Source: Prevotella sp. (GTDB lineage Bacteria > Bacteroidota > Bacteroidia > Bacteroidales > Bacteroidaceae). From it: a DNA stretch of 34,722 bases. The notes beneath the pieces were generated by a model, which saw nothing but the letters and a program-made list of their open reading frames with translations, was not told where the DNA came from and searched no databases. The position numbers and the translations under genes are program-made. The stretch is from NCBI GenBank assembly GCA_017965725.1, contig JAGCPK010000004.1, positions 1 to 34,722 of the forward strand, in the 5' to 3' direction. Every line of letters starts with the position of its first letter. Positions within the stretch are counted from its first letter, which is position 1. Positions 1 through 34,722 of the stretch are shown in pieces.

Positions 1-74
1 AGCACGACGATACGGTTAGCCGTTGGTTTTATGCCGTGCTCCTCCAACAATTGTGTACATTGACCTTCGTTCAT
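1..74 (-). CDS. Fur-family transcriptional regulator, N-terminal fragment
   Basis: The gene enters from the left edge, and only its first 24 codons are inside the window. They begin M-N-E-G-Q-C and continue with LLEEHGIKPTANRIVVL, which matches the first helix of Fur/PerR/Zur-type metal-dependent repressors (the usual pattern is L...G.r.T..R..vL). The ATG at 72-74 is chosen because a -7 promoter element (TATCTTTGC) ends only four bases upstream, so the transcript is probably leaderless. The metal or peroxide specificity cannot be read from this piece. The gene lies just downstream of the truncated comM copy on the same strand. Confidence 0.75.
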   Translation of the reverse strand, partial: MNEGQCTQLLEEHGIKPTANRIVV

Positions 75-78
75 GGCT

Positions 79-87
79 GCAAAGATA
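79..87 (-). promoter_or_regulatory. -7 element of the Fur-family gene
   Basis: On the minus strand the sequence reads TATCTTTGC, matching the Bacteroidetes sigma-ABfr -7 consensus TAnnTTTGC. It ends four bases before the ATG, which implies a very short or absent 5' UTR. Confidence 0.6.
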
Positions 88-100
88 CGAAAAACTTTTC

Positions 101-125
101 ATTTTTCACTCTTCACTCTTCACTT
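101..125. repeat. Heptamer simple repeat (CACTCTT type)
   Basis: A short run of TCACTCT-type heptamers lies between the truncated comM copy and the Fur-family gene. Similar heptamer runs appear inside coding sequence near 15003-15040 and 21875-21905. Confidence 0.6.
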
Positions 126-131
126 TTTTCA

Positions 132-758
132 TTATGCCCGCTCTGCCCAGTCGCCACGGTCCAGACTACGATAGCCGATAGCCTCAGCGATATGATGGTT
201 CTGCACCTTCTCGCTACCTTCTAGGTCGGCAATGGTACGGGCCACCTTGAGAATACGACTATAGGCACGGGCAGAAAGCGAGAGCCGTTCCATCGCCATC
301 CGGAGCATGTCGAGACTCTGTTCGCCGGGCTGTGCAAACTGATGAATCATCCGCTCCGTCATCTGGGCATTGCAATGGATACCCTTGAAATCCTTGTAAC
401 GCTTTTCCTGTATCTGACGGGCCTTGATGACCCGTTCGCGGATAACGGCACTCGGTTCACCTGGCTGCATCCGCGAGAGTTGCTTGAAGGGTACAACGGC
501 CACTTCACAATGGATGTCGATTCTATCGAGGAGGGGACCTGATATCTTGTTCATATACCGCTGTATCTGACCAGGGGTACAGACGCAGTGATGCGTTGGG
601 TCGCCATAGTAGCCACAGGGGCAAGGGTTCATTGAGGCGACAAACATCAGCGAACAAGGATATTCCACTGTATATTTGGCACGGGAGATAGTTATCTTAC
701 GGTCTTCAAGGGGCTGACGAAGCACTTCGAGAGTGGTCTTGTTGAATTCAGGCAACTC
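132..758 (-). pseudogene. 5'-truncated comM/yifB copy (displaced 3' end)
   Basis: About 208 codons match the C-terminal 40% of the complete comM at 10271-11824, starting at the E-L-P-E-F residues just after Walker B. The N-terminal Lon-protease-like domain, Walker A and Walker B are all missing, so ATP hydrolysis by this piece is impossible. The N-P-C-P-C-G motif and the C-terminal Mg-chelatase helices remain. The stretch 595-725 is base-for-base identical to 10743-10873, while both sides are clearly diverged (roughly 70-75% identity by eye toward the 3' end). The GC-rich base use of 132-594 fits the core genome, so I infer that this is the native 3' end of comM displaced by island integration. 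The reading frame stays open and is fused to an upstream leader (759-899). Confidence 0.85.
595..725. repeat. Perfect 131-bp direct repeat, left copy
   Basis: Identical to 10743-10873 at a constant offset of 10148, with mismatches starting immediately on both sides (594 c vs t; 726 t vs c). It lies within the longer diverged comM repeat 132-758 / 10280-10906. A sharply bounded identical core inside diverged flanks marks a recombination or gene-conversion tract. Confidence 0.95.
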
Positions 759-899
759 ACCCAATTGGAAATACTTGTACCATTGTGTTTTAGCAGATAA
801 ACCATTGAAACACATAAGAAAACCTAACAGAAGTAGCACTCTTCCGTATTGCCATTTTTCGTGTTTTTGACTTTTTCTCTGCCTTTTTGCCACTAACAT
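759..899 (-). CDS. Signal-peptide-like leader fused in frame to the comM fragment
   Basis: The 47 codons upstream of the comM homology start MLVAKRQRKSQ, with a basic N-region, a hydrophobic core VLLLLGFLMCFNGLSA and a possible cleavage site after it. This looks like the beginning of an exported or membrane-anchored protein gene. It has its own promoter (TATCTTTGT at 926-934) and runs without a stop into the truncated comM frame, giving a 255-aa open frame over 132-899. I do not recognise the source gene. I read it as the 5' end of another gene joined to comM by illegitimate recombination, either before integration or at the island end. A stable chimeric product is possible but not demonstrated. 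Confidence 0.5.
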
Positions 900-925
900 A
901 TATTTGTTACTTATCGAATACGGTT

Positions 926-934
926 ACAAAGATA
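926..934 (-). promoter_or_regulatory. -7-like element upstream of the fused leader ORF
   Basis: The minus strand reads TATCTTTGT, one base from TAnnTTTGC, 26 bases upstream of the ATG at 899. Confidence 0.45.
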
Positions 935-983
935 GCGATTATTCTTAATATTATAATAAGGTGGAACGATAATTTGAGATTAT

Positions 984-1382
984 TTAAAGAAGTAAGTGTT
1001 CTTCCATCCATGCTCCATATATTGCTATATTATAGATGTCTTCAATAAAATGTCGTCCCAGTACAATATGCATATCAGAATCCTCTCTTGCTTCAATAAC
1101 GACATAGCCCCCTCTAACCGCCTTCCATCTTGCACGATGTATTTTGCGACTTATCTCAGAAAGCTCTACCGTTGAAAACAATCGACGTGCTAATAAATCA
1201 ACGTAAACTCTACTATTATGAATATAGAGACCTGGTTTATAATTAACGTTGCTTTCGTCACTCGCTGAGAAAAAGCCGGGTAAGACCTCCTTTTCTGGAT
1301 GAGTAGTTTCTTCGATAATCCCCCATTCAACTTTCTTCCCTTGAAGTCCAAAAACCGATTTGAGATAATTGATATAGTTCAT
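984..1382 (-). CDS. Hypothetical protein, 132 aa, last gene of the island cluster
   Basis: I do not recognise this protein. It begins MNYINYLKSVFGLQGKKVEW, has no signal peptide or membrane helix, and shows alternating beta-type segments in the middle (around GLYIHNSRVYVDLLARR) and a C-terminal acidic, aromatic region ending in E-E-H-L-L-L. It starts 15 bases after the stop of the 239-aa gene on the same strand, so the two are very probably translated from one mRNA. Its AT-rich base use matches the other island genes. It is best regarded as an accessory member of the AAA+/HEPN-like locus. The coding call is firm; the function is unknown. Confidence 0.75.
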   Translation of the reverse strand: MNYINYLKSVFGLQGKKVEWGIIEETTHPEKEVLPGFFSASDESNVNYKPGLYIHNSRVYVDLLARRLFSTVELSEISRKIHRARWKAVRGGYVVIEAREDSDMHIVLGRHFIEDIYNIAIYGAWMEEHLLL

Positions 1383-1397
1383 AAGCTATCGATTACG

Positions 1398-2117
1398 TTA
1401 TTTTCCATTCTTATTTTCAAACTCATCAGAAATTAGATGTCCCATTTCAGGCTTCCAGCTATACCTTTTTTCGGATGGACGTGGCCAGTCATCCCAAAGT
1501 GGATTTGACCAATCAAAGTGGCCTCTATTTTTCAGGTACTTTTGCCATTTTGTCCAATATTGAGAGGCTTCGATGTTTGAATCATAGTTGAAAGGGATAC
1601 TATCGTTTTCAAGATTTTTCATGCCTGAAACATTCTGTAAGACAGAGATTCCAAACAAATCCTGTTGCCAGGTATTGACCACATTCGGATAGTTTATAAT
1701 TTGAGAATTTGTTAGAAGCATCAGATGAATAGCGGGTACTAAGTCGAACTGCTGGGATATAGAATAGAATTCACGCATCCGACAAGCATGATCATATAGT
1801 TCCATCACAGGACTGAATCTCCACTCCTTCTCGTCTTTGCTAACAGTACCATCAGCGAGAACCTTTCGGAAATACTTAAGAGGTTTGTTGTGTCTAAATG
1901 TACACACTCCCTTGTCAGCACGCTCTAAAGTACCGTCTTCCACAAATGCATAGTCCATACATAACAATACGACTTCTGTTTTTGTAGCATAGAAATACAC
2001 AGCGTAGCCATCTATCTCCATGCCAGAAGAACAGGAAAATATCTCTTTACTCTTACCAATCTCGGAAAGATAATCCCAGATGGTTTCATTTGTTTGTACA
2101 AAGAACTTATCAATCAT
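1398..2117 (-). CDS. Homologue of the AAA+ protein's N-terminal domain, 239 aa
   Basis: The protein has no ATPase motif, but two blocks align by eye with the N-terminal domain of the AAA+ protein at 5474-7024. Residues 46-68 (pattern E.VLL..D....GT.E.AD) match AAA+ residues 54-74, and residues 134-150 (LLTNSQIINYPNVVNTW) match AAA+ residues 124-140 (VVSNSLFVNYDDMYDIW), each followed by a beta strand (GISVL / GVIVF). The shared fold looks alpha/beta; the second block resembles the later strands of Mrr/NERD-type nuclease folds, but no complete catalytic set is visible, so nuclease activity is only a thought. The C-terminal 60 residues are Trp-rich (WTKWQ, FDW, LWDDWPRP). A plausible role is a free-standing partner that competes with or docks onto the ATPase. 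Confidence 0.8.
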   Translation of the reverse strand: MIDKFFVQTNETIWDYLSEIGKSKEIFSCSSGMEIDGYAVYFYATKTEVVLLCMDYAFVEDGTLERADKGVCTFRHNKPLKYFRKVLADGTVSKDEKEWRFSPVMELYDHACRMREFYSISQQFDLVPAIHLMLLTNSQIINYPNVVNTWQQDLFGISVLQNVSGMKNLENDSIPFNYDSNIEASQYWTKWQKYLKNRGHFDWSNPLWDDWPRPSEKRYSWKPEMGHLISDEFENKNGK

Positions 2118-2275
2118 ATTCGTTCATTTTTTGGAAAGTTTCCATGTTGACATTATTGTTGATAAGAGTTATTGGCGTTTCCCGTTTATTTCCTTCATAT
2201 CATTCTGCTTGACGTTTTGATATGCCCTTACTTTTTTGCTTTTTAATCGACTACTCGTCTCGTTATGTTTGATTA

Positions 2276-5200
2276 TCAATAAGCATAATCAGAGTACAAG
2301 GGCATAGGATTTTTAATCGCATTATATTTTGCAATTTCACTTATATCAAGATTTTTATCATTGATGTCACCTTGAAATTTGGGAGGATCAATGCTAAATT
2401 TATCATATGCATTTATATTTTTCTGAATATTTGCAATTGAAGAAAAAATCTTATAAGCAAGACATCCATTCTGAGCTAAAAGAGATTGACCGTTATTCAT
2501 AGAAAGGCATATATAGTCATTTATATAAGTAAGTCCTTTTATATCTGTTGAGTTGGAATTGGATAATAACAATTGGTTTTTACCTCTGTCCATTAAAATA
2601 AGCATGAATTTATTCATCAATAGCCATTCTTGGGGTAGATAAGGTATAATTTTTTCTCCAACTTGATATTCATATAGATATTTTTCATCATTGGTAAAAA
2701 AGAACTCTGCTACAGCACTTGCCAATTTGGGAGACTTTTTCAATAAGTCTGGGTTAAAATAAAAATTTAACAGAAGGTTCGATTCATCGTTAGTTCCAAG
2801 TACAGGTGGACATCTTTTGATGTTAGTAACAAGAGATTCTGTATATGTTCCTCTTCTTGCAGATGAAGTAATAAGAACATCAGATTTCCCTATATTTTTT
2901 TCGCATCCATATCCTTTTGCCAGAGACACTCCTTTTAAGTAATCGGCTACAGCAATAGAATCAGTACAGTTATCTCGTTTCATTGCAAGTTGAACAGCCC
3001 TAGAGAAGTCTTCTGGATTTCGCGTCATTAGCCGTGATGTAATTTGTATTGATGAAACAAATGAAGTGTCACTTATGCTTACATCGTTTTTCTTTGTATT
3101 GTGTGTTAGAACATACAGAGAATCAGCAGCTTCAACCGCCAAATCATAGTCTTTGTTTTCTACATAATGAATATAATCTGACATCAAGCCACCAACTCCT
3201 CCAATAACATTAGCCATTCCTGTCATTTTTTCTTTCATTGTTCGGCCTAATTCTGTGAGACTGAATATGTCAGAATTTAATAACATCGACAAATTGATGG
3301 CAATAGCTGCTTTCTGTTGTATGCCACAATAAAATGCTGCGCAATGATAATTTAACCCACCGTTAGCATCGCCCATAAGATTGTGAATGTCCCCTAGAGC
3401 CAATAATGCATATGGATTGCTATTCGCTAGTGCAAAAAGAGCATTATAGCCCTCTCCAAAATTAGGATGAAGTATAAAATCTGTATCTTCATTGTTGCGA
3501 ACACCCCACAGAGATAGCATTGCTTTTTCATATTTTACATCATCGTTATTAATATTTTGCAAACTTTGAAATGCACTTTCGCAGATTTGTTCTGATACTA
3601 CTAACGATGATGATTTTGTAACGGCATTATATATTTCATACAATGCTTTGGTTAAGCGCATATATGTTTCTTGAGAGTCGATCGCTCGTGATAGTTCTTT
3701 TCGGGCCAGCTCAATCTCACCTCGTTTAAAAAGTAAATAAGCATATAGTCCTTGTCCTTCTTTGATTTCTCGAACCTCTTTCTTTTGTGCATAATAGAAT
3801 GCCGAATCTAGATCATAGCATCCTTTACCAGAAATATACAAATGGCATAAATCAATGCAAGCACTACTATTTTGTTGCTCTGCAAGACTTCTCAGTTGAC
3901 TAATAGCTTCTCTGTAAGACTCTCTTGCTTGTTCACAAAGGCAAAAATCTTGTTTCCAGATTGCTACTTTTAAAAGACTGTCCCCCAAAGAAATAATAGA
4001 ATGAACTTCTTTATTGTTGTCATATGAAATTTGTGGTCTTTGAGTATCTATGTGTGAAGTTTTGAAATAGAACATACCACAAATTAAAATAACAATTATC
4101 ATTAAGATCCCAGCAGCAGCAATAAGACTAGATACCTTAATATCATTAACCATTTTACCTATCCATGTTAATGTCGCGGTATTATTGTCTATCTTATTTC
4201 CAATACCTACCATCTGACTTAGAAGTTCTTCAAAACGAATTGAATTGTCGCAGGAAGTATCTTCATCACCAGACCGGATTACAGGTTCACCCATAGGGTG
4301 GATATAGGCATGAGGAGAGAAACTGTTGTATACAAATTCTGCATTCGCTTCTCTTCGTTCGTTTACCACCAATTTGTATTGTACATAATGCTCTATATTA
4401 AAAACAATTGTTTTGTTATTACACTCTTCAATATTTTTGCTGATTTCAATTTCATCATTATTCACGATTTTGAAGAGCTTTATATCCAAATTGGGAATGG
4501 GGTTCTCAATATAAACATAAAACTTTGTCGGCTTTAATTGGTGATATTCTCCCTTTCCACGTCGAATCAAGGTTTGTCTAAGTGTAAGGACAAGGTGTAT
4601 ATAGACAAATAAGCAGAATTCAAAAACCCTATTCGCTCCTTGTGTTACCGTATTGTCAATGTGATGTGCCTGGTTGTTACGTATTTTCTTTATAGCTTTA
4701 AGATAATTGATAACTTGTTTGAAATCCTCATCCAAACCATTGTCTATCAATCTATCTTCCGTTATAGTAATAAGTGCATCGTATGTCGCTTTCTCTAATA
4801 TTTCATTAGCACTTTCAAATGGTCTTTTGACTCTTTGGTATTTTTTCCTTTTATCAGCAGAGTCTTCTTTCAAATTCCCATCTCTGTCAAGATACATTAG
4901 TTTTGCATCTTTAGAATAGAATATTGGTGATAAAAAATCTCCCTTAATTTTTTCAACAGGATTTTCTTTCCAAAAATGTTTTACAATCAGTTTTATAATT
5001 GTATCTTCGGACATTTGTTTGGTTTCGTAAGCGTTTTTGGGCTCATCTGTTTTAATAAACTTAAGTAGGGACAATATATGCTTGTTAAGGCTATCCAATT
5101 CGCCCAAAGCGCCAGCATTGTCTATAATGTCGAAGAATTCTTCGACAGAAGCCCATTTTTGAGATTCGGAAACTTTGATGCTATGCCGCAAAAAAGATCC

Positions 5201-5416
5201 GAATTCTTTTTTGGTTTTATCGTAGTCTCTGCCAAAATAAGATCCATAATAGTTTGTTCCATCACTATCCGTAAGTGCAAGATTCAAAGCCTTGTTGAGT
5301 CTGTCATTATCAACATCCTCAAAATCTCTACGCTGTAAATAATCGCAATAACGGTCAAAATAATTCTGAGAGTAGAATATTTGCTTTAGCGATTCAATAG
5401 TTATTTTATTATCCAT
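2276..5416 (-). CDS. HEPN-like / transmembrane / Sel1-TPR protein, 1046 aa
   Basis: A large three-part protein. Residues 1-300 are helical and contain K-K-I-R-N-N-Q-A-H-H, in which R246-N-N-Q-A-H251 fits the R-x4-6-H signature of HEPN RNase domains, usually on a helix as here. Residues 310-400 look like beta-rich linker. A single hydrophobic helix at about 428-451 (VSSLIAAAGILMIIVILICG) should span the inner membrane. The rest is helical-repeat sequence with Sel1/TPR character, for example around 496-545 (LYISGKGC..DSAFYYA) and 822-855 (GVSLAKGYGCEKN). I start at the ATG at 5416: the longer frame to 5464 would begin upstream of the TAATTTTGC promoter at 5434-5442. With the AAA+ gene immediately upstream, the likely picture is a membrane-anchored sensor/effector. 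Family membership of the HEPN part is inference from one motif. Confidence 0.75.
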   Translation of the reverse strand: MDNKITIESLKQIFYSQNYFDRYCDYLQRRDFEDVDNDRLNKALNLALTDSDGTNYYGSYFGRDYDKTKKEFGSFLRHSIKVSESQKWASVEEFFDIIDNAGALGELDSLNKHILSLLKFIKTDEPKNAYETKQMSEDTIIKLIVKHFWKENPVEKIKGDFLSPIFYSKDAKLMYLDRDGNLKEDSADKRKKYQRVKRPFESANEILEKATYDALITITEDRLIDNGLDEDFKQVINYLKAIKKIRNNQAHHIDNTVTQGANRVFEFCLFVYIHLVLTLRQTLIRRGKGEYHQLKPTKFYVYIENPIPNLDIKLFKIVNNDEIEISKNIEECNNKTIVFNIEHYVQYKLVVNERREANAEFVYNSFSPHAYIHPMGEPVIRSGDEDTSCDNSIRFEELLSQMVGIGNKIDNNTATLTWIGKMVNDIKVSSLIAAAGILMIIVILICGMFYFKTSHIDTQRPQISYDNNKEVHSIISLGDSLLKVAIWKQDFCLCEQARESYREAISQLRSLAEQQNSSACIDLCHLYISGKGCYDLDSAFYYAQKKEVREIKEGQGLYAYLLFKRGEIELARKELSRAIDSQETYMRLTKALYEIYNAVTKSSSLVVSEQICESAFQSLQNINNDDVKYEKAMLSLWGVRNNEDTDFILHPNFGEGYNALFALANSNPYALLALGDIHNLMGDANGGLNYHCAAFYCGIQQKAAIAINLSMLLNSDIFSLTELGRTMKEKMTGMANVIGGVGGLMSDYIHYVENKDYDLAVEAADSLYVLTHNTKKNDVSISDTSFVSSIQITSRLMTRNPEDFSRAVQLAMKRDNCTDSIAVADYLKGVSLAKGYGCEKNIGKSDVLITSSARRGTYTESLVTNIKRCPPVLGTNDESNLLLNFYFNPDLLKKSPKLASAVAEFFFTNDEKYLYEYQVGEKIIPYLPQEWLLMNKFMLILMDRGKNQLLLSNSNSTDIKGLTYINDYICLSMNNGQSLLAQNGCLAYKIFSSIANIQKNINAYDKFSIDPPKFQGDINDKNLDISEIAKYNAIKNPMPLYSDYAY

Positions 5417-5433
5417 ATTACTGATATTTTGGT

Positions 5434-5442
5434 GCAAAATTA
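5434..5442 (-). promoter_or_regulatory. -7 element in front of the HEPN-like gene
   Basis: The minus strand reads TAATTTTGC between the AAA+ stop (5474) and the ATG at 5416, giving a leader of roughly a dozen bases. It decides the start codon and suggests that the HEPN-like gene can be transcribed separately from the ATPase. Confidence 0.6.
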
Positions 5443-5473
5443 CTAAAAAAAACAGAAAGAACAATGTTTATAT

Positions 5474-7024
5474 TCAAATAAAACCAATTTTATCTCTATT
5501 TATTGGAATTTGTATGGAGTGGATATCTGCTACGGTAATTTTATGAAGCCTAATATTATCTTCGACATTTGAAATCACACAGCGTTTTGCGTGATGAATA
5601 TATATATTATCTAATAAATTTGTTATGAAACGGGCATTCCCCCATGATTCATGCTCCTTTTTCCGATAGGCATCTTTCACAATACATTTATATGTTATCC
5701 ATGCTAATCTGGTAAAACTATAATGATAACTTCTTGTCTGTAGACGTGTTATCTCCAGCAATTCTTCTTCCGTAAAATCAGGAAATACGAAACGGTTGGG
5801 AAAACGTGATTCCAACCCAGGATTCAATTCCAGCATTTGCTCAATAGGCTTTTTATATCCACAAAGAATTATTGCAATATCTCTTTGATTTTCATCTGCT
5901 AGAACATCCATCAGTAAAGGAAGAACCAATTTCCCTGGATCTGCATGATGATTGCTATTCAAGAGATATGCTTCATCTATCATTAACACCCCTCCTTTTG
6001 CCTCACGAAGAACAACACTAACACTTGACTCTTCGTCACCAAACAAATTACCGACAAAAGTACCACGATTGCAGATAACAACATGTCCTTTTGACAGCAC
6101 TCCTGCTTCCTTCAATAACGAACCAAAGATTCTACACACTGTCGTTTTCCCCGTTCCAGGATTCCCCATAAAGAGGCTATGCAACGGCAATTTATGAGTT
6201 TTGGCATTGGGATCAATCGACTTTAGCCTTTGATTGTATTGTGAAAGCATCGTAAGATCATAAATACGCTTTTTGATTTCTGTACAACCGACTAACCGAT
6301 TTAATACTTCCAACGGATTTTTTATCGGAGGCAGAATTTCCGCCTTCAATCCTTCACATGAATAATGCTCTTGTGTTTCATTCGTACCGAAATCATCTAA
6401 TTCCTCCTGATGCCTTGTTTCAACGTCATTATTAAGCTGGAAAGAATCTAGAGGAAAGGATGGAACAGGCGGAAACAGTCTATCTATATCACGCATGGGG
6501 GTATGATATAACAGAGAGCCTTTCAGGTTATCATTCTTATTTGTCACAAAATGGTATTTCTCCAACGACTTTAAACTATGAAAGACTATTACACCCATAT
6601 CATTCCATATGTCGTACATATCGTCATAGTTTACAAATAAGGAATTACTAACGACAACACATCCAACTTCAACCCCACCAATACCAGCTCTTTCACAACT
6701 CTTTATTAGGTGCTGTGCTGCACAAGTCAATAACCATATTGGGCTTATACGAGTAGAACTCTCGCAGAAATACAGAGGGGCTTCTTCATTGAAACGTTCT
6801 TCGTCAGCTAGTTCAACAGTTCCCTGCTTGACAACATCTATTAATAATAGAACCGCTTCTTTTTCATTAGGAGCAATTATAATAATATTCTTGCCATTTT
6901 TTGCCACATGATGTTCAAATTGATCCGTTTCATTAGAATAAATGGATTTATTGTCTTGAATTTTGTCCAAGAATCCCAATATGGTTGCATGACTTTGCTT
7001 TTTTATTTCTTCGATGAGTTTCAT
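5474..7024 (-). CDS. CbbX/SpoVK-type AAA+ ATPase with N-terminal accessory domain, 516 aa
   Basis: The C-terminal half is a classic AAA+ module: Walker A GNPGTGKTT at 287-295, Walker B GGVLMIDE at 344-351, sensor-1 strand IAIILCGY at 383-390, arginine finger in NPGLESRF (R407), and G-N-A-R in the lid at 462-465. This set is typical of the CbbX/SpoVK/EccA-like group, whose members act as hexameric remodelling ATPases. Residues 30-170 form an alpha/beta domain homologous to the 239-aa protein at 1398-2117, joined by a hydrophilic linker (190-235). No membrane segment is seen, so it is probably cytosolic. It lies between a lipoprotein gene and the HEPN-like membrane protein gene, all in the same direction, so remodelling or gating that protein is a reasonable hypothesis. 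No TTTGC-type promoter is visible directly upstream. Confidence 0.85.
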   Translation of the reverse strand: MKLIEEIKKQSHATILGFLDKIQDNKSIYSNETDQFEHHVAKNGKNIIIIAPNEKEAVLLLIDVVKQGTVELADEERFNEEAPLYFCESSTRISPIWLLTCAAQHLIKSCERAGIGGVEVGCVVVSNSLFVNYDDMYDIWNDMGVIVFHSLKSLEKYHFVTNKNDNLKGSLLYHTPMRDIDRLFPPVPSFPLDSFQLNNDVETRHQEELDDFGTNETQEHYSCEGLKAEILPPIKNPLEVLNRLVGCTEIKKRIYDLTMLSQYNQRLKSIDPNAKTHKLPLHSLFMGNPGTGKTTVCRIFGSLLKEAGVLSKGHVVICNRGTFVGNLFGDEESSVSVVLREAKGGVLMIDEAYLLNSNHHADPGKLVLPLLMDVLADENQRDIAIILCGYKKPIEQMLELNPGLESRFPNRFVFPDFTEEELLEITRLQTRSYHYSFTRLAWITYKCIVKDAYRKKEHESWGNARFITNLLDNIYIHHAKRCVISNVEDNIRLHKITVADIHSIQIPINRDKIGFI

Positions 7025-7083
7025 GGTATACCTGATTTTAACGGTGGATAAATAGCTTTAATTCTCACATTTTCCTATAGTAG

Positions 7084-7770
7084 TTATGGATCGCCTCTGA
7101 AACTAACATTACTTCCCAGATGCAGCATAGCATAGTTGTAGTATCGTCGACTGTCCAACTCATAGCTTTCTTTTAATGAGTCGGGGAGTAGTATTGAAAC
7201 TCTATGTCGAGTTGAAGAGAAGTTCGACCATGCTACTACGAAAGCAGAGGCAATTCCTGCAGAATCCATCCTTTCAGATTCACGAAACACCCATTGCTCT
7301 GACAATTCATCAAAAACTTGTTTGTTGTCATATACTGTCATTTTCTTTAAGGTGTCAACTTGTGAACTGGGATGTCTTTCTATTATAATAGAGTGAAGTA
7401 CCGCTAATGAAGAATCTCGTATTACGAGCAAAGACTCTAAAAAAGGAATCCATCCATGAGGGTCTGGCCTTAAAAGAGCATCCCTTTGGTAATAATTGAA
7501 GGCGTAATCCACGTTTATCCATGCCAAGGAAAGTTCATGCCAAGCAGTATTCTCGTCTGCCAAGGCTTCTTTCAGCATTTGAGATCCTGCATATTCTACG
7601 ATAGAATCGTATGACATATCCTGTCTCGCAATCATGTCTACAAGCAGTTCGACTTTTTCATGAAAGCGTTGTTCGGGATTGTCTTTCGTTAGCGACTTTT
7701 GACAACTTGTGAAAAGCAAAAGACACATAATCGTTGCCAGAAATAATATGATTGTCAGTGTGTTCTTCAT
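7084..7770 (-). CDS. Lipoprotein of unknown function, 228 aa
   Basis: The N-terminus is a lipoprotein signal: M-K-N-T, a hydrophobic core (LTIILFLATIMCLLLFTS) and the lipobox L-F-T-S-C with C23 as the acylated residue. The mature part is mostly helical and hydrophilic, with no motif that I recognise. As part of the island cluster it should sit in the periplasmic leaflet of the inner membrane or in the outer membrane. The neighbouring HEPN-like protein also crosses the membrane, so a contact between the lipoprotein and its extracytoplasmic region is imaginable, but nothing in the sequence proves it. It ends about 60 bases before the AAA+ start. Confidence 0.75.
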   Translation of the reverse strand: MKNTLTIILFLATIMCLLLFTSCQKSLTKDNPEQRFHEKVELLVDMIARQDMSYDSIVEYAGSQMLKEALADENTAWHELSLAWINVDYAFNYYQRDALLRPDPHGWIPFLESLLVIRDSSLAVLHSIIIERHPSSQVDTLKKMTVYDNKQVFDELSEQWVFRESERMDSAGIASAFVVAWSNFSSTRHRVSILLPDSLKESYELDSRRYYNYAMLHLGSNVSFRGDP

Positions 7771-7809
7771 AATATAATCATTTTAATTCAACATGTTTTG
7801 TGGAAGCCA

Positions 7810-7833
7810 GTATTGAGTAGTGCTTCTCAATAC
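7810..7833 (-). other. Hairpin between micro-ORF 4 and the lipoprotein gene
   Basis: A perfect 8-bp stem (GTATTGAG / CTCAATAC) with an 8-base loop. No U-tract follows on the minus strand, so it is not a standard intrinsic terminator. It could stabilise or attenuate the mRNA between the micro-ORFs and the large genes. Confidence 0.55.
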
Positions 7834-7855
7834 CGACCTTAATTGTTAAGTCCGA

Positions 7856-8026
7856 TTACTTGTGATAGGGATTCCCCCATACATCAAGTGCGTAGTCATT
7901 GATTTCAAGTTCGTGTATTGCATTCTCAACGTCACTTTCTCGAAGAGACTCATTAGCGTATACAACACCAGATTCACCATTGCCGTTTATAATATCAGCG
8001 TAATAATTAGGATCAAAGTCACTCAT
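7856..8026 (-). CDS. Micro-ORF 4: 56-aa small acidic protein of the G-T-S-Y-T-like family
   Basis: Reading the minus strand from the ATG at 8024-8026 gives a 56-aa protein starting MSDFDPNYYADIINGNGESG and ending VWGNPYHK. It shares with the three upstream micro-ORFs an acidic, aromatic N-terminus, an N-G-x-E-x-G turn and a following V/T-x-Y-[TA] strand (here G-V-V-Y-A), then a charged helix. It is the most diverged of the four. As with the others, ACT immediately precedes the ATG. There is no signal peptide and no cysteine. The start is supported by the shared ACT-ATG context and the family alignment. Function unknown. Confidence 0.6.
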   Translation of the reverse strand: MSDFDPNYYADIINGNGESGVVYANESLRESDVENAIHELEINDYALDVWGNPYHK

Positions 8027-8066
8027 AGTTCATTAAATATTAAGTTAAAAGTTTAGTGATTTGTAT

Positions 8067-8090
8067 AGTAAGGAGATTTTGGTCTCCTTA
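8067..8090 (-). other. Hairpin in the micro-ORF 4 leader
   Basis: A perfect 9-bp stem (GTAAGGAGA / TCTCCTTAC) around a 6-base loop, 40 bases upstream of micro-ORF 4. It contains a purine-rich AGGAGA, and no U-tract follows. Possible translational control element or processing site. Confidence 0.6.
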
Positions 8091-8283
8091 CCCGATTAGA
8101 GTCTTCTTGCGAAGTTGTTCTTCCGATTGATTCAATGATCCCAAGTGCCATTGGCATATTGTCTCAACCCCATATCAAAGTATAAGCTGTTAGGTGAAAT
8201 ATTGGTGTCGTTTCTGAAAGGCAACAGCCCTGAATCCTCCAGTCGCAATGTTAGAGATTAGAAGTACCCTTTCTTTTGGTTCC

Positions 8284-8424
8284 TTAAAGCTCTCCAGCGT
8301 CACGTAAGACGTTTTCTGCTTCGTGATAGGCTTCTTGAGCCTGATGATAAGGGTCCCTTGTGTAAGATGTTCCTGGTTCGTAACCGTGATTGTCATAAAT
8401 GACATGTGCTGTTTGTAAATCCAT
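8284..8424 (-). CDS. Micro-ORF 3: 46-aa small protein of the G-T-S-Y-T family
   Basis: The 46-aa frame starts MDLQTAHVIYDNHGYEPG and continues T-S-Y-T-R-D-P-Y, ending in a helix (HEAENVLRDAGEL). The core I-Y-D-N-x-G-x-E-P-G-T-S-Y-T aligns with micro-ORFs 1 and 2. The frame could be extended to 8502, but the ATG at 8424 has the same ACT-ATG context as its paralogues, and the extension would run through the hairpin at 8448-8484. No promoter of its own is seen, so it is probably co-transcribed from the micro-ORF 2 promoter. Function unknown. Confidence 0.6.
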   Translation of the reverse strand: MDLQTAHVIYDNHGYEPGTSYTRDPYHQAQEAYHEAENVLRDAGEL

Positions 8425-8447
8425 AGTGTTTGTTGTTTTAATGGTTA

Positions 8448-8484
8448 AAGGGCTGTTCAGTTTTGCTATCCAAGGCCAGCCCTT
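8448..8484 (-). other. Leader hairpin of micro-ORF 3
   Basis: An 8-bp perfect stem (AAGGGCTG / CAGCCCTT) closes a 21-base loop, ending 23 bases before the micro-ORF 3 ATG. It has no terminator tail. Confidence 0.55.
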
Positions 8485-8524
8485 ATAATCCTTTGGTAGC
8501 AATAGATGAGAGAATATCGTTTAA

Positions 8525-8686
8525 TTAGTCTGGTGAACACCACCGGCCTGCCTGATCTTGATAATAACCTCCGCTAACTAAGCGGTCATGCGCATCCTGA
8601 ACTGCGGTTTCCCTGTCATAACCTGTGTAGCAGGTACCTGCTTCACCATTGTTCTCAACTGTGTAAATGTCATCAATGTAACTCAT
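8525..8686 (-). CDS. Micro-ORF 2: 53-aa small protein of the G-T-C-Y-T family
   Basis: The 53-aa frame starts MSYIDDIYTVENNGEAG and continues T-C-Y-T-G-Y, ending W-C-S-P-D. The core I-Y-x-x-E-N-N-G-E-A-G-T-C-Y-T is shared with micro-ORFs 1, 3 and 4. An upstream in-frame ATG at 8719 would add eleven basic residues not seen in the paralogues, so the ATG at 8686 is preferred; it is also preceded by ACT. It has its own promoter (8772-8780) and WYL-type operator (8801-8822). Two cysteines (C19 and C50) are present. Function unknown; candidate roles are a small sensor, antitoxin or inhibitor for the large proteins downstream. Confidence 0.65.
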   Translation of the reverse strand: MSYIDDIYTVENNGEAGTCYTGYDRETAVQDAHDRLVSGGYYQDQAGRWCSPD

Positions 8687-8771
8687 AGTATTAAACCTGC
8701 GGCCTTTGGTTTTGGTCATTTGTTGTCAGAGCGGCCTGAATACTTGACTGACCATTTCAACTTTTTCTGGT

Positions 8772-8780
8772 GCAAAGATA
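8772..8780 (-). promoter_or_regulatory. -7 element of micro-ORF 2
   Basis: The minus strand reads TATCTTTGC. Exactly 20 bases separate it from the inverted-repeat operator at 8801-8822, the same spacing as at micro-ORF 1. The leader to the ATG at 8686 is about 80 bases. Confidence 0.7.
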
Positions 8781-8800
8781 GATACTTTGTTTTCAACATC

Positions 8801-8822
8801 TATGAAAGATTCCTTCATACTT
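8801..8822 (-). promoter_or_regulatory. Operator copy 2 (TATGAA-N7-TTCATA)
   Basis: Half-sites TATGAA (8801-8806) and TTCATA (8814-8819) flank a 7-base centre, followed by CTT. The block ATGAA-R-GATT-M-CTTCATACTT is shared with the copy at 9192-9216. It covers the expected -33 region, so a bound protein would block transcription. A third half-site TTCATAC lies at 8839-8845. The neighbouring WYL protein is the obvious candidate binder. Confidence 0.7.
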
Positions 8823-8832
8823 CATTTTTGTA

Positions 8833-9012
8833 TTATTCTTCATACGTTCCTCTAAACTGCTCTATTCCAAATGAGTCGTGCTCACTGAGTATTCTTCGCG
8901 CTTCTTCAATTTCAGAATAGTTTACTGGACGTTCTGGGGTGTAGCTTGTTCCTCCAGGTTCATCATAGGTCAAATTGTAGACCAAATCTAGAAAATCATA
9001 ATCGTTTTGCAT
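8833..9012 (-). CDS. Micro-ORF 1: 59-aa small acidic protein of the G-T-S-Y-T family
   Basis: The 59-aa frame starts MQNDYDFLDLVYNLTYDEPG and continues G-T-S-Y-T-P-E-R, followed by a charged helix (SEIEEARRILSEH) and a short acidic tail. It shares the core Y-x-x-E-P-G-T-S-Y-T with micro-ORF 3 and the overall plan with micro-ORFs 2 and 4. It is first in the series, 154 bases from its promoter (9166-9174), with an operator at 9192-9216. ACT precedes the ATG, as in all four. No signal peptide, membrane segment or cysteine. Function unknown. Confidence 0.65.
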   Translation of the reverse strand: MQNDYDFLDLVYNLTYDEPGGTSYTPERPVNYSEIEEARRILSEHDSFGIEQFRGTYEE

Positions 9013-9024
9013 AGTTGATTGTTT

Positions 9025-9067
9025 AAGGCCGTTTTTGTTTTATTACAGTCATCTATTAAGTGGCCTT
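9025..9067 (-). other. Leader stem of micro-ORF 1 (AAGGCC / GGCCTT)
   Basis: A 6-bp inverted repeat in the 5' UTR. Its ATG-proximal GGCC is 14 bases upstream of the ATG. Micro-ORF 2 also has two GGCC blocks (8701-8704 and 8733-8736), the nearer one likewise 14 bases from its ATG. Possibly a shared translational control structure; the stems are short, so this is tentative. Confidence 0.4.
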
Positions 9068-9165
9068 CCTAACTTCTCAATGACTATTCTTCTCTTTTGT
9101 CACAATTCCATTAGAACAAGGATTAAGACATTGTCTATTCCTCGACACTTCTTTCAAGTGACAAT

Positions 9166-9174
9166 GCAAAGGTA
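9166..9174 (-). promoter_or_regulatory. -7 element of micro-ORF 1
   Basis: The minus strand reads TACCTTTGC, the full Bacteroidetes consensus, exactly 20 bases downstream of the operator half-site at 9195. Confidence 0.7.
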
Positions 9175-9191
9175 AGGGTAATAAAATAAAA

Positions 9192-9216
9192 AAGTATGAA
9201 GGATTACTTCATACTT
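9192..9216 (-). promoter_or_regulatory. Operator copy 1 (10-bp perfect inverted repeat)
   Basis: Arms AAGTATGAAG (9192-9201) and CTTCATACTT (9207-9216) form a perfect inverted repeat around 5 bases. The inner half-sites TATGAA / TTCATA have the same 7-base centre as operator copy 2. It overlaps the last codons and stop of the WYL gene and the -33 region of micro-ORF 1, so it could serve as an operator, a weak hairpin at the end of the WYL gene, or both. Confidence 0.75.
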
Positions 9217-10189
9217 GATAAAAAACCTGCATTTTAGCTGTCCTGTCTGCAAATTCGTCTCGAAGAAACTGTGGAGAAATAACTTCTATCGCATCATTAT
9301 AGGAAAACAGAAGCATTTTTAATTCGGTGTTAACCTTTACTCTTATTTGTATGTAAACGGAATCTGCCGTTTCCTTCTCTCTCAATTCTGTCTGAGACCA
9401 ATGTAAGGGCTTGGTGCGGATGTAGCCAATATCCTTTCTGGCTATACGTAACACTATTGTTTCAACAGGATTATCTGTAAAATTTGTCACTCCTATAATG
9501 TCATCAAAATAGTCTTCAAAATTAATCTCTGAAGGAATGTATTTCTTGCTTAAGTGAGAAACATTCGCAATACGATCTATAGGATAATTAAAAACAGCAT
9601 TGTTCTCTTCTGACCATCCAAAAGCAAACCAGCGATTATTGAATTGCTTTAAATAATATGGATGGAAATTTGTTGTAACCTCTTCATTCTTAAATGATGT
9701 GTAATACAGTTTTAAAGGATGCTTATGGATAATTGCATTCATTATGGACTCTATATGTTCCAAACCTGCCAAGTCCTGATTGTAATCGAATGACATAGCC
9801 AAGCTATCGCCATTAATGCCGTCTTTTAATCCTAACAAGAAGAATCTAAGATAATCATATCTAGGATCACCTTCAAATGTTTTAAGCTTCTCTATTGTGG
9901 TGTTGATGACTTCTACATCTTTATTGATCTGCTTGAAAATGCTAAAATTTCTATCCTTATATCTCCATAATTTCTCTCTACCTCGATGGGCAGAATCGGA
10001 TTCATCGAATTCCGCTCCAAAAACAGTAGTAAACTCCTTTAGATTCTCGTCCAATGTTCTTTTATCAATATCGTCAATGTACTCGTCTAAAAGAATCTCT
10101 TTCTTCGTTACACCTTCTGGCTCTCTTAGTAGTTGGTCTAATCTTACGAACCTTTTCAATTTGTTCTGATCGGGAAATTTCTTACTCAT
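9209..10189 (-). CDS. WYL-domain transcriptional regulator, 326 aa
   Basis: Residues 8-65 look like a winged-helix DNA-binding domain (LKRFVRLDQLLREPEGVTKKEI...). Residues about 158-215 are a WYL domain: LKLYYTSFKNE, FHPYYLKQFNNRWFAFGW and NYPIDRI fit the usual pattern of beta strands with the W-[YF]-[LA] core. Residues 243-320 resemble the C-terminal WCX extension, which often mediates dimerisation or ligand response. WYL proteins of this layout (BrxR, CapW) repress phage-defence operons by binding inverted repeats in promoters and are thought to respond to nucleic-acid ligands. Here two such repeats lie directly downstream, in front of micro-ORFs 1 and 2. The gene is first in the island cluster, followed by micro-ORF 1 after about 200 bases. 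The regulatory link is inference from position and repeat symmetry. Confidence 0.85.
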   Translation of the reverse strand: MSKKFPDQNKLKRFVRLDQLLREPEGVTKKEILLDEYIDDIDKRTLDENLKEFTTVFGAEFDESDSAHRGREKLWRYKDRNFSIFKQINKDVEVINTTIEKLKTFEGDPRYDYLRFFLLGLKDGINGDSLAMSFDYNQDLAGLEHIESIMNAIIHKHPLKLYYTSFKNEEVTTNFHPYYLKQFNNRWFAFGWSEENNAVFNYPIDRIANVSHLSKKYIPSEINFEDYFDDIIGVTNFTDNPVETIVLRIARKDIGYIRTKPLHWSQTELREKETADSVYIQIRVKVNTELKMLLFSYNDAIEVISPQFLRDEFADRTAKMQVFYQV

Positions 10190-10228
10190 ATTACTCTGCC
10201 CTATGTTTTTAAAGTCCTATTTCCTACA

Positions 10229-10242
10229 ATTAGCTTGCTAAT
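10229..10242 (-). promoter_or_regulatory. Short palindrome upstream of the WYL gene
   Basis: ATTAGC / GCTAAT around two bases, 40 bases before the WYL ATG. It differs from the TATGAA/TTCATA operators, so it is either an autoregulatory site of another kind or chance. No TTTGC-type promoter is visible here. Confidence 0.3.
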
Positions 10243-10270
10243 AATTCAATCCAAAAACTATACGCCGTTA

Positions 10271-11824
10271 TTACAATCCCCTTTCAGCCCAATCACCACG
10301 GTCAAGATTTCGATATCCTATGGCTTCTGCTATGTGCATATCTTCCACTTTCTCACTACCAGCTAGGTCTGCGATGGTTCTGGCCACCTTCAAAATACGG
10401 GTATAAGCACGGGCAGAAAGACTCAATTTCGCCATTGCCATACGAAGGAGGGCTAAACCTTGCTCATTTGGCTCTGCAAATTCGTGTATCATACGCTCCG
10501 TCATCTGGGCATTGCAGTGTATTCCTTTGTAGTCTTTGTATCTGATTTCCTGGATATTACGAGCATTTATAACCCTCTCTCTGATGCTTGAACTACCCTC
10601 GCATAACGGAGTGTTCTTTTTGGAAATTTGGTCAAAAGTGAGAGGCTGAATTTCGCACTGAATGTCAATGCGATCCATCAAAGGACCACTGAATTTTGAC
10701 ATATATTTTGATATTTGCCCAGGGGTACATACACAGTGATGTGTTGGGTCGCCATAGTAGCCACAGGGGCAAGGGTTCATTGAGGCGACAAACATCAGCG
10801 AACAAGGATATTCCACTGTATATTTGGCACGGGAGATAGTTATCTTACGGTCTTCAAGGGGCTGACGAAGCACCTCAAGAGTCGTTTTGTTGAACTCTGG
10901 CAGTTCATCGAGAAAGAGCACCCCATTATGCGCCATACTCACTTCCCCTGGCAAGGCTCTGTTGCCACCACCTGTCATGGCGACCTGAGAAACGGTATGG
11001 TGCGGACTACGGAAGGGACGTTGCGAGATGAGCGATGTACCAGTGGGCAGTTTACCAGCCACAGAGTGGATCTGTGTGGTCTCAAGGCTCTCTGCCAACG
11101 ACAAGGGCGGCAGGATGCTGGGGAGACGCTTGGCCATCATTGACTTACCGCTGCCGGGGGCTCCAATCATGATCAAGTTGTGACCACCAGCAGCGGCTAC
11201 CTCCAAAGCACGCTTCACACTCTCCTGTCCTTTGACCTCGGCAAAGTCGAGGTCAAAGGAATATTGTTGTTCATAAAACTCTTTTCGGGTATCCACGACA
11301 GTAGGCTTATAATCCTCAGAGCCGTTGAAAAAACTGACCACATCAGCCAGACTGTCCATCCCATAGACCTCAAGATTATTCACGACAGCCGCCTCACGGA
11401 CGTTCGCCTCAGGCACGATGAGCCCCTTGAACCGCTCTGCACGGGCACGAATGGCTACAGGCAGGGCTCCGCTGACAGGCTTCAGACTACCGTCGAGACC
11501 AAGTTCACCAATCATCATATACTCAGCCAGACTATTCTGACTCACCTTCCCATGGGCGGCAAGGATGCCGATGGCAAGAGGCAAATCGTAACCACTCCCC
11601 TCCTTACGGATATCGGCAGGAGAAAGATTGATGGTGATGTCAGCGGTAGGCGGTTTGAAACCGATGTTTCCCATGGCCGCACGGATACGGTCGTAACTCT
11701 CCTTAACAGCGGTATCAGCCAGTCCGGACAGATGGAACTGTACTCCTCGGGTCATATTCACTTCGATAGTGATGGTAGTGGCTTCCAGCCCCATGACGGC
11801 TGCGCAGAATGTCTTTACAAGCAT
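10271..11824 (-). CDS. comM: ComM/YifB-type Mg-chelatase-like AAA+ ATPase, 517 aa (hybrid gene)
   Basis: Complete length for the family. The N-terminal 170 residues are the Lon-protease-like S5 fold domain (VNMTRGVQFHLSGL...DLPLAIGILAA). Walker A is GAPGSGKS at 221-228, Walker B GVLFLDE at 301-307, then N-P-C-P-C-G at 350-355 and the C-terminal helical lid. ComM is a helicase that drives branch migration during natural transformation; the family is also annotated as YifB. The first 1 kb (10743-11824) is GC-rich like the core genome, while 10271-10742 is AT-richer and diverged from the displaced copy at 132-594. The gene therefore appears to be native 5' plus island-borne 3', joined in the 131-bp tract, and all motifs remain intact. 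It starts 32 bases after the thioredoxin-like gene and is probably co-transcribed with it. Confidence 0.9.
   Translation of the reverse strand: MLVKTFCAAVMGLEATTITIEVNMTRGVQFHLSGLADTAVKESYDRIRAAMGNIGFKPPTADITINLSPADIRKEGSGYDLPLAIGILAAHGKVSQNSLAEYMMIGELGLDGSLKPVSGALPVAIRARAERFKGLIVPEANVREAAVVNNLEVYGMDSLADVVSFFNGSEDYKPTVVDTRKEFYEQQYSFDLDFAEVKGQESVKRALEVAAAGGHNLIMIGAPGSGKSMMAKRLPSILPPLSLAESLETTQIHSVAGKLPTGTSLISQRPFRSPHHTVSQVAMTGGGNRALPGEVSMAHNGVLFLDELPEFNKTTLEVLRQPLEDRKITISRAKYTVEYPCSLMFVASMNPCPCGYYGDPTHHCVCTPGQISKYMSKFSGPLMDRIDIQCEIQPLTFDQISKKNTPLCEGSSSIRERVINARNIQEIRYKDYKGIHCNAQMTERMIHEFAEPNEQGLALLRMAMAKLSLSARAYTRILKVARTIADLAGSEKVEDMHIAEAIGYRNLDRGDWAERGL
10743..10873. repeat. Perfect 131-bp direct repeat, right copy
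   Basis: Identical to 595-725. Mismatches resume at once on both sides (10742 and 10874). Confidence 0.95.
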
Positions 11825-11855
11825 AGTATTTAGATTTTCTGGGTAAATAATGTAT

Positions 11856-12920
11856 TTATTTCAATAATTCTTCGATCTTTTTGGTGAGTCCTGCTTGTGT
11901 CAGCGAGTGGGCGAGGATCTTGCCCTGGCTGTCAGTGATGATATTATCGGGCAGCCTCGTCAGGCCGAGTTTGACAAGGACGGGGGTCTCCCACATCCGA
12001 CCGTCGCAGACATTGCTCCACGTGATGGAGTCGCGGTCCATCAGCCGACGGCACTCCTTCTCGCTGGCATCGAGACAGATGCTAAAAATCTTCAACTGAT
12101 TCACCCCCTTCTCCTTTTCCAACCGTTTCAATTGTCGCTGAATGTTCAGACTCTCAAAGTTCCATGAGGCCCATGTGGTGATGACGTTGACTTTTGCATA
12201 TAGGTCACCACTGGAGATAGGTTTCCCTTTAATGTCTGTACTCGTAAACTTTGGCAGCATACCATTGTTCTCGAGGCTTTTCAATCCTTCTATTTGCTTG
12301 ACAAGAGCAGACAACTTCTTGTTTTCGGATCGAGCCTTTTGGACATCCTTCATCAACAGGAAAGCCTGCTTGTAGTCGGCCGTTGGGGATATAATAAAAT
12401 ATTTGTTGAGCAGATAAAGACTTGCCCTCGAAGCCGGGTTCTCCTTGATGAACCGGGCCGCTTCACGCACAGTTTCTGGAGGTGTCATTTCACTAACTTT
12501 CAGCCTGAAGGCTGTCATCTGTTCGTTCTCCTCCGTACCTTTCACCTCAATCTCCTTCAGGTGGGAAACATCACCTTCAATCTTGGCTATTGTTCCTGAT
12601 GCTCCCATGACAGGTATCTCGGAAAAGTTGGGGAAAACGAGTACGAAAGTTGCTGTCGAGTCGAGGGGAACCTGATAGGTAAAGCGTCCACCTTTCACTA
12701 TAATGGTGTCTAGTTTACGGAGGCCTCCATCAGTGCTATAGATATAAAACTCACCCTGATTGAAACCTTTGAACTCACCTTCTATACGGAACTGACCGTT
12801 GTCTGTGCTACAGGCTATGATAATAATAAGAAGGTAAGAGAGTGAAAAAATAAGTAGTAGTGGCTGTTTTAAATACCATCCACTATTACTTACCTTTTTC
12901 ATCCCAGACTTACCACTCAT
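11856..12920 (-). CDS. DUF4369 / TlpA-like thioredoxin-fold lipoprotein without CxxC, 354 aa
   Basis: The N-terminus holds a hydrophobic stretch ending I-I-I-I-A-C, a lipobox. A DUF4369-like beta domain follows (GQFRIEGEFKGFNQGEFYIY), then a helical linker and a C-terminal TlpA/AhpC-type thioredoxin fold (PKFTSTDIKGKPISSGDL...VNVITTWASWNFESLNIQRQL). In active TlpA-like proteins the W-A-S-W is followed by C-x-x-C; here it reads W-N-F-E-S, so both redox cysteines are gone and disulfide chemistry is unlikely. The ATG at 12920 overlaps the stop of the TPR gene by one base (TGATG), indicating translational coupling; a GTG at 12923 and an ATG at 12899 are alternatives. Probably cell-envelope located, function unknown. 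Confidence 0.8.
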   Translation of the reverse strand: MSGKSGMKKVSNSGWYLKQPLLLIFSLSYLLIIIIACSTDNGQFRIEGEFKGFNQGEFYIYSTDGGLRKLDTIIVKGGRFTYQVPLDSTATFVLVFPNFSEIPVMGASGTIAKIEGDVSHLKEIEVKGTEENEQMTAFRLKVSEMTPPETVREAARFIKENPASRASLYLLNKYFIISPTADYKQAFLLMKDVQKARSENKKLSALVKQIEGLKSLENNGMLPKFTSTDIKGKPISSGDLYAKVNVITTWASWNFESLNIQRQLKRLEKEKGVNQLKIFSICLDASEKECRRLMDRDSITWSNVCDGRMWETPVLVKLGLTRLPDNIITDSQGKILAHSLTQAGLTKKIEELLK

Positions 12921-14593
12921 CACTTTCTCACCTTCAGTAGTTCCATGTCGTTGTCAGCGTACTTGGCAATCGATGGATCCTTAGCCAATGCGGCTTTCAA
13001 GGCATCGGCAGCATCATCGGTATTACCCATACGGGCATAGAGCACCGACTTCAAATAATCCGTGAACGCATCGGGATTCTTCACATATTTCAAAGTGACG
13101 GCAGCCGATGCATAGTTCTTGTTCATAATCTGTGCCAAGGCAGCACTATTGGAGTAAATCTCCGCGAAGTCCTGTTCGGCCTGTGCGTAGTTGCCCTGTG
13201 CCAAATGCAGATTACCCAACACCTCTGCCAGTCCGTTGGCACCCGTCGCACTGGCAATATATTGCTCAGCGGTCTTAAGGTCACCTGTTTTCAGGGCCAG
13301 CATACCAAGATTAGCCTGTGCCTCGGGCAGTGTACCTGCGAGAGACTGTGCTTTCTGAATATACTGACGGGCTGTGTCATAATTGCCACGGGCATACTGG
13401 ATGGCAGCGAGGTTATTGTAGGCACGAGCATCGTTGGGATACACCTCTGTGGTCAGTTTGTAAATTTCCTCCTGTGCGTTGATGTCCTCTTTCAAAGCTG
13501 CCCCGTAGAGCAGTTCCTCGATACTTAGTTTGGTAGCATCATCCTTGATCTGTTGTAGAATCTGGTCGTCTGAGCGGCCTACAGTCTCGTAGTTGATGGT
13601 TAGACGAGAACGACGTAGTTCTGGCAGAATGCCATCAGCCAACTCACGGAAAGCAGAAGAAATATTCTTGATCTGCTGTTCACGTTCCTCAGGATCCTTG
13701 TACATAGAAAGAACACGCAAGATGACATCCTTGTCCTGAATATTGCTTGCCTTCACCAGTTCCTGAAATCCCTCCCAATCCTGAGCGGTATATTTGGCAT
13801 CAACATTCGCATTCATATTGATCTTCTTCAACTCCTGATTGACATACTGCTCAGACACCTTCTGACGCTCGCTAGCCAGTTTGTCATTGATACTGAATCC
13901 ACCATCGGGCGAGGCGTACGCTGACACTTCCACATTGTCGAGATTCAGACGCTCACGATCGGCATTGATCTTCTGTAACATCTTCACAAACTCCTGCACG
14001 GAATTGTTTTTCAACTCGCTCTTGCGCAGGGTAGCCTGTTGGATAAGGAACTTGATGTTGGCTTCTTGTTTCTGCTTGGTGATGCGCTGGTAGGCATCAG
14101 GAGCAATGGCAGCCTGTGCCGTGACGAGTGTATTCTTATAAAGTTCACTGGTGGCGACAATACCCTCTGCCACTTTTACCTCAGGTACCTTCACCACCTT
14201 CTTGCCAATACGGGCATTAAAGGTCAGATACATGTCGGCCTTATTGTCATCAATATATTCAAAATTGGTCTTCATTGTATAATTGCCGCCCAAACGATAG
14301 GAGATGGTCTGGTCGTTGCCCAACACCTTCTCTCCCTGGAAGATGGCACTGTTGCCTGTCACGGTCTGCCCGTTTGAGTAGCGCAACTCAGGCACCACCT
14401 CCACTACAGCCTTCTTGTTCATATACTTCTCAGGAAAATGACCATTAATAGTGGCAGGCACCTGTCCAGCCTGCGTTTCCAAGGGATTAGGGGTCACTGT
14501 AAAATTATCTGCCGACAGAGCGCCCAACTTGGAGCAGGATGCAAAGATTATCACAATAACGGCTAATAAGAAGAAAGGAAGTTTTTTCTGCAT
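12920..14593 (-). CDS. TPR-repeat lipoprotein with OmpA-like segment, 557 aa
   Basis: Starts MQKKLPFFLLAVIVIIFASC, a lipoprotein signal with lipobox F-A-S-C. Residues about 30-190 are a beta-rich surface-type domain. The region around residues 215-260 (INADRERLNLDNVEVSAYASPDGG...) resembles the OmpA/MotB-type peptidoglycan-binding fold (V.VSAYAS.DG). The C-terminal 200 residues are TPR repeats (ARAYNNLAAIQYARGNYDTA; GTLPEAQANLGMLALKTGDL). The longer frame to 14644 starts inside tRNA-Leu and is rejected. Only 18 bases separate the tRNA and the ATG, with no promoter between, so tRNA and mRNA probably share the promoter at 14728-14736. It is coupled to the downstream thioredoxin-like gene. Likely an outer-membrane or periplasmic envelope protein. 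Confidence 0.85.
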   Translation of the reverse strand: MQKKLPFFLLAVIVIIFASCSKLGALSADNFTVTPNPLETQAGQVPATINGHFPEKYMNKKAVVEVVPELRYSNGQTVTGNSAIFQGEKVLGNDQTISYRLGGNYTMKTNFEYIDDNKADMYLTFNARIGKKVVKVPEVKVAEGIVATSELYKNTLVTAQAAIAPDAYQRITKQKQEANIKFLIQQATLRKSELKNNSVQEFVKMLQKINADRERLNLDNVEVSAYASPDGGFSINDKLASERQKVSEQYVNQELKKINMNANVDAKYTAQDWEGFQELVKASNIQDKDVILRVLSMYKDPEEREQQIKNISSAFRELADGILPELRRSRLTINYETVGRSDDQILQQIKDDATKLSIEELLYGAALKEDINAQEEIYKLTTEVYPNDARAYNNLAAIQYARGNYDTARQYIQKAQSLAGTLPEAQANLGMLALKTGDLKTAEQYIASATGANGLAEVLGNLHLAQGNYAQAEQDFAEIYSNSAALAQIMNKNYASAAVTLKYVKNPDAFTDYLKSVLYARMGNTDDAADALKAALAKDPSIAKYADNDMELLKVRK

Positions 14594-14611
14594 AAAATTA
14601 GAATTTAATAG

Positions 14612-14697
14612 TGCCGCGAGCGGGACTCGAACCCGCACAGCCATTCCTGGCCAAGGGATTTTAAGTCCCTCGTGTCTACCAATTCCACCATTGCGGC
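14612..14697 (-). tRNA. tRNA-Leu (UAA)
   Basis: An 86-nt cloverleaf on the minus strand starts GCCGCAATGGTGG and ends CTCGCGGCA. It has the class II long variable arm typical of Leu and an anticodon loop CTTAAAA (anticodon TAA) on the 5-bp stem AGGGA / TCCCT. The T-arm is GCGGG-TTCGAGT-CCCGC, and the 3' CCA is not encoded. The acceptor stem has one apparent A-C mismatch (positions 6-67). Confidence 0.95.
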
Positions 14698-14727
14698 GTG
14701 GTTTTCAGCAGTGATTCTTTCACGACT

Positions 14728-14736
14728 GCAAAGGTA
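14728..14736 (-). promoter_or_regulatory. Promoter of tRNA-Leu and probably the TPR lipoprotein gene
   Basis: The minus strand reads TACCTTTGC (-7), with TTTG about 20 bases further upstream (-33), a complete sigma-ABfr promoter. It lies 30 bases upstream of the tRNA 5' end. Confidence 0.75.
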
Positions 14737-14767
14737 CGTCTATTTCCCGAAACTGCCAAACATTTTA

Positions 14768-16117
14768 TCAATTATTTAGATATCTACACAGATTATCATC
14801 AAAATCTGCCTTAATCTCTAAATGGACACGACGCCCTGTTTGGGGATGGATGAATGTGATAGCCTGGGCCTGAAGATAGAGGCGATCAGATTTGTTACCA
14901 TAAAGTTCATCGCCCACAATGGGACAGCCAAGACCGTCGGGATGGGCACAATGCATGCGGAGTTGGTGGGTTCGTCCAGTATGCGGCCAGAGGGCTAGAA
15001 GAGACAGATGAGGAGTGATCAGTGATGAGTGAGTATGGAGAACTCTGTATTCCGTGATGGCCCGCTTACCATACTCATAATCCACCATCTGACAGGGACG
15101 GTTAAGAGGATCGCTGAGCAACGGCAAATCAATAATGCCATGCTCCTTTGCGGGTACACCCTCCACAACAGCCAGATATTTCTTCTTGACAGTGTGCTGT
15201 TCGAACTGTCGTTGTAGATGGTGGTAAGCCTCTTCGGTCTTCGCTATTACCATTAGTCCTGATGTCCACATATCCAACCGGTGTACCGGCATTGCCCCAG
15301 GCCAATGTTCCTTAGCCCATGTCGCCACAGAATAGTTTTCTGTTCTGCCAGGGACGCTCAGCATGCCAGAAGGTTTATTAAGTACCACAATAGTCTCATC
15401 TTCAAAGACAATCTCCGGCACCAGATGGGAGAAGTTCGCCTCTTCAGGATTGGGATCGACTTCAAGACCCTGCAACATCCATGTCAGGACGGGTTTGCAT
15501 TTACCTCGACAGGCAGGATAAAACTGTTCATGATGCCTTATTTCACTTTTCGGTGATGGACCCCACCAGAACTCCGCCATGCAGACAGGCTTCAGACCAT
15601 GCTGATAGGCATACTGCAAGAGTTTCGGTGCACAACAGTCGCCCGTGCCACCAGGTGGCAAAGGATATTTCCTACGAATCCGGGGAGAACGGTGATACTC
15701 TTGCCAGATATCTACTAGATCTTTAACCTCACCTCGCGCATTCAGCAGCCTGTACTGATGAAAGAGCCACTGCTGTAAGTCCTGCGACATTTGTTTGTGA
15801 TTGGAAGACTGCATGATCTCACACTCTGTCCGCTTGAAGTGACCGTCAGGCTGTTGGGCATCAAAAACGGGTGGCACAAAATAAGGCCAGTCATTGCGCC
15901 CTTCCAGTAATCCGGAATAGGCCGCAAGGAAAGCATAGCCTGTCTCCTGCTCCACCACCAGCACACCGAACATTTTCCCTTCCGATGGATTGATACATTC
16001 TATCTCACGTTTCACTTCTTCTGCTGCCAACAAACATAGTGGATGGGGCTCATAGCAGAACGGATAGGTGAACCGTTCTGGTTTGGGGATATCACTTGAA
16101 AAAGGATGCAGTTTCAA
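14768..16117 (-). CDS. RluA-family pseudouridine synthase with long N-terminal extension, 449 aa
   Basis: The C-terminal 220 residues are an RluA-type catalytic domain: IVVLNKPSGMLSVPG at about 244-258, the signature H-R-L-D-M-W-T-S-G-L with catalytic D282, and ALWPHTGRTHQLRMH. Such enzymes isomerise uridine to pseudouridine in rRNA or tRNA; the target base cannot be read here. The first 225 residues form a separate domain with CCAPKLLQYA (161-170) and C-rich spots, as in the longer RluA-like proteins of Bacteroidetes and Vibrio. A low-complexity insertion (HTHSSLITPHLSLL), made of TCACT-type repeats (about 15003-15040), interrupts the domain without breaking the frame. It follows the pyridoxal kinase gene by 24 bases and is probably co-transcribed with it. 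Confidence 0.85.
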   Translation of the reverse strand: MKLHPFSSDIPKPERFTYPFCYEPHPLCLLAAEEVKREIECINPSEGKMFGVLVVEQETGYAFLAAYSGLLEGRNDWPYFVPPVFDAQQPDGHFKRTECEIMQSSNHKQMSQDLQQWLFHQYRLLNARGEVKDLVDIWQEYHRSPRIRRKYPLPPGGTGDCCAPKLLQYAYQHGLKPVCMAEFWWGPSPKSEIRHHEQFYPACRGKCKPVLTWMLQGLEVDPNPEEANFSHLVPEIVFEDETIVVLNKPSGMLSVPGRTENYSVATWAKEHWPGAMPVHRLDMWTSGLMVIAKTEEAYHHLQRQFEQHTVKKKYLAVVEGVPAKEHGIIDLPLLSDPLNRPCQMVDYEYGKRAITEYRVLHTHSSLITPHLSLLALWPHTGRTHQLRMHCAHPDGLGCPIVGDELYGNKSDRLYLQAQAITFIHPQTGRRVHLEIKADFDDNLCRYLNN

Positions 16118-16141
16118 TCTATATAATATAAACCGTAAACT

Positions 16142-16954
16142 TTACAAAAGATCAAGACACTTCTCCACAGGGATGCCACGATTCTTGTCTTTCGTGTCGC
16201 GATAGCGGTCAATCATGCGGAAGACGGTATCCATCGCAGTACGGGTAGATGATTTCAACGTCTCGCCATTAAGCAAATGACCGATAAGGACAGCAGAGAA
16301 GATATCACCCGTACCATGAAACAGACCAGGTATCTCATGATATTCCAGATGGAAGTAACTGTCGTCGAAATGGTTGTAGCCCGCCACAGAATTCTGACCG
16401 TCGATCTTACAACTGGTAATCAAGGCTGACTTTGTGCCAATGGTTCTCAACTTGTCGAGCAGCATCTTAGCTTCCTCCCAACTGATGCCCTCCATATTAA
16501 TTATGGTACGCGTAAGGTAACATGCTTCAGTGTAATTGGGAAAGCAAAGGTCTGCCACACTGACCATCTCACGCATCAACTCTACCTGACGTTCGGTCAT
16601 GCCGTTGTAAAGCCGTCCACCATCGCCAAGGATGGGATCGACGAAGACCGTTGTACCCTGACCACCCTGTTCACGACAATAGCCAGCCACCAGTTTGGCC
16701 TGTTCGTCGCTAAACATCAGACCGGTACAAACAGCATCAAACGAGAAGCCAAGTTCCTTCCATACAGGCAGGGTTCCCCGGATATAATCTGTGGTATCCT
16801 GGATATTGAACTTCCCGTAGTCGAGGGTGTTCGACACGAGGGCTGTAGGCAGGCTATACGTGGGGATACCCAAATAACTGAGTATCGGCAGCATCGCACC
16901 CATCCCCACCTTGCCGTAGCCCACGACATCATTTATCAGCAGTATCTGTTTCAT
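16142..16954 (-). CDS. pdxY: Pyridoxal/pyridoxamine kinase, 270 aa
   Basis: A ribokinase-superfamily protein of the PdxK/PdxY type, which phosphorylates pyridoxal in the PLP salvage pathway. The start ILLINDVVGYGKVG is a Bacteroidales variant of the family start (usually SxQSxVxxGxVGN). VDPILGDGG (105-113) and the anion-hole motif G-T-G-D (214-217, catalytic D217) are intact, and the length is normal. A promoter (TACCTTTGC, 16962-16970) lies directly before the ATG. The gene is divergent from the helicase gene. Whether it should be called PdxK or PdxY is not settled from motifs alone. Confidence 0.85.
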   Translation of the reverse strand: MKQILLINDVVGYGKVGMGAMLPILSYLGIPTYSLPTALVSNTLDYGKFNIQDTTDYIRGTLPVWKELGFSFDAVCTGLMFSDEQAKLVAGYCREQGGQGTTVFVDPILGDGGRLYNGMTERQVELMREMVSVADLCFPNYTEACYLTRTIINMEGISWEEAKMLLDKLRTIGTKSALITSCKIDGQNSVAGYNHFDDSYFHLEYHEIPGLFHGTGDIFSAVLIGHLLNGETLKSSTRTAMDTVFRMIDRYRDTKDKNRGIPVEKCLDLL

Positions 16955-16961
16955 TTCGGGT

Positions 16962-16970
16962 GCAAAGGTA
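16962..16970 (-). promoter_or_regulatory. -7 element of the pyridoxal kinase gene
   Basis: The minus strand reads TACCTTTGC, seven bases upstream of the ATG. Confidence 0.65.
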
Positions 16971-16976
16971 ATAAAT

Positions 16977-17003
16977 AATTAAGAATTAAGAATTAAGAAT
17001 TAG
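16977..17003. repeat. AATTAAG heptamer tandem repeat between divergent promoters
   Basis: Three perfect AATTAAG units and a partial fourth lie between the two divergent -7 elements (16962-16970 minus, 17014-17022 plus). Repeat number could alter the distance between the upstream promoter parts of both genes. Confidence 0.8.
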
Positions 17004-17013
17004 AAAAAATGTG

Positions 17014-17022
17014 TAATTTTGC
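17014..17022 (+). promoter_or_regulatory. -7 element of the UPF1-like helicase gene
   Basis: TAATTTTGC, nine bases before the ATG at 17032. Confidence 0.65.
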
Positions 17023-17031
17023 AGCGGTTTT

Positions 17032-18936
17032 ATGGGAAATCAGCAAGCATCGCCGATATTGGCACTACAACAACAGCGACTACTGCTCCAGATGGAGTAT
17101 GCCGCAGAAAAAGAAGCCTTCCGCAAGCAGACTGAAGAGATGGGACTGCAGCGGAAGGTAAAACGTGGGGATGCCTGGTGGCCGATAAAGATGGGAAGAA
17201 GTTACTACAACTCGCTGAACCAACTCGTCGTTGAGGTACACCGTCAGGGTGAGGATGACGAGATAGAACATAATTTCGAGTTTGGAAAGCCAGTTTGTTT
17301 TTTCTATGTTGCTGGCACAGAAAAAATCAAATACTTCAACTTCACCGCTACTGTGAGTTACGTTGATGGCGACAGGATGGTGGTGGCAGTGCCTGACAAT
17401 GGTAAACTCATCGATGTGCAAGGAGCCGAGAATGTCGGCATCCAACTCTTCTTCGATGAGACGAGTTACAAGACCATGTTTGAGGCCCTTGACAGAGTCA
17501 TACGGGCAAAAGGACGGTTAGGTTATCTGCGCGACCTTTTTTACTCTAACCCGAATACGATGAAGGCAGAATCCTTCACATTCGCTCCTTTACATTTCCC
17601 CTATCTGAACCCGACACAGGAAGATGCCGTCAACAAGGTGTTGCGTGCAAAGGATGTGGCTATCGTACATGGTCCCCCAGGTACTGGCAAGACCACGACA
17701 CTTGTAGAGGCTATCTATGAGACACTGCGACGGGAGAGTCAGGTGCTGGTCTGTGCACAGAGTAACATGGCGGTGGATTGGATCTCCGAGAAACTTGTGG
17801 ATCGGGGTGTCAACGTGCTCCGTATCGGTAATCCCACCCGCGTCAACGACAAGATGCTCTCCTTCACCTACGAGCGGCGCTTCGAGGCGCATCCTGACTA
17901 TGACCAACTGTGGGCTATCCGCAAGGCCATCCGTGATCTACGCCAACACAGGAAACGGGGGGATGAGAAATACCACCAGAAACTGGAACGCCTGAAGGAA
18001 CGGGCCACCGAACTGGAACTGCGCATCAATGCCCAACTCTTCGGTGAGGCTCGTGTCATTGCCTCTACACTCGTGGGCTCAGCCAACCGTCTGTTGGAGG
18101 GTCAGAAGTTCGGCACCTTATTTATCGATGAAGCCGCCCAGGCACTTGAAGCCGCCTGTTGGATCCCCATACGAAAAGTGTCAAGGGTGGTATTGGCAGG
18201 GGATCACTGCCAACTGCCACCCACCATCAAGAGTTTTGCTGCCTTGAAAACAGGTCTCGGCAAGACACTGATGGAGCGCCTCGTGGAGAACCATCCGGAA
18301 GCAGTCACCCTGTTAAAAGTACAGTACCGTATGAACGAGGAGATTATGCGCTTCTCTTCTGACTGGTTCTATGGCAATCAGGTGGAGAGTGCCCCAGAGG
18401 TAAAGTACCGGAGCATCCTCGACCTCGATATCCCTATGACTTGGATAGACACCAGTCAGTTTGATTTGCCAAAAGGGGACGAGGTGTTGTTTAAGGAGGA
18501 GTTTGTGGGCGAGAGTTTCGGACGCATCAACAAAGCCGAGGCAGAACTGACTTTGTTGGCATTGGAGAACTATTTCAAGAAGATCGGCAAGGAGCGTATC
18601 CTCGATGAACGACTTGATGTAGGCGTCATCTCACCCTATCGTGCTCAGGTGCAGTATCTTCGTCGGCTTTTCAAGAAACGGGAGTTCTTCAAGCCCTATC
18701 GCAGCCTCATCAGTGTGAATACCGTCGATGGTTTCCAGGGGCAGGAGCGTGACATCATCCTCATCTCCCTCGTCCGCGCTAACGACAAGGGACAGATTGG
18801 TTTCCTTCGTGATCTGCGCCGTATGAATGTTGCCATCACCCGAGCCAGAATGAAACTCATAATATTAGGTGACGCGTCAACCCTGACGCGCCACCTGTTC
18901 TACAAAAAACTCTACGAATACATCGAGGCAATCTAA
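17032..18936 (+). CDS. Superfamily 1 UPF1/DNA2-like helicase, 634 aa
   Basis: Full-length SF1B helicase of the UPF1/SMUBP2 type common in Bacteroidetes. Walker A is GPPGTGKTTT from residue 214, followed by VCAQSNMAVDWISEKL (motif Ia/Ib), Walker B FIDEAAQA from residue 364, motif III LAGDHCQLPPTIKS, motif IV QYRMNEEIMRFSS, motif V VNTVDGFQGQERDIILISLVR and motif VI RRMNVAITRARMKL. The N-terminal 200 residues hold the beta-barrel region of this group. It should unwind DNA or RNA-DNA with 5'-3' polarity; the substrate in bacteria is not established. It is divergent from pdxY and has its own promoter. All key residues are present. Confidence 0.9.
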   Translation: MGNQQASPILALQQQRLLLQMEYAAEKEAFRKQTEEMGLQRKVKRGDAWWPIKMGRSYYNSLNQLVVEVHRQGEDDEIEHNFEFGKPVCFFYVAGTEKIKYFNFTATVSYVDGDRMVVAVPDNGKLIDVQGAENVGIQLFFDETSYKTMFEALDRVIRAKGRLGYLRDLFYSNPNTMKAESFTFAPLHFPYLNPTQEDAVNKVLRAKDVAIVHGPPGTGKTTTLVEAIYETLRRESQVLVCAQSNMAVDWISEKLVDRGVNVLRIGNPTRVNDKMLSFTYERRFEAHPDYDQLWAIRKAIRDLRQHRKRGDEKYHQKLERLKERATELELRINAQLFGEARVIASTLVGSANRLLEGQKFGTLFIDEAAQALEAACWIPIRKVSRVVLAGDHCQLPPTIKSFAALKTGLGKTLMERLVENHPEAVTLLKVQYRMNEEIMRFSSDWFYGNQVESAPEVKYRSILDLDIPMTWIDTSQFDLPKGDEVLFKEEFVGESFGRINKAEAELTLLALENYFKKIGKERILDERLDVGVISPYRAQVQYLRRLFKKREFFKPYRSLISVNTVDGFQGQERDIILISLVRANDKGQIGFLRDLRRMNVAITRARMKLIILGDASTLTRHLFYKKLYEYIEAI

Positions 18937-18962
18937 TATGGCCTCATTTACGTAGAAAGGAA

Positions 18963-20126
18963 TTACTTCACAATATATTTCTTGCCATTCTGAATGACAA
19001 TGCCCTTGGCATTTCTTACGCGCTGACCAGCAAGGTTATACATAGGCTGATTGCCGTCGGCAGCAGTATTCAGTGAACTGATACCAGTTACTTCACCCAC
19101 CTTTGTGGCAGTCACAGTAAGTTCTTTCGTCTCAGCATTGAAAGTGAACTCGACGTCATATTTGCCAGCCTCTCTGATGTCATAAAAGACATTAGCACCA
19201 CCTTCGGCACCATAATTCTCAGCCCAATCATGGTTGACTACAACCTTACATTCAATCACACAGACAGGCAGTTCTACACCTTCTTTCTTCAGTGTATAGA
19301 TACCACTTTCACCCTCGGTCATATCATTGGCGGTTTCTGTAGCAGACCAAGTTGAGGTGAAAAGGGCTACAGACTCATCGGCGAGATTTCCGTCAGTTTC
19401 TCTGGTTTCCTTAATACCACCAGCCACGGTGTAGGTCTTTTCAATCTCAGCACCACCCGTTTTGGTTGCTTCTGCATTCACAGCCTTTGTCTCAGAATTG
19501 AAGGTGAACACCACGTCATAGACACCATCTTCCTCGATAGTAAGTGATGCATCGTTACCACTTACACCGTAACTCTCATCCCAACTGTGATTAGCACAAA
19601 CCTTATAACTAATCACGCCTTGCGCCAGCGTCACTGCTTTTTTCTCCAGTTTATAACTTCCGTCATTCTGCTTCGTCATGTCGTTGTCCGTATTTGTTGG
19701 ATCCCATTCTGTACCCAACAAAGTCGCAGACGAACCAGCCACCGTCCATGTCTTCTCTGCTATTACAGCATCGCCTGTCTTGACAGCGGTAGCAGAGGGG
19801 GTCTGAGTCTCAGTAGAATAAGAGAATGTCACGGTATAGATGCCATTTTCCTCAACGGTCAAAATAACATTGCCACCATCAGGTATCCACACATTACCAT
19901 TCTTCACCACCTTGAACTCATAGTTGGTTCCTTTCTCCAGTGTCAGACCTTCCTTGACCAGTTTATAATTCACATTGTCAGTTGTAGTCATCTGGTTGGC
20001 GGCATCACTCCCATCCCAGAATGATCCACAAAGCGGTGTCACACCAGCCACGACATAAGTGTCATCAGCCCACGCCCCCACTGTTGTCAGCAGGGTCATC
20101 ATCAATAAAGTAAAAATCTTTTTCAT
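18963..20126 (-). CDS. Secreted protein with three X25/SusE-like repeats and T9SS-type tail, 387 aa
   Basis: A cleavable signal peptide (MKKIFTLLMMTLLTTVGAWA, residues 1-20) is followed by three homologous repeats at about 22-118, 126-223 and 230-342. Each starts [TW]-x-V-A-G, has F/L-x-x-x-W...ND-M and ends with Y-x-V-x-F-[TS]-[FY]-[NS]-x-E-T. They resemble the starch-binding X25 modules of pullulanases and SusE/F-like lipoproteins, so glucan binding is a possible role. No catalytic domain is present. The C-terminal 30 residues (MYNLAGQRVRNAKGIVIQNG...) look like a short T9SS sorting tail, fitting export by the PorU/PorV system encoded 600 bases upstream. It is transcribed from its own promoter at 20167-20175. 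Confidence 0.75.
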   Translation of the reverse strand: MKKIFTLLMMTLLTTVGAWADDTYVVAGVTPLCGSFWDGSDAANQMTTTDNVNYKLVKEGLTLEKGTNYEFKVVKNGNVWIPDGGNVILTVEENGIYTVTFSYSTETQTPSATAVKTGDAVIAEKTWTVAGSSATLLGTEWDPTNTDNDMTKQNDGSYKLEKKAVTLAQGVISYKVCANHSWDESYGVSGNDASLTIEEDGVYDVVFTFNSETKAVNAEATKTGGAEIEKTYTVAGGIKETRETDGNLADESVALFTSTWSATETANDMTEGESGIYTLKKEGVELPVCVIECKVVVNHDWAENYGAEGGANVFYDIREAGKYDVEFTFNAETKELTVTATKVGEVTGISSLNTAADGNQPMYNLAGQRVRNAKGIVIQNGKKYIVK

Positions 20127-20166
20127 AAACGTTTTGTTTTAGTTAATTAAAAAATGATTTGTCGGT

Positions 20167-20175
20167 GCAAATATA
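20167..20175 (-). promoter_or_regulatory. -7 element of the repeat protein gene
   Basis: The minus strand reads TATATTTGC, 40 bases upstream of the ATG at 20126. Confidence 0.55.
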
Positions 20176-20284
20176 AATAATAATTTGCATATATGTGATA
20201 AATAAAAACAAAAAAATGACTTTTTTCTGTGCAAACCTTTGCACAGATAACATGCTTCTTAATCCTATTCTAGGGAAAGATGTT

Positions 20285-20764
20285 TTAAACCTTTTCGATC
20301 AGCACGACTGCGTAGGCAGAAATGCCCTCCTCGCGCCCCGTGAAACCTAGTTTCTCGGTTGTCGTGGCCTTGATGGAGATATCATCGACATCACAGTCGA
20401 TGATCTTTGCCATACACTCCTTCATGGCAGGGATATGGGGATTCATCTTCGGACGCTCGGCACAGATGGTGGCGTCAATATTCACCAGACGATACCCCTT
20501 CGTGGCAATGAGTTCAATGGTCTTACGGAGGATGATTTTGCTGTCCATACCATCCGTCTCAGCACTGGTGTCAGGGAAATGATAGCCGATATCACGCATG
20601 TTGGCTGCACCAAGGAGGGCATCACAGACAGCATGCAACAACACGTCGGCATCACTATGTCCCAACAGACCTTTGGAATGTTCTAACTTGATACCACCCA
20701 TCCACAGGTCACGGTCCTCCACTAACTGATGGACATCATAGCCCATCCCTACACGTATCTTCAT
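20285..20764 (-). CDS. ispF: 2-C-methyl-D-erythritol 2,4-cyclodiphosphate synthase
   Basis: A 159-aa enzyme of the MEP isoprenoid pathway that converts CDP-ME 2-phosphate to the 2,4-cyclodiphosphate with release of CMP. The family start G-Y-D-V-H supplies metal ligands D10 and H12, and H44 in GHSDADVLLHAVCDALLGA is the third. The pattern DIGYHFPDTS, ATTTEKLGFTGREEGISA near the C-terminus and the total length are all standard. Its ATG overlaps the porV stop by four bases (ATGA), so it is translationally coupled to the secretion genes. I recall the same order in Porphyromonas. Confidence 0.95.
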   Translation of the reverse strand: MKIRVGMGYDVHQLVEDRDLWMGGIKLEHSKGLLGHSDADVLLHAVCDALLGAANMRDIGYHFPDTSAETDGMDSKIILRKTIELIATKGYRLVNIDATICAERPKMNPHIPAMKECMAKIIDCDVDDISIKATTTEKLGFTGREEGISAYAVVLIEKV

Positions 20765-21957
20765 TTTCTAAATAAATCTTTGATACCATCCATGTCGAAG
20801 GCAAGGGTGAAACGCAAGGTCTGATCCAAAGGATTCGAACGGGCCGTAGAGATGACATAGCCCACATCGAGTGAGAAAACACTCATACGGAAGCCACCAC
20901 CAACAGTAAAATATTTCAGATTACCCTTTGACTCCGCCTGATGATGATAGCCTGCACGGATAGAGAACTGATCATGATAGACATATTCTGCGCCGACACT
21001 CCACTGAATCTCCTCCAGTTCCTCCTTGAAACCGCCAGGGGCATCACTAAAACTCTTGAAGATACCGCTGATGGCGCTGACGTCGCTATACTCACGGCGC
21101 ACACGGTCCTGATAGTCGGTATTCGTCTCCCCCTCTTCCTGAGCCGGAACTGTAGGTACCAGTAACTTATTGGCATCTGCCGTGATGGTGAAACGGTTAT
21201 ATTCATCGACAGGCACCATCAGCGAAGCACCCAATCGCATGTTGGCAGGCAGGAACTGGCTCTCCTCGTCGCCGAAGAAAGATATCTTAGAACCAATGTT
21301 GGAGAGGTTCAGACCTAAACCCAACTGACACTCGCGACTGCCCAGCATCATATATTTATTGTAGTACATCGCCAAGTCAGCAGCAAAGGCCGAGGCAGGT
21401 TTGGAGTCCTCACTGTAGTCATAGCGCAGGTCGCTATAGATCCATCGCAGGGCTGCCGCCATTGAGAAGTTCTCAGAAAGCATCAGTGAATAAGCCACAT
21501 CCAGCGACATCTCGTAAGGTTTCACCGTCATATCACTTCCATCATAGGTAAACACCTCACCCAACGAGAAATAACGCAATGAACCCGAGATGGCAGAATA
21601 GTCGCCAATACGGTAGTAGCCGGCCAGATAGGCCAGGTCGATGTCATTCACCAACTGACGCAGCCACGGCGTGTAGTTCAAGGCGATACCTGCCCGACTG
21701 ATACAGAACGGATACTTAGCCGGATTCCAATACTGGGAATTCACGTCGGGGTCAGTAGCGACACCGACATCACCCATACCAGCCGCACGTGCATCCGGTG
21801 CAATCGTCTGTGAGACAACGGCATGCTCCACGGGATTGAACATCGAGACCTTGTCATCATCCTGTGCAAAGGATGTGATGAGTGAAAAGTGAGAAGTGAT
21901 AAGTATCGCAATCACTCTCAGCAGTCCTATCTTATAAGTTCTTTTTCTATTCATCAT
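20761..21957 (-). CDS. porV: T9SS outer-membrane protein PorV (LptO), 398 aa
   Basis: An FadL-like 14-strand beta-barrel protein that works with PorU as the attachment and shuttle complex of the type IX system. The signal peptide ends near SFAQ, and the mature protein begins with the conserved VSQTIAPDARAAGMGDVGVA and NSQYWNPAKYPF, hallmarks of PorV. The C-terminus ends in an aromatic strand (QTLRFTLAFDMDG). The signal peptide carries a simple-repeat segment (ITSHFSLITSF) encoded by TCACT-type repeats at 21875-21905, probably a repeat expansion. It follows porU by 21 bases and overlaps ispF by four. Confidence 0.9.
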   Translation of the reverse strand: MMNRKRTYKIGLLRVIAILITSHFSLITSFAQDDDKVSMFNPVEHAVVSQTIAPDARAAGMGDVGVATDPDVNSQYWNPAKYPFCISRAGIALNYTPWLRQLVNDIDLAYLAGYYRIGDYSAISGSLRYFSLGEVFTYDGSDMTVKPYEMSLDVAYSLMLSENFSMAAALRWIYSDLRYDYSEDSKPASAFAADLAMYYNKYMMLGSRECQLGLGLNLSNIGSKISFFGDEESQFLPANMRLGASLMVPVDEYNRFTITADANKLLVPTVPAQEEGETNTDYQDRVRREYSDVSAISGIFKSFSDAPGGFKEELEEIQWSVGAEYVYHDQFSIRAGYHHQAESKGNLKYFTVGGGFRMSVFSLDVGYVISTARSNPLDQTLRFTLAFDMDGIKDLFRK

Positions 21958-21978
21958 TCAATATAACGTTATAGAGGT

Positions 21979-24900
21979 TTAATTATTATTTGTCACTATC
22001 AGTTTCTTGGTCTTCGACGACTGTCCGCTACCATCACTGCTGATGGACACCTTAAACAGATATACGCCTGTCTGTAGGCTGCGACCGCCAGCCAAAGAAC
22101 GGTTCCAGTCGAAGGTATAGGTATTATCGGAAGCCACTCCCGACTCTTTGTATCGCCACAGTTGTCGCCCTGCCGTATCAAAGATGTCGAGTTGCACACT
22201 CAGTTCACATCCTGCCCTGTCATGGGTAATGACAAAGGTCACTCCGCCAGTGGCGGAATTGCGAACACAATCCACGCTGATACAGTTAGGTTCTACGCCT
22301 TTAGCAACTTCAAAATCAAGTTCTGTCGTCGAGGAGTTGTTCAGTACATCCCACGCACGGAACAGGAGTTTATGATGACCATAGTCCAACTCTGGTATGC
22401 TGAAACCTAACGTACCACTGCGGTAGTCGCCAAAGTCGTAATTGAAATAACGATTCAGATTGTATGTCTTAGTCATATCACCATCGATGATCAGTTCCAG
22501 GTCATGACCGACACTGCTACCCGAGGCATTGATGCCATTGTCGTCGTAGAGTTCTGCCACGAAGAAGGGTGTAGTATGTACCTTACCGCCATTGCTAAAC
22601 GACTTGCCATTGAGATAACAATAGATGCTGGGGCCAATGGAGTCGTTGAGAGCCGTACTGTTGCCATTGAGGATGAAATGTTCGTTCTCACCATGTGCTG
22701 TACCAGTCTTGTCGTGGTTGACGGCATAGAGTGTCATCAGACCTGTTCCGTCGGTATAACTGATGTCCTTAGGTACAGCAAAGGTAAAGGTGAAGACACC
22801 GTTCTTGATACTGTCGGCTCCACTATAGAGCGTCTTCGTGCGATCTTGGAAAGTAAAGGCCTTCTCCGTCTCAACCTCGTCATTCATTCTGCAAACGATG
22901 GTCTCCTCAGTATCACAAACAGAAGTTGTGACAATGCCGTTAAAGGTATCATCAACGGCTTGATTCTTGACCACATGACCTGTCACCTTTACTATACTGC
23001 CAGCAGACAAAAGGATAGGTGTCTCAGCAGTAGGTTGCTGTCCATTGATATTATCAATCACAATCTCTTGTGTCGGGGCAGCCAGCACAAGGGCAGGGTC
23101 ACCCAACAAGGTATATTGCAGTTTGTTAGGAGTGAGGTCCTTCCTGAACTCCACTAGGTCACATTTCGTCAACCTGACAGCCTCACCAATCGTGTTGCGC
23201 ACACCATTGGTGGAACCCAGCACATACTGCGAGAACCCGAGGTTGATCTGTTCATTATAATTGGCGTAAACGGTACGTGTCGTCCCCAGGAAGGCAATAG
23301 CACCGCCTTTCTTGTTGAGCATCGCTGTCTCACCGATATTCTCTTCCTGTCCGTCGAAAGCCATGATATCACAGGAGGCTGTCACCCATAGAGGCAGGCG
23401 CAACGACGTGGCTTCCTCGAAGTCAGCCAGACGTAGCACAAACTCATGCGACAGGGCGTAGGAAATACCGTGTCCACTGTAGTTCATCATCAGTGCGCCT
23501 TCAGCCATCTGACTCTTGATCAGATTGGTGACATCAGGGTAAGTGTTGCCTGTCGAGGATGACAGACGGGTGTAGGCATCCCAATACACCTTTTTTATAT
23601 TTAAGGCAGGATAGTTGCTCTGCACCATCGTCGCCACCTTGTCTGCTGTCATCATATGGGAATTATTGTTACCATCGTCGCCCATGAACATCAGCGTATT
23701 CTGCCAGGCACCCGCATATTCGTTGTTGGCATAGCCGACTGTCTTGTCAACAAGTGTCTTGGCCTCTTCTGCCGTTCTTGCCGGGAAACGTCCTACAGCC
23801 ACATCCGGCTTGCCGAGGTAAGTAAGGCTTCTGCCACCCTTCGACTGCTGTATCGTCTCTTCGTCGTCGAGCAGACAGAAATAATCGTCGCTGACATAAC
23901 AAGTAACCTCACTGAATGAGTCCTCGCTCTCATAACAGAGCAGGAAGTCGTCAGGGCTGTTGTTCCTCCAGTCAGAGATCAGCATACGATTATCCCAGGC
24001 ACCATCGCCAAACAGCAACAAATAACGCGGCATATCAGATTCCGTCTCAGCCTTGTCATAGAACATTTTCAGATAGCGACGGTAGGCATTGGCATCAGGC
24101 GTGCCGCTGGAGAACTCATTGTAGAGTTCATCGGCAGGTACGATGCGGACACGCAGGCCATCCTTCGTCTCATGGAGCGTCTTGATACGCTCTGCCTCTG
24201 AGAGCCATTTCTGGGTAGTGGGGATGATGATGACCATATCCACTGGCGTATCTGCATGATGATCCTGGTTGGTGATATGATAAACGTATTGAGGTGTCGG
24301 GAATGCAGCAGTCGCAAGGTCTGCCAGAGCCTTTGGCTCTTGACTGGTCAGTGCCAGATAATCCAAGCGTACATTCGCACCAGATATCTGGGTAATCTTG
24401 ATGGTGTTCTTGCCTGTCTGGAGTCCCTCGTACCTGAAAGTCCATACATGATCGGCTGCCTTGGTGTAATCATCTATGAAGTCTATCACATCATCCGAGT
24501 TTTTAGAAGCAGAAACAGTGGCTTTGCTGACCACAATCGTATCTGTTGGCAGATCATTGACCGTCACCGCTGCCTCAAAATAACCATCATAACTGAGGAC
24601 TACCGAGAGGGTGCCAGTGGCACTGGCTGATTCTAAGGTGTAGGTCAGGGGATTTCCGATAGTATAGAGAGTCTTGTCAAAGAGTTTTCTTCCTCCATGA
24701 TACCAGGCGAAGTCATCCACCTCATAAAGAGAATGGTAGTCATCAGCCATTGGATAAAAAGCAGCCTTAAACGCCTCCTCGCTGAGGGTCAGCGGTTCTC
24801 CTTCATTCTCTGTCAGGAAATAATAGCCATAGTCGGAATAGTTGTTGCGGATACGGGTAGTGGCAGAATCCGACTCCCACGTGACAGGACCTACACCATA

Positions 24901-25614
24901 GAAGAGTTTGCGCCCGTCCACCATACACGTAGGCACTTCCTTCAGGTCGTCAGTAGCTGTCAGATAATCGCCTGTCAGACTCTCTGGCTGCAAGCCACCG
25001 CCATAGCCATAAACCTTCACTTTCGAGATGTCAGAGATGCCACAACTACGAACAAACGCACTTGTCAACTGGTAGATGCCGCTCTCAGGGATTCGTATCT
25101 TCGTCCAGATGCCTGACTGCAACACAGAGTGCTTGGCATACCGTCCGACTTCCGTATTCACACTGTCTGTCGTTTCCACGCTGTCCTTCTCCTCAGTCCT
25201 TGTCCTGGCACGTGCCTTCGCTTCCGTCTTCACATTCAACTTGAACGACACGAGTTTCTGGTATTTCTTGTCGCGATAGACCAAAGGCACAAACGACACA
25301 TCCAGCATTCCCTGTTTGCGCGACACGCCGACATGTTGCATGATCTCAGGCAGTTCTGGCAAAGCCTCATCCGTCAATTGAAGATAACGCTTGATGTCTG
25401 CCTCACTCATGTCGATGAATTCAGGATATTCTATACTGACTGTATAGGTAGAGTCAGCATAGTGAGGACCTAATGGTTTTTGGTAAGTAAAGGCTGGCAA
25501 GACAGAATCAATCCTGACCTCTTGAGCGGTCAAGTTGATAAACCCTTGAGCCTTGCCCTGCAAGCAGAGCAGCAGAAGAGTCAAGCCTACTATTAGCCTA
25601 AAATTAGTTTTCAC
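21979..25614 (-). CDS. porU: T9SS sortase PorU, 1211 aa
   Basis: The C25 gingipain-like cysteine protease that removes sorting tails from T9SS cargo and links the cargo to A-LPS. The catalytic pair is visible: H715 in M-N-Y-S-G-H-G and C748 in T-A-S-C-D, 33 residues apart, which agrees with my recollection of Porphyromonas PorU. A signal peptide (ending near GKAQG) and a long N-terminal region precede the peptidase domain. C-terminal beta domains end in a CTD-like region (FDWNRSLAGGRSLQTGVYLFKV), which PorU itself is known to keep. The FAA-hydrolase gene ends 43 bases upstream and may share its promoter. Confidence 0.92.
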   Translation of the reverse strand: MKTNFRLIVGLTLLLLCLQGKAQGFINLTAQEVRIDSVLPAFTYQKPLGPHYADSTYTVSIEYPEFIDMSEADIKRYLQLTDEALPELPEIMQHVGVSRKQGMLDVSFVPLVYRDKKYQKLVSFKLNVKTEAKARARTRTEEKDSVETTDSVNTEVGRYAKHSVLQSGIWTKIRIPESGIYQLTSAFVRSCGISDISKVKVYGYGGGLQPESLTGDYLTATDDLKEVPTCMVDGRKLFYGVGPVTWESDSATTRIRNNYSDYGYYFLTENEGEPLTLSEEAFKAAFYPMADDYHSLYEVDDFAWYHGGRKLFDKTLYTIGNPLTYTLESASATGTLSVVLSYDGYFEAAVTVNDLPTDTIVVSKATVSASKNSDDVIDFIDDYTKAADHVWTFRYEGLQTGKNTIKITQISGANVRLDYLALTSQEPKALADLATAAFPTPQYVYHITNQDHHADTPVDMVIIIPTTQKWLSEAERIKTLHETKDGLRVRIVPADELYNEFSSGTPDANAYRRYLKMFYDKAETESDMPRYLLLFGDGAWDNRMLISDWRNNSPDDFLLCYESEDSFSEVTCYVSDDYFCLLDDEETIQQSKGGRSLTYLGKPDVAVGRFPARTAEEAKTLVDKTVGYANNEYAGAWQNTLMFMGDDGNNNSHMMTADKVATMVQSNYPALNIKKVYWDAYTRLSSSTGNTYPDVTNLIKSQMAEGALMMNYSGHGISYALSHEFVLRLADFEEATSLRLPLWVTASCDIMAFDGQEENIGETAMLNKKGGAIAFLGTTRTVYANYNEQINLGFSQYVLGSTNGVRNTIGEAVRLTKCDLVEFRKDLTPNKLQYTLLGDPALVLAAPTQEIVIDNINGQQPTAETPILLSAGSIVKVTGHVVKNQAVDDTFNGIVTTSVCDTEETIVCRMNDEVETEKAFTFQDRTKTLYSGADSIKNGVFTFTFAVPKDISYTDGTGLMTLYAVNHDKTGTAHGENEHFILNGNSTALNDSIGPSIYCYLNGKSFSNGGKVHTTPFFVAELYDDNGINASGSSVGHDLELIIDGDMTKTYNLNRYFNYDFGDYRSGTLGFSIPELDYGHHKLLFRAWDVLNNSSTTELDFEVAKGVEPNCISVDCVRNSATGGVTFVITHDRAGCELSVQLDIFDTAGRQLWRYKESGVASDNTYTFDWNRSLAGGRSLQTGVYLFKVSISSDGSGQSSKTKKLIVTNNN

Positions 25615-25657
25615 CTCACCTATAATAACGGATATTTGACTATTTTATTGTGACAGC

Positions 25658-26275
25658 CTACTTACAATTGAATTCCAACACCTTGCGTTCTTCAAGCCAT
25701 CCTTCCAGATGGTCGTCGATATGGACGGGACCTACCCCGGCAGGAGTACCCGTATAAAGCAGGTCACCTGTCTTCAAAGTAAAGAATTGCGAGATGTAAG
25801 CAATGATCTCATCTACCTTATATAACATATTTGATGTACAGCCATCCTGAACGGTCTTTCCGTTGATGTCCAGATGGAAATGGATACGCTGGATGTCCAG
25901 AAACTTCTCCTTTGCCACCCACTCTCCAATAACTGCCGAGCCGTCGAAACCTTTGCAGATGGTCCAAGGCTGACCTGCCTCACTCGCTTTCCGTTGTAAG
26001 TCACGAGCCGTAAAATCAATGCCCACCGTCACAGCATCATAGTAACGGTGTGCAAAACGAACGGGAAGATTTTTCCCTAAACGACAGATGCGCACAACCA
26101 CCTCTGCCTCGTAATCGATACGTCCGAGATGGTTGGGGATAAAAAAGGGCTTTCCCTGATTTAAAATCGCAGAGTCAGCCTTAGTGAATATGACTGGCTC
26201 ATCAGGCCTCTTCAACGTCCCATGCAGTTCCTGATTATGTGCGGCATAGTTCATGCCAATGGCAAAAATCTTCAT
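25658..26275 (-). CDS. Fumarylacetoacetate hydrolase family protein, 205 aa
   Basis: A short FAH-fold protein of the kind that includes acylpyruvases and oxaloacetate tautomerases/decarboxylases. It has I-G-x-N-Y-A-A-H near the start, the metal-binding E-x-E within DYEAEVVVRI, the third ligand D in VGIDFTARDLQ, KGFDGSAVIG and the loop TGTPAGVGPV. The length is normal for single-domain members. The substrate is unknown. A complete promoter (TTTG, 20 bases, TAATTTTGC at 26282-26290) precedes the ATG by six bases. It may be the first gene of the transcription unit continuing into porU-porV-ispF. Confidence 0.85.
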   Translation of the reverse strand: MKIFAIGMNYAAHNQELHGTLKRPDEPVIFTKADSAILNQGKPFFIPNHLGRIDYEAEVVVRICRLGKNLPVRFAHRYYDAVTVGIDFTARDLQRKASEAGQPWTICKGFDGSAVIGEWVAKEKFLDIQRIHFHLDINGKTVQDGCTSNMLYKVDEIIAYISQFFTLKTGDLLYTGTPAGVGPVHIDDHLEGWLEERKVLEFNCK

Positions 26276-26281
26276 ACGGAT

Positions 26282-26290
26282 GCAAAATTA
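26282..26290 (-). promoter_or_regulatory. -7 element upstream of the FAA-hydrolase gene
   Basis: The minus strand reads TAATTTTGC, with TTTG 20 bases further upstream (-33). The -7 element ends six bases from the ATG. Confidence 0.75.
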
Positions 26291-26414
26291 GCGAATAATA
26301 TTCAAACAGCCAAACAATATATTCAAAAAATATACCACAATAAAACAAAAAAAGGGCAAGAAGCGGAGGAAGACAGTGAATAATGGCAATCCGTCGAAGC
26401 CTCCCAAAAAGCAG

Positions 26415-26660
26415 AATATAATCCCTGAATTATAGGGGATTATTTTTTGAAGACGAAATATAATCCCAAAAATCTTGTGGAATATTTTTTTTAAATGAAA
26501 TATAATCCCTAAAAATCGATGGATTATTTTTTAAAAGCAAAATATAATCCTAAAAATTTTATGGATTATTTTTAGAGTATAAAAAAATAAAGTATTAAAT
26601 TTCTCGGATTATTTTTCAAAGAGAAAATATAATCCCAAAAAATTTAGGGATTATTTTTGT
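26415..26660. repeat. Tandem array of six 42-bp palindromic units
   Basis: The left arm AATATAATCCC starts at 26415, 26457, 26499, 26541, about 26583 (degenerate) and 26626: a spacing of 42 bases with one unit of 43. Each unit ends in [GA]GGATTATTTTT, so it is an inverted repeat (AATCC...GGATT) with AT-rich tails. The centres vary. The array occupies most of the 474-base gap between the FAA-hydrolase and HTH genes and ends about 20 bases before the -33 element of the HTH gene. The rest of the gap (26291-26414) holds nothing that I can identify. Confidence 0.9.
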
Positions 26661-26705
26661 GGTAAAGTTTTTAAGAAAATATTTGGCTGATTATGTTATT
26701 TTTGC

Positions 26706-26714
26706 TACCTTTGC
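26706..26714 (+). promoter_or_regulatory. Promoter of the HTH protein gene
   Basis: TACCTTTGC (-7), with TTTG at 26682-26685 and a 20-base gap between them. About 30 bases of leader precede the ATG at 26750. Confidence 0.8.
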
Positions 26715-26749
26715 AACAGGAATTTTAAAACATATAAAAAACAAAGAAT

Positions 26750-27328
26750 ATGAGTGGAAATAATCAGACGGGCAATGCCTGGAAGTATAGGCATGGTCCC
26801 TCCCGGCAGGGGAAAACGAAAACGCATAAGACTCGCGTGCTGAAGATTGAGCCACAATTCACGTTCGACGAACTATACTCCTCGCCACTGCGCGAAGAGC
26901 GTTGCTATGAGGTGGTAGGCGGCGGCTCGAAGGAGCCACAAACAAAAGTGAAATATGTGGCACGAAACCTGCCAGAGGTTCGTTCGACAGGTATCCGGGT
27001 GATGGACGAGTACGTCAGTTCCTTGGCTGCAGGCCATTTCGACGTGTCGGCCTTCTGTAAGGAACGGGGACTTCGTCCTATTGAAATCGACTCGCTGGTG
27101 TTCGTGCTTACAGGCATGCGTGGCATTGACTTCCGTCAGCGCTACCAGTTGCAGGTGATGAACGAACTGCTGCGCTATACGACGCTCACGCCTGCAGAGG
27201 TGGCTCACCGCTCAGGTCTCGGCTCACTCAATAACCTTTACCTGACAACGAAACGTGAGTACGGCGAGGCGCCTGTAAAGCACCGCCGTCGCATCCGCAA
27301 GCCAGGCGACGAGGGGCGCTACAGATAG
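26750..27328 (+). CDS. Putative DNA-binding protein with AraC-like HTH, 192 aa
   Basis: Residues 1-45 are polar and basic. The middle (DEYVSSLAAGHFDVSAFCKERGLRPIEIDSLVFVLTGM) looks like one helix-turn-helix unit, and LLRYTTLTPAEVAHRSGLGSLNNLYLTTKREYGEAPVKHRR is close to the second HTH of AraC proteins (t..EVA..sGf.s...f...FK..G.tP..yR). The C-terminus is very basic (RRRIRKPGDEGRYR). No ligand domain is seen. Unlike its neighbours it is a single-gene plus-strand unit with a strong promoter and the 42-bp palindrome array just upstream, so autoregulation through the array is a natural idea. Confidence 0.7.
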   Translation: MSGNNQTGNAWKYRHGPSRQGKTKTHKTRVLKIEPQFTFDELYSSPLREERCYEVVGGGSKEPQTKVKYVARNLPEVRSTGIRVMDEYVSSLAAGHFDVSAFCKERGLRPIEIDSLVFVLTGMRGIDFRQRYQLQVMNELLRYTTLTPAEVAHRSGLGSLNNLYLTTKREYGEAPVKHRRRIRKPGDEGRYR

Positions 27329-27381
27329 TCAGCCACCTTTTCCCGTTTGCTGCGTAGGTAACAAATCGTTCTGAAATAATC

Positions 27382-28197
27382 TCATTTACCCAATTGCTTG
27401 ACGGGGAAGGTGAAATAGGTTTCTGGGAAAGGCTCGTCCTTCAGCGTGAAGTGCCACCACTCCGTATCGAAGGGCTTAAAGCCGTGACGCAGCATCGCCT
27501 GACGCAGAATCATACGGTTCTGGAACTGCTCGGGGGTAATGCTGCGTTTCGGATTGGCAGGGCTCTTTGAATTGTCGCCCGTGTACTCGCCCGTCTCAGG
27601 ATTGCCGCAGAAGTCGGGATGGCTCTCAGGGCCAAACCAGTCGAAGGTGCCGCCCATGTCCACCTCTTTCTCCGTCGCCATGTCGAAAAGCGTCAAGTCG
27701 AGGGTGGATCCGCGCGTATGGCCGCTCTTCAGGCAGATGTAGTCCTGAGGAAAGAGCACGCTTTTGTCAAGGTCAGGATAGAAATAGACCTTCATCAGCG
27801 TGTCGGTGATGTCCTCGGCCCAGCGTACGAAATGGTCAACACCCTTCTGCGGACGGTAGGCGTCGTAGATCTTCAGTCTATACCCTTGTTTCTTCACATC
27901 GTCGCTCACGGCTTTGAGACTGTCTGCAGCCTGACGAGTGAGTAACGCCGTCGGCTCCTCATAGCCATCGATGCGCGTACCCACGAAATTGTATGTGCCG
28001 AAGTAGCGGATTTCCAGAATCACATCGGGCACCACATCGGTAATCGTTACAAACTGGCTGGCATCGTCAGTCGCGCTGACTGCCGCACTTTTCTTCGTGT
28101 CTGAAAAGCAGGACACCATCGTCATGCCGCAGATTATCAGGATGGCGGCAAGCATCCATAATCTTGAACGTTTCATCGTCAGTCGATTCCTATTCAT
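27382..28197 (-). CDS. VanX-like D-Ala-D-Ala dipeptidase (M15D), lipoprotein, 271 aa
   Basis: A peptidase M15 family protein. An N-terminal lipoprotein signal (MKRSRLWMLAAILIICGMTM, lipobox M-V-S-C, preferred start near 28176) is followed by the domain: LEIRYFGTYNFVG, YDAYRPQ (substrate-binding R), SGHTRGSTLDLTLFD (zinc ligands in S-x-H-x-x-G-x-x-x-D), and E-W-W-H-F-T (catalytic E and third zinc ligand H). These are the VanX/DdpX hallmarks. The enzyme cleaves D-Ala-D-Ala; in gut commensals it is usually a peptidoglycan recycling enzyme rather than part of vancomycin resistance, and no vanH/vanA genes are nearby. The longer start at 28197 adds seven residues. Confidence 0.85.
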   Translation of the reverse strand: MNRNRLTMKRSRLWMLAAILIICGMTMVSCFSDTKKSAAVSATDDASQFVTITDVVPDVILEIRYFGTYNFVGTRIDGYEEPTALLTRQAADSLKAVSDDVKKQGYRLKIYDAYRPQKGVDHFVRWAEDITDTLMKVYFYPDLDKSVLFPQDYICLKSGHTRGSTLDLTLFDMATEKEVDMGGTFDWFGPESHPDFCGNPETGEYTGDNSKSPANPKRSITPEQFQNRMILRQAMLRHGFKPFDTEWWHFTLKDEPFPETYFTFPVKQLGK

Positions 28198-28207
28198 TAT
28201 CGTTGTT

Positions 28208-28918
28208 TTATGATAGCATTCGGGCCAGCAGGCCGATGAGTGCCATATGGGCCGGATAGTAATAGTAGAAGAACTTGCCGAGCCAGCGACAGCGGCCTCG
28301 CTGACCGTTGTACATCGCCAGCAGTGGTACTGCCAGCCAGCAGGCTAAGTGAACCATGCCATAAGTCGGGCTGTGGAAGATGAAAAAGGCAACGGCGTAG
28401 AGCGAGATAATCAGCATCATCCAAAGCATCTGCTTGTAGAAATCACCCCGACTGCGCCCAATCATGAGTATGGACAGTGGGGCAGCACAACTCCAGTCGG
28501 ACGTGCAGGTGAGTAGGCAAGCCACCAAGGTGACAGCCACTTTTTGCCAACGAGCCAGCCGCTCCATGTCCCACACCTTGAGCAGTATCAGGCCCCACAG
28601 GAGCGGCCAGGCGATGCTTGTGGCATTGAAGAGCAGGTTGTTCAACGGATTGAAACCCGACATGTTGAAGTAACAGAAGGCGAAGTGGCTCACCACGGCC
28701 AGCATGAGCAGACGGTATAGGTAGCGGCGGAAGTCGTGCGTGTGATGATAACCCTCGGCCACAAAAAAGATCATGATCGGAGCGGTCAGCCGTCCAACGC
28801 AATGCAGGAAAATCTGCGCTGGCGTTTCCGCCTGCTCGTAGGTCTCGATGCCCACCCATGCCAGATGGTCAATCGTCATGGCGATGATGGCAATGACTTT
28901 TAGCGCATTTCCGCTCAT
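28208..28918 (-). CDS. TraX-family integral membrane protein, 236 aa
   Basis: Six or more hydrophobic helices. The start SGNALKVIAIIAMTIDHLAW is the TraX signature (a.lK.iA.i.MliDH.g); GRLTAPIMIFFVAEGYHHTH and the C-terminal FFYYYYPAHMALIGLL also fit. TraX of the F plasmid acetylates pilin, but chromosomal Bacteroidetes copies are orphan genes, probably acyltransferase-like envelope enzymes. The gene lies between the frameshifted small gene and vanX-like on the same strand, with short gaps, so it is probably one transcript from the promoter at 29307-29315. Confidence 0.85.
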   Translation of the reverse strand: MSGNALKVIAIIAMTIDHLAWVGIETYEQAETPAQIFLHCVGRLTAPIMIFFVAEGYHHTHDFRRYLYRLLMLAVVSHFAFCYFNMSGFNPLNNLLFNATSIAWPLLWGLILLKVWDMERLARWQKVAVTLVACLLTCTSDWSCAAPLSILMIGRSRGDFYKQMLWMMLIISLYAVAFFIFHSPTYGMVHLACWLAVPLLAMYNGQRGRCRWLGKFFYYYYPAHMALIGLLARMLS

Positions 28919-28938
28919 ATTGCATTTTTTTTATAAGT

Positions 28939-29212
28939 TCATAGTTCGGCTACGAAGGCATCGATGGCCTCCTCCGTGGTTGTTGCCGTCAGAGCCGCTA
29001 TGAGTAATAAGACCCCATCGTTTGTCGTCATCGAAATCGTAGAGAGGTGCGAAGAACTCGATGACCTCACGTTCGAACACTTGTGACGACACCTCCCAAG
29101 GCGTGTCGGTAAAGGGGTAGCCAAAATACTTGGGGAGCGTCTCGCGCCATATCTTTGTCCATTCGTCCAGTTTGAGGTATCCCGAGGTGGGGTTTGATTT
29201 TTCTTGTTTCAT
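28939..29212 (-). pseudogene. Small conserved-looking protein gene with apparent +1 frameshift
   Basis: The frame from the ATG at 29212 reads LKLDEWTKIWRETLPKYFGY...VIEFFAPLYDFDDDKRW and then turns into an implausible tail (HGGGHRCLRSRTMNL) ending at 28931. The overlapping frame supplies a natural helical end (LLLIAALTATTTEEAIDAFVAEL) with stop at 28939. The switch is at a run of four C on the plus strand (29013-29016): with three, the protein would be a continuous 90-aa product. It is therefore a frameshifted gene or a homopolymer base-call error. I do not recognise the family. It is the first gene of the TraX-VanX-like transcript. Confidence 0.6.
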
Positions 29213-29261
29213 ATCTAGTTTTTTATATAATCAGCTTTACGCAGAAGCCTCGCTTGCTGGG

Positions 29262-29276
29262 CTATCTTTTAGATAG
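29262..29276 (-). other. Small hairpin in the leader of the TraX transcript
   Basis: Perfect 6-bp stem (CTATCT / AGATAG) around three bases, between the promoter at 29307-29315 and the ATG at 29212. Confidence 0.45.
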
Positions 29277-29306
29277 TTTATGAAATCCATAGAGCAACAG
29301 AATGCT

Positions 29307-29315
29307 GCAAAAATA
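29307..29315 (-). promoter_or_regulatory. -7 element upstream of the small gene, TraX and VanX-like genes
   Basis: The minus strand reads TATTTTTGC, about 95 bases before the ATG at 29212. Between it and 29414 I see only AT-rich sequence. Confidence 0.5.
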
Positions 29316-29414
29316 CAAAAAAGAAATAAACCAAACAAATAATTTGGCAAAAAACGTAAAATCCAAAGAAATATTTAGACCTTCTATAATTAAAAACTCC
29401 CGTAAGTCGTTGAC

Positions 29415-29573
29415 TCAGGGGTATTTTTGAAGGGTTCTTCGTTCCCCTTCGGGACATAGAAGACTGTCCATACTTGCAGTGTCACTTGATACCGCCTTGC
29501 CTCTCTGATTGCATGAACTAAATAATAGCAGTATCATGCATATCATTCCTAAATAAATATCTCTTTTTATCAT
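29415..29573 (-). CDS. Small lipoprotein, 52 aa
   Basis: Starting at the ATG at 29571-29573, the frame gives MIKRDIYLGMICMILLLFSS followed by C-N-Q-R: a lipoprotein signal with lipobox L-F-S-S-C. The mature peptide is only about 32 residues (GKAVSSDTASMDSLLCPEG...). A weak -7-like TATCTTTCC lies just upstream. It may be a true small lipoprotein or the remaining 5' end of a longer lipoprotein gene, since the tail after the signal has no structure that I recognise. It stands alone in the otherwise gene-free stretch 29213-29869. Confidence 0.45.
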   Translation of the reverse strand: MIKRDIYLGMICMILLLFSSCNQRGKAVSSDTASMDSLLCPEGERRTLQKYP

Positions 29574-29741
29574 GGATGGAAAGATACGTTTTTTCTTTGA
29601 AATAACAAGCAACTAGTACGAAAAATAGACAATTGTTCGTAAAAATACCTACTTCTTGCTAATCGCGTTTCATTAGAAACACAGCATATCCCGATGGCAA
29701 AAACCTCAGTTTTGAGTATTGCGCCGTCGGGATTTTCGTCG

Positions 29742-29750
29742 TACCTTTGC
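29742..29750 (+). promoter_or_regulatory. -7 element of the flavodoxin transcript
   Basis: TACCTTTGC on the plus strand, giving a long leader of roughly 110-185 bases that contains the 57-bp palindrome and repeat element A. Confidence 0.65.
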
Positions 29751-29773
29751 AGCGTGATTTTGATCACACTGCG

Positions 29774-29830
29774 AAGTCAGGCGGCACCTCGGCACAGAGC
29801 AAGCTCTCTGCACTCGGTTTGCACTGACTT
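29774..29830 (+). repeat. 57-bp imperfect palindrome in the flavodoxin leader
   Basis: Outer arms AAGTCAG (29774-29780) and CTGACTT (29824-29830), inner arms CAGAG / CTCTG, with G/C-rich partial matches between. Transcribed, it would fold into a long hairpin just after the start of the flavodoxin mRNA. Confidence 0.65.
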
Positions 29831-29885
29831 TGGCACCCAGAATTTTTAGCCATTTTAGATAAAATAGAAATGAACAATTTGAGTA

Positions 29886-29929
29886 AGCAAGAGCAGACGG
29901 AAGCTCGCTTCCAGTATGCCGAGCGTGAA
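29886..29929 (+). repeat. Hairpin element A (AGCAAGAG ... GAGCGTGAA)
   Basis: Conserved ends AGCAAGAG and GAGCGTGAA enclose a 27-base variable centre with a perfect palindrome (GGAAGC-TC-GCTTCC, 29899-29912). It lies directly before the flavodoxin ATG at 29939. Related copies: 30520-30563 and 34640-34686. Confidence 0.75.
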
Positions 29930-29938
29930 AATTGTCGG

Positions 29939-30439
29939 ATGAAATCCAACGCGACAATTGTAGTTTACGGTTCCTCGACAGGAACGTGCGAGGCTATCGC
30001 AGAGAAGATAGCCCAGAAGTTGGGCTGTGAGGCCATCAACGTGCAGGATCTCACAGCCGATGTGGTGAATGCCAACCAGAACCTGATCCTCGGCACCTCA
30101 ACTTGGGGTGCTGGTGAGTTGCAGGATGACTGGTACGACGGTCTGAAGGTGCTGCAGGGAGCTGACCTTTCAGGCAAGACCATCGCCCTCTTCGGCTGTG
30201 GCGACTGTGAAAGCTATAGTGACACCTTCGTAGGTGGCATCGGTGAGTTGTATAACGGCATTAAGGCCAGTGGTGCCCGTTTCGTGGGAGCCGTAAATAC
30301 TGACGGCTATACATTCGATGACTCTGAGGCCGTTATTGATGGTAAGTTCATCGGTCTGCCCCTCGACGACGTGAACGAGGATGACAAGACGGACACACGT
30401 ATTGATGCGTGGATTGCCGAGATTTCACCAAACCTCTAA
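29939..30439 (+). CDS. Flavodoxin, 166 aa
   Basis: A long-chain flavodoxin, a small FMN electron carrier. The phosphate-binding loop S-S-T-G-T-C-E (12-18) follows the first strand TIVVYG; LILGTSTWGAGELQDDWYD and the 90s loop FGCGDCESYSDTFVGGIG carry the isoalloxazine-contacting positions; the end is WIAEISPNL. The ATG at 29939 gives the canonical start; the longer frame to 29870 would translate repeat element A (LSKQEQTEARFQYAERE). It is preceded by a promoter and long structured leader. The adjacent DUF2023 gene is its usual partner in Bacteroidetes. A degenerate paralogue lies at 33955-34356. Confidence 0.92.
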   Translation: MKSNATIVVYGSSTGTCEAIAEKIAQKLGCEAINVQDLTADVVNANQNLILGTSTWGAGELQDDWYDGLKVLQGADLSGKTIALFGCGDCESYSDTFVGGIGELYNGIKASGARFVGAVNTDGYTFDDSEAVIDGKFIGLPLDDVNEDDKTDTRIDAWIAEISPNL

Positions 30440-30452
30440 ATCGTTCAGTTGT

Positions 30453-30920
30453 ATGCAGCAAATGACGGAGATCCAGACGGGCCAGATGGTGGTTCCATCA
30501 GAAATGAAAGTGCTGAGTAAGCGAGAGAAGAGCGATGCTCGCATCGACTCTTCCGAGCGTGAAGCAGTTGGGCCGGAGGCCAAGGTGCTTGCGAACCATA
30601 TCTATGAATATAAGAAAGGTGTGCGAAGGATGATACTCTTCACATGCAACCGCCGTTTCGAGCAGCAGGCCTGCCATCGACTGTGCCGCCAGTCGATAGA
30701 CTACGTGGTGCAGCCCGCTGGCAAAGAGAACGTGAACGTCTATTTCGGTCGCCGCGAATGTCTCGATGCCATTCGTCTGTTCGTTACCCGTCCGCTCAAT
30801 GAGCTATCGCCCGAAGAGGACTTCATCCTCGGAGCCATGCTCGGCTACGACATCTGTGCGCAGTGCGAGCGATACTGCGAGCGTAAAGGGAAGTGTAAAA
30901 AATGCCAGCACGCTCAATAG
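30453..30920 (+). CDS. DUF2023 family protein, 155 aa
   Basis: The family core is clear: VLANHIYEYKKGVRRMILFTC, NVYFGRRECLDAIRLF and LSPEEDFILGAMLGYDICAQCERYCER. Members are typically about 110-120 residues, usually encoded beside flavodoxin; the role is unknown, probably linked to flavodoxin electron transfer. Here the first 40 residues are extra and include repeat element B translated as LSKREKSDARIDSSERE, so the natural start may be a GTG near 30580 (V-L-A-N-H). The C-terminus is cysteine-rich (C-x2-C-x3-C-x5-C-x2-C), suggesting a metal site. It starts 13 bases after the flavodoxin stop. Confidence 0.75.
   Translation: MQQMTEIQTGQMVVPSEMKVLSKREKSDARIDSSEREAVGPEAKVLANHIYEYKKGVRRMILFTCNRRFEQQACHRLCRQSIDYVVQPAGKENVNVYFGRRECLDAIRLFVTRPLNELSPEEDFILGAMLGYDICAQCERYCERKGKCKKCQHAQ
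30520..30563 (+). repeat. Hairpin element B (AGCGAGAG ... GAGCGTGAA)
   Basis: Same ends as element A and the same 27-base centre length, but a different palindrome (AAGAGCGATGC-TC-GCATCGACTCTT, one bulge). It lies inside the 5' part of the DUF2023 frame. Confidence 0.75.
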
Positions 30921-30971
30921 ACATTTCAGGTACAATGAAAATTCATAAAGAGTATTTGTTTAGTTTAGTTA

Positions 30972-30999
30972 GGGGTGCCAGCCGTGAGGCAAGCACCCC
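30972..30999 (+). terminator. Hairpin after DUF2023, possible terminator
   Basis: Perfect 7-bp stem GGGGTGC / GCACCCC with a 14-base loop, followed by ATTTTG. The U-tract is short, so termination may be partial; it could also act as leader structure for the small gene at 31018. Confidence 0.5.
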
Positions 31000-31017
31000 A
31001 TTTTGAAGAGTATTGTT

Positions 31018-31163
31018 ATGAACAAAATCAACTATTTCAAGATTCTGGGCTTTGCTGTCCTGTATGTCGTGACTGTTTTCGCGACGTTGCCCTCACGACT
31101 GCCATCGCAGGTTTTGTTGGCATCCAGTTCGCTGTAAAAATTATCAAATCAGGAAAAAAATAA
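31018..31163 (+). pseudogene. Small two-helix membrane protein gene with apparent frameshift
   Basis: The frame from the ATG at 31018 gives MNKINYFKILGFAVLYVVTV, a membrane helix, but stops after 39 residues. The overlapping frame continues ALTTAIAGFVGIQFAVKIIK-SGKK, a second hydrophobic segment with a basic end, stopping at 31163. Joined near 31083-31095 the two make a plausible 48-residue two-helix protein, so a one-base indel (real or base-call) is likely. The methyltransferase starts 5 bases later, suggesting co-transcription. Family not recognised. Confidence 0.45.
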
Positions 31164-31168
31164 GAACT

Positions 31169-31780
31169 ATGGGACTTTTAAAGAAGTTTTTCAACAATTG
31201 CGCCCACCCGAAGGGACGGATGGGACGCGCTATGCTGAAGTTTATGAACCTAACGCATGCTCCGCTGACGAACTGGGGGCTGGGACTCATCGAATTTCAG
31301 GATGGCTGGACGATGCTCGACGTCGGTTGCGGCGGCGGCAAAACACTACAACGGCTGCTCAAGAGGAGCCAAGGTGCTAAAGTCTATGGAATTGACATCT
31401 CAGACGAGAGTGTGGCAAAGGCTCGTGAAAACAATGCCGACGTACTCGATAAACAGGTGTTCGTCAAGAAAGGTTCTGCTGCTGAACTGCCTTACGAAGA
31501 TGGGATGTTCGACCTTGTGACGGCCATCGAGACGGTCTATTTCTGGCCGAATCTGCCGGGCTGTGTGAAGGGCATTCACAGGGTGCTGAAGCCTGGTGGA
31601 CGTTTTGCCATCATGGTCGAAGTAGTCGATGCCGATTCCAAGTGGACGAACTTCGTGGAGGGAATGACAGCCTACACACCAGAACAGCTGAAGGCTCTGC
31701 TCGACGATGCCGGGTTCGCGCAGACGGAAATCCATCGGAAGAAGCCGATGTATGCCACGATTCTTGGTGTAAAACCATAA
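31169..31780 (+). CDS. Class I SAM-dependent methyltransferase, 203 aa
   Basis: A methyltransferase_11-type fold: motif I MLDVGCGGGKTL at about 49-60, motif II Y-G-I-D-I-S-D, motif FDLVTAIETVYFWPNL and motif LKPGGRFAIMVEVVD. The N-terminal 40 residues (RAMLKFMNLTHAPLTNWGL) are a helical cap often seen in Bacteroidetes small-molecule methyltransferases. The substrate cannot be told. It lies 6 bases before the next gene, so the two probably work in the same process. Confidence 0.9.
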   Translation: MGLLKKFFNNCAHPKGRMGRAMLKFMNLTHAPLTNWGLGLIEFQDGWTMLDVGCGGGKTLQRLLKRSQGAKVYGIDISDESVAKARENNADVLDKQVFVKKGSAAELPYEDGMFDLVTAIETVYFWPNLPGCVKGIHRVLKPGGRFAIMVEVVDADSKWTNFVEGMTAYTPEQLKALLDDAGFAQTEIHRKKPMYATILGVKP

Positions 31781-31786
31781 CAAAAA

Positions 31787-32479
31787 ATGAAATATACTTT
31801 GACTGACAGGCTGATGTGGCATTTTATGCAAGGCACATGCTACAAAGTTTTACGGGTGGAATATCCTGAATGGGATTTTCACCAGCTCCGTAAAGCAGCC
31901 AAGGAAAGGTTCCGCGATATTCTGACTTCCACTCCCTCCATAGGCAGTTACCGTGAAAACAGCCTGAAGAAGAACCTCGTTGGTGGAATGGTGTGGTTTG
32001 CCATTTATGAGACAGCCAAAGAGAGATACGGCAGCCAGATGTCGCTTCCTCTCTACGAGAAGATGTGCCGTGCATCCATCGCCATGCCCATGATGCTCAG
32101 AATGGCACGAATGACGAAGCCGTTCACAAGGAAATTCCAGGAATGCATGATGAAACGTTCCGAACGGGAGAACCGCATCGACTCTCCCTACAACTGGCAG
32201 GCTCATTATCAACTTGGAAAGGTTGATGGGGAGTTCACCTTGTCCTACACCCGTTGCGGACTGTGCGAACTGGCAAGGAAACGTGGTCATTTGGACATTC
32301 TTCCGGCCATGTGTAAAACGGATTATATCACATTCGAGGCCATGGGAGCCATTCTTCATCGAAACAAGACCCTTGCTTCTGGTGATGACTGTTGTCTTTA
32401 CTACATGACAAAACCCGGTTCTGAGGCGGAACAACGATGGCAGGATGAGCATCCAGACGGGACATTCATAAGCAAATAG
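31787..32479 (+). CDS. L-2-amino-thiazoline-4-carboxylic acid hydrolase family protein, 230 aa
   Basis: Matches the ATC-hydrolase-like family by its C-terminal pattern: YTRCGLCELARKRGHLDILP, then M-C-K-T-D-Y, and ILHRNKTLASGDDCCLYYMTK (C...C..D[YF]...R..TLa.G...C). Cysteines C258-type positions recur as in the family, but the named reaction (opening a thiazoline ring on the way to cysteine) has been shown only for a few members, and most gut homologues are uncharacterised. The N-terminal 130 residues are helical. It follows the methyltransferase after 6 bases, in the same operon. Confidence 0.75.
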   Translation: MKYTLTDRLMWHFMQGTCYKVLRVEYPEWDFHQLRKAAKERFRDILTSTPSIGSYRENSLKKNLVGGMVWFAIYETAKERYGSQMSLPLYEKMCRASIAMPMMLRMARMTKPFTRKFQECMMKRSERENRIDSPYNWQAHYQLGKVDGEFTLSYTRCGLCELARKRGHLDILPAMCKTDYITFEAMGAILHRNKTLASGDDCCLYYMTKPGSEAEQRWQDEHPDGTFISK

Positions 32480-32576
32480 AACTACACCAGGCAAAGGTAC
32501 AGCGAAAAAACGAAGTGTACAATACTCAAAAGTTATGATTTTGAACATCGTCTCCTTTCCTTTCAAAAAAAAGTCG

Positions 32577-32585
32577 TACCTTTGC
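32577..32585 (+). promoter_or_regulatory. -7 element deciding the permease start
   Basis: TACCTTTGC lies three bases before the ATG at 32589. The longer frame from 32535 would begin upstream of this promoter, so 32589 is preferred. Confidence 0.7.
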
Positions 32586-32588
32586 AGC

Positions 32589-33836
32589 ATGGTTATGGAT
32601 CTACAGAGTTTCTTCACATCGCTTTTGAACGTGGTTTGCGAGATGGCTCCCTATTTGCTTTTGGGATTCCTGATTGCAGGGGTGCTACATGTGTTTGTGC
32701 CGCAGAAGTTCTATGCCAACTATCTGTCGCGCAAAAACAGGCTGTCGGTGCTATGGGCAGCGCTGCTGGGCGTTCCCCTGCCACTGTGTTCTTGCGGTGT
32801 GATTCCCACGGCCATTGGTCTGAAGAACGAGAAGGCATCGAAGGGAGCCATCGCCTCGTTTCTCATTGCCACACCGCAGACAGGCATCGACTCCATCCTA
32901 GCCACTTTCTCGCTGATGGGACTGGGCTTTGCCATTATCCGACCCGTGGCGGCACTCATTACAGGTGTCTGCGGCGGATTGCTGGTAAACAGGTTGGTTC
33001 GTGAGGATGATTTGACGGAAGAATCCGATGCCTCATGCACGGTGGAACGTGGTAACAGGTTGTGGCGGGTCGTGAAGTATGCCTACTATGACATGATTCG
33101 AGACATTGGTCTGCGACTACTTATCGGACTTGTCGTGGCGGCATTGATTCAGGTCATGATACCCGACGAGTTCTTCCTCTCCTTCGGCAATCAACCGCTG
33201 TTGCAGATGCTAGTCATCCTGATCATTGCCGTACCAATGTACATCTGTTCTACAGGTAGCATCCCCGTGGCTGCAGCCCTGATGATGAAGGGGCTCTCTC
33301 CAGGAGCGGCACTAGTGATGCTGATGGCTGGGTCTGCGGTCAATCTGGCCTCAATCCTTGTGGTTCACAAGTCCATGGGGCGCCGTTTCACCTCAATCTA
33401 TCTGATGACTATTGTAGGCTTCGCCGTCCTCTTCGGTCTGCTCCTGAATGCCATGGGTCTGGATTTCTCCATCGCCAATCATGGCGCGTGCTGCATGAGT
33501 GCATCTGCTCTGCCCAGCCCGTTTAAACTCGTTTGTGCCACAGTATTAACCCTATTAATAGTATTTGCTCTTATGATGAAACTGTTTAGCATGTTTACCA
33601 CTAAGAAACCGTTAGACCCTGACGTTACAGTTTACAGGGTCGAGGATATGCATTGTAGCCATTGCGAGGCTGCCGTAGTCCGTGCCGTCGAGGATGTGCC
33701 AGGCGTAGAGAAAGCCAAGGCCAGCGCATCTGCCAACACCCTCACTATCAAAGGCCCCGCAACGGAAGAAGCCATTCGCAAGGCGGTAGAAGGGATTGGC
33801 TATACGTTCAGGGGACGGAGCAGCGAGAACCGTTAA
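32589..33836 (+). CDS. SO_0444-type Cu/Zn efflux permease with C-terminal HMA domain, 415 aa
   Basis: A permease of the DUF318/ArsP-like fold with about eight helices. The first half has the motif VPLPLCSCGVIPTAIGL and PQTGIDSILATF; the second half repeats it as VPMYICSTGSIPVAAALM and GSAVNLASI. A short cysteine patch (GACCMS) is in the last loop. The C-terminal 70 residues are a heavy-metal-associated domain with M354-x-C-S-H-C and the beta-alpha-beta end VEGIGYTFRG. This architecture is annotated as SO_0444-family Cu/Zn efflux. Starts at 32589 (or 32595) by the promoter. Probably an inner-membrane exporter of soft metals. Confidence 0.85.
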   Translation: MVMDLQSFFTSLLNVVCEMAPYLLLGFLIAGVLHVFVPQKFYANYLSRKNRLSVLWAALLGVPLPLCSCGVIPTAIGLKNEKASKGAIASFLIATPQTGIDSILATFSLMGLGFAIIRPVAALITGVCGGLLVNRLVREDDLTEESDASCTVERGNRLWRVVKYAYYDMIRDIGLRLLIGLVVAALIQVMIPDEFFLSFGNQPLLQMLVILIIAVPMYICSTGSIPVAAALMMKGLSPGAALVMLMAGSAVNLASILVVHKSMGRRFTSIYLMTIVGFAVLFGLLLNAMGLDFSIANHGACCMSASALPSPFKLVCATVLTLLIVFALMMKLFSMFTTKKPLDPDVTVYRVEDMHCSHCEAAVVRAVEDVPGVEKAKASASANTLTIKGPATEEAIRKAVEGIGYTFRGRSSENR

Positions 33837-33845
33837 TGGGGGAAA

Positions 33846-33935
33846 CTACGCCTTGTGGTTGTAGTGCCTGATGAGCAAGCCCACGCCGATGAAGGCCAAT
33901 AGGAACTCAACGGCTACGATAATAATGTATATCAT
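33846..33935 (-). CDS. 29-aa single-helix membrane protein
   Basis: MIYIIIVAVEFLLAFIGVGL, then L-I-R-H-Y-N-H-K-A: one hydrophobic helix with a glutamate (E10) in it and a basic tail. It is too short for a usual gene scan. It lies tail-to-tail with the permease gene (stop ten bases from the permease stop) and 19 bases after the degenerate flavodoxin gene, possibly in the same transcript. No homologue recognised; the coding call rests on the clean membrane segment. Confidence 0.4.
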   Translation of the reverse strand: MIYIIIVAVEFLLAFIGVGLLIRHYNHKA

Positions 33936-33954
33936 AATGACTGTGTCTTGAAGG

Positions 33955-34356
33955 TTACAAATTAGGGGACACGATGCACACCCAGTTGTCTGTATTCCAT
34001 TGTGGAGAGCCCACGTAGGACAATTCGCCAACAATGTGTGCCCCGTTTTCTTTGAGTCCGTCACAAAAATCCAGTATTACACGATAGTCGTCATGCTTGT
34101 TTCCCAAAGCACTGAAGACGGCGATGTTTTTCCCCTTGAGATTGGCTCCACGAAGGGTTAGATAGGCGTACATCCAATGGGACGTCAGCTGCCCATCGGC
34201 CTGAAACTCAACGGCAAGGACAAGACTCTTAGAGTTCTCAATCTGCCTGATGTTCATACTTTGGACGCTGACGGTCTCAGCACCCAACTTGTCAACTATC
34301 TCCTCAGCAATAGCCTGACAGCTGTCGTACACGATGACGATTGATTCATGTTTCAT
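33955..34356 (-). CDS. Degenerate flavodoxin-like protein lacking the FMN phosphate loop, 133 aa
   Basis: Aligned by eye with the flavodoxin at 29939: strand 1 IVIVYD, then CQAIAEEIVDKLGAETVSVQ (CEAIAEKIAQKLGCEAINVQ in the intact one), LRGANLKGKNIAVFSALG, GLKENGAHIVGELSYVG and the shared end S-P-N-L. The P-loop S-S-T-G-T is missing (only D-S remains), the second loop lacks the W-G-A-G motif, and the C-terminal insertion is lost. FMN binding is therefore unlikely. It may be a decaying paralogue or a re-purposed subunit. The ATG at 34356 is the natural start; a much longer frame to 34692 runs through repeat DNA. Confidence 0.65.
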   Translation of the reverse strand: MKHESIVIVYDSCQAIAEEIVDKLGAETVSVQSMNIRQIENSKSLVLAVEFQADGQLTSHWMYAYLTLRGANLKGKNIAVFSALGNKHDDYRVILDFCDGLKENGAHIVGELSYVGSPQWNTDNWVCIVSPNL

Positions 34357-34639
34357 ATATCTTCTTTTCTGAATACTCGATAAAAAGGGGAAACGTTGTC
34401 TCACGACAGGCTGCCCCGTAAAACTTATATAATAATACACGTATGCGCACAGTTGCTCTATGACAAGAGAGAGACTACAATACACAACAATCCACCCTGA
34501 CATTTTTCCACCAAAAACTAATTGCGCCAGCCGACACCATACATCGTGGTACAGCGGCATTTTAACCGAAAAAGGCTGGTCTTCAGACTTTCCTCCACTC
34601 CCAAGCGCCTTCTCGAGCAAATACTCAATGGCGTGTTTT
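34357..34639. other. No gene recognised
   Basis: Upstream sequence of the degenerate flavodoxin gene. Both strands carry open frames, but their translations have no recognisable motif or membrane segment that I trust. It may hold the promoter region and remnants of another gene. Confidence 0.4.
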
Positions 34640-34686
34640 AGCGAGAGCAAAGCCGAATAAATGATTCGGGCTTTGCAGAGCGTGAA
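34640..34686 (+). repeat. Hairpin element C (AGCGAGAG ... GAGCGTGAA)
   Basis: Same ends as elements A and B, with a 30-base centre forming CAAAGCCGAAT / ATTCGGGCTTTG (one bulge, 5-base loop). It is close to the right edge of the window. Confidence 0.75.
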
Positions 34687-34722
34687 CGTCATCGAACGAA
34701 GTTCAATGGCGTTTATGCTTAG

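Follow-up and report, generated by a model that had tools for sequence, protein, structure and literature searches.

An AT-rich block of ten codirectional genes at comM in a Prevotella genome: a possible mosaic module around a CbbX-type AAA+ ATPase

Does a set of neighbouring genes that matches no named system constitute a system of its own? The question is raised by a gene block next to comM in Prevotella sp. (contig JAGCPK010000004.1), for which a first-pass annotation had proposed a new set of genes with a role in defence. The window is the whole stretch of DNA that was analysed, 34,722 nucleotides in length. Positions 984-10189 hold ten intact minus-strand genes, placed as that annotation had placed them (Table 1). 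The block is foreign in composition, with 36.1% GC versus 48.5% in the right flank, which carries comM; the left comM fragment has 53.1%. Regulation at the upstream end is probable. As a whole, the block looks like a patchwork of sub-modules that recur elsewhere, rather than a fixed system, known or new.

Table 1. Features of the comM region of the window. Positions are those of the window; comments give the basis of the assignment or the relation to other features.
Feature	Position	Strand	Comment
comM, intact, 3' part imported-looking	10271..11824	-	sequence comparison
P0001, WYL-WCX transcription factor, N-terminal HTH-like region	9209..10189	-	Pfam; HTH by eye
Perfect inverted repeat TATGAAG-N5-CTTCATA, candidate WYL operator 1	9195..9213		overlaps WYL gene end
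TAnnTTTG box, 20 bp from repeat 1	9167..9174	-	
Micro-ORF 1, P0009, 59 aa	8833..9012	-	
Inverted repeat with 1 mismatch, candidate WYL operator 2	8801..8819		
TAnnTTTG box, 20 bp from repeat 2	8773..8780	-	
Micro-ORF 2, P0010, 53 aa	8525..8686	-	
Micro-ORF 3, P0011, 46 aa	8284..8424	-	
Micro-ORF 4, P0012, 56 aa	7856..8026	-	
P0006, lipoprotein-like, 228 aa	7084..7770	-	start of protein by eye
P0002, N-domain + CbbX/SpoVK-type AAA+ ATPase, 516 aa	5474..7024	-	
TAnnTTTG box directly upstream of P0003, possible own promoter	5435..5442	-	
P0003, 1046 aa, RNNQAHH motif, hydrophobic segment, TPR/Sel1-like C-part	2276..5416	-	by eye (C-part)
P0004, stand-alone N-domain protein, 239 aa	1398..2117	-	
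P0005, 132 aa, no assigned family	984..1382	-	
Displaced comM 3' fragment, probably native tail	132..764	-	

The earlier placement of the insertion in comM is borne out and can be refined: there are two comM tails, and the 3' end has probably been exchanged. The two comM copies of the window are nearly identical over about 150 bp, a length read by eye from their alignment, and then diverge. Of 29 loci of relatives (L095-L123), 27 gave a usable reading, and all 27 comM tails are closer to the tail of the displaced copy than to that of the intact gene; this sample is biased, the displaced fragment having itself been the query whose top hits these loci are. Percent identities from the same output provide a check that does not depend on rank alone. 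L095 and L096, the two nearest relatives, are 88% and 87% identical to the comM of the window in the 5' part and 89% and 86% identical to the displaced tail, with only 75% and 72% identity to the tail now on the intact gene. By these identities, the 3' end now on comM probably arrived with the block, and the displaced tail is probably the native one. The alternative is that the comM tail alone was exchanged later.

No integrase was recognised in the block by Pfam and NCBIfam profile searches. Neither P0003 nor the N-domain of P0002 matched phages or plasmids, and no match to viral contigs was confirmed for the queries P0002, P0003, A3, A4 and A7. P0002 as a whole matched 268 plasmid records, none of which covered more than 80% of the query; in the 20 of the 268 matches that were listed, coverage is mostly of the AAA+ part. 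A viral or plasmid origin of the block was rejected on the basis of these searches.

The upstream end of the block carries the regulator and its candidate operators. P0001 has WYL and WCX domains above the Pfam cut-offs (5.2e-12 and 7.7e-9), in agreement with its first reading as a WYL regulator. At ≤1 mismatch the inverted repeat is found at only two places in the genome (2,655,967 bases, 85% complete), both at this locus. Each repeat is paired with a TAnnTTTG box, which we take to be the Bacteroides-type -7 element, and at the threshold used both pairs are, by sequence, private to the locus. The genome counts are 2 forward and 2 reverse for the repeat and 1 and 1 for a reversed control pattern; with the control itself present on each strand, one repeat by itself would carry little weight. 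In shuffles of the window, 2 of 100 reached four strand-matches with a slightly wider pattern at ≤2 mismatches. There are seven TAnnTTTG boxes on the strand of the genes between 1300 and 10400, two by the repeats, one upstream of P0003 and four inside genes. The box upstream of P0003 could belong to a promoter of that gene alone, and the block may then not form a single operon. The arrangement suggests that the WYL protein may bind both repeats. A WYL regulator beside an operon is likewise present in the CBASS-linked case, in the part of PMC9122588 available; here, in contrast, no CBASS genes were recognised, and the candidate target sites are drawn from the repeats only.

P0002 is a CbbX/SpoVK-type AAA+ protein with an AAA_lid_6 domain (Pfam, NCBIfam), and a PDB search aligned its AAA+ part with CbbX structures (8e-36), which confirms the CbbX-type ATPase of the first-pass annotation. 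Walker A and SRFP motifs were found, and a Walker B motif (VLMIDEA) was seen by eye. The scores are below the NCBIfam equivalog cut-offs for SpoVK (185 of 423 bits), CbbX (148 of 459) and EccA (112 of 467). P0002 thus resembles the CbbX, SpoVK and EccA ATPases in its AAA+ core, lid, Walker A and SRFP motifs, but differs from them in an N-domain of about 230 aa that has no Pfam model. Unlike the contexts of CbbX and EccA, the block has no recognised Rubisco or type VII genes.

P0004 is a homologue of this N-domain (blastp 5e-6 for the pair), so the stand-alone copy that had been proposed stands. Judged by sequence, the N-domain defines a family without a Pfam model whose members occur both fused to and split from CbbX-type AAA+ proteins. 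A PD-(D/E)XK/NERD-like fold is one idea for it, for which Pfam gave no support. The N-domain was found in 24 of 301 genomes of the family sample at E≤0.1 and in 16 at E≤1e-3, in 3 of 393 genomes of the order sample, and in 1 of 395 of the phylum sample; the genome of the window is included in these counts and is the single member found in the last. Sixteen loci were examined, from 15 other genomes (L033-L047) together with L006; the eight family genomes with E values of 0.0048 to 0.085 were left out. Relatives of P0002 are present in 14 of the 16 and P0004-type proteins in L033 and L038. The N-domain is fused to the AAA+ part in P0002 and in 13 of the 16 loci, and in L046 the two are separate adjoining genes.

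The first-pass annotation had asked whether the same gene set recurs in unrelated loci, and had named random neighbours beforehand as the argument against its reading. The neighbours are mostly different in the 14 loci with a P0002 relative, and P0003, P0005, P0006 and the micro-ORFs gave no match in the 16 loci at tblastn E≤0.01, the nearest micro-ORF match being that of P0009 in L035 (E 0.015). For these reasons no fixed system of such composition was found in the 14 loci. The fixed ten-gene system was rejected as stated, since none of the samples searched contained the set a second time; its single occurrence counts against reading the block as a module. Parts of the set do recur. One is the N-domain AAA+ with a WYL gene: genes similar to P0001 are present in 4 of the 16 loci (L042, L044, L045 and L046), so that the pairing is seen in 4 of the 14 loci with an N-domain AAA+, or in 3 of 12 once L044/L045 and L035/L036 are merged. 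WYL genes thus lie within 5 kb of an N-domain AAA+ more often than their density in the genomes predicts; 3 of 12 would arise by chance with a probability of about 1e-4 in a post hoc test, the 5-kb limit having been set after the loci were seen, and the background is 35 WYL matches in 15 genomes, from a search that did not list the L046 copy. There are two others: in L046, L051/L092 and L053 a CbbX-type AAA+ without the domain has a stand-alone N-domain as its neighbour or in the same run of genes, and L051/L092 combines a micro-protein, a stand-alone N-domain and an AAA+ in one run. In L042 two HIRAN proteins (one below the Pfam cut-off), a lipoprotein-like protein and a 740-aa protein lie beside the AAA+.

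Queries with P0004 and its L033 orthologue against genome contigs gave seven loci at 57-74% identity, with L050 judged from its length to be the same contig as L033 and L054, likewise, the same as L038. A CbbX-type AAA+ without an N-domain is in one run with the P0004 orthologue in two of the seven, L053, where one 94-aa gene lies between them, and L051, where the AAA+ is about 7 kb upstream. The other five show no CbbX-type AAA+ in the DNA examined, two of them being short contigs, and P0004 may for this reason act alone. L051, extended as L092 (NZ_FOWK01000019.1, Prevotella sp. tf2-5), has in one run the P0004 orthologue, a micro-protein, an AAA+-trypsin protein, a vWA protein (matches reach 8.6e-5, below the Pfam cut-off), a protein kinase and two WG-repeat genes. 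A 341-aa protein there without a Pfam match is phosphatase-like by eye, and a zinc ribbon was also seen by eye. For P0004, an AlphaFold2 prediction from an alignment with seven relatives is of low confidence (mean pLDDT 56.4, pTM 0.58, 85 in the best block of ten residues); its elements follow in the order H-E-E-E-E-E-E-H-E-H-E-H-H and point weakly to an alpha/beta core.

The four micro-ORFs share a G-T/V-x-Y motif, and each of them scores against the tf2-5 micro-protein, a fifth member, at a level reached by 0-1 of 1000 shuffles. Among the six direct pairs, O2-O4 beats all 1000 shuffles, for two pairs 18-19 of 1000 shuffles reach the score, and the remaining three are not significant (83, 117 and 727 of 1000). 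At the level of sequence, the four tiny paralogues described earlier form a family. P0010 is closest to the tf2-5 protein (45% over 49 aa, 5e-10 for the pair). Among 301 family genomes, hits of the micro-protein profile at E≤1e-3 were confined to the window (4 copies) and G085; the G085 match (6.9e-9) is inside a frame that is SusD-like by eye and is kept as a lead. At E≤1 some match is present in 76 of the 301, and one of the seven genomes with P0004 orthologues was matched. Among the matches with E 0.003-1, those in frames of about 400-415 aa in genus g21 (L058-L060) were read by eye and rejected as unrelated.

The largest protein, P0003, had been described as HEPN-like, membrane-spanning and Sel1-containing. 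A single strong hydrophobic stretch lies around residue 431, and there is an RX4-6H motif (RNNQAHH at 246) that is weak alone; the HEPN and Sel1 assignments, however, lack profile support, with no HEPN match in Pfam or PDB searches and no Pfam Sel1 match up to E 1 (the best repeat, TPR_11 at 0.12, is below the cut-off). No relative of P0003 was found in the genome, phage, plasmid and viral-contig searches. A match in G1082 (E 0.003) was judged to be chance, the protein there looking unrelated by eye, and a VipD-like_C match (0.002), below the cut-off, was set aside. P0006 begins like a lipoprotein by eye, as first described, and neither plasmids nor 99 other genus genomes gave a relative. P0005 has none in plasmids or in the loci examined; its NCBIfam MduS match (5e-5, 22 bits versus a cut-off of 380) was set aside.

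The composition of the block had been taken to match no described system. No PADLOC system-specific model matched the six large proteins, and the exact set was not found again. P0001 matched generic WYL-type models, with Cas3c at 4.2e-11 on the WYL part; the AAA+ part of P0002 matched DolB (3.8e-8) and TRIP13 (0.0019), and P0004 matched SIR2 (0.016). Searches of one literature collection found no paper that joins WYL, CbbX and Bacteroid, none on WYL domain, Bacteroidetes, small protein and operon, and, by title, none on CbbX, Bacteroid and defense that concerns the present subject. WYL and HEPN-like parts have often been reported in conflict loci, and the block may have a role in defence. Fusions of HEPN with Sel1, TM and AAA+ are described, and RhuM is proposed as a toxin domain, in the available part of PMC3710099. 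The available part of PMC11090510 describes TerY-P triads and SpoVK-type AAA+ proteins in CoCoNuT extensions; the L092 run, with its vWA, kinase, phosphatase-like, zinc-ribbon and AAA+-trypsin proteins, resembles the TerY-P operons, whereas no vWA, kinase or phosphatase was recognised among the six large proteins of the block. Similarly, the vWA-MoxR and iSTAND conflict systems, whose iSTAND effectors include repeats such as Sel1 preceded by TM segments (PMC7159879, in part), differ from the block, in which no MoxR, vWA or iSTAND component was recognised. The word CbbX does not occur in the available text of that paper.

The insertion site has parallels within the genus. The comM 3' query matched 74 of 80 genus genomes, and six of the 80 have an intact comM and, on the contig that carries it, at least one 3' fragment no more than about 9.5 kb away (G000, G1103 with three fragments, G1138, G1112, G1130 and G1113); both counts include the genome of the window. 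The fragments of G1130 and G1113 are only 28-47 residues long. The count leaves out further partial or second copies that sit on a different contig, at the end of a contig or elsewhere, or whose frame seems broken (G246, G1157, G1142, G1124, G1133, G1127, G1128 and G1144). The alignment of the fragment begins at comM residue 382-384 in L124, L125, L126 and L129, alignment ends being soft, and near residue 305 in the window. In the six cases GC from comM to the first fragment is 36-44%, versus 50-61% in comM. Among the cargo between comM and the fragments, Pfam recognised a WG-repeat protein in L126 and three proteins in L124, which has several comM fragments in a row: one of RhuM type, one trypsin-like and one with trypsin and FGE-sulfatase domains. 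In L128, PDDEXK_4, WYL (tblastn 1.6e-16) and RhuM-like genes lie beyond the comM fragment, not inside. As far as these sequences go, comM is a recurrent site that collects varied islands in the genus, and a comM with a changed 3' end and the old tail left behind is a simple marker for such accessory islands. By eye, from first residues, there are more RhuM-like genes in L124, L126, L127 and L128, and the island of L125 has RHS-core-like sequence. The same literature collection gave no paper joining comM, Bacteroidales, hotspot and recombination. The available parts of two sets of papers offer likenesses: displaced 3' ends and successive islands in Vibrio effector-immunity arrays (PMC5361080), and comM as the insertion gene of the AbaR islands of Acinetobacter (PMC7508600 and others). 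Unlike in the AbaR islands (PMC7508600), comM here is intact through its changed 3' end, and the displaced tail remains.

We tentatively favour, at somewhat under even confidence, the reading of the block as a mosaic, locally regulated and horizontally acquired AAA+ module at a comM hotspot. A cassette would have entered at comM with a foreign comM 3' end. The WYL protein, sitting on both repeats, would hold the micro-ORF and AAA+ genes down until a ligand is present. The CbbX-type AAA+ ring could then remodel a client recognised by the N-domain, and P0004 could be a detachable adaptor or a competitor for the same client, a proposal made because fused and split forms of the N-domain occur elsewhere. 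The micro-proteins could be small clients or cofactors, and the membrane-anchored P0003 an effector switched by remodelling, if its HEPN-like motif is real. The likely role would be a stress or conflict response, phage defence being one possibility. If true, this reading would extend the AAA+ remodelling systems of Bacteroidales by a recognition domain and a family of micro-proteins, and would supply a compact WYL regulon of two operators. A bolder form of it is rather unlikely: a new Bacteroidales remodelling toolkit, with an undescribed recognition domain fused to or beside a CbbX-type AAA+, micro-protein partners of about 55 aa and a locus-private WYL operator pair, delivered by comM 3'-end exchange.

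The ten genes may instead be independent cargo units gathered at comM that do not work together, namely a WYL-micro-ORF unit, an orphan N-domain AAA+, an orphan P0003 and an orphan P0004. This is possible, if doubtful. It agrees with the mostly unrelated neighbours of the N-domain AAA+ and of P0004, with the varied cargo at comM and the row of fragments in L124, and with the box that P0003 has of its own; it does not agree with the common direction of the ten genes, with the position of P0003 between two N-domain genes in one block, or with the recurrence of the WYL/AAA+ and micro-protein/P0004/AAA+ pairings. Quite unlikely is a housekeeping-like chaperone module in which the AAA+ and the lipoprotein, without any link to phages, answer stress of the envelope or of metabolism. 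CbbX remodels a cellular enzyme, the set holds lipoprotein-like and TM proteins, and several N-domain AAA+ relatives lie among genes that look like housekeeping genes by eye. Against this, the genes are AT-rich, patchy and at a hotspot, and include the WYL and HEPN-like parts named above as frequent in conflict loci. An interbacterial competition or immunity cassette made by comM tail displacement is very unlikely, as no effector, immunity or secretion family is above cut-off in the block, and what speaks for it is the resemblance of the displaced 3' ends and successive islands to the Vibrio arrays (PMC5361080, in part) and the RHS-core-like sequence of the L125 island.

The directional gene run of locus L042, which carries an N-domain relative, parallels the block in the window in architecture; no small genes common to the two were found. 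The N-domain occurs in further arrangements (see table), and the orthologue of P0004, the stand-alone N-domain protein, in L038 (L054, judged to be the same contig) lacks query residues ~73-163 and is probably a shortened copy. In Prevotella sp. tf2-5 (L092), the P0004 orthologue lies downstream of the gene run given in the table. A micro-protein-like segment (E 6.9e-9) was also seen in genome G085 (L056 / L085), near the start of a protein judged SusD-like by eye.

Features of the window and of the compared loci
Locus	Positions	Feature
L042	5233-14598	Directional run: WYL, two HIRAN-like, other small proteins, N-domain AAA+, lipoprotein-like, 740-aa protein
L092	1420-16663	Run: HTH-like, MIT_C-like, coiled-coil, AAA+-trypsin, vWA, kinase, WG-repeat, micro-protein genes
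L006	5385-9176	N-domain fused to apparent three tandem AAA+ domains
L040	6108-10319	1403-aa relative
Window	132-764	comM 3' fragment
Window	10271-11824	comM, altered 3' end
L124	11527-12552	RhuM gene (Pfam match 3e-108)

Islands accompanied by an altered 3' end recur at comM in the genus (the window and L124-L128), and L124, from genome G1103, has three successive comM 3' fragments with genes separating them. RhuM-family genes lie inside or adjoin four of these islands (L124, L126, L127 and L128), the assignment resting on Pfam for the tabulated L124 gene and on inspection by eye for the remainder.
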